The position numbers and the translations under genes are program-made. Below, piece after piece: positions 1 through 64,000 of a DNA stretch of 64,000 nt. Numbering within the stretch: position 1 is the first letter of the stretch; every line of letters begins with the position of its first letter. Under the pieces are notes generated by a model. The model did not search any database, was not told the origin of the DNA, and saw only the letters and a program-made list of their open reading frames with translations. Source of the stretch: Ectocarpus siliculosus (lineage: Eukaryota > Sar > Phaeophyceae > Ectocarpales > Ectocarpaceae); contig FN647790.1 of assembly GCA_000310025.1 (NCBI GenBank), positions 259,094-323,093 on the forward strand, written 5' to 3'.

Positions 1-334
1 TATTGGTGTCGGTCTTGTCATCGCTCTTGGTCCTGGACTGTATCTCGTCAAGGATAGGTTCTCGTTGTTGCTCCAATTCCTTGATGTCGTCGCGGGAAGC
101 CTCGATCCTATCGCTAATCTGCGATTCAATATCGCATAGCGCTTCCGTCTTGAAGAACTTAAGCGTGCCCTCAAACGTCCTCTTCAGGGAAAACCTCGAC
201 ATGTAGTACTTGGTGATGTCGATTGAACATTGAGGAGATGATGGCTGGATGTGGGATGAAGGTGTGAGGGCACATCCTCCAGCCTGATCTCGCATTCCGT
301 CCAGTCCCCATGGTGTGCAACCGGGGTGAGACAT
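1..334 (-). CDS. Unidentified partial reading frame running off the left edge
   Basis: A minus-strand frame is open from an ATG at 334 down to base 1, about 111 codons without a stop, and continues outside the window. The second half is strongly protein-like. It carries the segment ITKYYMSRFSLKRTFEG and then an acidic and basic stretch (DIESQISDRIEASRDDIKEL) that looks like a coiled coil. The first 35 residues are less convincing and could be intron, with an acceptor such as the CAG near 252. I do not recognise the family. The neighbouring DNA is repetitive, so this could be either a host gene end or part of a mobile element. Confidence 0.35.
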   Translation of the reverse strand, partial: MSHPGCTPWGLDGMRDQAGGCALTPSSHIQPSSPQCSIDITKYYMSRFSLKRTFEGTLKFFKTEALCDIESQISDRIEASRDDIKELEQQREPILDEIQSRTKSDDKTDTN

Positions 335-524
335 GTACATCCGACATCTACCCATGGATGATGCCTCGAAAGATTCCACTCGCCCCAAGTAGTTGCAACA
401 CGGGTGGCCAACACACCAGGTTGTAGGGGCACTTTTGCCAACCTCCATCTTCAATTATGTTGGCACGAGTTGCAACCTCCCCACCTTGGGTAATCCTTGC
501 AATGCAACGATGACCAGGTTCTGC

Positions 525-1045
525 AAGGTATACCTTTCTTGGAGGTTGCGTGTTGTTTGCAAGCCGGAGAGGGGGCAGGTTGCCGATGGTAGTGCAATGT
601 GTACCCTTTCTTGGTGGCTGGTGCGCTATTACAAGCCGGATAGGAGGCAGGTTGCCGATGGTAGTACAAGGTGTACCCTTTCTTGGTAGTTGGTGCGCTG
701 CTAACAAGCCGGATTGGGGTCAAGCTGTCGATGGCGGCGCAAGGTGTACCATTTCTTGTGGTTGGTGCACTGCTTACAAGCTGGACAGCGGGCAGGCTGC
801 CGATGGCAGCGTAAGGTGTACCCTTTGTTGGAGGTTGGCGCGCCGTGCACAAGTCGGTTAAGGGGGAGGTTGCCTATGGTATTACAAGGTGTACCCTTTT
901 TTGAAGGTTGGCGCGCTTCGCACAAGCCGGTTGGGGGGGCAGGTTGCCGGTAATAGTGCAAGGTGTACCCTCTCTTGCAGATTGGTGCGTTGCGCACAAG
1001 CCGGTAGGGAGCAGGTTGCGTATAGCAATGCGTACCCTCTCGTAG
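525..1045. repeat. Diverged 72-74 bp tandem repeat, about 8 units
   Basis: The anchor GTACC recurs near 529, 601, 673, 746, 818, 891, 965 and 1032, giving spacings of 72, 72, 73, 72, 73, 74 and 67 bases. Each unit also holds a CAAGCCGG block and a GCAGGTTGCC block. The spacing is often not a multiple of three, so the ORFs crossing it on both strands are chance products. Confidence 0.85.
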
Positions 1046-1574
1046 AGGTTGCGCAAGATGCGGCCGGTCTACAACAAACAGCAGTGCTCAACACCGTAGT
1101 GGCGGGTTCAAGTTTTTTTTTGTTCATGTTTCATTTGTTTTCTCGCCCCCTGTATTCGAATCACTACAATTTTACCGTCGGTACATTCCCGAGCAAACTC
1201 CTGAAACAACGACATCCCGGGCCCATGCATCATACGCTGGTTGCCAGCTCTAGCTTAAACCCATCTCCGCCCGCGGCTTATCATCTCGACCCAGGGTCGT
1301 CAACATCCCAAATTGCACGAATACATGTAAGCGAGAACCCTAAAATGTGCTTCAAAAAAATTAAAAAATACATGCATACCCTTTCGAACGTCATTCTGTG
1401 TATTGAATGTCCCCCCACAACAACAGCATGTCCTGGCCCATGGCCGTCGGCGACGTCGATCATGGAGACGACCCACAATCCCCGCAATAAGCTACCTTTG
1501 TTGTGAGGGAACACAACTCAGCCGGAGGCAACAGCTACACGTAGCGGCAGCAGTGTTGTCCAAACGCACAGGTA

Positions 1575-2132
1575 GAAACGACCGTCTCTCCCGACACGGA
1601 ACACAGACCCCCCCACCCTGGCCGCCCCAAATTCTACAACTAACTCTAGTCAAGAAAAAACTTCACTGCCTGAGACGGAGCCAGCTACTCCGGCGGTGTC
1701 CTCCAAAAACAATGCAGAGACTGCAGAAATAGACCTCTCTACTTTCCCAACACCATCGAAACAACTCCCCCCTCCTCTCCCCCCAAAAAGCCACGATTTG
1801 CACGGACAAAAAACGGCGCGGACGAAGCCAAGAGGCTGCAGCGACAGATTCCAAACGCCCTTGCAGACACAGTAAGAAAACAGCTGGCTCTCATCCCGCG
1901 CCAGGCGCCCTCATGCACCAGCGAGAGCAACAAGCGTATCATAGCACCGTATGATTCAAAAACAAATGTGAGACATGGCGAGCGGCATATTTCTCCGCCT
2001 CCTTCGTCAAAGCTTCTACCCGTTGTGAACGTCATGAGGACCCGAGAAAACACTTTGGACGATGTTGCAGCGGAGGCCCCGGCGACTCGACCTCGAGGTT
2101 ACGATCAGCAGCGAAATAATATTGAAGTGTGA
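1575..2132 (+). pseudogene. Possible decayed coding remnant, P/S/T-rich
   Basis: One plus-strand frame is open from about 1575 to the C-run near 1785 and reads as a Pro/Ser/Thr-rich segment. A different frame then stays open to a TGA at 2130-2132, with a basic segment (PKKPRFARTKNGADEAKRL) and no stop for about 115 codons. A one-base slip in the C-run would join them. This could be the remains of a transposon or host exon. I recognise no domain, and the composition alone is weak evidence. Confidence 0.22.
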
Positions 2133-5100
2133 GAGGAGGGTAATAGTGGGCCGTCGAGGAATGGAGGGCATGCTCTCCCCCTTTGCTGCAGTATAGTTCT
2201 AGATGTAGCTGACAGATGTACATTGTCATGGACACAAACCGACAGCATAACCGCAGGTCGTAGAATACGTCAGAGACGAGGATAAGCTACGCACCCCCGG
2301 AGAACTAAATTGAAGGGAGGCGAGGTACATTCAAAAATCAGGGGTCGCCAACGGACACGCTGGGATGAGGAATGGTGTGCATTATAGGGAGCCGTGGGCA
2401 TAACGGATGCACGGCAAGAAACACGCGAGCATCCAACATCATCGCAGGCAGAGAAAAAGAGGCAGAAAGAGAGGCACGATTTTTGGAAAGGACAAGACAC
2501 ATGACATACCTTGTCAACACGGTTTAGGCGTCCGCCAAGGCTTTGTAGCCAGCGTAGTCATCAGGACCATCGCTGTTCTCGCTCGGAGACGAAGAACACC
2601 CCCGTCTCCATCTTTAGTTTACCTTCCACCCCCATCCGCCCCTGGGACACCTCCTCCACCTCCTGCCCCCTCGTCCGCGAACAAGCACGGCTTGAGGTAG
2701 CGCTTAGCATCGTCCTGACGATCAATACTCTCGGTGGAGAGGATCGGCCCTACGTATTCCAAGCCGAACCGCATGAAGCTCTCCTAGAACCTGAGACACG
2801 AAACAAAGAACAAATAGCGTTCCATGTTAATGTCAGTTTTTGTTTGGCGTCACGGGTTCAGACATAAATAGCTTGCGACAAACCACCAGCGCGTCGACTG
2901 CCTAGGAGCAACGTCAGGGGACGCTGAAAATGTGGGAGAATGATTTAAAAGGCTGGAAACACGTCAGGAACAAAACAAAGGAAGAGTGTTGGACGTTCAA
3001 CAGAGCTTGCACGTCCAATGAGCGCTTATCGGCCTAACAAATTGCCGACAGTACACCAGGGGAGACAGGGTTAGAAAAATACGCTAAAGACAACAAAAAC
3101 CCTTAGCCCCATAGAGCTTAGTTCACATGTCAACAAAGGCAACGTACATACATGTCGCTTATGACGTCCAAGTTTTTTCACGACCGCCGCCGTTCGCAGC
3201 GAACGCCTTTTCGCAAAAAGCCTCGCACACGGGGAAGGTACGGCAATACCGTCGTGGTCGGGGTCGCTCTTGTTACCGAAGTGTAGCCTGCACTGCCCAT
3301 CTTCGTCTTGATATCCGTGAGGACGTACTGCTCGAGCACCTTCGAACGATGCCAATCCATACCGTGAGGGGGGGGGGGAGTGGTGCTGAGCGGGCAAGGG
3401 GCTGGATGGATGGATGCACCAGAGCAAGGGTGACAGTAGTAGATGGCCTGGAATTTGCGCCGGAAACGGCAAGCAGGAGGGCGAACAGGACATCAGCAGC
3501 AGCTATCCTCGCTGTAAAAACGTGCATGGGGATTAAAAAGTCCAAATAACCATAGGGAAGCGGCGTTAACATTTCAAGGACAAAAACTCTTCGTCCCCGG
3601 CGCTATCATGAGATGTTGGCTAATTGCACACTATCGGTTCACCTTGCGACGCCCTTCTGTCGCACTATAAGCTAACGCCACAACATGTGAGACCCTCAAA
3701 CCAACAGCAGTACCGGTGTGCTTGCGTTGAAATCCTCCACTCCTTCCACAAGCAATTCATCGCGAGGAATAGTTATCTGCACGTCCCCCCGTTCCTTCCC
3801 TCTATTGTATGCATACGCTTTGGTTTAGTCTCATAAATGAACGAATGAATAGCTCTCGAGAGAAGGTATTCCATCGTTCCCTCCGTTCACATTCAAATAG
3901 GAGCGATTTACTCAAAACTTGCGTGGAGCTATGCCGGAGTGATCGACGATGTTATGCACGACTCTGACAGCAGGTGCCGTAGCAGACCTTCATCGGTTCT
4001 CGGTGGACAGAGGTGTCGCAGGTCGGACATGAACTTTCCATCATACTCTGTTTTTCAAATCACTGGGCACCATTTCTGAACAAAATCTCGCATTTACTGC
4101 GGAGAGTTCACTTAACCCGGCCGTACCTGAGCTATGGAGTGGTGCGCTTGCATCGGTGGACCTGATTGAAGGTCACGCTCTGCATGGCCTCGTCCTCTGA
4201 CACGGGAATGCCGTGATTGGCTCGGTCCAACTGTTCCTCCGCACTCTTCTGTGGATCTTCCCGGGACGCACGCATATTCTCGGAACATTCCTTGGGTAGG
4301 TGCAGCAACCCATGTAGCGCCAATGGTGCACATCAACCTACAGTAGCCCTTACCCCCTCTTACTCCGCGGCTTTGCATAGTGCCAACGGTGCAGCAACCT
4401 ATAACGCTAATGGCAACCCAGCGTTTTTTCACCGTACAGCAACCTAGCGCAAACGGTGCACAGCAACCTAGCGCCGCGGCTTGCCGCGGCCTGTTCTTCC
4501 TTGGTACGGTGACCTACATAGCACTTTCCAATGGCAGAGGTTTGGATCGAGTCGGTTGGGTCGGGGTGAGGGATTGACACATTGCAAACTCGAGCTTCCT
4601 GGTATCCTGATGATAATTGACTGTTTAGGTGTTCTCGTGATTTCATCGGGATACGGCTATATCCTCACTTTGGTGAAAAAAAAGTATACTGTAAGGAGAT
4701 AGGCCAGTACTACCATACCATGTATACCGCTGGGTCCATCGTACGTAGTGAACGGACACGTGTGTGTTGTACATGTACGCACAATAGGTTCCTCGTTCGT
4801 TCGATGTACCCACAGCAGCAGTACGTCATGTGCTACTACTGACGGTTGTATCTTTCCGCCTCTTCAGCGTTGTGTCGGTTGGCATGTTTTCCTCTTGTAC
4901 GCGTAGGAATCACCTTGTTACCGAGCAAGAACCTCACTCTTTAACGGCACCACGCTGCTGCCTGTGTCGTCGTAGGACATGAATTCGTTGAGCACATGGT
5001 TAGTGAGTGGTTCTCCGGTTTGTGCAAGACCAGATAAAACTAACACCACGTGTTTCGATCTCGAAGGCTTTTATCCGAGCCTCTCCTGTAGGAACATGTT

Positions 5101-5177
5101 TCACACACAAATGGCTGAATGGATCGATCATAGTGGAAGCTCCACGTATGTGTTATGTAGGTACAATGTTAAGTTGC
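2133..5177. other. Gene-poor stretch left of the LTR element
   Basis: I see no convincing gene here. ORFs at 3071-3549 lie on both strands over the same bases, with no recognisable domain. Short diverged repeats built on GGTGCAGCAACC and TAGCGCMAA occur at about 4295-4480. Confidence 0.5.
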
Positions 5178-5448
5178 TGTAGGGCCTAGATAGGGTACAT
5201 CTTAGTCTAGTTATAGGATGTGGGATGTCCGTGAGGTATACCTCTCAGGGACCATACCACATCAGGACTCAGCTATCTGCGTGCCCCCTGGTTGCTATAG
5301 GAGGATCCCCTCCTCAATCAGACCTTCCTCGCTCTCAATTCAAGCAACATCTCATTTCTACACAATCGTGGAGACAAGGCATCAAGCGACCGTACCTCTT
5401 TCTTTACCCTAGGACCCAGCTGCTTCCAACAGCTGGACCTCCTTTATA
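5178..5448 (+). repeat. 5' LTR (271 bp)
   Basis: It starts TGTAGGGCCTAG and ends CTCCTTTATA. It matches 15824-16091 along its whole length with two substitutions, one 1-base indel and one 2-base indel. The start is placed at the TG where the match to the 3' copy begins. The end is the last matching base; no CA terminus is seen. Confidence 0.88.
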
Positions 5449-5547
5449 TCTGGCGTCGTCTGGCAAGTCTACGGGTAAGCTAGCGTTGGACGCGGCGCTG
5501 CTCCCGTTGTTGCTTGGTGTTTTCCAGCGTACACCTCGGGAAAATTC

Positions 5548-5925
5548 CCGCCGTTTTTTTCCCGCCGTGGTGGGCGGTCCCGGTACTGGCGGGAATTACC
5601 GCCACATTCGGTGGTACCGGGAACCGCCGAAGGCGGTACCGCCGAAAAACGAAAAACCGCCGACCGCCTAAAAAGTACCGCCACATTGCAGTACCGCCGA
5701 AAAAGTACCGCCAAAAAACGAAGTACCGGGAACCGCCTAAAAAGAACCGCCATATTGCAGTACCGCCGAAAAAGTACCGCCGTACTGCAGTACCGCCAAA
5801 ATGGTACCGCCAAAAAACGAAGTACCGGGAACCGCCAAAAGAGAACCGCCATATTGCAGTACCGCCGAAAAAACACCGCCGTACTGCAGTACCGCCAAAA
5901 TGGTACCGCCATACTTCAGTTTTGC
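5548..5925. repeat. GGCGGT/ACCGCC satellite with a 99 bp higher-order unit
   Basis: The hexamer ACCGCC recurs dozens of times, mostly spaced by A-rich triplets. A longer unit repeats every 99 bases (for example the CCAAAAAACGAAGTACCGGG block at 5711 and 5810). The left edge also has several TTCCCGCC/GGCGGGAA boxes. Because 99 is a multiple of three, the minus strand stays open for almost 200 codons of W/R/F/G repeats; I take that as a by-product. Confidence 0.85.
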
Positions 5926-6048
5926 CCTCTAAAGTAGCAGAGGGCACTAACTCTAACGCCATGTCTCGCGCAGAACAGTAGTTCGAGTCCAACTGGCGTG
6001 CGTCTTTGTTCACATTTATTCTTTTTTCTTTTTCTCTTTCGTCATACA

Positions 6049-6276
6049 TATACCGTATATGACACAAGATAACACACCCCCTGGACCGATTTTCAAAGCT
6101 CGATTACTCCACGACGAAGAGGATGCATAAACGAAACAATACATTTTCGAAAACCTCTCGACGAGACGGTTCCAACGCCGCCGTTTTCGGCGCTGTGACC
6201 CTTCCTGCTGTTGAGAAATCGAGCTTTGAAAATCTGCCCAGGGGGTGTGTTATCTTGTGTCATATACGGTATATAA
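6049..6276. mobile_element. MITE with long palindromic ends (copy 1)
   Basis: The left arm (6049-6113) and the right arm (about 6209-6276) are near-perfect inverted repeats. Both contain ATATACCGTATATGACACAA, an AACACACCCCCTGG block and TTTTCAAAGCTCGAT. About 95 bases separate them. There is no coding potential. A diverged relative lies at 31531-31742, so this is a family and not a chance hairpin. Confidence 0.85.
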
Positions 6277-6288
6277 CAGTTAAATCAT

Positions 6289-7577
6289 TTATCTTTTTCC
6301 TAGAATCGCAGCATTTTCTCCGGGTCGGGAAACGCTCTCTCGAGCGCTCTCAGGCCACCACGCTTATTCACTTGGTTTCAGACTGCAGTCCGGACCGTTC
6401 GAGCGCTGACAGGCCAGCATTTCGCATTTTGCAGTTTTCGCAATTTTGACGCTCGGAGCGCAGTTCCTTCGGTCCGATGTGCACTATCGTCCTCTCCAAT
6501 GCCATTCCGTTCGTCTCTGCCTTCTTTTTTCTCTACCGGTCTCGCTGTCTCGCCGTCCGTCGAGTCGTGAGAGACGCTCTCTCTCTCTCTCTCTTCGGCG
6601 CTTTTTCTCTCTCTCCTCTCTCGGAATTAGAATCGGAACCAGAGTCCGAATGGGCGGTACAACTCTATCATTATGGTACCAGGTATTTATATTTATTTTT
6701 TCCCCGTTTCTCTCTCTGTCTGTATCTGTGATTCTCTCTCCGTCTCTGTGTCTGTCTGTGTGTCTTTCTCTGCCTTCTCCCTCTCTCATTTGTTTCCTGT
6801 CTCTCTCTTTCTGTCTCTCTCTATCTCCCTCTGTCACACACACAATAATACCTATAATTTTTACACGTGTGTCACACATATTTTGCACTTGTGTGCGCCT
6901 CTTTTCTCATATGAATAACATATCTTTATCTTTTCTTATATGAATATCTTTTTCCGGAATCTTTATTTCGTTTATCTTTTTCCTAGAATCGCAGCATTTT
7001 CTGTGGGCCAGGGATCGTTCTCTCGAGCGCTCTCAGGCCACCACGCTTAATCACTTGCTTTCAGCGTGAAGTCCCGACCGTTCGAGCGCTCACAGGCCAG
7101 CATTTCGCATTTTGCAGTTTTCGCAATTTTGTCGCTCGGAGGGCAGTTCCTTCGGTCCGATGAGCTCTACGGTCTTCTCCAATACCATTCCATTGGTCTC
7201 TGCCTTCTTTTTTCTCTTTCCGGCCTCGCTGTCTCGCCGTCCTTCCCGTCGTGAGGGACACTCTCAGTCTCTCAGTCTCTCTCTCTCTTCGGCGCTTTTT
7301 CGCTCTCTCCTCTCTCGGAATCAGAGTCGGAATGGGCGGTACAACTTTTTTCTATTTTTTTTCCGTTTCCTTCTTTGTCTGTGTCTGTGTCTCTTTGTGT
7401 GTCTGTGTGTCTTTCCCTGCCTTCTCACTCTCTCCTTTGTTTTGTATCTCTTTTCTTTTTCTGTCTCTCTCTATCTCTCTCTGTCACACCCAATAATACC
7501 TATAATACCTATTTACACGTGTGTCGCACATACCTATTTGCACGTGTGCGACTGCATGATATCTTTTTTCGGAATCC
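6289..7577. repeat. Two TC/TG-rich direct repeats of about 0.6-0.7 kb
   Basis: Unit 1 (6289-6970) and unit 2 (6971-7577) share, in the same order, TTTATCTTTTTCCTAGAATCGC, a CTCTCGAGCGCTCTCAGGCC block, CAGCATTTCGCATTTTGCAG, a CTCTCTCTCTTCGGCGCTTTTT block and long TCTC/TGTG tracts. They sit directly before the Helitron fragment. They lack TG..CA ends, so they do not look like LTRs; a tandem duplication is simpler. Confidence 0.8.
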
Positions 7578-7589
7578 ATCGGGGTTCGG

Positions 7590-9290
7590 TCAACGAGCGG
7601 TGCATGAGGTTCGTTAGGTGGTGTCCGGATCTTCTTAGGGTGTTCGCGCACAAAGGTAATGGCAATTTCCTGGAGTCTTTCGCCACAAACCAGTGGATCG
7701 CCCCGTACAACATTTGGCTGCTTTCCAAAACAACTGCCACATGTGTTCTGACGTCTGTACAGCAGCGGCAGTAGTTCAATACATTTCCAAATACATTAAC
7801 AAGGGCGCGGACTTTATCAAGGCTAAGATCCTGTGCGACGGCGATGAAATAGAGGCCTGCCGTTCAGCGCGATACATTTCAGCTGCTGAAGCTGCGTGGC
7901 GCTTGCTGGGTAGACAGTTGCGCCAGCTATTTTTAACGCTCATTCTTGACGGAGCCCCTGCCAACCTTCTTTGGGAGCATTTCAATAAGGGCTTTACATC
8001 AGATTGGCGCATGTCCATGACCGATCTGGATGCCGATAACGCCGCCCTTCGCGAAATCGATCTCGGGTTACAGCACCATGGACGAACGAACGTTGTCGTT
8101 GGACTGCCTGCCGTAATCCATCGAGACACAGAATACTTGCGTTTCAAGCACATATTCAATCCGGAGCAAATGCGCATGTTTGTTGCCGAGCATCTCCCAA
8201 ACTTCACCGTCGAGCAACGTCATGTTTACGATAGCGTGGTTAACAGCGTGTCATCAGGATCGTCTAACGTATTCATGATAGACGCGCCTGCTGGGACGGG
8301 TAAGACACACACGGAGAGCGTACTATGCGCCCACCTACGATCACTCAGTAAATTAGCCCTTTGTGTTGCCAGTACGGGCATCGCAGGTCTCCAACTACCT
8401 GGTGGGTGGACTGCGCACTCCATGTTCAAACTACCACTGGATGAAAAGAATGTCAGCGGTGCAACGTGCAATATCTCCGCTGAGTCGCAACGAGCAGAAG
8501 TATTACGTAAGTGTGACCTTATTGTTTGGGACGAAATCCCAATGAGCCATCGTTTTTCTGTCGAAGCTCTTAATCTTACACTCCAAGATCTTATGGGCAA
8601 TAACATGATCATGGGAGGAAAGAATATCTTGCTAAGCGGTGATCTACGCCAGATAGGGCCTGTCGTCAAACATGGCGGGCCCGCGGAAACAATTAATGCG
8701 TCCATCATTTCTAGTCCGCTTTGGAAACATGTACAACGTATGCGTCTTACTATATCGCAGCGCGATCGAGAGGACGCAGCGTACGCGGCGTTCGTCCGAA
8801 ATATCGGTGTTGGTACCCAACCGCATGTTACAACAGACGACGGCGTCGATGCCGTGCTATTGGCATACGTTCATAGCATGCCAAACATAGCCTCTGACCG
8901 ATTCGTCCTTGACAACACAGACTCTTTTGAAGAATTGATCAATTTCGTGTATCCGGACATTCTCGACGCCGACCCGACTGAGTTCAAGGCTAGAGCCATC
9001 CTTTCGTCAACCAACGCTACCATAGACACCATTAACGCACACGTCCTTGACATCCTTCCAGGAGACCTTCTCACAGCATACAGTTGTGACACCGTCGATC
9101 CTGACGCGACTGACGACGGTTTGGGTTTCGTTGCCGCAGCTGACCTCCACGCTACTGACGCCTCTGGTGTACCGCCTCATGCATTGGATTTGACACTGAA
9201 CTGCATTGTCATGATCACACGACACCTATAAACTTCAAGCAGGGCTTGGTCAATGGTCAGTAGCACCTGATACACATAACTTTTCCTCTG
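7590..9290 (+). pseudogene. Truncated Helitron Rep-helicase
   Basis: The protein is the C-terminal part of a Helitron RepHel. WIAPYNIWLL followed by QYISKYINKG matches the family's VVPYNPYLL ... KYLYKYVYKG block and keeps the paired tyrosines (Y-x3-Y). A PIF1-type SF1 helicase follows: Walker A APAGTGKTHTE, motif Ia TGIAGLQLPGGWTAHSMF, Walker B IVWDEIPMSH, motif III LLSGDLRQIGPV and motif IV RLTISQR. A frameshift near 7725 separates the two Rep blocks. Near 9225 another shift and a stop cut the protein just before GLVNG, so motifs V and VI are missing. The HUH histidine region is also absent. The copy is dead but recognisable. Confidence 0.85.
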
Positions 9291-9332
9291 CTGCCCACCA
9301 AGTGTTGACTGCACCGCCGCCATCGAGATCGG

Positions 9333-10433
9333 ATGGTGGTGCCAACCAAATTGTGGAAGGTTCGGCTCCTTTGTCAAGGGGGAGTACTCGAGCACCCTGC
9401 ACCAACTCGCCGAAGCCAGCATGATGCAGGAGTGACTACTCCTAACGAACAGGTCTCTAATAGCCGCCTTGCTAACATTGACCCAGCCGGAGTTGCAGCC
9501 CGTAGGCCGCCCTCTGGAACCAGAAGCGCTGCGCTCTCGCCCGCTTCTACCTCGCTTTCAGGTTCTCCATTTTCGCGAATGGGGACCCGTCCGCTTGGTC
9601 ATTCTAGCCCCGCTGTGCCTGGTGCTCTTTCGTTGCCGATTAGCCCCGCACAAGCACAGTCGTTTGACGACACGCGTGAATATATTTCGGACAATGTTTT
9701 CCTTTTCTGGAAACCTCCTTCGATCTTCTCGCAGTGGACTCCTTCGATTTTTGACGTCCTGGGGGTGCGTTACTCATGTGGTGAGCAATTTATGATGTCG
9801 GAAAAGGCTAAGCTGTTTGGAGATACAGTCACGTACGACAAAATTATGGCCACTTCTGATCCGGCGCAACACAAGTCTTTAGGTCGTCAAGTACGTCCGT
9901 TCGATTATGCTGAATGGGAGCGTCGTCGTGAAGAGATTGTGCTTACGGGTTCGTATGCCAAATTTGCTCAGAACGCTGCCATGAAACAACATTTGTTGGC
10001 TACAGGCAACCGTATACTTGCAGAAGCTAGCCCCCTTGATACTCTTTGGGGTATTGGCTTGCCTGCACACCATCCACATGCTGCAGACCCGTCCAAATGG
10101 TCGACGTCTGGCAAAAACTTGCTTGGATTAGCATTGATGAGAGTTCGGCTTTTACTGCGAGATCGCCCGCTCGCGGGCGATGCTTCTGCCGATTCTGCTT
10201 TTGATTCTGCTTTTCCCGAGCCCCCTTCTTCTCAGCCCCCTTCAACGTCAAAGCGTCGTATTCACGAAGTAGCTTCAGCGGGCAGGCCGCCGGCCCACGA
10301 GGACCAAGATACTGGTTCGGCTGGCGTGCGTTTAGACGCCCCTGGAGATCATGCTCCTGGAGTGCATCTTGTTGCACCCACCTTTGTTTGCGATGATAAA
10401 CCTCCTCTTTGGAGCATGGGCCTGATCTCGTAG
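9333..10433 (+). CDS. NADAR (YbiA/DUF1768) domain protein in the gag position of the LTR element
   Basis: A 366-residue ORF. Residues 1-110 are Pro/Ser/Ala-rich. Residues about 122-277 (bases 9696-10164) form a complete NADAR domain: FWKPPSIFSQW, a GEQFMMSEKAKLFGD block with conserved Glu and Lys, SLGRQVRPF, the WERRREEI helix, AKFAQN, LLATGNRILAEAS, LWGIGLP and NLLGLALMRVR. All the family blocks I know are present. Family members have been linked to cleavage of N-glycosidic bonds in riboflavin intermediates and to removal of ADP-ribose from guanine. No CCHC knuckle or capsid region is visible. The stop at 10431 is followed within five bases by the protease frame, so the ORF sits where gag should be. 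The true start is uncertain: another frame (about 9250-9423) is open and could encode the original N-terminus. Confidence 0.8.
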   Translation: MVVPTKLWKVRLLCQGGVLEHPAPTRRSQHDAGVTTPNEQVSNSRLANIDPAGVAARRPPSGTRSAALSPASTSLSGSPFSRMGTRPLGHSSPAVPGALSLPISPAQAQSFDDTREYISDNVFLFWKPPSIFSQWTPSIFDVLGVRYSCGEQFMMSEKAKLFGDTVTYDKIMATSDPAQHKSLGRQVRPFDYAEWERRREEIVLTGSYAKFAQNAAMKQHLLATGNRILAEASPLDTLWGIGLPAHHPHAADPSKWSTSGKNLLGLALMRVRLLLRDRPLAGDASADSAFDSAFPEPPSSQPPSTSKRRIHEVASAGRPPAHEDQDTGSAGVRLDAPGDHAPGVHLVAPTFVCDDKPPLWSMGLIS

Positions 10434-10437
10434 GTGA

Positions 10438-11815
10438 ACTCTTTTAATAGATTCCGATTCTTACACCACCCGAGTTTGGTTACATGGTGGGCCAACTGCT
10501 ACTTCGCATCTTCCGCGGGTGGCTTTATTGGATTCTGGCTCTCCTGCGTCCTTCGTGACCGACTCTGTGGTTACTGCTATGATCGCTGCTGGTGCTTTGA
10601 CACCTGGGAGTATTCGCGTGTCGCCTTCTCGCCGTTGGGGTGGGTTTGGCGATGGGCCTGCTCTCGACACCACCAAATCTGTTCGCCTCACCGTCAACTT
10701 CCTGAATGGAGATCGTGCTACAGCTTCTTTGGCGGTTTGGGCTTGCATTGTTCCAGACAAGGCCATGGGACATGCTGTGCTTTTGGGACGTGACAGTTGG
10801 ATGCGTTTCAATTCTAGGACATTTTCAACTCTTCCTCGCCCTGGGCCGGACGGTCGTGTAATGGGTGAGCTCACGCTTTCTACGCGTTTTTCAGCTGGAG
10901 CTTGTGTTTACGCTACACATGACGAGGCACCAGAGTCTTCGTTTCACCTCAAGTATGCCGGCAGTTCGGGCATTTCTTTGGGGCCGGAGCCTACACTCAT
11001 CGAGGTCAACCTCGTCCGTTCTTCAGGTTTGCCTGCTTTGATAGGTGAGTATTTGGTGTCCTTTCGACCTGAAGTTGGTGCTCTTTCGTCTCCGGATGCG
11101 TTTGTGTCCAATGGACTTCAGCGCATCCCCCTTGCAGGTTGTGCTGAATTGGAGCCAGGCGCCATTCTTGGAGTTGCCGCGGCGCCTTTGTTGCGTGTGC
11201 CTGTGGAAACTTTGACCAAGTCTTTCACGTCCTCAACTTCGTCGACTTCGTCGACTTCGCCGTCTTCGAACTCGTCGGCTCCGTCGACATCGACGACAGC
11301 CTCTCGGGTCAACACCGTTGATCCCAATCCAGAGGCACGACAACCTTCGAACCCCGCGCCAGACCCCCCTCCGCCGAAGCCGCCCCCACAGGAACTGATG
11401 GATCGTCTGTCAGAGGCGCAACGCTCCAGCTTCTCGCGTTTGTGGGAGAGATTGCCGTCGCACATGCATACCGTCGCCTTTGATCTTCATGACCCTAATT
11501 GGTCGCCAGAGGCTATTGACCGATTAGCAGATGCATTGTGCGATTATTCTGATGTCTTTTCAACTTCGAAGACGGATTTTGGTGCTTGTGATGTTTTGCC
11601 CTTCAGCCTTTATGTTCCTCCTGGGACGAAGCCTGTCGCTTCACGTCCCTACCGCATTAACCCTTTGATGCAGAAGAAGGTGGACACAGTGTTGGATCAA
11701 TATTTGGCGGCTGGGCTTATTCAGCATTCCACCTCTCCGTGGGCCTCTCCTTTAGTGGTCATCCCCAAGAAGGACGGCTCGGTTCGGATCACCGTCAACT
11801 ACAAGTGCACTGGTG
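10438..11815 (+). pseudogene. Retropepsin-like protease and start of reverse transcriptase (pol, part 1)
   Basis: The frame is open from 10438 with no early ATG, so it was probably made as a fusion with the upstream ORF. The protease active site is ALLDSGSPASF (DSG in place of DTG) at about 10522. A Ser/Thr/Pro linker follows at about 11220-11390. The N-terminus of a Ty3/gypsy RT comes next: RPYRINPLMQKKVD, AGLIQHSTSPWASPLV and IPKKDGSVRITVNY. At about 11800-11812 a shift moves the RT into another frame, so this part ends in nonsense sequence. Confidence 0.88.
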
Positions 11816-13055
11816 GATTTAGATGGACAGCCTCTTCCGCGCTTGGACGGAATTTTGGACTCTTTGTACACAGGGAAGGTATTTTCCATCTTTGATCTCA
11901 ACTCTGCTTTTCACCAGATTGTGTGCGACGAGGAGACCGTGCCTCTCACAGCCTTTTGCACGCCGACACAGCTCTTTGAGTGGCTGCGAATGCCGCACGG
12001 AGCTAACGCGAGCCCTTCGTGGTTCGTGAAGGTCATCAACCGTGTGGTGCAAGGCTTGGACCGCGTTTTGGCGTATTTGGACGATGTCATTTGCTTTGAC
12101 GAGGAACCTTTGGAGCATGTGCGTAACATGATTGAATTCTTCAAACGCCTACGACAGTACAACCTCAAGCTGTCTCCAGGGAAGGCCCGTGTCGGAGCTA
12201 CTCACGCCAATTTTCTGGGCCACACCATCTCCCCAGCCGGCGTTAGTCCGGATGGCGACAAGGTTCGAGCGCTCACGAAGATGCCACCGCCGGCGAATGT
12301 CAAGCAACTTCGGAGTCTCCTAGGCGGTTTGAGCTACTACAGGAAATTTCTGAAGAACCTTGCCTCCAAGGTAAGACTGCTCAACGCCCTTCTCAAACAA
12401 GGCGTTCAGTTTAAGTACACCCCGAACATGGTCACGATGGTCAAATCGCTGCTTCACGACCTCTCCCGCCCCCCGATTTTGGTTTTCCCTGATTGGGATG
12501 CGGTTGAAGACAACAGTCGCCCTCTCCGTTTGTGCTCAGACGCCTGTATAGACGGGTTTGGCGCTTCTCTAGAGCAAGAACAGTTGGATGGCACTGTGCG
12601 GCCTATTGTGTACATTAGCCGCGCTACTCTTCCTGCCGAACGCAACTGGACCGGTTTGGATTTGGAGGCTGGTAGCATTGTCTGGGCTATTAAACGGCTT
12701 CGCTGATACCTTTGGTCGACAAAGTTTGTCATTTATTCTGATCACAAGGCTTTGGAGAGCATTGGCAAGGTCGGCGAACACAATGCTCGTGTGCAACGTT
12801 GGTTGGAGTATTTGCCCAACTTCACATACACTGTGGAGTACAGGAAAGGTTCGACGAATGGCAACGCGGATTTTCTTTCGAGACTGCCGTTGCCAGCGAG
12901 AGAGGAGGACAAGACCGGGCCTGACAGCATCGACGGTATTGACCAGGCGGGCGTTTTTCTCATCCGGGCTTGTGGGTTCACCTATCATTCGTCTTCTACA
13001 CCGGAGGTCGGTTTGGGTGGGCTCCGCCCTCCCTGTTCCGATGGTGTTTTCCACC
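11805..13055 (+). pseudogene. Reverse transcriptase core and RNase H (pol, part 2)
   Basis: Continuing in the next frame: DGQPLPRLDGILDSL, FSIFDLNSAFHQIV, the catalytic AYLDDVICF, LGHTISPAGV and LRSLLGGLSYYRKF are standard Ty3/gypsy RT blocks. RNase H follows with LCSDACIDGFGASL and YISRATLPAERNW. A TGA at 12704-12706 interrupts RNase H where an arginine codon would fit. The same frame then continues through VIYSDHKALESI and GNADFLSRLP, which are normal RNase H C-terminal motifs. The frame changes again at roughly 12950-13080. Confidence 0.88.
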
Positions 13056-15270
13056 TTCTGTCTTGGAAGATTCGGACTATGGAGATTTTCGCAGACATGG
13101 ACCACGCATGGACGAGCTTGCATCTTCGCCTCCTGCTGGAAAAGATTGCAGGAGTTCTTCGGGAGTTTTCGCGGTTTCGCCCGCTTCTGGAGATACTGTG
13201 CCTGTTTCTCCGTCTCCTTTCGTACCCATCAAGTCGCATTGTGCACGCCGGCATGTCCACGTTTTGTCTTCGTTGCCGGAACAAGGACCCCTTGTTTCTT
13301 CGAGGACTAGGGCCAGGACTTCAGCGGCGTCAGGTTCTCCTGTCGCTGGCCCCAAATATTTTAGACGACAGCCAAGGGCTACTGTAGTCCCTCGGGCTTC
13401 GTCGCCTGCTCGTCGCCCTAGCAGGTCTCGTCAGACGGCCAAGACAGCTGGGACTGGTCCCCCCTTGTCTCGGATTCCCGCGACGCCTACATCGGCGCCT
13501 TCGTCGACTGTTTCGGTACCGCCGGTGATTTCGCCGTCGTCTGCGACCCCATCTTCCCCGGTTTCGTCTTCTTTTAGGTCGTCACCTGGGACCACGGATT
13601 TTTCTGCATCTTCTTCGGCTGGTTCGTCAGGAGATTCTTTTGATCCAACCGCCGAGGATTCTTCCTATTTACAGGATTGTGTCCAGAGTTTCAAAACAGT
13701 GGATTGGGCTCGGGAACAACAGCGAGAGAGTGAATGCGTTGTAGCCATGCGTTTTCTCTCCCGAGGTTCTCCCTCTCCACCTCCATCGGATTTGTTGAAT
13801 GTACCTGCCCCCCTTCGCTCCCCTAAACTAACGGATGTGTTGGCATTGGCTTCAAAAACACATTTGCATACAACCGACGCCAACATCACGCTTCTAGTTC
13901 ATAAATCGGCGCCTCGGCCGGTTGGGCGTGCTGGAGGTAGGACCACTCGATTGCCGGATACTGGGGTACCCCGCATCTACGTGCCGATGTTGATGCGCCC
14001 ATGGGTTCTCCGTGCTTGTCACACGACTGCTTCGTTTCATTTAGGAGTACACCGCACTTTACGGCTGCTGGAGCGTTTTTATTGGTGGTCCGGCATGGAT
14101 CGCTCTGTTCGCTGGTGGCTTTGGTCGTGTTTGGTGTGCCAGGCTCGCAAGATTTCACGTCAGACCACTCGATGGCCCGAAATTGCCATGCCTTTGCCGC
14201 ACGGTCCCGGCATTTTGGTAGGAGTCGATTTTTTCGGACCTTTGCCGGTGACTGCCAAGGGCAACTCCTACATTTTACTGTTCACGGATCGCTTCAGCCG
14301 CCGCGCGGATATGTTCGCGGTCACTGCGGCCGGATTCACGGCCAAAGGGGCTGCTAACGTGTTTGTGAACCAGTACATGACAAAGTGGGGATGTCCGACC
14401 ACTTTGTTGTCGGACAATGGAATGCAGTTTTGCTCGAAACTCTCCATGGCTATCTACGACGCGATGAAGATCAAGAAAGTCACCACGAGCGCCTACCACC
14501 CGCAAACAAATGGAGGTACAGAACGCGTTAATCACACCATGGCTCAGATGCTTGCTGTGGTTGTCAACGAGAGCCAAACGGATTGGGATGTGCATTTGCC
14601 ACACGTCGAGTTCGCCTACAACAACTCTGTCAATCAAGCCACCGGGCTAACGCCGAACGAGATACAAATGGGACGAATTCCGCGCTTACCGCTTTCGGTG
14701 TTTGATCACCCTACGGTTGGTGGTCATCAGAGTTTAGATCGCGACCAATTGGAGTACTGCAATTTGGCTGTGGACCACCAACGTCGGGCGTACGATCTCG
14801 TTCGTGAGTACAACGCGCTGAAAGTTTCGCGTGTCGAGCGCCGCAACTCCTCTCTTCTTGACGCCATCAATGAGCTCCCTACGTTTATCGCTGGAGGCTG
14901 GGTTTGGGTGTACAACACAGCTGCCACCATTCGGCGAGCGGTCAAGAAGGACACGGATCAACAGGTGCTCAAGGTTAAGTTTTCGCTTCCTTGGACAGGG
15001 CCCTACAAAGGTCTTGCTGTGGGTCCCGCCTCTGCTGATGATACTCCAGATGGTCGGCCTTTGGGAAGCAAACCACTGTGTCTCGATCTCCCTTCGGATC
15101 TTTCTGGTCCTGTGTTCAATATCGCCATTGTGCGCGGGATACAGGGCGATTCGTCGCTTTCCTTTTTCCGCCCTCGATTTTTTTTATGTCCTGGAGCAAT
15201 TATATCGCTTATTTGGGCTACGTTGGTTGAAAGGTTTTGTCGCAGGCCTAGCCGTGGTCGACCCTGTTGA
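13056..15270 (+). pseudogene. Integrase with GPY/F-type C-terminus (pol, part 3)
   Basis: After a long Ser/Pro-rich linker, the HHCC zinc finger reads HLGVHRTL ... CLVCQARK. The catalytic core has VGVDFFGPLP, LLSDNGMQF and GGTERVNH; 35 residues separate the second Asp and the Glu, the standard DD35E spacing. The C-terminus has GGWVWVYN and PWTGPYKG, resembling the GPY/F module. I see no chromodomain. The integrase itself is intact, but it is out of frame with RNase H. The open frame technically begins near 12970. Confidence 0.88.
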
Positions 15271-15823
15271 TCGTTCACTCTATCTCTCTAAGTAGTCATG
15301 CCTTCCTTACCAGCGAAATCAACTTTGTCACCCTGAAGTGGTGCACCTACCGTGGCTTCCCATTGCTCCTTTTGATTGGGTTTTGAAGTTGATATTTTGT
15401 TGTTGTTGGCGTCTTCTGGACTCTTTCGGGTAGTCACTCTCATTCCTCCAGTTGAGATACGCGCCCGTGCGCGTAAAAGAGTGGTGTGTGGCGTTTTGAT
15501 ATTGATTTTGTATTGTCATCTATGTTAATGTGCTTTGCAGCATTTTCTTACCTAGCCATATCCCCTTTTATGGGTAATAGCATTTTTCATTGAGCCGCAT
15601 TTGTGTTGTCAATTTGGTTATGCAAGCTCTGTCTCAATGGTGGTGTGGGGGGTAGATTCGGGATATTTCTACAGCTCCCCTTCCCTTGGGATGATATTGT
15701 GAAGAGTCATATCTTTCGATTCAGGAGTATTAATTATCAGCTCTTCTGGATCGAGTTTATTGGATTTGAGTATAGAATCTGCATAGATGATCTTCAGGGT
15801 GGGCTAGTGTTAAGGAGTGTTTC
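15271..15823. other. 3' untranslated stretch before the 3' LTR
   Basis: No ORF of note. A G-rich run (GGTGGTGTGGGGGGTAG, about 15639-15655) could be a polypurine tract, but it lies about 170 bases before the LTR, further than usual. Confidence 0.4.
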
Positions 15824-16091
15824 TGTACGGCCTAGATAGGGTACATCTTAGTCTAGTATAGGATGTGGGATGTCCGTGAGGTATACCTCTCAGGGACCAT
15901 ACCACATCAGGACTCAGCTATCTGCGTGCCCCCTGGTTGCTAGGAGGATCCCCTCCTCAATCAGACCTTCCTCGCTCTCAATTCAAGCAACATCTCATTT
16001 CTACACAATCGTGGAGACAAGGCATCAAGCGACCGTACCTCTTTCTTTACCCTAGGACCCAGCTGCTTCCAACAGCTTGACCTCCTTTATA
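15824..16091 (+). repeat. 3' LTR (268 bp)
   Basis: It matches the 5' LTR throughout, from TGTACGGCCTAG to CTCCTTTATA. The 3-base length difference is explained by a 1-base and a 2-base indel. Host-like sequence with no similarity to the interior begins at 16092. Confidence 0.88.
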
Positions 16092-18119
16092 ACAAATTGT
16101 GGATGTACTTAGTCCAGGGTGAAGCATCGCCCCCCCCAGTGGGCGGGGGGGTCACAAGGTGATAGAGGTCGAGTAGGTCTGCGAGAACGACCGACGTGTG
16201 CTGTGCGGCTATTGCCGATGCTGTCAATCGTATATTTACAGTGGTTCGTGACCTCTCGACGATTTCATTTCGTGGGTAAAATGCAAGCAAACTTCATGTT
16301 GATCATTTGTCGAACACAACCAACGCGCGCGCGGCGTCACCAATCAATCCTGCGTTCGGTGCGGCATTAGTCGATACATTTCTTTTTTCGTGTAGGAATA
16401 CCTAGACGATAGGAACGATTGTAACGTATTGTACAGCACATTGGGGAGAAGAAAAAAAATGTGACCCGAGATACGAAGAGGCCCCCATGGGGGTTGTAAG
16501 ATATAGCCCCAATCTGGAAGTCGCCGGCGGCCTCAATCTCCTCCGGCGACGTTTAGAAACACTGGCAATTCTTCCATCATCTCTTCCCCCACCACAACGC
16601 ATATTAGATTTTGCGTTCTCTCAGACACGCTCATGCTCCAATGGCGAACACCCGAAACACGGTAGCACAGTAGTCCGGGCCACAACCCCAATATCCAGAT
16701 CACGCCATACATGCAGCCGTGTTGCCGACTCCGGATGATGCTAGAAAGACCCGCCTTGCACCAGCCGTCATTCTACAAACGAAATTTCCACAGCGTTACG
16801 TCAATCACCAGACGACCCCGCCCCGATCGTTGTGATGATGATGCTATAATCCAGCTTTCTCTTGTGTCAGCCAAAAATAAGGCGCCGAATCGTTCGACGA
16901 CCCTCTTCCGCCAGCACGCAGGATAAGCGCGTACATCACGCCTCGCTCCTGAAACGACAACAACGCTCCAATCGTACCCACGCCCCGCTATGCAGGGATG
17001 CGACGCCAAACGTCCAAACACGAGATGACCCATCGTGACGACAACTCCGCCCTTGTCCACCACCCCGTGTCGTTTTGTAGTACCCAACGACTGCGTACTA
17101 CTTCGTCTTAGCCCCAGCGGGCACACACATAAAGCGCGAAAGCGGTGGAGAGGAGGCTGGAACCTCTACGATAGAAAACGGGAAAGCGGTTACCGTTGAT
17201 AGTCGCGATCGATTGTTGAAGCCACCCTCACCCTCGTGCCGGCGTTACAAAATGCTTAAAAGCGGGCCGGTGAACCTCACGACAAGACGAGCAAACACCC
17301 AGTTCCAACCGAACACAGGATATCTCCCCCGAGTGGCCTATCACTGCCTTATGGGCGGCTTGAGCTGCATTCTCGAGCACGCATCGGAGTGGATCGAGAA
17401 AATCGTAGTCCGAAATGAATATAAAGCCCCTGAAAGAGAGCCGTTGAAAACCGCCACGTGTGACAACGCGAAAAAGAAAAAGGTTGGAATAAGTTACATG
17501 CAGACAACACACCCAAAAGCGGGGCCAGACGTACCAACAGACCAGACCGATCAACAACATAAGTACCAACAGACAAGACCTATCAACAACACGTACCTCC
17601 CCCCCCCCGGTCTGATCGGGGCAATTCCGAAGTGCTCCGCCCCGGCTTAGAGTTGATACACCTCCTCTGCCCCGCCCCCCTCTACTCTCAATAAAAAAAC
17701 AAAACTACGTCAAAATCGGTCCTCAAGCTCGAACGCATGCCTCGATCATCAACCACCTACAACATATTATCCTTTACTGCGTGCTCTAATCTAGGCAGCT
17801 GCTCTCTTAGCTCACTCTCCTCGATGGTGAGAGCGACGAACACCGGAGCTTTGCGAAATAAAACCACCGACGAGTATCTACAACACCTCCAACAAAGGCA
17901 ATAGAAACGCCTCGCGTACGGTGCTAAAAATCAGCGGCGAGAATGTGCTTTGGCCTTCGGGAAAACAGCCTGTTCGTTCCCGCCACATCCAACTTGGCAA
18001 TCCAAGGATCGGTACGCAAGACACGCACGCACGCATTTATCGACACTACACTGTCATTCCTTCCGACTTTCGGGTGTATGCCGTCCCCAGGCTCCACCGG
18101 TTTATGTGTGCGGCGTAGT
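16092..18119. other. No gene recognised between the LTR element and the ABC gene
   Basis: Several ORFs of 60-145 codons occur on both strands (for example 16773-17126 and 17213-17650), but none shows a domain, splice structure or biased composition. I see no RNA gene. Confidence 0.45.
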
Positions 18120-18283
18120 TTGGTAGATCACGTAGATCGCCCCGTCCGCCGTCAAGTCAGGAGCTTCGTAGATCACGTAGATCGCCCGGTCCATCGTCAA
18201 GTCAGGAGTTTCGTAGATCACGTAGATCGTCCCGTCCACCGTCAAGGTGGGCGCTAGGGAAGATCGCCCGGTCCATCGCCGAG
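18120..18283. repeat. 45 bp minisatellite starting at the ABC gene stop codon
   Basis: GTAGATCACGTAGATCG recurs at 18123, 18168 and 18213, a period of exactly 45 bases, followed by a partial unit that reaches the stop codon at 18284-18286 on the minus strand. It is therefore the start of that gene's 3' untranslated region. The unit length is a multiple of three and both strands stay open. Confidence 0.85.
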
Positions 18284-21200
18284 TCAGGCGAAGGTAAGGA
18301 AACTCGCTAGCGAGTCGGCGTCGCTCTGCCTCCGGAAGCGGCGAGCCTGCTCTTCGATATCCCTCCGCATTAGCTCGAACATTTGGCGGGCGTAGCGCGA
18401 TTTTTCGTGTACCGTCACCTGCTTTGCATCGTCATCATCACCGTTGTCGTTGTCGCGACCCGGAAAAAGTTACGGAAACGGAAGATCCGATACCGACGAC
18501 AAAAATAATGGACGGGGGACACGACGCACCTGCTATGGGTTCTCTATTCGATTCGAACCAAACAACAACGGCGAAGCAGACCGCAGAGAAAATATTTATT
18601 GGCCCCCAAGGTCGATAGAAGAGCGAGCGGCGCTGAGTAAAGACCTAATCAGGTACTCGTGATGCATTTGTACACATCCAAGGTATTGCCATCTCTTTCT
18701 GCGCTCGAAACCGGGAAATGCGACAAGACGGATAATGTGAGCTCAAAGAAACGCACGTTTTGCACCGGCGCCCCAATGCGCCATCGCTCGAAACGATTTT
18801 ACAGCGACAACATAAAAGCGCATGTCGAATACATATGGCAAGGCATAGGACAAGGACGGACGAAGCTTCATGCAACCCCCCAAAAAAATCAGGAGGGTAG
18901 TGAGTGAGAAGTGGATGGAAGCCAGCTTCCTGTCGGTGGGGATGCTTCGTCGTATGAAATGTCTCCGGCGAAACCCCTATCCCATGACACTCGCCGAATA
19001 CCTCACGGTGCTCCGCGCTTGGTGATGTGAAAGCCTGGTCCGGTGAGAACCCGAACGTGCTACGTCCCAGCGTTGTACGGATGCGAGGCCAATGGTCAAA
19101 TGCCTCCAGCGCACACGACTATGAGTACTCCCCCCAACAAAACCCTTCGCACCTCCTCTATCTTCCCCTCCGAAAACTCCGCCACCTGGCGACCCAGCTC
19201 TTGCACTACGGCGTCGTTTCCCGGGGCTGTGAACATGAGCATGACACCCATCTTCTTCTGGAGGTCGAAGAGAGTGAACTCGACCCCCTGCCTCACCCTG
19301 CACAGGAAGCAGCGCACGAAGAAGACGTGCGACGTAGGGTTACAACAACTAAATATGCAGGATTACCAACCACAACTAGACATTCCTCAACGATACAACC
19401 GAAAAATATCGAGAGGGAAAGAGAAACACACAAAAAAAATGTACTGGGCGGGAGGTATCCCCCCTCTTTGCCATTACCAAGCCGCCTCCCATATCGAAGG
19501 CTGCCTTCTCGCTTCGAAGCTGCGGACCTGTCGAACCCCTCTCTCGCGTTGTCATCAAGGGCGAGCGCCGCAGCAGATGAATTAGTGTCTGTGAGACCGT
19601 CACGCGTACCAGCTCTCCAGTCCAAGGGGGAAGGGGTACGACAAAAAGTACTTCGAGACTCCTATTTACGGAGAAACACAAAAATACGCACATGTGTAAG
19701 CGTAGCAAAAAACACATGGTACGAAAAATATCCTTGTGTACATATGTGGAAGGAAGATCAAGCCAGTGGACCTCACCTCTTGTCGCTCCTGTCAAACATG
19801 TCGTCCAGCAGCAGCACAGGGGGGGTCGGGGAGCCGCAGCCCCGGGCTAACGCCATCGCCATCGCGAACCGGTAGACCTCGCCCCCGCTCAGGTCCCTAC
19901 ACGAAAAAACGACAAAATGAAAACCCCAAAGACGTTGATGTATTGCCCGTTGTTGTGGTTGTTGGCCGCCGTGGTCGTTGATGCAATGCATACACGGTGG
20001 TCGCTGTTGTTGGTTGTAGTTCGGACACAACCTCATCTGATGGAATCTGCAACATTCCATCGTCACAGGTCGTGCAGTAGCAACCGCGGCCGATGGGGGG
20101 CGGGCTGTAGGGGCTATGTACCTACCGGGTGCTCGACGCACGTTGAGGCTGAAGCCAAAATTGCGACAAGCACAGCTCAAGTTGTCCGTTTACAACAATA
20201 CCATTCTCACAACAATAAAACATCGCCGAAACGAGAATCCTCCAGACTCAACACCTCTAAAGGCTTACCCCTACGAGCAAACCGACCCTCATGCAAAATG
20301 AGTAAATAAAATGTATACTTGCCGGTCCTTTGTAAGGCTGACCCCGTGCAGCTCCAGTGCTCCGAGCAGAGTGTTCGTCGTCAGCTCCACCTGGCGCCTG
20401 ATCCATGTGGACAACAAAACGACGTGAAAATGAATTCCAACTGAGTGGATTATCTTGCACTCCCGTATATGTACAAGACTTGTTTTTTTTCAAAGTATTG
20501 AACTAGACAAAGAGAAGCAGAGCACCAGCATACAAACAGTAGTACCGGGAGCAGCAGCAGCGGCAGGAAGTGTTTCAGTGGTCAGACTCCTCTTGCTTCG
20601 CGTGTACATTCCCGGGTGAAAACAAAAGCGTTCCGATAAATGGCGACGTCAGTGCCAACGGGTAATTTCCGCCCAGATCGGTGGTTTCGAATCATGGGGT
20701 ATATCATCCATCGCCCGTCAACAAGATCAGCTCGCGCAAGCTTTGAGCCCACGACCGGCCCGTGACCGCCCACAATTTCACGCTGCCAACACCTGGACAC
20801 GCATCTACGACGTAGCCGTTGTCATCTCGCCGCCTTTGTCGAGGAGCCAACATGACGTCATCCCCGCAAAACAGAGACAGACTCAGCCCGTCACAAAGAT
20901 GGCGGGGCGGGGCGCGGGCCTCACCCGTTGTTCTTGCCCGGGAGGTGGGACGCTACTTCCTCCCTCAGGAGCTGCCGGACCGTCTTTCCCGTTGTGCTGG
21001 TGATGGCTCGGCCGACGTAGACGGGCTTGCGGAGACCGCTCACCTAGCAAGCAGCAAGAGGAGGAGGTTCACGCAGCACAAGGTGGAAGAAGCTGACATG
21101 ACTAGATGATGTGTATGTGTAGGCATGCCCGCCGAAGCAACTAAGAGAGAATGGATGGGAGATAAGGTAGATACCGGTGAGGGGGTAGTTGTGCGTAGGG

Positions 21201-24200
21201 ACTATGATACGACGTCGATACTGGATGGAGTATGACGGATCTCCCCCCTCACGGGAGATCACACCAGTGTTATGGGGTACTGCTGTGTGCCCTCGGTGCT
21301 CCGGCCTTGCAAAGTTGTTCACTCCCGTTCGAGATTGGAATCCACAGCACTCTGCTAGGTTGTCAGGCTCACGAGCTTTCGCACTAGACCACAGGAGCGA
21401 CAGTGCAAAGCGATTTACAAGAGTTCCGGGAGGCTGACAAACTGACAAACCATCTACGAGCTACATTACAGATTCAAAATACATGACGTTTCTCTCTTGT
21501 CAGCTGAGCCAAAATCTGAACGAATGCCCGACTAGATCGATACAGCAACTAGGTGTGCATTCATTCGATTTACTTTGTGCTGTGGCTCACCGTGATTTCA
21601 CCGGACGTCGGGGCTTCGAGACCGGCGAGGCATTTGAGGAAGGTTGACTTCCCAGAGTTCCAAGGCCCCACCTGCACACCCGCCGACAGACGTCCACACA
21701 CAAAACGTCAGAAACAGAGGCCAGCCACACGGCTGAACAAATGAAGTACAGAGCGGTATTGTGAATGCGTTGTTACAGCAGTTTAGGGAGAAACTGTGCG
21801 TCCTGGCGAGGGTTGTACTAAGGGGCATGGTAATCTTTAGGACCCTAGGGTTAGGCATAGCATAATTTCGGCACTAGTAGTGGAAAATCAACTGCACCGG
21901 TGGCGGTGGCAGCGGTCTGGACTGAGTTTGGGAATGAAAAATGGTGGCGGAATAAACGAAGCAGCAACGCCGTCCATCCTTAAAAAAATCGCATGTATTG
22001 GTAGAAGAAGGCCTCTGCCGTTTTTCATGTCCTCTCCCGAGTAAGGAAGAGCGTCTCATAAAAAAAAAATCAGCCTGGCGTCGGAAACTTGTCTGTGACT
22101 CTACGCACGCATATGAAGAAGACGAGTGTAGCTTTGAAGGCCCACCGTCATCATGGACCGATCCAGAGAGCTTGGAAAACCCGCAAAATATCGCCAGAAT
22201 TTCACGGTTGTGAACGGGGTTTTTCGTCAAGCCACACGTGACAAGGTCGGGGCCCGGGGATGAGAAACGCCGTGGTCGGGTTGAAGCATTTTTGTAATCG
22301 TCACCACCGTCAAGTACAGTTTGCTGGCCGCTCATACATACTGCAAGAAACTCCACACAAAGCCCTAGCTGAGCAGAGATGAATGAAAAATATATACTTT
22401 GACCTAGAGTTTAGTGTAGGACCCTCGGCGGAGCCGTGGTTCCAACAGTAATCCAAGTTTCTTAGTCCTCGTGAAACTTGAGCCGTTCTACTAGACTAAA
22501 TACTGCGGGGCCGCACTTGCAGTGCAGCAGTGGTGTACTCACCAAGGCCACCGATCCCGGCCCGTGGATATCAGCGGTAACTCCATCCAGCGCCGTCACG
22601 TGCTCGTCCTTGAAAAAAATGTGGTGAGTGTCGAATACCTGCCGTGATCGCGATCCGAATTGCGAGAAGGCGAGGGGTGGAGAGACGTGTCTTCAGAGGC
22701 ACGGCGTAAGCACCCGCGCATACCATAACGAAAGTAACCACGGCGCTCGGGTATGGTGTGCTCTGTCGTGTAGGAAGCACAGCAGCTGCGAAAAAACTGA
22801 ACACGGCTTCTTGCGGTCTACAGTACTCTACAGAGACAGTTGCTGTAACCGCAGGTTGTTGCCGGTGCGCAGATGACTTGAAGTTGAAAAGTCGAAAAGT
22901 CGAATATTTCGCCACTGGGCGTGAAGCAAAGGAGACGGCCACGCGGGGGAAGGCGCAGGTGGGCTACCCGGTACACAGCACGCAACAGCTGTTAGCGTCT
23001 TGCGCGAGTGTCACCTCAAGATTGTCTAGTAGATTGCGACTGCAGATGGCCTGTCGGAGATCTGCCTTTGGGGTGTTGCCTCAGGTTAGAGCCAGTGGAC
23101 ACGCTGAACCCGCGTACACAAGCAAAATAATCTATCTTAGACTCTTTTCTTCGATAGAGATGGATTCGTTGTGGTCATACTTATTAAATAAAACAGCGGG
23201 CCAGCTACCCACCCTCTCTCTCACACCAACCTTTATCGTGCCTCCATGCTCTGTCGCTCACGATCGGTTGAACCTGGTGGTTTTCCACACCTACAACCCA
23301 TACGAAACTTGACCCGCTATGGCCATGCAGACAATCGTCTCATAGATGGTGTCAGCGGACGTGCGGGTTTCTTGGACTCTTTGGTTGGTGGCCTGGGCGG
23401 TTATGGGCCACAACCTCGGTTCCAAATGAGAGGATGCCCAAACTTTGCAAGACCAAGTGTACTGCTGTCGCTAAAACCATTATGAGTTCCGCGGCTTGCT
23501 CTGGCAACAGCCGTACAGAGCATGTGATCGAACCATTTTTGAGTGATCTAAAACGGCACCAATCGCTTTGTCATCTCGCTTTATTAAAGCCCGTTACGTC
23601 GGGGAAGCAAGGCAAGGCCTTATTCATCCCTGGTCTTGTGACTGTCACCTCAGATTGTCTCGTAGATTGCGAACGTCAGATGACCTGTCGGATATCTATC
23701 TTCGGGGGACAACGACGAAAGAGTCAGTGGACACGCCGAACCCGCGTTACACAAGCAACACAGCGGGCCAGCTGCTCGCTCTATCTCTCCTCAACCTCAC
23801 CCAATCTCTACTATACATCCGTTTTCCACCCCTCTCGATCGGTTGAACATGGTGCGTTCTCCACACCACGCACCCCACAAGAAACTTAACTCGCAACGCG
23901 AACCTGGAGACACCCGTCTCATATTGATTGGCGTCTAGAAAGCTGCGTTGCGCCGCCCAGAGTCGTCTGGCGGCAAGGAAATCTCGTTGTTGACGGGGGT
24001 TGTGGCCCATAACCGCCCAGGCCACCATCAAACAGTCCAAGAACCAGATGTAGTTTCGTGGAGTTACTGGTTATGAGGCCTTGGAGATTGTGGGCAACAA
24101 CCCCGGTTGCAAACGAGAGGATCGCCGAACTTGTCGCACGACTACTATTGTCGCCGACGCCAACATGAGATGACTGTCGCCAGGTTACTGCGGCTTACAA

Positions 24201-25342
24201 GACTCTGGCGACAGCAGTAAAACACACTGAGAATGTGATAGAAACTCTGAATGATTTTCGAGAAATTTGTAGCACCCTATTTCATCGCTTTCGTTGGCTC
24301 GATTAGAGCCCGTTCCGCTGGGGAAGGGCGTCGTTCATGCCCGATCTTGTGAATGTCACCTCAGCTTGTCTCGTCGATTGTGCTACAAATGATCTGCCGC
24401 AAGGTATACCTCAGAGTCAGAAGTGATCACGCTGAACCTGCGACAAGCTCCGCGGGCCAGCTGGCCCCGCTCTCTCTCACAATTAGCCTTTCCCGTACAC
24501 ACATCCGTTCTCCCCCTGTTATGATAGGTTGAACATGGTGTGTCCCTTGAAACACATGAGCGCAAGGCGAACCTGGAGACAACCGTCTCCTACTGCTCTG
24601 TGTCCGGTAAACACCAGGAAACACCGGCACTTCTAGATAACATCACAGAAACTTCCGCCGGATCTCGTGGTTCGTCCATATAACACACAGGCTCTTTTTC
24701 GGTCTGGGAAGCTGTGCTATGCATGCCGTCACACCTTCAGAACTACCCCCGGAACTCGACCTCTGTCGTAGAGCAGCAAGGAGAGAATGTGTCTGAGACG
24801 TACAGAAGGAGTGTCCGGGGGGAGTGGCGAAAGAGCGGAGGGCCGCAAAACAAAACAAAACACGATCAGATCCACACACAGGAGCCTCTCTTTCTTGCGG
24901 ACCACTGAAACACGCACCCACCTTCGTTAGGTCAGTAGCCCGTATTACTGCTCTGGGAGCAAATACTTTTGGCCTGCAGGAACGGACGAAGCGGACGGTG
25001 GCAGCGGTGGTAGGGTCATCCAAGCTTAGATCAGTGATCCATACGCACGCGTGCACCAGCGCAGCCGTGTAGTATTCTTTTCGGCAATGCAAATCTACAG
25101 AAAAAAATCAAGTCCCAAATTTGCGAACTGCAAGTACGACGACGGCGTGTTTTGCCCTACCTTTTTCTGCACTGAGCCTCGTAGGCCACCGCCGCCGCCT
25201 TGCTCTTCCCCGCAGCGATGTCAGGGAATATGGGAACGGTACCGCTGTAAGCTCTTGTCTCCTGCGGGAGAATAGAGAACGCTGCCGTTGCCGCCAGCAG
25301 GAGAGTTGAAGTTGACGTGCCCGTTCGTTTCGTCGCCACCAT
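18284..25342 (-). CDS. Divergent ABC-type ATPase with N-terminal presequence
   Basis: Nine exons on the minus strand: 25342-25161, 25094-24922, 22608-22543, 21671-21591, 21043-20925, 20397-20323, 19896-19777, 19297-19153 and 18418-18284, about 360 residues. Phases agree at every junction except exon 1/2, which is off by one base in my reading. Motifs in order: Walker A GPWNSGKST, signature DLSGGEVYRFAMA, Walker B VLLLDDMFD, then FTAPGNDAVVQELGRQVAEF where the H-loop should be. The Walker B glutamate is Asp, the switch His is missing, and no clear Q-loop Gln is seen after KPVYVGR. The N-terminus (MVATKR, then LLLAATAAFSILP) resembles a signal peptide ending in the AAF-type motif of stramenopile plastid presequences. 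No membrane domain is present, so this is a lone ATPase subunit. The exon 6 donor is GCAAGT. Confidence 0.72.
19025..19140 (-). repeat. Dispersed repeat of about 105 bp, copy 1
   Basis: On the minus strand it reads G-run, GTACTCATAGTCGT, TTGACCATTGGCCTCGCATCC, GGGACGTAGCACG and GGGTTCTCACCGGACCAGG. The same blocks occur in order at 37755-37870, 43430-43530 and 43540-43665. It lies in the last intron of the ABC gene. Confidence 0.7.
22985..24610. repeat. Three diverged copies of a 0.6-0.7 kb repeat inside an ABC gene intron
   Basis: The blocks GTCACCTCA, TTGTCTMGT and GATTG, followed by CACGCTGAACC and GCGGGCCAGCT, then TCGGTTGAACMTGGTG and ACCTGGAGACA or its variants, start near 23006, 23636 and 24346. 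The second and third copies also share a GGTTGTGGSCMAYAACC block. They fill most of the 2.3 kb intron between exons 2 and 3 and explain its size. Confidence 0.7.
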
Positions 25343-25711
25343 GTTCTCCGTTTTCCTCGAGCACCCCCACGGATACCTCTACCGATCACAGCAACTTTGA
25401 ACGAGGACTTTCGTCGTCGGTGGAGGAGGGTGGGGGGAGCGGGGGGGAGCCACCGCAGAGGGCACAGCAGGAATACAGAGAGTGAACAATACAACGCTGG
25501 TCTCATATGGGAGATGGAAGATGGGAGATGTCGTAGATGTAACATCGCCCTGTTATTATATGTAAAATAACGCCCTTGTTATTGCCATATTGAACTCCAA
25601 CATCTCCGAGGGAGGGCATCCCAGCAAGTCCCGGCACCCGGCACGGAGACGAGTTCGTTAGGTCGAGAAGTAGTAGCGTCCCAGGCCATATCGAGCGAGA
25701 AAACTAGGGAT
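25343..25711. promoter_or_regulatory. Shared upstream region of the divergent ABC and membrane-protein genes
   Basis: Only 369 bases separate the two start codons (25342 on minus, 25712 on plus), so both promoters must lie here unless one overlaps a coding region. The middle has a short GAGATGGAAGATGGGAGATG repeat and an AT-rich patch (about 25545-25590). I see no certain TATA box. Confidence 0.5.
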
Positions 25712-28700
25712 ATGTCGCGGCACCGGCAGCAGATGCCTCAGACGTCCATCGTCGTGGGCGGCGCGGACCAGTTCGGGGCACTCGTCGTCTCAAACGCCAA
25801 GCAGCTTGTGAAGAGGCACCCTGTCATCAGCGTTTCGTGGGTTGTGGGTCTGCTGGTGTCGACCCTCGCTTCTGGCTACACCCCGTCTACAACGGCCATG
25901 CAGAACTACGAGGTAAGCACACTAACACGGGAGGCCCCTGGGCTGAAGTTCAGACCCTCAGAAAATTAGACTGAGTCCCACGCGGGGTCGGAGAGTATGT
26001 CAGGATTTTGCCGGATGAAGTTGTAGGTACTGCAGCGCGTTGATCTGAACGGCAGCAGGCAGCAAAGACTGCTGTGTTCGAGAGCACGCCGTCAAGAATG
26101 CAATGCTGCGCAAATTCAGCAGGGGTAGCGGGGACCAGCCTTTGGAAGAATCCTTGTGATGGTTGCAAGAAGTAAGGACAGTTATTCCTTCGATGGTTTC
26201 TCCTTGGTACAATTTACCATGCATCCGCATTCGAGGCATGCGCTGCTGTTGCTGTGCTGGGAAGGTCCGAAGGTCCGAACTGGGGGTTAGTAGCGTACCG
26301 CGGGGTGTATCACGCCTAGGGCCTACGATACAGGACCCTCCGCATGAACGCGCCAGGGAAAAACAATTTTGAGATAGCTCACACCTGATCACAAACACCC
26401 CGGGTAAAACCCTTCCCTTGCCACGCAATAGCACCCGGTATCCACGGACAACACCTCGCCCCATGGAAACGTCTACTAAACAAGAGTACCATTTTCTGTA
26501 GAGTATCTTTATCAACCTCTCCGCTATACGCTTACGGGATATAGGGCACACGGGTCAGGATATCGTAGGGCATGAGAAACGGTAACGTTCTGGAGAACAC
26601 CGTTGCGAGAAATTCGCAGGGAGGCGCGCAAAATTGTGTCGTGGACGGCGAGAACACGAATATGTCCGCACGACACGTGTCGTCAGCATGCGGCGGCCAT
26701 CTGGACAGCAGTGGCCTTCGCCGGGTTTTTCGAAACGTGTTGGACAACCGCCAACTCCTTCACGGCTAATGAAAGCTGGAGCGCAATCCGAGACAACATG
26801 CTTGGTGGAAAACAGAGTCCTTTTGTATGCAAACTTGGGTTTTTGCCTGTAAGGCAAGGCGCCAGTACACACTGCCCAATGATGTTTGTCTTGCGACCAT
26901 CGGTGAACAGCGGGAGGGAGGAGGGGGTCTTTCGTGTGCAACTACAAAGGTTGCCGGTTGACTTTTGTCAATTCCACGGTCCCGTTGCCTGGTGTCATTG
27001 GGACAGAGGGGGTCTTGGGGCAGCTGTTTACGCACGCCATTTGCCTCCCACACACGACCCATCCTGCCGTTCATTATGGACGCCTCAGAGCAATATGCCG
27101 AGCCGGGTTACTCGCCCTTTCTACACGAGCTCGTTTCGAGCTTGACATCTCAAACGGCCTCGCGAACATATCACCTGTGCACGTTGCGTGCAGATGTTCA
27201 TTTTTTTTTATATCATGTCAGTTTCTCCCTTTCATTTTTCATGTTTTTCTCACCAGAACAAGATGATTGGCCTGGACGATGAATCTGTGATGCGAGCACA
27301 AGGGGAGATGGTGTACTGGGACGATATCTACAGGAGGTGAGTGCTATTTCAAAGAACACGCGCCCCTGTTCCACGCCGGGGAGGAGTTAGAGAAGGCTAC
27401 GTACACGGCGACGGTGCCGTCCTTTCCGATAATTTCTTACCCGCCGCAACCGTAGGTCGACAGAAAGTGCGTGCATCATCCGCGTGGAGAGAGTAAAGCC
27501 GAGGCTTTGCGATAGCGCTCGCGACAGCGCATGTACTGTGTGTTGACGCTTGGCGTGGAGAGAATAATAATCGTGTTCTGACGCTTGGAGGCGACGCGGT
27601 TGGGGTGTGGTGGTGCCAACAGGTCGAAGGGGATGTTCTGGACGTGTAACGAGCAATGCACTGCCAACAGAAAGGAGTTCGAGCGGCGTCGGAAGACTTA
27701 CCTCGACCTCAACAAGGCCTACCTGAAGGGGGAGGCAGATGTGAGAAGCATGGGGGTCGTGTTGGTACAGCTGGCGCTACAAGCTGTTGATACCGAAGAC
27801 ATTGGTGCTGCTTTCGTCGACGTCGGCGCCACTGATGATACTGCTGTGGTCGCTGCTGATTTAGCTATTGTTTGCCGTTACCGTTGATGATGGCGGGTTG
27901 GTGACAATGGCGAGGATGTGTGGTCGCTGCTGCTGATGATGATGAAAGTGATGGTGTTGGTACGGCTGGTCCTACTGACGCTTTTTCTGGTGGTTCTGGT
28001 GACGAAACTGGTGGGTGTGGTGTGGTGTGGTGGCGGTAGTGAACCGTCTTCACGGACAGCGGACGCACTGAACGAGAAAACGCGGAAGCATTACATGCCA
28101 CGGCCGTTCTCTGCTGTGTGGTGTTGTAACTGGCCACGAATACAGGCGAAATCCGAGCTCGGGATTTTCTCCGAGGATGGCGTCGAAGAAACTCGAGACC
28201 TGTTCTGGCGGAAGGTATGCATTCGCGGCCGCTCTCTGTCTGGCTATTTTGTGTGACGCTGATCCGGGCATGTGGCTGTTGTCACGGATTTTTGTAGGTT
28301 TTCACTACCGTAAATGTGTATAATATCTATGTAACCGGAAGATACGTGTTACGACCCCCCTTCGTTTTCCTCCTGGTGTGTACTGTTATCCTAGAGGCTA
28401 CAGGGTCGGATCGTTGTTGTTCACGAGCTGCAGCAGTCGATGCTCTCCAGAGTGAAGCAGCAATGAAAAATTCCGAAGCAGCGAGTAGCTACTGTTTCAA
28501 TTTGAAAGTCGTATCTATGTTTATGGTCGTAATGATCTGACCGGTTGGGTCAAGGACATGCTCAGCATCATGTTGTACGTCAATTTTAGAGAGCGGACAC
28601 CGAATCACACCAGGGTCGGCTGTTTCTCCATCAGGAAGAAGATAGGTGGTCCCTCCACCTCCAACTGGTCGGGTTGCTGTGCAACGGGCAGACGAAGCAG

Positions 28701-30985
28701 AAATCGGGCGAACGCCCCTTCAACGGCCAAAATGAAAGAAAACCTGATACGCCCACCCGTTCCCCGCTCACAGACGTGTATACCAATTCATAAGATTTTT
28801 TGTCAGCGGTTCCAGAAACGTTTCTCCGTTTTCTTGCACGCCTCTTTTGGCCTTGTAATGACTAGGACATGAGGCAAGCAACAGTCTGAAACCTCCCCCC
28901 TACTCCGTCCATCTCTGCCCCTCCCCCCTCAATACTTGCGCAACTGCCAGGTGTCCGGGGGAAAGCAGTTCGCTAAGCGGGCGACGATGTGGGATGCCAT
29001 GTTCGTGGGCATCGGCACCATGACCAGACGGGACGAAGGGCTAGCTTCAATTGTTGCAAGGTGAGATTCGTGCCTGTAAAATGCTCGGAGCCCCCAGGTC
29101 TTGTGCTGTGTGGGTGGGTTTTGATATCTGTAGGCGGAGGGATTGTTTAGTGTCGCGTCGGTGTGGTTGCTTTCCCGTACGAGTTTCCCGGTTCCTTGAG
29201 CGGTTGGTGGTGCACGTGTTCTCCGCACAGCGGTGATGCGTTTCATCGTGATTGGGCAAGCGTGTGCAGGTTTTTCACTAGGGGACCCTCTCTTTTGGGT
29301 TGTGGTTGTCATCGCAGCAACAGCAGTACTTGTTGGGTGGGGGAGGGCGCAAAGATGTTGCCGTTTTCGATCTGGGGGTGTGTGCACTAGTTTGGATCGC
29401 ACACTGGTTACGACGAACAGCGGCACGGCACCGAAGAGCGAATTGCTTGGTCGCTGATAGCGGTAGTCGTGGAGGTGGTGACGTTGGCTCGAGCGTGCGC
29501 GATGCCCTGACTTGGCACCGGGAGCGACGAGAGGTAGCAACGGCGAAGGAAGACTGTGTTGGAGGTGTTCTCTCTGTCGAGGTTTGGGCCGCGCGGTACT
29601 GACAACATGAAGGGTGTGACTGCTTTTGGGTGACATTTGTTTCTTGTGTTCCTCTTTGTTGACCCCTCGCCAGCCCGCGGTTATATGAATAGTATCGTTC
29701 CGAAGCTAGGCCTCGATCGAACCCATCTGTTTGCGTCTAGGTCGAACATCTTGGTGCCCCTCAAGATTGTACGGACTGTTGTTCAGTGAAGAATGCACGT
29801 TGTGTGTACCACGGACGCATCAGCGGTAGTGTGCAAAGACATCAAAGTAGCTCCATTGCAGTACCTCCCCCCCCCCCCGCCTCTTCGCGCGCACGAATAC
29901 CGTACACAGGATTGCTTTCCGGTTCGTGGTGAACCTTACCATGGGACTCTTCATGGCGGTTTTCCAGTTCCTCTTCTCCATGTGGACCGTCATCTGGTCC
30001 TACCAGCCGGACCCGCTCTCCACCCTAGCCTTCGCGGCCATGGCGGCTCTCGGAGCGGTGTCTATGCTTGCGACGTGGCTGCTCGGCTTGGCGGCGGTGG
30101 GGGTCACGGGGGTTTACACCGTAGCGAAGCTCGCGGAGACCGCACAGGTAAAACGAAACGTTCATGGAGATACCAGCGATGGTTGCTTTGTTTTATTTGC
30201 CCTTGGGCAAAGTTGTTTCCTCGCTCGATGAGACCGCGCAGGTGAAACGAGACGTACATCCCAGTGATACGTTTTTCCTTGGTGATGTCGGTTGTGTGTT
30301 CCCGAGCAAGTTTTTGTTGAGGTAGGATATAACCACCTTTTTGCTCTCATGCTCGATGGGGCGCTGCTCATACCTTGATAGACGGGGCATGCTTGCTTGG
30401 GCGCCAAGAGGTGTTATTTTCCGTTTGGACTCTAAGGGTTGAGTGAGTAGCACGGGATGGCTTGGCACAGGTGGTGGTCGGTAAGAAGCGACACAGGCTC
30501 GGCGCTGACGCTGTATTGCCGTGTTTTCACTCTGGAGAAATTCGAACGCGCAACAATCTACATATAATCAGAGTGTACGCAGTTGCCACAACCACAGGGG
30601 TCGCCGGGGGAATGCAAAGTGGTACGAATTTCGTGGACTCTCAGTGACCAGTCAGTCCGTCTCTGAGGAAGCACGACGACGTATACAGCGCCTTCGCAGT
30701 CGGGCGTCCTTTTTCGCCTAAATATTCTGCTGGGTAATACACTTGTGCCATGTTATGCGCGTCTTTTCACTCTCGATGTGGTCTATCTGATGGTGCATCA
30801 AAGATCAAAGTAGATCTTGCGTCCCATGACGAGCATGGTCAATTGCCCGTCTACACAGCGGTCTATGCTTTATTTTCACTCCGAAGGGGAAACACGGTTC
30901 GCAACATTATTTTTCTTGCCGAACATGCATGTGGTGGCAGATCGAGGCTGCCCGGCAACAGGGACAAGACCCGCGACGTGGGCAG

Positions 30986-31039
<54 letters not shown>

Positions 31040-31159
31040 CAGCAGGGGCAATACCGACAGCAGCAGTCCAACCAGCAGCAGCAACAGCCTAGGCGGAGAC
31101 CAGCGGCGACAGCACCGCCTCAGCCCGCCATGTCTTCGAACTGGTCGAACATTGATTGA
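25712..31159 (+). CDS. Membrane protein with polyglutamine tail, family unknown
   Basis: Eight exons: 25712-25912, 27257-27336, 27623-27740, 28146-28214, 28951-29060, 29741-29785, 29910-30147 and 30941-31159. Every junction is GT-AG with matching phase, giving 359 residues. The N-terminal third has one hydrophobic helix (about residues 38-56, VISVSWVVGLLVSTLASGY). The middle is soluble and charged, with GMFWTCNEQCTANRKEFERR and a predicted helix through EFERRRKTYLDLNKAY. Exon 7 (about 208-287) holds two or three membrane helices: NLTMGLFMAVFQFLFSMW, then a long Ala/Gly/Leu-rich stretch. The last exon encodes a hydrophilic tail with about 18 consecutive glutamines. I do not recognise the family. 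The consistent exon chain makes the gene itself very likely. Confidence 0.78.
30992..31032 (+). repeat. CAG trinucleotide run coding for polyglutamine
   Basis: About 13 uninterrupted CAG codons followed by CAA codons lie in frame in the last exon of the membrane-protein gene. Similar non-coding CAG runs occur at 36040-36063, 38652-38674 and 58372-58392. Confidence 0.9.
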
Positions 31160-31530
31160 AGACGTGGGGTGGGGGGCTGTGTGGTTTTTTGTATTTCGTG
31201 GGCGTAAGGCACCCTCCAGTTTGACCCCAGTAGAGACCAGGATACCTAAATGGTTCATCAAGCTGAGCAGCGTGACGGCGGAGGGTATCTGAACAAGTTG
31301 GAGATTGTAGACGAGTTGAATGGCCCCCGACCTTCGGCGTTTTTGAGGAAACGACCAAGCGTGTGCATGTACCGGTCTGTCCCCCTACAACGTGCTGCGA
31401 TGTAAAACTACTTGTACGACATATATATATAGTAGACGGACGTCTTGGCCGTCGTGGCCTACAGTTCACTCTAAATATGTCGGTTGCAGCGGCCGGGGTT
31501 CTCGGATCGTCTCAAACCTGATTAGATTGC
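31160..31530. other. Intergenic DNA downstream of the membrane-protein gene
   Basis: Contains an AT microsatellite near 31424-31431. I see no gene. Confidence 0.5.
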
Positions 31531-31742
31531 ATAAGGTACCACACCCCCAGCCTATTTTCAAACCTCAATCACTCCACGGCGAAGACGGTGCCAAAATCAA
31601 GTGACCCGTTTGCGGAAAAAGCTCTTGGCGAGGCGTTTCCAAAGGCGCTATTCCGGGCACCATTTCGTTTTTTTGTTCCGTAAGAGTGAAATCGACCTTT
31701 GAAATTCGGTCCGGGGTATGTGGTATCTTGTGCCACCTATGG
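31531..31742. mobile_element. MITE, diverged copy 2
   Basis: The left end holds CCACACCCCCAGCC, TATTTTCAAACCTCAAT and CACTCCACGGCGAAGA. The right end is its inverted partner, with GAAATCGACCTTTGAAAT and GGTATGTGGTATCTTGTG. The same blocks, in the same order, form the arms of the element at 6049-6276. The arms here have diverged from each other, so this is an older insertion. Confidence 0.72.
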
Positions 31743-33579
31743 CAATACTTCACTTCGGGAATTGCATAGATACGATCTTGAGAGTATGTGCGTCGTCAGC
31801 ATGCCACACGCTACAAAGCCATGGACTTGTTGCCGCCATGTCGGTGTGCGCGAGCAAAGGCCTCCCGATGTAACTGTTCAAGTTCTTGAGTGAGGCGCCC
31901 ATGTCTTTGCTGGGTGTAAATTGTGGACATGCGCTCGCACCCAACATTCGGTATGGCATTTGGGAGGGCTGAAGGACAATTGAGCAAGGGCCAACATCCC
32001 GCCTATTGCGCAAACGCTCGTTTTCTTTTTTGATGCAATATGGCAGACTCAAATGAGTTCTGTAAGCAGTGCACTGGCCATTGCGTGTCAACGCCAGCAA
32101 GTCAAGCTTGAGTGGATGTCCGGGGTCTCTCTCTTCCCCATCTTCAGATCGGCCAACACTGAATGGCAACTGCCCGAAACTCCTACCGTTGCTGTAAGGT
32201 AGCATGTGTTGGAGCCTAAACCATCTGCGTAGCTCCGAACTTCACGGTGCCAAAAATCATCGTCCAACAATATGTCCTCACAAATTTCACCCGAAACAGA
32301 TTCATTCTACATCATGCCGACCTTTTCATGGCTTTTTCGACGAACCAGTTCCCTCGTCCGCCTCCGTTCTCTCAAAATTGTCCTCGACCTTTTATCCTCC
32401 AAGGTTGGTTTATTCCCGGTCCAACAGTAACGACACCCACCAAAAACATCTGCTGCAGTTGTGCGACTCTACGTCACTTGAACATAGGTTTTCTAGGGAG
32501 GCAGCCGTTCACGATAAACTTCTAGATGGGGGTAAACCTTGTCCCTGGATTCTGCGTCTGTAAATTGGAGTCTTGTGCCAGATCACCCCATTCGATTCTT
32601 CGCGCAAAATGGTTTCCGTCGTGCGGAGCCAACCCCCATCCAGCAAAGACAGGAGAAGGTTCACCACAACAGCCATCGTTACACAGACAGCAGCAGGAGC
32701 AGCCCAACCTTGCGGTGTATCGCCGCCCACCAAGAGTTGGACAGATGTTCTGCGTCGGGATTGAACACCAATTGACGCCGACCTCGTGCAAACGTCACGC
32801 CCCTTTCTTTTGGGTAGTCGAACCTCTTCCGGCGAGGTTTAAATGGTAAATGAACCCGTGAGGGCCGTGCTATGGCCAAGTAGGGTCAGGACCGTAACGA
32901 AGCGATCAAAGAGAAGAAATGGCGCGAGAACCGAAATGAACACAAATCAGGCGGCGTGCCACAAGACACCTGCGGTGGGCGTGGTCCCCTAAACCCACAA
33001 GGGGGAAGTGGCCCCTGTGTGAGGTCGGACATTGCCAATGTATCTCGCCCGGCTTTTTGCACGTGGCACTATCAGAGTACACAAGGAACATTTGAATATT
33101 CCATCTGTCCCGCGATTGAATCGGCCCTGCAGAGGGCGACTACGACAGCCCTATTTGTGCGGCCTACACTCAGGGACAAAACCTTCAATTTTCTTCCCCG
33201 AGGGCATGTCAAACGTCCGTGTGTTGCCGCTACCGAGGAGAATAGCGCAGCCACAGAGCTGTGCCCCCTCCATGCATGTGCACATGAGCCGTGGGTTCGT
33301 CGAAACGCTGTGCAAGTTTAAAACCGCCTAGTATCAAAGGCGATAGATAGTGGATTAAAACCCCCTGGATCTATTTCTGTTCCACTCATATCGGGACCAC
33401 ATCAGCTGCTGAGGCAGGCACAGAATTCTCCGCCACGCGCGAAGAAAGCAATACCTCTCTACAAAAACGCACTCGCAGCCAAGAGCAACAACAGAGACGA
33501 AGAATGGCAATAACGGTACTACTCAACCCTGCAAGCACTCTAGTAGGCGAAACCTGCTGTTTCCGCTACCCCCGACAAC
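31743..33579. other. Intergenic DNA between the membrane-protein and oxidoreductase genes
   Basis: ORFs up to about 150 codons on both strands show no domain, and no splice-consistent exon chain is apparent. It contains the 3' side of the minus-strand oxidoreductase gene. Confidence 0.45.
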
Positions 33580-36500
33580 TTAAGCAGTTATCTCGGAGAG
33601 GTTGACTGGGCGGCCCTCCTTAAGGGACTTGTCGCATGCCATGGCCATCTTGAGAGCGGCCAAACCGTCCTCTCCCGAAGGGGTGACGTCACCGCCCTCC
33701 TCCAAGATCTTGCAGAATGCCTGAATAACATACCAGTGGACACCCAAAGGAAAGGGGGGAGTTGAGTCAGGGGGAGAGGGACGGGAACGGATGGGAACAG
33801 AAGCACGTACAGAAACACAAAACTAGAGGCATAGATGGACTCAATAGGTGAAACCCGGACACTCTACCCACTATCGTGGGAGGGGGTTGGATACGGATTT
33901 CGCAGTGTAGCATGCGGCATTACCCTGCAACCTGGCGTATGTATTTGGTCACAGGTTAGGTCAAAGCACGCTCGTTATTTGAGTTGTGAGGTGGGTTCTT
34001 GAACTACGACACACTCCAGTTGACAAAGCAGAACGCGCCAACCGAAACATGGCAGCGAAGGGTTACGAGCATGTCCGACACGACGCTTGCACGCCGTTTG
34101 CCCCCCCCCCACCCCCCCCCCGCTCAACAGTCTTGCTCGCGTCTGCATAGCGTGGATGATGGAGGTGCACGATAGATTGTCCTTTGCCGTTCGCAAGCAA
34201 CCCACTACACACACGGAGATGCGGTAGCAACGCGTTCATGGCGGAGTCAACCCCAACAGCCCCTCCTGCGGAAAGGAACAACAAATCCTTGCAACCCGCC
34301 GTGACGAAAACGCAAGTAGGCGTTTATGAAGGGCGCCGTCGCCGCCGGTTCCCCGCCGTCTTACCCGGGTCTCGTTCTTGTAGGCGTCGGCGTAACGCGT
34401 CATGAAGAAGGCGTGCGGCAGGTCGGCCTGCTGCACCGATGTTCCCGTCCACTTCTGCACCGCGCTTGGGAAGTGGTTCTCGTGCTTGACGAGCCCGTCC
34501 GTGCCGAAGAACTCCACGCGCTGGTCGTAGCCGTAGGTGGCCTTGCGGCACACCTGCAGGAACAACGGGCATGGTTCATTCGTGTGCGCACAAGCACCGA
34601 GGGGGACAAGGAGAGACGGGGTACGAAAGAGAAAAGAGTTCACGTCGACATGAAAAACGCAGGAAAGAGAGGGCGACGAAGTTAACCAATCCGTCCTGCG
34701 GGTGTGCGCATCAACAGCAGAGAAGGAGCGGTGCAGTCAGGAAAAGCCGCGCTGCTTGTGGACCACCTCCCCCGGCACTGGTCGTCCGACAAGGCCGTGC
34801 GCATCTTTGCGAAAACACCGAAATGCCGGCTCAAGCAAGCACGCTGAACAGTACAGTACCCGTCCCCGCTGTAAGGCCACTTATCTGCGCACTCCAAAAA
34901 AAAACATGAAGCGTGGCAGCATTATCCTTAAAATGACAACCGGCCACGTATATTCTGCGGGGCACCACGCTTCTGACAAAACACGGTCTCCATAAATGCG
35001 GGTGAAGTGTCCTAAATACTGATGCCCCTAAAGCTGGCACCGCTGCTGCAGCATAACCTTCTTCCACATCGAAACCCGCACCTGGATTGTGGCAGTGGAG
35101 CCGCTCTCGAACTCGATGAGGATGTTGGCGGTGTCGATGGCCTCCGAAGGGTTGGAGTCCTTGAGCTCCAGGATGCTCTTGTCCACGTTGCACGCGCCGG
35201 TGGCGTACACGCGGACCGGCTCGTTGGTGCCGCACGAGCCCATCAGCCACCGCGCGATGTCGAGATCGTGGATGGCTGAGGGTTATTGGTCGTGGGAGGG
35301 GGTGGGAGACGAACACGGCATCGATTTGAGTGTCTACTTGCCTGAACTTCCAAGTCAAACAACAAAATCAACGGCATCGATCACAACAGTAACAATCAGA
35401 ACAACTTACGCCACGAAGAATACCGTTAACACTACGCCACGACTCACCCATGTCCTTGAAGAGGCCGCCGCCTCCCTTGACGTAGTCGAACGGAGGAGCG
35501 GCGGGGTCCCTCGACTGCAGGACGGCGGACACCGGCGTACCGACCTCACCCGCTTCGATCATAGCCTAAACACAAAAAGTTGGCGGGGGGAAGAGGGAGG
35601 ATGGCGTAAAATAGATAAAATTGAAACAGGTTGTGGACGAAACTCGTTGCGACACTTTCCTCCAGTAGAACCCTCGGCAGAGTTGGCAGTATTACGTTGG
35701 TGTCACGTGAGAGAAAATCGGATAGAAATTTGCACATTTGGAAAGCGGAGAATTGACGAAACGCAGCAGTCACATGCTGGTACTTCAAACGGAGGGGTGG
35801 GGGTAAGGGTGAAACAACTGGATCGGAAAACGTAGGCCCAATTAAGCCAAGCGAAAGAGCAAGAGACAAGTGCTTACAGAGCGGCTACGTGCGTCTATCG
35901 GTGGTGATTGCTGCGCGGACACAGGACGAAAAGCGCGGAACGGGTCCCCGGTGTGAGCACCCGAGCCCCGGTTGCACAATATTCAATTCCGAGGCGTTCT
36001 CCTTCCGAAACACGTAACTACAACAGAACCAACAAGACCAACAGCAGCAGCAGCAGCAGCAGCAGAAACGACAAACAACACAAACAGCACGGTATCATTA
36101 AAGTACCTGGAGTCGGCTGAAGGAAGGGTCGAAGCGTCGCTGGAACGCCGTCATGAGCTTCACGCCGCAGTCCTTGGCTACCTGTGTTCGCCCACCAGGT
36201 CAACATCCCATCGCATCCCATCCCAAACCGCATTTATCCAAGCAGGGGGATTGGATACAACAGATACAAAAAAAAACAGCGGAGTTAATAGGAAGCCCAA
36301 CACCATGCAGGTGCAAATGTTGAGGTGTCATTTTGTAGCTCATCCGAATCAACTCAAGTGACATGGAGGCGTCGGAGACCAAACAACACGTTAGGCCGGC
36401 AGCACCAATCAGCGACCGCACGAACGTTGCGCATGTCGTTGCACAACAGCAATGCATGGCTTGTGTGGAAGGACAAAAACCGCTTCTAATACATGCATCG

Positions 36501-38832
36501 GCGTTACTCTCTCGTGCGCCTACTGTACGGACTATCCCCACACCGGGTTTGAGGTAACCACAGCAGTGAATTAAGCACATGCCGTCCCGCCGAAAAAACG
36601 AAAAAACCCTTCCCTCACGTCGGAAAACACCTCGTTTGCCGGTTGCTCCGCACTCAAACGGGAGATCTCGGTGGGAAAACCTCGTCCTTGTTTTCTCCCC
36701 GTGAAGGCGGGAGGACGGCGACTGAAGAAAATCACAAACCACACAGACAAAATAGAAGAAACTACACAATACGAAACACCCAAAATGTGGAGACCACCTT
36801 CATAAAGGTAGAAACTCCCCAACGTCTGTCGAGGACGATTCCCTCTTTTCACAATGGCGTCGACGTGAGATGTCAGGGTGTCTGCTTTTGGTTGCAAAAG
36901 ACACGGGTTCAAAACCCGCTGGTCACTAAATTTTCTTCCGGATAACGGAAAAAGAAAAACGGTGGGTGGGCCAAGGGAGGACGCACTGGCTATCGAACTC
37001 GGAACTTCTGAAAACGTGGCGGACGTAGCGAACCCGTAAAACACGTACAGAGGATTGTGAGGAATGTGAATCGCCCCGCCGCCAGCCGGTCGGGTTCCGG
37101 TTACCCCAAGAAGACTTCTCTTGCCTGGGCAACAAGAAAAAGTCTCGAAAAAAGGGGGGGGTAATGTGGAGACCACCTTCATAAAGGTAGAAACTCCCCA
37201 ACGTCTGTCGAGGACGATTCCCTCTTTTCACAAAAACCCCAAAAACAAACACCTGGACGGCAGTCTCCATGAGTGTCCGCAAATGGATACTGCTGTATCG
37301 ACAGATGAAAATCACAAAATACCAACAAAAATGTTGAAAGACAAACCAACCACATAGCTGGACAGCGTCGGTGAATTCCCGCGAAATAGATACAGTGCCG
37401 ACTCCAGAAAATGACAAACTAGCAACGACATTCGAGAGGCAAAAACAACAGAAATACGAATCACACACCCCAAAACACACCTGGACAGCCTCGATAGTGC
37501 CCGCGAGGTCGGTGGCGATGGGCTTCTCGCAGAAGATGTGCTTCCCGGCCTTCGCCGAGGCCTTGATCTGGTCGGCGTGGAACTGCGAGGGGGAGCAGAT
37601 CCACACGGCCTCCACGTCGGGATCGTTGATCACCTCCATGCCCTGTGCGGATGTTGTCGCAAGGGAGAGGGATGGGAGAGGTCGGGATCATTGATCACCT
37701 CCATGCCCCGTGCGGTTGTTGTCGCAAGGGGGGAGGGATGAGAGGATGCGGGGAAGTGCACTCACGTAAACGCACGCCGTAGTCGTCAGACCATTGCCCT
37801 CGCATCCTTACGATGATGCCGGGACGCAGCGATACAGTATGCCGGGTTTTGGTCGCGGCCCAGGCTATGATTCATAAGGATGAGCCAGAAGCTGGTCATC
37901 ATTGTTTGCGGTGTCAAACCGGATATGCCGTGAGTGGGTGGGTGGGGAATCGTGGCACCATCACACCGCAATGAGAGCGTGCGGTGGATGGGCAACTCTG
38001 GGAGGAAGGGGGCGCGTTTGCACCATCACATCGCAATCGCCTGAGACCTTCTCCCGGCCTGCGGTGTGTCGGGAGGCACAGAGAGGGACGTTTGCACCAC
38101 ATTACAATCGCATCAACCGCCTTCGGGGAACTCGGCGTCTGGAAATACACGGAGATACGCTTCTGCACCACATCACAAAATCGCATGGACACGCCTTCAC
38201 GAACTGCTGAGTGCGGAAATTCACGGCGAGGCCTTCAGCACACACGATTCACAATCGGGTTGAAACGGCTCCATATCATCCGTGAGCCAACGCCATTTAC
38301 GACGTCCAACCCCGGTGCCACGCCCGGGTCAACAATGTGGTGGTGAGGTGATGGATACCGCTTGCTTCGTACGGTTGTACCAATGTCCTCCGGGCGGTTC
38401 GCCATGAATGAGACATGATGGGGTGTGGGGGAGTGTAGGGGCACTCCCTTGCGGATGGCATAGGTAACACTCTGGTCCTGCGGCTTCTCTCTCTTTCATG
38501 GCGTGCGATCATATACTGGCGACTCCGCTCGCAAGCTCACAACACGTGCTTGAAGGTGGCACCGACAAATATCCAAGGCAACAAGCAGCAGCAGCAAGAT
38601 CATCAGCAGCCGTAGCAGCAGTTGCGACAATCGAAAACAACAAAATAACAGCAACAGCAGCAGCAGCAGCAGCGGTAACCCACCTCCAGGGTGTACTTGG
38701 GCACACCGTACTTCTCGGTGACCACCTTGAGCACCGGCTCCACGACGTCGGAGATGATGACGGGCTTAACGCCGGGGACGCTGGCGAGGGTGTCGAGGTG
38801 AACCTGGCCGATGCGCCCCGCGCCGATGATGC
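33580..38832 (-). CDS. Inositol 2-dehydrogenase-like oxidoreductase (Gfo/Idh/MocA family)
   Basis: Seven exons on the minus strand: 38832-38684, 37642-37481, 36181-36107, 35565-35448, 35275-35082, 34553-34365 and 33720-33580. All junctions agree in phase and give 343 codons. The family uses NAD(P) to oxidise a sugar or cyclitol hydroxyl. The Rossmann motif is GIIGAGRIG. The EKP motif with the catalytic lysine is FCEKPIATD. The active-site Asp/His segment is GGGLFKDMAIHDLDIARW, split over an intron. AFQRRFDPSF and PHAFFMTRYADAY are also typical. Overall it is closest to myo-inositol 2-dehydrogenase (IolG); substrate choice cannot be read from sequence alone. The first exon (start codon to the first Gly, phase 1) was not found with confidence; one candidate is 39068-39008. 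Confidence 0.88.
36784..37233. repeat. Pair of identical 71 bp direct repeats in an intron
   Basis: 36784-36854 and 37163-37233 are identical over 71 bases (AATGTGGAGACCACC to CTCTTTTCACAA). The 308 bases between them include a tRNA-like GGGTTCAAAACCCG block. The pattern fits duplication of a target or excision footprint, or a small element with direct ends. Confidence 0.85.
37616..37745. repeat. Tandem duplication of an exon boundary (2 x 65 bp)
   Basis: 37616-37680 and 37681-37745 are near-identical copies. The first copy contains the start of exon 2 of the oxidoreductase gene with its acceptor AG. The second copy has the same coding bases, but the acceptor CAG reads CGG. Confidence 0.88.
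37755..37870 (+). repeat. Dispersed repeat of about 105 bp, copy 2
   Basis: It holds CCGTAGTCGT, GACCATTGCCCTCGCATCC, GCCGGGACGCAGCG and GCCGGGTTTTGGTC in the order seen in the other copies. It lies in the first known intron of the oxidoreductase gene. Confidence 0.6.
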
Positions 38833-41800
38833 CTGTCGCGCGACGCACAGGAGGAGACAAACAATGCGCGTTTCAACGTCAGAGCATACCAAAGTGACAC
38901 AACAACAACAGGCAGCAGCAACACACGTGGGGGAGGCGACAAGCGTTGAGTTCCCCAGTCTACCAGAGAACCACGAACAACAAATGCTCTCAAGACTATT
39001 TACTAACCGCCCCCAAAAAGGGACGAAGAGAGACATAAAATGGCCGTTCGTTTCCTTGGAGAGGGCATGGTTTCGGACGCCACCCCCTCCCGAGAACCAA
39101 AGCGCGGCAGATGATGAGATTACGTCGTCGGTGTCGTGTGCGTCCGCACAACAAAAAACAACAGAAAGCTCTACATTTATAGTACGCCCAAAGCAAAGGA
39201 GGTCTGCTGTTTTCTGGGTGGTATGCATATGATCGTCCATGCCCCGACACAAGGGCCAACAAAGAACTAAGAGGTATGCGTGTTCCAGAGCCTTATCAAC
39301 AGGGCCCTCCAATCGTGGGTACTCGTTCTACAGCTGCGGCAGTTGCTTTCCACGCGCGGGTCACAATTGCACGCGGGGTCTGCCAGGGACGCGAAAGAGA
39401 TGCGCGTCGCAAAAAGTGAGCATACGGAGCAGGTGCGTCTCGTTCTAAGGCAGCGTGCGTCCTCACCCGCTTTCTCTACACTAGCGGGGGCGAAAAACAC
39501 CGCCAAGAACCCTCAACACAAACAAATACAGTTGCGCCTGGAAATGAAAGCAATCGTTGACGTTCCAGCGTTGTTGGTGCACTTTTTTGCGCTTCAGCAG
39601 CGACCGGTTGGTCCTAAGGATTCCCCGACAATAGGCCCAAAAAATAAAAAAAGGAAACGGAGTCGCTGGCTTTCTAGGATCTCAGATGGTGTGAAGCCTG
39701 TTGAAGCCTAAACGAATCGCCGCTGCTTTCGAAGATCTGTCGTTCAGATGGTGTGGAACCATTACAGTGTGCTGTAAGAGAGCACAATCCGTTTGAAAGC
39801 GAACACGAATCGTCGCTGGCTTTCGAAGATCTGTGGGTCAGATGGTGCGGAACCTACAGCAGTAGTGTCGTAGCATAGAGAGCGCCATCCTTTTCGTTGC
39901 GGCAACGTTGATAACTTTCGTAACAGTGGTTGTGAGCTTGTCAGCGACGAAGATGGTCACCTCGCGGCAGGTCGAACACCAAACAATGAAGGGTGACTAT
40001 TGCCGTGGTAAGGGTTTCAGTTGTTGAGGGCGATAGCAAACCTTCCTGCCTGGTCGCCGAAATTTATGACCGCCCATGTTCAATGGTCAACCGGTCGATG
40101 CAAATTCAAGGGACGACACTCCCTTCGACTGTGGAATCTCCGGCGGGCAGTCTGTGAGTCATTGGATGCATGCTTTATAAAATAAACATACACCGCAGTA
40201 CAGTAGATACCACCAACAACACTGGCGTGGACCGTTGCATTGCACCACTGCCGTGGAAAAGTGGATCGTTGAATTTCGTGCGCAAGGGACACGAACACTA
40301 ACACGGAACGAGGAAAGCTTGAGCGCATCACCCGTCTTGAATTCTCCGACAATGCCACGCACATGACAAGCCCTTTCACAACAGACACACATGTTGCGGC
40401 CAACCACGGTTTCTAAAGTTCATTTATTCGGAGGGGCTTCCCCTGACGGAGGCAATAGGCTCCACGCCGTAACAGTCGTGCTGTGGTTGCGAGTACGAAA
40501 TGCATGCCCAGCCCCCACTGCACAGCAGTCGTCGTGGACAACGCAAGGTGTCGACGCTGCCGCGTGCTGTTGCGTTTGGGGGCAGCGGACCGCAGGAGCA
40601 GGCCCACAAGAAACCGGCGCGTATCGGGGGTCCTTTGGTGCTACATTACGCGTAAAAAGCTGCCGAACGCTCGCTGCTGCTGCTGCTGTAGCACTTCCGT
40701 GTAAAGATCAACCGCGGCTTGTGTCTGCTGCCTTTTTGCGAGCAGCATCAACCATGGAAAAAGTGCGGACCAAAATGGAGTACACACCAACGATACCGGA
40801 TAGATAGGTGGGTGCGAGGACAGAGTTAAGACGCTGCGGGGGGCTCACCGACATTCAGGGAGCGAGTCTGGGATGCAACGCCACGCCCCGCCCTAAAGTC
40901 ACCCACCAAGAAGGGGTAGCAGCGGCCGGCATCCGGCAGGGACATGCACGGCGGGGGTGAGGGCCAAAAAAAAAAAAAAGAGGAAACCGTCGGGGGCGGG
41001 AAGCAAGCAAGGACGCGTTGAAAAAAATTCAGCTCACGGTAGTACGCGTAGCGTGCAGTGCGCTTTCGGGTAGTTTGGGCTATTTACCCGTGTCACACGA
41101 CGCGAAATACCCATCAGTGCAAACACCAAACGACGCTTTCGCAACAGCAAGCGCAACTCAATACGGGGCCCGGTGATGTACTCCTCCGCATGGGTGTCCA
41201 CGCTCATGAAAGAAAACGGGTGAGAAGTTATGGAACAAATATCAAGTGGGGGTTCGCTACAAGGCACATCCATGGGAGGACTTAGAAACTCTCCCAGCAG
41301 GGACGAGCACCCCACACTACTCTCGGTGCAGCCATGCATGCATAACATTTGAGGCCATCAGCCCCCTCGACTCATGTGTGACAGGGGGCGGTGGGTGCCT
41401 GCCACATCTCGGTGTGTATGGACCATGAAAATACAATGCAATTCCCCACGGAACACAACACCGACAGCACCCACACTACCACCAACAGCAGCACTCTCTC
41501 CTACAGGGCAATTGGGGGACATCCACCATGAACTGAAGGCGCCATCGGGGCTGGGGAACCAAAGAGAGCATCTGCAATGCACCTCGTTTCCCTGGGTGGC
41601 GTGTGCTGCGTACACGCGCACAGACAGCAGGCAGTGACTCCGGGTTCCGAGAGGCCGGGGAGGTGATCATCGTGCTTTGGCGACGCATGCAAACGGGTTT
41701 GTAAGTGGGGTGGAAGCTTCAAAATCGGGCACCAACCTCGACGCCGTGTTGCCCATCCGCCGTGCAACCGTGGAGAACATGCTTCTTGTGCCTGGTGTAG

Positions 41801-42705
41801 AGAGAGGTGCGCTTGTTGTCCTCGCCCGCGCTGCTGGCTGGTCCAACTTTCGGGGGGACACCACACTGGCAATGTGGTAGCTACTATAACGTTTGTTCTG
41901 CGGAGCCCCCCCGGCGAAAAAGAAACGCTCATGCATGTGCATCCATCGAGAGGGTGTTTTCCTCATTCGCGTGTATGGGCTCACGTGTCACTCGACGACG
42001 TCTTTACCCGAGGTCGGCTGTGGTGGGCTGCTATTTCTTTGCTCTGCTGCAACTTTTCCGCCTTCTTTACTGATGCCGGGGTGATGGCCTCCGATTTTTG
42101 GAGCATTCCGCCGAACTGCCGTGGGGCACGCATGTAGACTACACATACATGCTATAAAAAGATTCTAAGCGCCCCTGCCGGAAGAGAATCGGAGGGGATC
42201 TATGGCTTTGGGATTGTTCGAAGTTTGTGTCGACTGTGCTATGCATTAATGAACGTTTTTTTTTTTTGTTTTTATCCACACGGCTTGCTCGAAATCGGGG
42301 AGAAGTACAAATACAGCGCCCCACCGCTGGCGAGAAACGGCTACTGTCCATACATGACAGCAAGGCCAATCCCTTGGAAGTCTCAACGAACGAGGACAGT
42401 AGGCTATTGCTAAGGGTACAAATGCCAGATTACAGGACCGTGCTTTTGGTGGACGCGTGTTTTTTCTGTTCTGCTGAATTCCAAAATGTGAGCCAAGATT
42501 GGGTTGGCATGGTCACGCTCGCTCGACCTGAGAAACATCCAAACAAGCCTGATGAATTCTCCCCCCGTCAATTCGCTGATCAACGAAAACCACATTCCTG
42601 CTACAGGAACACATTCTACTCCTGTACGAATTATTTAGTACAAAGAACGATCGCACTTCTATTCTAAAACGCGGTGCTTTCACGGTTCCCTTTTGGCGAT
42701 TGGCG
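38833..42705. other. Gene-poor stretch between the oxidoreductase and the 7TM gene
   Basis: The unknown first exon of the oxidoreductase gene should be here or further right. ORFs at 41501-41984 (minus) and 41677-41880 (plus) overlap each other and lack domains. The right end (about 42140-42705) is the 3' flank of the 7TM gene and is duplicated at about 50490-51017. Confidence 0.4.
39660..39860. repeat. Three diverged tandem units ending in CAGATGGTGYGRAACC
   Basis: CGYCGCTGGCTTTCKAAGATCT followed by CAGATGGTGTGGAACC occurs near 39661 (shortened), 39717 and 39809. The spacing is irregular (56 and 92 bases). Confidence 0.6.
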
Positions 42706-45700
42706 TCACTGCGCTGGCAGTCGCGGCGAGACGACCGGCCTTGTTGTAACGGATACCGATGCTGAACCGGGAGCGGCCTCAACGTGTTGTCCAACGGGTG
42801 CCGCCGACCAAATAATGGAAGATCCAAACTGCTCACGACCACTCACGGCGGTAAGAAACGCCAAATCGCCTCCAACACTAAGTCTACTCGTCGTCCGTTC
42901 ACCGCTATTTCCAGGAGGAGCAGCAGCAGCAGCAGCAGCAGCTGCATGAACCCCCGTTGGGGGTCGAGTGGTTGCCTCTGCAGGCGTGACGGTGCTGCGC
43001 CAATGCCGGAAACGGTTGTCTCGTTGTTGCAGGGATCGCTCGTGGTGCTGAGGAAGACCCTGTTCACCACGACGGTACTTGCAGAAGGCAACAACATCGA
43101 TGACCAAGGTACAGACAAGTCCACCGAGGTAGAAGAGGTTTAACACCAGCGGCCACAGCCACAAGTCCCGCATTCCATCGCGCAAGCTATCGCGGACTTG
43201 TACAGGAAGAGAGACAGCAGTGCGTCAAGTCGGGGTGGAATCTTCGTCATGAGTGCAATGCATGCATGTCGCACGTGAAGTGAGGGGGGGGGGGGGGGGG
43301 GGGGNNNNNNNNNNNNNNNNNNNNNNNNNNNNNNNNNNNNNNNNNNNNNNNNNNNNNNNNNNNNNNNNNNNNNNNNNNNNNNNNNNNNNNNNNNNNNNNN
43401 NNNNTTTCCCCCAAAAAGGGGGGGGGGGGGGGGGGGGGGGGTATTCATAGTCGTGCATGCCTAGTCGTTGGACCATTAACCTCGCATCCCTACAAAGCCG
43501 GGACGGAGCACGCCGGGTTCTCACCGGACCAGGAAGTGAGGGGGGGGGGGCGGTGTACTCATAGTCGTCTACTATATGCCGTAGTCGTTTGACCATTGAC
43601 CTTGCATCCCTACAAAGCCGGGACGGAGCACGCCGGGTTCTAACCGGACCAGGCTCTCATATTCCCAGCGCGTGACGTGAAGAGAGCGCTCACAAAAATT
43701 TGGCATTTTGCAAGATCCTCGAAGTATCCACACCGTACAACGTGGGGGCGGGGAACAAACCATGAACAGGTTGCCCGCCAAGCGCAATAGTGGCTGCCCG
43801 TCTAGGTTGTGCGTCCACACCAACGGCCTCCCACGCGTTCCGACGCACCTTCCTCGTCAGCGTTGGCCCATCCCAGCATGCCCATTACGAAGCGCGTTTG
43901 GGGGTAAAACAATGACGCTAGTACTCCCAGGCCGAGGACGAAGCACTTTCCCTTGGTCGCTTGCTTGTGGGAAGCGGACCAGACGAGAAAGATGACGCTC
44001 GAGACGCAGAAGACCAAGGGAATGCTTTGCAAGCCCGGGCCTAGCGAGTGTGGGGTTTTGGCGTACGAGAAGGACCGACAAGGGGTGGCACCGGGAGTCG
44101 CTTTAGCCCGCGGGGAGCAGTAGTACGAAGGACAGGGGGCGTCTGCAGGTATGTGCGTATGAATAAGAACGATCTCACGCCCTAGAACAGGCTGGGGAAA
44201 AGCGGTTCTTGGATGCAACGCAGTGTGATTACATGTGATTGTTAGTTGCGCTCCCACTCAACGCTGAAGCACCAACGTCGGAAGCCATACTACATGATAG
44301 GCGTTGATAAATACATCGCTCTCACCCACCCCGCAACCTGGACTCGCGAGAGAGTCTACCGCGACCGTGGCAATCGACAAAGTCGCCTTCCATCTCGTGT
44401 GGCATCCCTGCTGGACCAGAGTGAAAAGCATCGATGGGCCGGCCGCCCCATACAGACTAAATCGTTGGCACATGTGGGTCCACTTTGAAGAGAGGGTGGG
44501 GTGGGGTTGAGAATACGTTGCTTTGTGTGGGTTCGAGGCTCCTGCATCAATCTGGATGGTCGAAAAGGTTTGTTTATCGAATGTACGGGTGCTGAGTAGG
44601 GATGTATCCCCGGATTCTCCTGCCGTTGGTCCCAAGAGATGCAGAAACTCAATTCCAGAAAATCCTATATGCGTCGTAGACATTGTGAGATGATTGAATC
44701 ATAGCGAAATATTTGCAGTGCGTCCGACAGCCGGCTGACGGGTAAGACTTGTCCGGTCTTCGCACTCCCTCAAACAATTCCGCACTCACTCGAAAGACCC
44801 GAAGCGTCAACGTAGTTCACCAGAGTCGTCACGTCGAAGACCACGATAAGGGAGCCGATCCCGAGCAACACCCAAAACCGGCTCTTCGGATGGTTCCGAG
44901 TATAGATGTGGCGAAGATAGAAAGGTGGTTCTTGATGAGGCCCGGTTCCTCTCGATTCCGGATGGGAGATACGCAGGAGGGATATCTCTACGAGAGCTAC
45001 CAAGATTGCCCCCCAAGCAAGGACGAACGTCGGCCCCAGTAGCATCGCAGGAAAGCCGCTACCTGTGTATACGGTTGGAAGGTGAGGCGACACATACAGA
45101 TGGCGGCAGTGTTGAGGACAACTCGCAAGCTTTGAATTTTGGCCCAAGGGGTGTAGCTTTTTGTCACCAGGCGTTTGTCGCCACGAAGGTCCGAGCCAAG
45201 CTTATCTACCTACAAAGCAGTTGTCAAGATTTTTCTGTACCACTAGCACACAGCTCTTCCACCACTCTCAAACCCAAAAGACCCCTTTCGTACGGCGCGC
45301 TTCGTTCATGACAGTGTAGTCATGAAAATCTTGGGGCTGAATATGGGACGGGAAAAAAAACACCAACACCTTGGCTACATACGTACCCTACCGTCGTGGT
45401 ATGGACGGTGGATCCTCAGGTGAACGTAGACACTCGCCGCCAGACAGGCCGCCACCAGTTGGAAGAAAACAGAGCACGCTAGCAGCACCCTCATCGCGTT
45501 CCCCGTACGCCTTGCACACTTTCTCGAACCCGCGGGAACCGCCAACACCAGCGTAGCAAAGGAGCAAAGCACAGTGGCGATGCACTGCGTTGCGGTGAAG
45601 GTGCGATCTGCGTATTTGGGGGGTGATAAACAGGAGGATGCGCAGATGCGTGACGTATTTTTCGATATGCAGGCGTTTGGTAAATATTGTCAAGAGCTCG

Positions 45701-46136
45701 GGAGGTTCGTCTGAAAGTCGGGTGAGGCAGCCATGTGCCTCTGGCCTTGTTTCATAGCCCAACCCGAGGTACCGTTCAACTGGTACCTTTACATATTCTG
45801 GGCCGGGTTTGTGCCTATCGCTCCATCTAGGCCGACTGCGTTCAAATTAGGGCCACCCTTCAAGAACGCCACAAACTTGTTTCTTGATGCTGGAGAACTC
45901 TTCGCCAGGTAGATATCTATCGCGCGCAAAAATGCTTGTTTATTTTCTCCATCATCAACCGTTTAGTTCGTAACGTGACACTTACAGAGAGCACACCATG
46001 TGTACCAGTGTCCGTCCTCCTCATGGACGATGACACAAGCCGCCAGTGTTGACGCTCTGCCTGGTCTGAGGGTACTCCCGATAAACCAGTCGTCATCTGC
46101 TGCAGCGATCACGCTCAACACCCAAGCGAAGAGACC
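42706..46136 (-). CDS. Orphan seven-transmembrane protein (5' end missing)
   Basis: Five minus-strand exons with matching phases: 46136-45986, 45607-45392, 45062-44790, 44142-43849 and 43196-42706, 475 codons including the stop. After a region rich in Trp and Cys (YTWCALY) come seven hydrophobic segments: CIATVLCSFATLVLAVP; VLLACSVFFQLVAACLAA; PTFVLAWGAILVALVEI; FWVLLGIGSLIVVFDVTTL; IPLVFCVSSVIFLVWSA; F-V-LGLGVLASLFYP and its continuation; and WPLVLNLFYLGGLVCTLVI. The hydrophilic tail has a run of nine alanines from a GCA repeat. The seven helices suggest a receptor- or transporter-like topology, but I see no GPCR signature (no DRY or NPxxY), so the function is unknown. The first exon or exons, joining in phase 0 before GLFAWVLSV, were not found. 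A broken partial duplicate lies at 51018-52093. Confidence 0.72.
43305..43404. other. 100 N assembly gap in a G-run
   Basis: One hundred Ns are flanked by long G-runs inside an intron of the 7TM gene. The left flank (GTGAAGTGAGGGG) resembles the G-run head of the dispersed repeat that follows at 43535. The true gap may therefore be very small. Confidence 0.9.
43430..43530 (+). repeat. Dispersed repeat of about 105 bp, copy 3
   Basis: G-run, GTATTCATAGTCGTGCATGC, TTGGACCATTAACCTCGCATCC, GCCGGGACGGAGCACGCCGG and GTTCTCACCGGACCAGG. It is directly followed by copy 4. Confidence 0.85.
43540..43665 (+). repeat. Dispersed repeat of about 105 bp, copy 4
   Basis: The blocks are the same as copy 3, with GTTCTAACCGGACCAGG at the end. 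Copies 3 and 4 are about 95% identical over the central 60 bases, suggesting a recent tandem duplication. Confidence 0.85.
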
Positions 46137-49100
46137 CTGCGTGTGATCGAGGTGGCAGGGTGAGGCAGGAGACTGTTCGATTTCATGCACCCAGCGGGTG
46201 GGGCCGTTTCACTTGTCGGGTTATTGCCGTTGTGCTGCTACATATGAGTTTCGGGTGTCTGCCTTCTGTAAGGTGTTCTCATGTGTGCGTTAGAAACATG
46301 CCACACTTCACCCCGGCTGTCGTCGCCATCAGTCAGGACTGCCTTGCATCGTGCGGGCCCGTGGGCTACAATGTATAGTTGTTCTGCGCTCTTGAAGAGT
46401 GAGAGGCACAAAAGATGCTGCGGGGCTCGATAACTTCGACCAGAGCCGAGCGGTGTCACACAAGACGGAGCGGGCCAAACGGCGATCGAAGAAATGTTCA
46501 GACAAAAAGGACCACATGGAAGAAACTCAGTCGTGCCACATGTGCTGCATTGAAGTCTTGAGATGGCGACCAGATTCATTCATTCCCCCCCTTCGTCAGC
46601 AGTGTACTGCTGTACCAAGACGTTCCCCGTGTACCTACGCCAACGTATCGCGCTCTTCGCCGTTTGGAGGGAAAAAGACAGACAAAAAGAGGCGGCAGCA
46701 GCACCAGCAGCAGCGGCGGCGGCGGCGGCCCAAGTGTCTGCTCGCGGGCGTTTCTCTGCTGTCTCCGTTCTTGATCGGAATCTTGAAACCCAGTCCCAGG
46801 GTACACCTACGGAATCATGATTCCACATGAAGCTTTTTGGCTGGCCAAGCAAAAAACGAAAGCTGCCCCGTGGAACACTCACAACAATTGTCACCACCAA
46901 CGGTCGCCTGGAAACTTCCTCGCCTTCGGAGGAAGTGGGCTGGACCTGGGACTCCTGAAAATCGGGAGGACGCAAACATTGTGGGCCGAAAGACGATCAA
47001 TGTGATGTAATTTGGAAGGAAGGTACACATTTTTTCCGAAACAATCTCTGAGAGGATCCTATTGATGCACCTGCACTGCCAACAACAAGAGTACGAAAGG
47101 GTTGGAGTTGCGCCTGGGTGGTTGCTTTCGTGTGCAATTCGTTTGAAGGGGGCCCCTATCTAAATATTGTGGCAAGCCATGTCGATCAATCGTCTGTTCT
47201 GTAGAGTCAAGCAGCCGATCTTCTGAAACGGACGTGTCCATATACCAGCGGCTCGTGTCGCGACAACGAACAGCAGTACAACGCGTGCACACCCGGCTGT
47301 CGTACTCAATGGCAATCGGTGTGTCCACTTCCGAATAGGATTGTCACAGGCGCGTATACCTTACCGCGTCTCCTGTGCACGCACAAACCTATGTAGCGCT
47401 ATCCATCATATACTGACCTCACACCAATCGGTTGTGTTTCGGTCAATCGGCGTTGGTTGGGGTAGGTGTAGGGTTGGGTAATTGGGAAACATCTACTGTA
47501 GACTAGGAAAATACGAAAAAGTTGTGAACATTTCTCTACACCACGAAGGCTCCGCGCGACAAGAAGACAGTGTAGTACCCCCCCCTCCGTGACTCGCACG
47601 ATTGCTGGTGGATCTCGTGGGATAGCGGAAGCTGTTGCTGCTGTGGGGGCTGCACGATAGTCGAGGGAAAAGGATTACAGTGTAGCTCATACCAGCGATC
47701 TCTCCGATGGGTGCGATGTCCAATCAACGACATACAACGGCCTTACTCTGGTTCTACGGCGGTGTTGTATACACGCATCCCGGTGACATTCCCCAACCGT
47801 TGCTGTCTCTCCGCTTCGTACGGCAAACGAAGTAGTGAAACATCGCAAATAATGTAGTAACTCGGTCGACCACGGCAGTAGTGGAGAATTCCTTTTTTGT
47901 GCTGTGGGCGTATCACAGGTGTAGGTTCCGCTGTTGCTGGCTGGGATTCTACCAGTAAAGGCAACCGAGGCTGGTACTTAGCAGCTTTCCATGCAGGTAT
48001 GTAGTGGTCATGGGTTTGGATGCGAGTTTGGCTGTGCTTGGTGTACCGACTGAATGAAAACAACTGCTCACATCCGGCGTGAACCACAATCGTTCGTAGG
48101 AGTGGTGCTACTGTACCCTGTACACACCGTCAACACATACATAACATGAGAGAAAAGGTACGCACATGTACATGTAGACTAAATACCTCTTTTACGGCAG
48201 GTCAAAAAGAGGTTTGGGGATCGTTGTGATTGCGCACCCGTTACTGGAGCGGAAATCGAACTCAATCAAGCCGGGATTTTGTTTTGACCGTAACGCATGT
48301 TGAGTATGGTCGTGAGGTGGACTGTATGTATGTCATCCTAACGAAGGTTGCTGCGGCGGTAGCACTCATGTTTGGTTTGAGAAGTGATGGAAGCAACGCA
48401 ACGAGTGGCCGTTCCACGGACGTAGACTTTCGGGGTATCCCCCGACGAATATTTTCTATTGCAGATGCGTCTTCCGACGGTGAAAATACTTGCGATGTTT
48501 GCTGCAGTGCTTTGGTGTTTGTGATGCACTCTCTCCTGTTGCTTTCCCACAAGGCACTGCCTAATAAACGACTTAACCATCACGCCTATCAACCGGGTCA
48601 GTCGTGCTCGTCCAGCAGCACTGCTGTAGGCTTGGGACCGATCAACAGAGAGTAACACAGCAACTCCAGCTCTATGCACAGATGCAGGGTCTTCTGTTTG
48701 ATTCGCGGCGGAGCGCTACACATGTCTGCCCAGGAGGCAACCACGGGTACCTGTGTTGGACGAATCCCCGAGCAGCATAAAGGGATGCTCCCCTGTGGGT
48801 GACAGGCGCTAGAAGTATATATTTCCTTGTTTTCGCGCACCCCGGTGCCATCTCCCCGACGGCTACATCTATACGCCTCGTACGGTACGCAAGAAAGTTC
48901 AAGTGAGACTCCGCAAGTACTCTGCGCGAGAATACACCTTGATAGTGGCTCTTAAGGTCTAACCGATGTTGAACCTAGCAAGGCTAGGTTCCTCACGCGA
49001 GCAAGGCTAGGGTCCTCACTCCAACCCAACCCTAACCGTCACCCACGGCCAACGCACGGCCGAGCGGCCGCGAACTGGGCGAGCACGCGGCTGCGCCGCG

Positions 49101-50489
49101 ACCTCGGAATACGAAATGCTCTGCGCAGCCTACATGCTGTACGAGAAAATAGGGGCTGGCAGTTACAACCTCGTAACGACCGTCTCTGCTGGTCTCTGTG
49201 GGGCGTGAGGCGTGGGGTTTCTTGGCCTTCTTCTCCCTCCGCAAGCAAGAACCACAAGAGGTACGACCACGGCATATTATGTATTAGACTGTATCTCCGA
49301 CGTTAGTACTCCTGGTACAATAAGTCTACTGTAGTCTACGCCATTGCACCCCTTACCTCGGAATTACGGGATTGAGTGCTCCGCGAGTTCATCGAAGACA
49401 CTCGCCAGACGAGGCGCGGGCTGGGTGGGCTCCAGAGTAGTTGGCTCTCTGTGTGGGGGGGTATGCACCAGAGGGTATGCAATACGATACCAGCGAAGCA
49501 CGCGTGCCTGACGCGTGCACCCTCAATGCTACGGCTACGGGATCATATTGTGCACCCTCAATGCTACGTGCACCCTCAATGCTACGGGACGAACCCCAGA
49601 AATTTCCAAACGTTTTGGAAATTTCCTTGGGCGTTCACGATCATATCATCGTCTTATGTCAAATTGTGACGTGTTGTGAACTACTTGGATCCAGCATGTT
49701 AGGGTTAGCTGTCTGCGTTGTGGCGTCTTCTCTCTTCATAGCCTGAGCGCTATAATCTGTAGTGTGGGCGCGTGGTAGACGGGGGGGGTAGTCTAGCGGG
49801 GTAATGGCGGTACACCACAGGTGCAACGGCGAAGTTGCGCCGCGTCGGATCTGTGCTTGTGTGGAACGGTTACGTTACCAGGGCAAGCGCGGAAGACGCA
49901 ACTCACCCACCGATGACGCGAGGCAACCGGCAACCTAGAGCTTGGACACCACGGTCTCGCTTTGTCTCTAGAGGGACACCTTGAAAACCCCCTTTATTAA
50001 TTTCACGTCCCTTCCGTTCAACGTCATGGCCAGGTACGCGGTATAAGTTAGTGTTGTCTGATAGATATACTTGTAGCAATGCCAAGTGGTTGTAGGATTG
50101 TGTGGTACGTGGAATGTATTTCCAGGGTATGCAAGGTACCCCTGTTGTATACTGCGTCGCCCCCTCATGGTGGTGGTGCGTGCACGCGTGCGTGCAGTTC
50201 ATGTGTTCATGTGTTCATGTGAGTCCATGTTTTTCATGTGAAGAAGAAGTCTATACAACAAACTCAGCACATCTTTCCTCCTTGGCGCGAGTTCGCCGAG
50301 TTGCCGACACCCTATTCAACACGTCTTGCGACAAGCTACCCCCAGTTCGGATCACCCTAACATTGTCTACATAGTCTAGAGCATCGGCCTCCCACAAGCC
50401 GGACGATTGCGATCGACAAGAGTACCGCCTGCGAGAATCCAAGATATTAAAGAGGGTCGATCGTCAGGGGCCAACGCTCCATAAGATTC
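46137..50489. other. Mostly empty stretch upstream of the 7TM gene
   Basis: The missing first exon of the 7TM gene probably lies here. At 49530-49585 GTGCACCCTCAATGCTAC or a close form occurs three times. At 49601-49630 GAAATTTCCAAA and TTTGGAAATTTC form a 12-bp hairpin stem. ORFs at 47743-48087 and 48338-48679 have no recognisable domain. Confidence 0.4.
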
Positions 50490-52480
50490 AAGCGGGAAGG
50501 TACAATGCTCTCCTACTGTAGACCTTCCGTCCGACGCAAGAGAATCGGGCGGGGTCTGTCTTTACTAAGGATTCTTTCGAACGGGCGGATATCTCTGTTT
50601 CAGTGTAGCCTAAATATATGCGAGAGTTCCTGTTTTCATCCACACGGCTTGCTCGTGAAGGTGGGAAAATATTGAGCAACAACGCCAGCCCGCTCAAACT
50701 TGAGAGTCTCGGCGATTGGGTGCCTGAGGTCACACACACCAGACGTTGAGTGGTGCCGGCCAAATATCCGTCTGTACGCCGTTTGCTTCTACTCCATGTG
50801 TTTCAATCGGGCTTCTTTGAGTCAGATATCCCGACGCGAGGAAACGTACACGCAGCAACAACTGACGAACTATCTCCGCCAGGCCAGCTGAACGAAAAAT
50901 ACACTACTTTCCGCCACGGTGTATTGGACAAGAAGAACATCGTCTCACTTCGATGGCGGAAAAAAAACGCGTCGCCTTTCGATGTCCTTAAGATACACAG
51001 GCATACACTCGTGTGGGTCACTGTGCTGGCAGTAGCGACGAGATCGCAACCCTCGCAACGGACACTGATGGAGCGGGAGCGACCTCAACTTCTTGCCCAG
51101 ACCTTGCCACCGACGAAACTGTGGAAGATCCATGAAATTCCTCACGATCACCCAACGCAGCCGCCGTGGCGTGAAGAGAAGCCAAATTGCCTCCGTGTTG
51201 GTCGCTTCCTAAATCGCCAAGTCTACTCGCCGTTAGTCCTGAGGTGGTTCCAGAAATAGCAGCAGCCGTAAGCACCCCCGTTCCTGGTGGACTCTCAGTT
51301 TCTGCCACAGGCGGAGCTGTGCCACCCCCATGACGGACACGATCCTGCCCTTCGCGTTGTCGTAGGGATCGTTCGTGGTACTGGGGAAGATCTTGTTCGC
51401 CATGACGGTAGCAGGCACCGTTCTGGCCGTCAATGCAGACGAGACTGACCCAGTAGAGGACGTCCAGCGCCATCGGCCACAGCCACATATCCAGCATGCG
51501 ATTCTGAACTGCGCAGAAAAGGAGAGTGAGATGACCAAGGTTTTCGTCGTGAGCGGAACACTACATGTCACACGCGTGCCGTGAGGGGACCACGGACTAT
51601 TGGCGCTTGGGACTACACCGGATTCGGGTGCTATTCATACCGGACGTTTGCGGGGTGTGCGGGAGAATGAAACTCCGAAAAAGTTGGCAACCAGAGCAAA
51701 GTGAAGCCTGCTTATCCTGGTTGTGCGTGCACACCAACCCCCCCGCCCATTCCGAGACTTCTCGATGCACCTTGTTCTTGGCCATCATAGCAAAACCCAC
51801 CTGTCAGCATTGTGATCATGCCCGTAGCCACGCGAACATAAAAGTATAGAAATGAGGCGACGTTTCCTCCCTGGACGAGGCTGGAGCACTCTCCCCTGCC
51901 CACTTGCTTCTTGTGAGCGGACCAGACGAAAATGACGAAGCTGGCAACGAAGAGAACCAAGGGAATGCTTTGGACGCCCGGGCCTAGCGAATATCGACGG
52001 CCAGATTGGGGCGCACGGAAAAGACAACAAGGGGAGACATTGCAAAGGCGCTTTTAGCACAGGCGGGGCTAGCAGCAAAGGAGGGCGGCGTGTCTGCAGG
52101 TAGGTACGAAAAACGAAGAATAGGCTAATGTACGTACGATCCTCTCGCGCCCTTTGCTGGACTCCGACTAAGGATGAATGCACACTGGCCGCATGTCACT
52201 TCAGCTACTACGGCTCCACGCTGCAGCACAACCGACCAGCAACACGCGTAAATTGAAACATCGGCCTTCGGCCTTCGCAAACCAATAACCCGAGTGTTTG
52301 CCGCCGCGGGGGCGGCATGACGAGGTGTGCAGCCGTACATGACGCTTATTGATCTGGGGTGGGGTTTCTGCTACTGGTCTGGATGGTATCTTGAATTGTT
52401 TTGTCGAGATTGCGGGTGCTGAGCGTGGGTAGCGGTGATACCATCCCCGGGTTCTCCTTCCTCCCCAACGTCTTGGCGTC
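50490..52480 (-). repeat. Segmental duplication of the 7TM gene 3' half
   Basis: Order and orientation match 42140-44640. It starts in the 3' flank (shared TTTTATCCACACGGCTTGCTCG near 50630 and 42270). It runs through the last two exons and into the preceding intron (shared CGGGTGCTGAG near 52410 and 44585). The upstream exons were not copied. Confidence 0.8.
51018..52093 (-). pseudogene. Broken partial duplicate of the 7TM gene (last two exons)
   Basis: The last exon (51508-51018) is 491 bases, the same length as in the intact gene. It keeps DMWLWPMALDVLYW and QYHERSLRQRE, but the seventh helix is weakened. The previous exon (52093-51771) keeps SLGPGVQSIPLVLFVASFVI, yet is 29 bases longer than its parent. 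Its frame is broken near a GCTAAAAGCG run, where the parent has one A fewer. There are no upstream exons and no start, so this is a decaying fragment. Confidence 0.78.
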
Positions 52481-55400
52481 GAGCGAACCGGAACGTGGTT
52501 GGAGATTTCCAATAAGTTTTTCCTCGCGTTTTCGACACACCCAATGCTAAGTGCGTAGCTGAGTGCGAGTACATAATTAAAAGTACTGTGTAGGTGGGCG
52601 GCCCGTTTCCTGCGTGCGACATCAGATAGCACAACGTAATGATTGACCATACTCACTCACTGTTAGTGTAGCTGCCGTGTCACTGTCGCTACTCCATCCT
52701 TCTCATATATATATTTTTTATTTTTCTTAATATGACACAACGAATCCATCTCCATCATACAAAATAGTCTTTTTTCTTCGGGATTCAGGAGAGTTGTGCC
52801 GCTGGGTGAGGGTCCCGAGTCAACAGGCACAAGTGTGTGCGGTGCAACACAGCAGCAGCAGGAGAAGGGGCACCCCAACTGCAATTTCAGTTCAAATCTA
52901 GCTGACACCATTCAAGAGTACTCCATCTGTAGTTCATTTTGCAGCACAATTCCAAGTGCTGTACAATCACAAGATCAGCAGCTAACATTTTTTTTTTTTT
53001 TAGCTAACATTACAAATGCTCGGTGTTGCTGGCAGCGTGGCAGGAGATACACATGGTGCCTGTATGCGAACCCAAGTTTTGAATTTCATCCGTGTCTACC
53101 TCTCGATCCTCGGCACTAATCAAGTTCAACTCTTGTGCAATATACTCCCTGGCACTCAGTCCACCTTCCCTCAAACTTTAGTGGCGATTGATGCTGTGGT
53201 GGGCGCGTTCTCGTGCTTGGTCTCTTTTAGGCAGTTGCACAGCAGCGTGGTTGCGCCGCGTAGATACGAGTCTCACATTTTTTTGGCGGAGGGGCTGCGG
53301 GTTGCGCCGACAAGTTTGAAGCCTGCAGTGGACAGAATTCGGCAAACCTTGGTTCCCTAGATAGCTATTGGAAGAGTCTACTGCTGTAAACCTTTAGCCT
53401 TGGGTGGGTGTTCGCCGGTCGCGCTGCTCTTCTGTCTTCTGTGTAAACCGATATTTTTTGTTCCGCCGCCATTTTTTTTTTTTCAGCCGTGCAGCACTGC
53501 TGTGTGTCGATCTGCCGGCGGCCCGTGCCGTGACAACCAAGCCTGAACAACCATACGTGAATGATATTCCGCTGACTCGCATGCATACAGATAGTCTAGC
53601 GGATCTCGTCAAAGTTGGAGATACATATGCAGCTGTCAGGCTGTCCGGCAGTCGAAAAAATGGCTTCCTTGCCCTATACACACACGTTTGTTTGGCAGAT
53701 GCGCCGCCACCTCCCGTCTGCACGTTCGGTGGCGCCACGACCATCTCATCGGGCCGCGAAGTATGGCCGTTTCTTGGCGTTCCCATTCCCTCTCCACGAG
53801 CAACAAGCAAGAGGTGGTACGACCCACGACACATGTGTGCTACAGCAATACATACAAAAAAAAACAAAAAACATATACATACCCAAACTTACTGTACAGC
53901 AGCAGTACAAAATAGACACCCCGCAGCTCATCCCCTTGACTTGGGGATTCCATGTGTCGAGCGGCGCGTGCTTCAAGCATACTTGCTGTGGGTATACTGT
54001 AGTTGGGTACCAAGAACAACCGCCAGCCCGCACCTGGGAGATGTGGGATTGGGTGCGTGGGGAGTCCATTGGAGCACCAAGACACTCACTCGCGAGTATG
54101 ATGGCCGGCTGTGTGGGTTCCACGCAGTGTTAAACAGTTGGAGATCGACGGCAAACTATTTATTGTTCCGATATGTTCTACTTCATTACTCGGTAGCGCG
54201 TGCGTGTCGGGATAATTTTCCAAGCCCATTCCTGAGACTGCTCCTGTCGAACCCAAGAAATTTCCTTGGGCATCAATGAGGCGATTACCGCAGTTTCATG
54301 TCATTTCTCCCCATTCCCTCTTCACCTGCCTGTTAATGCACCCGAAGAATGGCATGGCTATGTCCATCTTTGGACTCCTCCACAAGGGAGATGTTGGGGA
54401 AGGCGTGAAGCGATGCAGTATCGTCTTGTGTGTGTGCTATGATATATGCTAGAACGGGGTAGGTGGGAAATGGGAGAGGGGGGAAGAGCGGGACGATACC
54501 GTAGAAAGCAAGAGCTTTTAGAATGCCGTAGATTGTGCCGAATCATCAGAGAAACGATTACCTGTTGAAGAGAGATTACCGCTCTCGTCCCGTGTACCCG
54601 GCATCAGGGCAGGCGGGGGCAACGAAGATCATCACGAGTTCCGGTTCGTAGTTAGCTAGACCCACATGACGTTTTCGACAGCAGCGCGGCGATTCCCACC
54701 CAGCGCAAATCTGCTGCTCGCTGTAGGGGTGATAGGAAGCCATCACAAGGTTCCGGTTCGTAATTAGCTGAGCCCACATGACGTTATCGAGCAGCGCAGC
54801 AAATCCCACCCAGGGCAAATCTGCTGCTCGCTGTAGGTGATAGGAAGCCGTCACCTCCCAAAAATGACACAGCGAACGCAGGGAGAATGCACCTACTGTA
54901 GTAGTGCCCTCTACCAAAGGTCAACAACTATACATGTGACATCAAATGGAAATGCGTAGATTCCATAGTCACACCGGCAACAGGCGCGGCTTAACCGTGC
55001 AATTGCTGTTTCTACGAAATCGACGTGCTTCTTGTGATAATACGCACCGCCGGGAACTGTCCGCTTTACCTCACCCTCCCCGCGTACACACACGGCCCCA
55101 TACCTGCAGCGCCCCTACAGGCAAAAATGAACACACCCATCCCAGGTTCTCCTTGCTAGTCACCTAAAAGAGCTACCTTGAGTATTAACATTGCTTCGTG
55201 GCTGACAACAGTATGTCGCGAAATTCAACCGGCTGACTGCCCACCCCGCGACAGACTCCCCCCAAATCAACCCGCTGACTGCCCACCCCGCGACAGATTC
55301 CCCCCCAACACTTGATAGAACCGCAAAACGGGCACGAGCGACAAGACTTACACGAACCCACGCGCGAAAAGAGCCCACTCAGCTTCGAAGCTCGAAGCAT

Positions 55401-55983
55401 GTCGTCCATACAATGGGTGATGTGGCGGCCCGGTGCCGAGATCCGCCCCGGAGCGGGCGAACTCCAATCCTGTAGCGGCTACGTCGCCGAGCACAAATAA
55501 TCAACAAACGACTTCCGCGACGCCTTTGTACGGATACAAGAGCCGACAGCCTCTAACCCGAGCGTCATGAGTCGTGATGGCCAAGGTACCGCTCTCCCTC
55601 CCGCCATCCACAGCAGTGCACAGCTACTACACATGTTAACTCGCGGAAAAAAAACATCACATAGCGTGCGGGGAAAGGCCGAGTAGTCACGCGTAGAAAC
55701 GCAGCACACCACCCACGAAATGAACAACATGCACCCAAGAACGAACCTCTTCCCATCGGCGGCACCCCCCGTCCGCGAGAGCGCAGACTACCGCCACACA
55801 CCACACAAATATAAAAAAGCTTGACACAACCCCTACAGTTTACGGCGCCCCCACACATGAAAAAGCCGGACACAAACCTAAGAGCTCATGATGCCCCCCT
55901 TATCGGAATAAACGCACCGGTACCAAAACGCACACACAATGGGCATCGCCACGACCATGGGCGTCACCCACCCACCGGCTATA
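52481..55983. other. Gene-free stretch with short repeats
   Basis: An ORF at 53016-53360 (plus) has no clear family. A 40 bp unit (GACTGCCCACCCCGCGACAG) is duplicated at about 55226-55305. No exon chain is apparent. Confidence 0.4.
54625..54860. repeat. 112 bp tandem duplication
   Basis: CCGGTTCGTAGTTAGCT (54641) and CCGGTTCGTAATTAGCT (54753) start two units. Both units also share CCCACATGACGTT, CAAATCTGCTGCTCGCTGTAG and GATAGGAAGCC. Confidence 0.85.
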
Positions 55984-58900
55984 CTACCGTCTTCTATCTT
56001 TCTTTCCCTTCTTCCCCTTCTTGTTTTTTTGCGGGGCCGCCGCATCCCCCGCCTTCCCCACCCCCCCAGCGCCGGCCCCGCCCCTTAACCGTCCCCCAGT
56101 CCCCGCTGCCGCCGAAAACACGGGGCTGAGACCGTTGTCACCCCCGACGGAGCCAGCGCCGCGGCCACCGCCGCCTTGCTCCTCGTTACGCTTGTCCTCC
56201 ATCTTGAACTCCGCCAGCATGTCCTTCACCGACATGGACGCCTTATCGTGGGTTGGCAGGGGGGTTTGTCAAGGGAGCAGTTAGAACGGAGGGAAGGACG
56301 GAGGGGCATGTTGGTTGGCGTTGCCCTCATTCTGCTGATCGTTGGCGTTGACAGGCATGCAAAAACAGCACAAAGGAAAACACGATGACGGTGGAAAAAC
56401 AATTCATGCGGACGGAGCAGACGGAAGGGGGCGGAGCTGCTCCCGGCGCCTTAATTCACCCCCATAAGACACCCATCTTCTTCCCTCTCCACCCCCCCTG
56501 TGACGATTGTACCCTGTTGCCCGCGCTCCACCGTTCACCTCGCGAAATCTGTTGTCCAAACCAACAAACCATCTTGCTTTACAGCAATAGCCATCTCACA
56601 AATACTTCAAGCGTCTACATATATATATTATATATCTCTTACGGTTGCGCAAGTGGGCTGTGTCTGCTCTCGCCCGACTCATGGCGTAACCGCCGTAGCT
56701 TCCCGCCGGACTTGTTTTATCAAAGAGGCGTTGAAAACGCGCCACGAGACGTGCAGGGTACTCAAAACCGGTGTCTCACACCGGACGAAGTGCCTACAAT
56801 CCCGCAAAGCTCTGGACGCCCCTCAATCGAACGAGCCCATGCGTGCGGCCCCCGCATCTTTCCGGCTTGTCCCAGCTCTCACCATGGCTTCCAGCTCCGG
56901 GTGTTTGGTGGGATCCGGCATCATAGTCCCGTCCACGTTTACCATACCGCTCGACTGGCCGTACTCCATCATCGCCCTGTTCGGATGCACATATTTCGCC
57001 AAAGTAACGACGATTTGTTAAAGTAATCAGCAACGGGATGATGCCAGAAGAACCAAGGCAACGCCGATTGAAACCAAGAGGCAACAACAGTTGGGCTCGT
57101 GAATAGGTCTTAAATGCTGCTTCGCGTGCACGGCATCGTCTGTACGCCTGCTTGATTGCTCGAAAAATAGGCGTGCGCAACCCGTGGCATGTGCTTACCT
57201 CACGTACGCCAACCACCCTTCGACGGCCAACGGTCCAACCCCGCCAACGAAGTACGATATGGCAGGATTTACCACCTACCGTTACTTGTCAACCTACCGT
57301 AACATGTGCCACGTAACGCGAAGAGAGCTTGCGCCCACAGCGAGGCAAAGATGCTAATAATGCTCCTCTTGAACCATGACTGCGTCAACTCGTTCCAACA
57401 GACCGAGATTCCCGGCTCGCGACAATTTCATCGAACCGACACTGGTGGAACTTGAAAGCTAAAAAAATCTGAAAAATCTCGTAGAAGCAAAACTAACGAT
57501 CCGCATGCTTGCTCCCATCGAGCTCCCCTGATGTTTCAAGACATTGCTCATACTGACGGATGCATTTGCCAACTGCTCAAAGTATTATTTTCTTTTCTTC
57601 ATCTCTCACTTGTAGGCCGGCGATTCCTTCAAATCTTGTTGCAGCTTGTTAAAGAGGTCGACGTCCTTGGTAAGGGCGGATTCCTGCTCCTCCACAGCAG
57701 CGAGGTCCGAGTAGATTCTGTAGAACATCCAAAACAGAGGGTCAACAACAGCAAGAGACCACTACAGTTCGGGCCCGGAGATAACAAACGTCAATATCGG
57801 GTTAAGCCCCACATTCTGTTTTCATCGCCACTGCTGTCAAGCGCATGAGGTAATATTGAATTTCGTTAGGATTCGCCGCTGAGCTGTGTTTCATAACCGT
57901 TTTTTCTCTTGATGAAAATTTGAGCCTGGGTTTCTTGACAAAAGTATTTCTCAGCTGCGGGACCGCACTGTAGCACACAAACAGGTTACGGCGAAGACGG
58001 CTGTCCGACCACAAAACAGTATACTACCGTAGCAGGAAGACCGAAGCGAGGGAAGACTTTTCTTCAATGTCAGGCACATGGAGAAAAACAACTACTGTGA
58101 TCGGTACCAGCACAGCCACCACTAACGACAACACCAACAAGAATAACAACAACGGTCCTCCGAAGGTCGGCCAATGGTACCGCAGCAAGCAACCAACAAC
58201 AAAACAACTACCCTACTTCAACACCAACAATAGTAGCAACAACGGTCCTCCGTGAGGTCGGGCAACACCACCGCAGCACGCAGCCACCACCAACAACAAC
58301 TATACACCAACAAGAGTAGCAACAACGGAGAATCCCGAGGCCCACTCACCACCACCGTCAAAAACAACAACAGCAGCAGCAGCAGCAGCAGCAACCACGA
58401 CAGCAACAAAAATTCAGGCTTACCGCTGCACGCGTGCGCGAGGTGCGTGCTTTAGCAAGGAGGACAGGACGCTGTGGCGCCTCCGGAGGTTAGAGCCCTT
58501 CTCGTGTAGCCTCACTCGTACCCCGACCAGGAAGGTCGAGAAAGAAGCCACATCTTGAAGTGTCAGCTGTTACGGCGTGTGCGGTGAGAGATAGGGGGGG
58601 GGGGGGGGTCCTCAGTCCCTTGCTGATTGCTTGAGCCGTTGTCCGTTTCCTTGTCCAGAGACACCTCGGTCGATACCACCGAAAAGAAAAGCACCACACC
58701 AACATGTCCAGCACACTCCCACTTTTCTTCGCCCCGCTGTGAGACTGATGCCACTTCATTGGACAGCCGGGTAGTGCGGTCGATGCTACAACCATTCAAG
58801 AGACACACACGCACCTTACGCTCGACGTTGGCGCAGATGAGCTTCCGGTAGGCGTCCTGCATCTCACGCTGGATAGCCCCGTTACGGGTTGTAATGGACG

Positions 58901-60245
58901 ACGATTCCACCTGCTTGTAGAGCACCACGTTGCCAAACAACCGCAAGCATTGGTCCCCGGCTTGTAGAAAACAAAAATCTGAACAGCGTTTGCCCCCTTG
59001 CATCTCCCACCGGCTACCTCTTCTTGCGGCGAACATGGACAGCACGTGAGAATTCATCAGTCAAGCCCTGAAGTCAATCGGGCAGGAAGTGCATGTATGG
59101 ACACGTGCAGACATGGATATTGTCGGAAAAAATGAACCCAAACGTGCGAATGAGTCGAACGACGTCCTTCACAAGCATTTAAGGATGCAAGGTTGCCAAC
59201 TGACTGAACCCCATGATTCATGATGGTTTGTTACAACAGTTCCTAATGTAGCTGGCGTGTACCTTCGTCCTCTTTTTTTTTTTTTTATGGCGACAGTCCC
59301 CCCATTTTTTTATGGAAGCCGAAAATCAAACTACGCGCTGAGACTATTATAGTCTACTGGTAAATGGTTTGTCGCGCCTTCTAGACGTACGCATACGTGT
59401 CTCCAGATTATGATCGAGCAAAAGAGAAAACTGAGACATGGAAGCCGGATCATCATTACACCCAGCAGTGCCAGACCAACGGGAGGCCACCCCCGCATGA
59501 CAACCTGAACAGTAGAGCCAGCCGAAGTGAAGGTGTCCCCAGAATTCCACAATATCCTCGGATTTCGCGCTCTATTTGTACGTTGTTTCACGAGCGGCAT
59601 TTCTTCATTTCCCGCGACTAAACCCGGGGCGTTTATGTTCGCACCGCATCACACTGGTAGACTACAGCAGTACAATACAACTGCATTTTCGCGTACATAC
59701 ATACGCATACGACACGGACGGACGGGCACGTACTACCCATTTTTTTTCGGGAAATCTCACAAATTAAAGCATGCTGCTGCACACCAAAGAGTGGTATTGT
59801 GCGAACCACACGCTCACAGCAACGGCGCGCACACAGCATCAGCGCGCACCTGTGACGTCAAGCTCTTAACGACCACCGGGTCGTCTGCAGGTATCGCCGC
59901 TCCCGTCACCATTGAAGGTGGTGGAACCACGTTTTTCGGTCTCCCTCCGAAGCCCGAACCAGCAGTACCAGCAGGCCTTTGCTGCTGCTGCTGCCGCTGT
60001 TGCCGCCGCTGCTCGTTGGCGTCAGGTGCTGTCGATGCCGGTGCCGAAGGCTTGGTAGCAGTCTCTACCCCCCATCCGTACCCTGGCTCTCCAGACAAGC
60101 GTCCTTCGGCGGTCGTCGTCGTGTGCAGGTCTGCTCCTCCTGCTGCTGGTGCTGCCCCAAGGTCGTCTGGCTTCCAGTGCGACGGGGAGGGCTCGGGCCC
60201 GAACGTCTCTCGCGCCATGCCCGCTGTCCCTTGGACGTGAAGCAT
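55984..60245 (-). CDS. Unidentified 372-residue protein with basic C-terminus
   Basis: Seven minus-strand exons: 60245-59850, 59504-59462, 58960-58815, 58497-58424, 57717-57610, 56976-56883 and 56241-55984. All junctions are GT-AG and agree in phase, summing to 373 codons. The first exon is Pro/Ser/Gln-rich and disordered, ending VVVKSLTSQ. The core reads GDQCLRLFGNVVLYKQVES, then a helical stretch (IQREMQDAYRKLICANVERK), then a likely coiled coil (LAAVEEQESALTKDVDLFNK) and VNVDGTMMPDPTKHPELEAM. The end is Gly-rich with a KNKKGKKGKKDRRR tail, which could be a nuclear signal. I do not recognise the family. Exons 2 (43 bases) and 4 are the least certain. An alternative start at 59057 (exon 59057-59018, 57-base intron) would also join exon 3 in phase. 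Confidence 0.62.
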
Positions 60246-60543
60246 CAGCGGGTTGAAAGGGGAGGATGATCTTGAGCAATTTCACTCCTGCGCACGCCGC
60301 TGTTGCTGCGTAGTGTGCGTATTCGTATGTAGGTGTGTTGTGTTTCCACGATGTTTCCCATCCAAGCGGCACGCTCGCAAGCTCGCACTCAAGTAGGTAC
60401 CCGTCGTGTCCGGATCGCGTGCCCCCCCCCCGGTTCATCGTGATGTTTTTGGTTGTGGGCATTCACAGCAGCAACACCAGCACCACAGGGAAGAGAGGGA
60501 GAAGCGACCCAGAGGCAAATCCAAGCGCTTGAAAAAACCAACC
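60246..60543. promoter_or_regulatory. Shared upstream region of the divergent pair at 60.2-60.5 kb
   Basis: If the 60245 start is right, 298 bases separate the minus-strand start from the PDAP1-like ATG at 60544. It contains a C-run (about 60423-60431) and a CAGCAGCAACACCAGC patch. No clear core promoter element is visible. Confidence 0.4.
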
Positions 60544-63500
60544 ATGGGTCGTGGGAGAGGAAAGGGAAAACGCGGCGGGCGTGGCGGGGGCGGGCGCCAG
60601 CACTTCGTGTCCTCCCTGGAGGAGCTCGAATCCCGCAACGACAGAGACGAGGCCTGGGCGGCACGCCGAAAGGCGGAGAGAGAGGACAGCGGAGAATCCT
60701 CCGGCGACGAAACCAAGAAGAGGGACGATGACGACAGCGGGAGTGGGGAAGAAGGGAGCAGCGAAGACGAGGGAGCGCGGGGGGGGGCGGCCGCCGCCGC
60801 CGGGGGGGGGGCCATCCAAAAAAAACCACCCAAAGGCCAAGGGGGATCCCCCTTTAAAAAGGGGGGGAAACCCAAAGCCCAGCCCCAAGGCGGGGGGAAA
60901 AAGAAAGGCAAAGGGAAAAAATTTTCTCCCATCCTTTCCCGGGAAAAGGTTCGAGCCCTCTTTTGGGTTAAAAAAAAGGTGGGGGCAAAATTTTTAAATT
61001 TTCCTGCCAAGGGGGGAGAGGGNNNNNNNNNNNNNNNNNNNNNNNNNNNNNNNNNNNNNNNNNNNNNNNNNNNNNNNNNNNNNNNNNNNNNNNNNNNNNN
61101 NNNNNNNNNNNNNNNNNNNNNNGGGAAGGGGGGGGAAGGCGCCCGGGGGGAAAACCCAGGGGCGGAAAAAACCACCCCGGGGGCCGCGGGAGGGAAAGGG
61201 GAAAGGGGGGGGGGGGGGGGGGGGGAGGGCCCCACCACCCGGGGCCCCCCCGGGGGGGGCCGGAACCCCGAAAGAACGGGGAGGGGGCCGGGGGGGCCCC
61301 CCAAAGGGGGGGGGGGGGGGCCGGGGGGGACCCCCCCGGGGGGGAACCCGGGGGGGGGGGGGAGGCCGCCAGGGGGGGGGGGGAGGAGGGGGCGGGGGGG
61401 GCCGGGGGCGCGCGGGGGGGGGCGGCGGCGGCGGCGGGGGGGGGGGCAGTCGAGATGAAGCAGCCGAAGGCCAAGGGGGTATCCTCGTTGATAGAGGTGG
61501 CGAACCCGAACGCCAAGCCCAAGGCCGGGCGGATGATGAAGGCGAAGGTGAGAGAGTTTGCTCCGATCATTCCCTGGCAAAGGTTCGGAGCGCTCTTGTG
61601 GTTGAATAAGAGGCTGTGGGCAATATTCTAATATTTCCATGCGATGCGTGGAGAGGCTGGTTCCTGTTAGTGTCAGTGGTTTTACATATGTACACGGTGC
61701 CCATCTGCTGCAGCCGGGTTTGCACTCTTCCCGCACGAGTATGGGTGCACCACAGAGCAGCAGTACAATAGTACCCTGTGCCGCTAGAGCACTGCTGTAG
61801 CCGTCATCTACTGCTACTTGCATCCTTGGTGGGCACAACCGTGCTATATGCAAGTCTGGGAGAAGCATTTCGACAGCAGTCATGATGTGCGCATCTTGGT
61901 CTTTGAGGGTACCCGCTCGAGGACTCTGTTCGGCGGTAGAGATGTGCTGAGTATCCTTTCTCGCTTACCCTCTGCTCCTCGTGTGACACACGATCGGCGT
62001 TTTCTCTGTTGTGGCAGCGCATCCCGCCTTCCTAGAATATATATATATATATATACGTACGCTCAACATTCACACACGAAATTACCCCCGCTTTGGTCCT
62101 CAAGCACGAGCAAGCATGATTCCGCGTACCCCCCGAAGGAAGAAGGGTCTTCATGTGCTCGCCGCTCCAAGCAAAATCAGATCGGATATCTGTCTGTTGC
62201 ATTGCCACGAGTGGCACAACAAGCATTGTATTTCCCCACACAATGTTTCGATTGGGGGGAGGACATCGAGTGTTGAGATGTGACAAGTCAACCTCAGCAC
62301 CCCGAAAACATGGGACGGGTGTATCCCCTGTGTGCTCCCGATCCTCAGCTTTGTTTTCCTACACCAGCCTTGCCATGCAGTGCCGCGCAGGAGGATACGG
62401 ATTGTGGTAGCCTGAGGGAATGAGTTTGTGTATTCTTGAAACTTGCACCCGGGCACAGGAGTGCCTCCTGCCTTATACACAGAATCCTCAGTCCCTGCTA
62501 TGATGCCGGGGTGTCGTGATCGCTATCTCGCACTATATATCCTCAACCAAACCCTCCTCTCCCTTCATCTGCTGGTCTAGAGTTGTCAAACGCGTGGCCC
62601 TTACTCCGTCAACCCTTAGCCCACCGCGAAAGACCTCCATTCCTGCCACAAGAGCGACAGACAATCGCACTCTAACCGCGTGCACTCCGTAGTGCTCACA
62701 CACAACCCATCTACAGCACCACGCCCCCATTCGCACAGTCTTGGCGTCGTACCTCTAATGACCGTGCATTGGCACAAGGCGCGCGTTCGTCACCGCTCGT
62801 TCGGTAGCATTTTTCTTTGCGGGTAGATAGAGGTCGATACATATTCGGAGCTCCTTTGTGACGGACCTTTTGTTTCTATCGGCGCCTCTTTGAACTTTTG
62901 TCTTTGATGGCAGGATATGGATATGGCGGCGGCGCCGGTTGAGCTCTCCCGGCGCGAGAGAGAGGCGGTAGAGGCCCAGAGAAAGAAGGACCACTACATG
63001 AAGCTTCATGCGGAGGGCAAGACTCAAGAGGCGCAGGTGCACATGCGGTGTTGGCGCCATCGTCTTGTTGGAAGCATGTTGGGTAGGGGTTTCAAGATGG
63101 AGGGCGATAAGTGTTTGACGGTTCTAATTATGTTTTCGAGGTTTCCTGCAGGCCAGAGTTCCCTTGGAGACAGGGCCAAGTTTAAGCCCTTTGCACGCTG
63201 CCGTCGTCCCCCGATGGACGAAACAGTCAAACGAACGTCGTGTATTTGTTGGGTCGTTTGTGCTTATGTGGTGATGGGATGTCATTAGTGATGGGATGTG
63301 GTCATTACTATGTATTACTACAATAGATACATATCGAATCCCGCTATTTCGCTGTGCTCGTGAAAGTAATGAGGGTGAAAGCATCAACAACACAATGCGA
63401 TTTACCGCAGTAAGGATTGTTAGCTTCTTTCATGCAAGCATCAAGTAGAAACCACGAGATCCAAGTGCCGTGTGCCAGCTGCACGCCAAGAAAATGGCCT

Positions 63501-64000
63501 GCCCACACCATCTGGAAATACGATCGGCCTGCAAACCGCGAGCCTGCAGTCGTGCAAGGACGGCTTACGTGCTCCGGGGGCACAGCAGTAGATACCGAGC
63601 TGTTAGCGGACACTCTGCGTCAGAAAAGACGTGGCAAAGCTTGCGCATCACCAACCCGTGTTCTCGCTCGTGTATGCAGGTGGACATGGCGCGGCTCGCG
63701 CTGGTCCGCAAGAGGCGAGAGGAGGCGGAGGCGCGGAAAGCGGAGGCGGCGGCAGCCGAGGAAGCTTCGGGTAAAGCCAAGATGGAGAAGGAAGCCAAGG
63801 CCAAGGCGGGCAGCGGCGGGCCCCAGAAGCTCAACCCTCTAGAGGTACAAAGACGGCAGCAGACGTTTGAGAGAAAGTGTTGGTGTTCGTACTTGTTCAA
63901 GCCTGCACCGGTTTCGTACTTTGGGTGTGCGTTACTCTTAAATGACGTGGATGTCGTGTACCATATTGCCAATGCATTACATGTACAGCATGTGGTTTCT
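60544..64000 (+). CDS. PDAP1: PDAP1-like 28 kDa heat- and acid-stable phosphoprotein (3' end outside window)
   Basis: Exon 1 starts at ATG 60544 and ends at 61547, but its middle is assembly garbage (see the gap entry). The reliable parts are 60544 to about 60780 and about 61440-61547. Exon 2 is 62914-63036 and exon 3 is 63680-63844; the rest lies beyond the window. Phases agree. Family landmarks: the Gly/Arg-rich start MGRGRGKGKRGG, an acidic serine-rich middle, KGVSSLIEVANPN (family GVEGLIDIENPN), ELSRREREAVEAQRKK (family ELSRREREEIEKQ), YMKLHAEGKTQEAQ and a Lys/Glu/Ala helix starting VDMARLALVRKRREEAE. In animals this small acidic phosphoprotein was named for association with PDGF-A; its role in algae is unknown. 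An RNA- or translation-related role would fit the RGG-like start, but that is a guess. Confidence 0.87.
60783..61440. other. False assembly gap: garbled overlapping read ends around 100 Ns
   Basis: The Ns are 61023-61122. The left flank (about 60815-61020) is a homopolymer-distorted copy of good sequence at about 61447-61640. The right flank (about 61140-61440) is a distorted copy of good sequence at about 60510-60800. Example: CCAAAGGCCAAGGGGG at 60832 stands for CCGAAGGCCAAGGGGG at 61461. The two contigs therefore overlap and the gap has no real length. Confidence 0.85.
62036..62057. repeat. AT dinucleotide microsatellite
   Basis: About ten AT units lie in the first intron of the PDAP1-like gene. 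Confidence 0.9.

What the first reader, a model, noticed from the sequence alone, without database searches (positions are those of the whole stretch)
9333..10433. NADAR domain carried by an LTR retrotransposon in place of gag
A complete-looking NADAR (YbiA/DUF1768) domain lies directly upstream of the retropepsin of a Ty3/gypsy element, where gag normally sits. It is the only long intact ORF in an otherwise broken element. Relatives act on N-glycosidic or ADP-ribose linkages, and some reverse guanine ADP-ribosylation. The element may thus have captured an enzyme that counters an ADP-ribose-based host defence, or that is packaged with its particle. I cannot say whether such fusions are already described.
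Basis: partly seen in the sequence, partly recalled or inferred. Interest (0 to 1): 0.88.

Follow-up and report, generated by a model that had tools for sequence, protein, structure and literature searches.

The report
Algal retrotransposon carrying a NADAR enzyme
A brown-algal jumping gene carries an ADP-ribose-type enzyme domain inside its polymerase protein; relatives keep the usual coat-protein gene beside it, and such elements were already reported in Ectocarpus in 2025.

Summary
The NADAR domain is real: window 9705-10160, PF08719, E 3.5e-45. "In place of gag" is wrong. This copy lost gag: window 5525-9259 is unrelated DNA with a PIF1 helicase fragment, and no gag match was found in the window. 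The nearest copies (NADAR ORF 97-98% identical) have a zinc-knuckle gag upstream. The genome has 150 scored NADAR places. Gag lies upstream in 34 of 37 other distinct loci searched. Layout in relatives: gag, TGA, then pol with NADAR, protease region, RT, RNaseH, integrase. Eight ADP-ribose-contacting residues of a solved NADAR are in the window copy, each in 32-34 of 34 aligned copies. NADAR changes nearly as slowly as RT, far slower than the linker before it. The host is Ectocarpus-like (inference). PMC12477816 (2025, passages read) already reports an Ectocarpus Gypsy lineage with NADAR at the N-terminus of Pol. Most likely it is an active N-glycosyl/ADP-ribose hydrolase made within Gag-Pol; substrate and activity are untested. 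Leads: the TGA-C gag stop, and another LTR element with NADAR plus a weak Macro match.

The parts
5173..5448 (+). 5' LTR as aligned (true ends not fixed; no target-site duplication recognised)
   Evidence: 270/276 identical to 15819-16091; 40 LTR-like matches scored of 124 candidates in the genome
5449..5524 (+). leader after the 5' LTR, last stretch shared with gag-bearing copies before the replacement
   Evidence: LTR plus leader match to L041, window 5173-5524, 98.6%
5525..9259 (.). foreign DNA standing where L041/L042 have gag and the start of pol (about 5.3 kb there)
   Evidence: no DNA match to the L041/L042 internal region and no gag by tblastn with two gag proteins in the window
7660..9231 (+). 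PIF1-type helicase fragment, Helitron-like (name inferred), inside the foreign stretch
   Evidence: PF05970 E 4.7e-53 on 7693-9228; stop-to-stop frame 7660-9231
9260..9704 (+). remaining pol linker before NADAR (contains a frame break)
   Evidence: 9260 is where the match to L030 starts; linker dN/dS 0.385 against L011
9705..10160 (+). NADAR domain (YbiA type)
   Evidence: PF08719 E 3.5e-45; TIGR02464 134.8 bits over cut-off 73.7; 8bau match
10438..11805 (+). protease-like stretch (DSGSP, motif recalled) and spacer to RT, another frame than NADAR
   Evidence: 82% to L011 pol 542-985; no Pfam family at E 0.001 in 10519-11892
11804..13051 (+). reverse transcriptase and RNase H, one stop inside
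   Evidence: PF00078, PF17919, PF17917 on 11813-12703; 89% to L011 pol
13048..14790 (+). integrase (H2C2 and rve)
   Evidence: PF17921, PF00665; 73% to L011 pol
15819..16091 (+). 3' LTR as aligned

Best explanation
The window holds a broken copy of a brown-algal Ty3/gypsy lineage whose Pol polyprotein starts with a linker and a NADAR domain, downstream of a gag (shown in relatives). Gag ends in TGA followed by C, and pol continues in the same frame, with no early methionine in two of the four junction types looked at. So Pol, and NADAR with it, is probably made by stop readthrough as Gag-Pol and enters the particle at Pol level (inferred). NADAR keeps the residues that hold ADP-ribose in a solved relative, and it is constrained nearly like RT. 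It is therefore most likely an active N-glycosyl/ADP-ribose hydrolase (inferred). The most likely use is to clear ADP-ribose, or a similar N-glycosidic adduct, from the element's RNA, cDNA or proteins during reverse transcription, made by host ADP-ribosyltransferases or RNA processing (speculative). The apparent swap of gag for NADAR here is a local loss in this copy, now filled by Helitron-type DNA.
For: NADAR match. Multi-copy: 150 places scored of 230 first-look candidates. Gag upstream on the same strand in 34 of 37 other distinct NADAR loci searched, including all five near copies of the window (L030-L034); two with full 5' flank show the LTR then gag (L041, L042). Domain order in relatives. 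Residues (numbering of PMC11543638): E43, K50, D130 and W133 in 34 of 34 aligned copies, E125 in 33, R79, W89 and R93 in 32; four of the 38 loci (L001, L031, L033, L034) were left out as split or short. Constraint: window vs L011 NADAR dN/dS 0.185 at dS 0.87, neighbouring linker 0.385; L010 against L011, L015 and L026: NADAR pN 0.24-0.33, RT 0.23-0.28, linker 0.52-0.56. TGA+C gag end in 16 of 18 loci with a knuckle-bearing gag frame, which are near-copies of four junction types; first Met of pol at residue 220 (L011, L012) or 380 (L009).
Against: No activity, expression, processing or packaging was tested, and no structure model could be run. The linker and tail also give dN/dS below 1 (0.385, 0.22). 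Synonymous sites are saturated or nearly so in the other subfamily pairs, so only window vs L011 gives a usable ratio. Among young L005-type copies non-synonymous differences outnumber synonymous (62.5 vs 22.5, pooled over 28 pairs), while in the L011 type it is the reverse (290 vs 570, 78 pairs). No DarT match in the genome. NCBIfam's best match is riboflavin-intermediate N-glycosidase, so ADP-ribose may not be the substrate. L010/L023 pol has a Met at residue 13 and L028 at 36, so pol could start by another route there.
Confidence: 0.6

Rival explanations
1. NADAR replaced gag in this family.
For: In the window copy NADAR is the first recognisable element domain after the LTR and leader, and no gag was found. 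L035 and L036 also show no gag match in about 1.9 kb upstream.
Against: The five nearest copies and 34 of 37 other loci searched have gag upstream with NADAR in pol. The third miss, L021, has only about 0.6 kb of upstream DNA held.
Confidence: 0.02
2. NADAR serves as a binding or targeting module (ADP-ribose, NAD or nucleic acid) without needing catalysis, for example to steer the particle or the integration complex.
For: Accessory domains of retroelements often target; the Ectocarpus paper reports chromodomains in three of the four Gypsy lineages (PMC12477816). Binding alone would also preserve the pocket residues.
Against: The positions equivalent to those whose mutation impaired E. coli C7 NADAR (PMC11543638, passages: K95, E88, D171) are kept in 33-34 of 34 copies. 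In that paper E88A alone had only a minor effect in vitro.
Confidence: 0.2
3. It is a metabolic N-glycosidase on riboflavin intermediates (TIGR02464 function), giving a growth or damage-control benefit unrelated to defence.
For: TIGR02464 is the best NCBIfam match, 134.8 bits over cut-off 73.7.
Against: I know of no reason for such an enzyme inside Pol before the protease; NADARs tested in PMC11125620 cleave guanine-ADP-ribose (passages). That TIGR02464 names YbiA-like proteins at large is my inference.
Confidence: 0.08
4. A passive passenger: a host or bacterial gene piece picked up once and not used.
For: The host carries its own NADAR gene (L043), so a source is at hand; L005-type young copies show no constraint.
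Against: It is present in each subfamily examined (loci were found by NADAR, so NADAR-less members would have been missed), with the pocket conserved and dN/dS 0.185 over dS 0.87.
Confidence: 0.05

Closest known systems
NADAR-bearing Gypsy lineage of Ectocarpus sp. 7, e.g. Gypsy-12_Ec32 (PMC12477816, passages read)
   Same: Ty3/gypsy; [quoted passage not shown] brown alga; several families sharing the domain
   Different: No sequence of Gypsy-12_Ec32 was available to compare. The passages I saw do not mention catalytic residues, dN/dS or the gag stop. The window copy itself lacks gag.
Phytophthora nicotianae NADAR (PDB 8bau; PMC11543638, passages read)
   Same: YbiA-type NADAR with glutamate at position 125; all eight named ADP-ribose contacts present in the window domain
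   Different: Not part of a retroelement polyprotein as described there; its chain has an insertion against the element-based profile
Tx1 LINE ORF1 NADARs of Crassostrea gigas (reported in PMC12477816)
   Same: NADAR carried by a retrotransposon
   Different: Non-LTR element, NADAR in ORF1; not examined here
P0005, an LTR-type element protein from an unnamed ENA contig
   Same: Protease, RT, RNaseH and integrase families plus NADAR
   Different: NADAR lies between RNaseH and integrase, with a weak Macro-like match before it; RT-RNaseH only 23% identical to L010; LTRs not seen
NADAR and Macro domains in polyproteins of RNA viruses (PMC9503650, passages read)
   Same: ADP-ribose-processing domain embedded in a replicase polyprotein
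   Different: Positive-strand RNA viruses, not retroelements

Membership tests
[quoted passage not shown]
NADAR-bearing Ectocarpus Gypsy lineage (PMC12477816) | Ty3/gypsy order RT, RNaseH, integrase between LTRs | tested here: met
   protease by a recalled DSGSP motif only, plus one weak RVP_2 match in L028 (E 0.043, under cut-off)
NADAR-bearing Ectocarpus Gypsy lineage (PMC12477816) | separate gag with zinc knuckle (from its figure legend: 'ZnK = Gag zinc knuckle'; figure not seen) | tested here: met
   met in relatives, including near copies of the window; not met in the window copy itself. Pfam has no hit in the gag ORFs
NADAR-bearing Ectocarpus Gypsy lineage (PMC12477816) | C-terminal chromodomain after integrase | tested here: inconclusive
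   one weak Chromo match in L025 pol, E 0.077, 13.4 bits under cut-off 25.1; of the fetched intact-frame pols only L010 and L025 were scanned to that end, and L010 was cut short by its frame end
NADAR-bearing Ectocarpus Gypsy lineage (PMC12477816) | sequence kinship with Gypsy-12_Ec32 | not testable with these tools
   its sequence was not at hand; the only named relative is P0004, Ectocarpus sp. CCAP 1310/34, which matches places in this genome at up to 98% over parts
NADAR superfamily, YbiA subfamily | profile match over the full length | tested here: met
   PF08719 2-163/163; 8bau E 3.3e-34 and 2b3w E 1.2e-17 by profile
NADAR superfamily, YbiA subfamily | glutamate at the 125 position | tested here: met
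   E in 33 of 34 copies, the window included
NADAR superfamily, YbiA subfamily | hydrolysis of guanine-ADP-ribose | not testable with these tools
   needs a bench assay
DarT1-linked (BC4488) NADAR antitoxins | aspartate in place of that glutamate, and a DarT partner | tested here: not met
   glutamate present; no PF14487 match in the genome, the same search ringing in 1 of 14 control genomes

The most novel reading that the evidence does not exclude
ADP-ribose erasers are a recurrent accessory of retroelements. Distant elements (the brown-algal lineage with NADAR before the protease; P0005 with a Macro-like stretch plus NADAR between RNaseH and integrase; the RT-bearing giant protein P0007; the oyster Tx1 LINEs reported in PMC12477816) each took up such a domain to remove host-made ADP-ribose from their RNA, cDNA or particle proteins. 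In the algal lineage the eraser is delivered inside the particle through Gag-TGA-Pol readthrough.
Probability: 0.25. Interest if true: 0.8.

Novelty: already known. Interest (0 to 1): 0.4.

Why it matters
If the domain is active, it would place ADP-ribose (or N-glycosidic base-adduct) removal inside a retrotransposon particle, pointing to a host modification acting on retroelement nucleic acid or protein in brown algae. The fusion itself is published; what is added here is evidence that the enzyme pocket is kept under constraint, that gag is present, and that Pol follows gag through a TGA-C junction.

Tried and rejected
Gag replacement was rejected. A lone host gene or chance match was rejected; the host's own gene is separate, with matched pieces spaced like exons (L043). 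The donor is open. In a 43-row tree the element domains group (91/78, not starred), with unnamed ENA proteins (P0030 and P0042, besides P0008 and P0027) inside the group, apart from seven named bacterial NADARs. Holding the elements as one clade with the five brown-algal short NADARs is not rejected (p 0.407), nor is one origin with P0005-P0007 (p 0.181, long branches). So independent capture by P0005-P0007 rests on domain position and RT distance, not on the tree. A tyrosine recombinase was looked for in the C-terminal pieces of P0006 and P0007 and not found by Pfam. The Macro-like stretch of P0005 has no PDB sequence match better than E 0.8. No paper held macrodomain, LTR retrotransposon and ADP-ribose together. 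Structure prediction never ran, so no fold comparison was made. Rfam and tRNA scans of the window were empty.

Full report
What is in the window. The ORF at 9333-10433 encodes a full-length NADAR domain (PF08719, E 3.5e-45). It lies in an LTR element with LTRs at 5173-5448 and 15819-16091, 270 of 276 aligned positions identical. Downstream follow a protease-like stretch with DSGSP (motif recalled; Pfam found nothing in 10519-11892), RT and RNaseH, and integrase. The pol of this copy is broken: NADAR, protease, RT and integrase are spread over three frames, with one stop in the RNaseH part. NADAR is not the only long frame; 485-aa and 775-aa frames also lie in the element. The ATG at 9333 is mechanical: likeness to L011 starts about 12 residues later, and the preceding linker is in another frame.

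Gag. The Pfam profile finds 150 scored NADAR places (of 230 candidates) in the 189-Mb genome of the window; 26 of these rows give an open frame of 2,000 aa or more. I fetched 19 of those 26 plus one divergent place, with flanks, and had loci cut by searches and the 5' flanks of two near copies. In full copies there are two ORFs. In L010, ORF1 has 915 aa with a CX2CX4HX4C knuckle; after one stop, ORF2 (2,175 aa) reads linker, NADAR (384-533), protease region, RT, RNaseH, integrase. Pfam has no hit in the eight ORF1-type frames scanned, even at E 1. "Gag" therefore rests on position, the knuckle, a shared region across subfamilies and weak matches of the knuckle columns to retroviral nucleocapsid (E 0.03 and above). 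A profile started from this gag region was run on the fetched loci, not on the window. It finds gag upstream of NADAR in 34 of 37 distinct loci. The misses are L021 (about 0.6 kb upstream held) and L035 and L036 (none in about 1.9 kb). The loci were picked for long frames, score or likeness to the window, not at random, and all were found through NADAR.

The window copy. The nearest matches to the window ORF are at C18 (98%, full length), C472 (97%, full length), C1 (98%, query 1-821), C3 (98%, query 390-1101) and C26 (89% and 85% in two pieces); the remaining places listed are at 70-75%. All five show gag pieces upstream (L030-L034). L041 and L042 show LTR, then gag, then pol, at 98.6% and 94.5% in the LTR and leader. 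The window has no match to their internal region and no gag by tblastn with two gag proteins. Window 5525-9259 holds a PIF1 helicase frame, which I take as Helitron-like from general knowledge. Gag was therefore lost from this copy, not replaced by NADAR in the family.

Is NADAR used? PMC11543638 (passages read) names E43, K50, R79, W89, R93, E125, D130 and W133 of the Phytophthora nicotianae NADAR as ADP-ribose contacts. Mutants were made in E. [quoted passage not shown] All eight residues are present in the window domain. Across 34 aligned copies (of 38; L001, L031, L033 and L034 left out as split or short) E43, K50, D130 and W133 are in 34, E125 in 33 (K in L035), and R79, W89 and R93 in 32; in L025 and L028 that stretch reads out of frame. 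Window vs L011: NADAR 159 codons, dS 0.87, dN 0.16, ratio 0.185; linker ratio 0.385; tail 0.22. Other subfamily pairs are saturated or nearly so at silent sites. For L010 against L011, L015 and L026 the share of changed non-synonymous sites is 0.24-0.33 for NADAR, 0.23-0.28 for RT, 0.15-0.23 for integrase, 0.33-0.38 for the protease region and 0.52-0.56 for the linker. Within groups, pooled over pairs that are not independent, synonymous vs non-synonymous differences are 570 vs 290 (L011 type, 78 pairs), 22.5 vs 62.5 (L005 type, 28 pairs), 28 vs 21 (L009 type, 6 pairs) and 5 vs 2 (window type, 1 pair); the L005 type shows no constraint, as recent copies may.

Expression. Among L009-L028, 18 loci have a knuckle-bearing gag frame with an end in view; in 16 it ends in TGA followed by C (L015 and L020 end earlier in TAG). 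In 11 of the 16 the next frame, in register, is at least 1,593 codons and holds NADAR. These are near-copies of four junction types. The first methionine of pol is at residue 220 (L011, L012) or 380 (L009), but at 13 in L010 and L023 and 36 in L028. Stop readthrough to Gag-Pol is the simplest reading, untested. It would put NADAR in the particle.

Origin and host. Searching this genome with P0004 (named Ectocarpus sp. CCAP 1310/34) gives its strongest RT-side matches at 85-94% and integrase-side matches mostly at 94-97%, with a few lower (down to 63-75%; 32 of 1,459 candidates scored). The host NADAR gene at C24 is 83-95% identical, in its three cleanly matched pieces, to a protein named Ectocarpus sp. 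13, and less like Pylaiella and Scytosiphon ones. The host is thus probably Ectocarpus or a near relative. Element NADARs group in the trees, without top support; the donor (host or bacterium) is open.

Prior art. [quoted passage not shown] It is the only paper on NADAR in retrotransposons that I found in the held library. One search listed 20 of 104 papers and one search listed 10 of 80; others (14; 15; 1; 2) were listed in full. Apart from passages of PMC11125620, PMC9503650 and PMC11543638, only listings were seen. The finding is therefore already known in kind.

Wider lead. A protein search with the NADAR part of L010 pol gave 7 proteins. Besides four of the same type (P0001-P0004), P0005 is an LTR-type element protein with NADAR between RNaseH and integrase, preceded by a weak Macro-like match (Pfam E 0.0012, under its cut-off; NCBIfam ADP-ribose-binding E 1.6e-4, under its cut-off). 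P0006 (NADAR plus a C5-methylase match, no RT by Pfam) and P0007 (NADAR plus RT) are giant proteins of unnamed hosts. These suggest, but do not show, repeated uptake of ADP-ribose-processing domains by retroelements. A search with the P0005 NADAR returned only itself.

Noticed in passing
L009-L028, gag-pol junctions (e.g. L010:2849-2851): Gag ends in TGA followed by C in 16 of 18 loci (four junction types), with pol in the same frame and, in two types, no early Met: a possible conserved stop-readthrough site.
   Followed up: partly
P0005 residues about 1038-1382: An LTR-type element protein from an unnamed host with a weak Macro-like match before NADAR, both between RNaseH and integrase.
   Followed up: partly
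P0006 and P0007: Very large proteins: P0006 joins NADAR with a C5 DNA methylase match, P0007 joins NADAR with a reverse transcriptase; hosts unnamed; no recombinase found by Pfam.
   Followed up: partly
L043 (G000:C24:2124900-2127300): Host gene in exon-like pieces with a cysteine-rich N-terminus and NADAR, matched by proteins named Ectocarpus, Pylaiella and Scytosiphon.
   Followed up: partly
window 7660-9231: Helitron-like PIF1 helicase fragment lying where gag is lost.
   Followed up: no
window 5594-5920: Tandem ACCGCC-rich repeat array just inside the foreign stretch.
   Followed up: no
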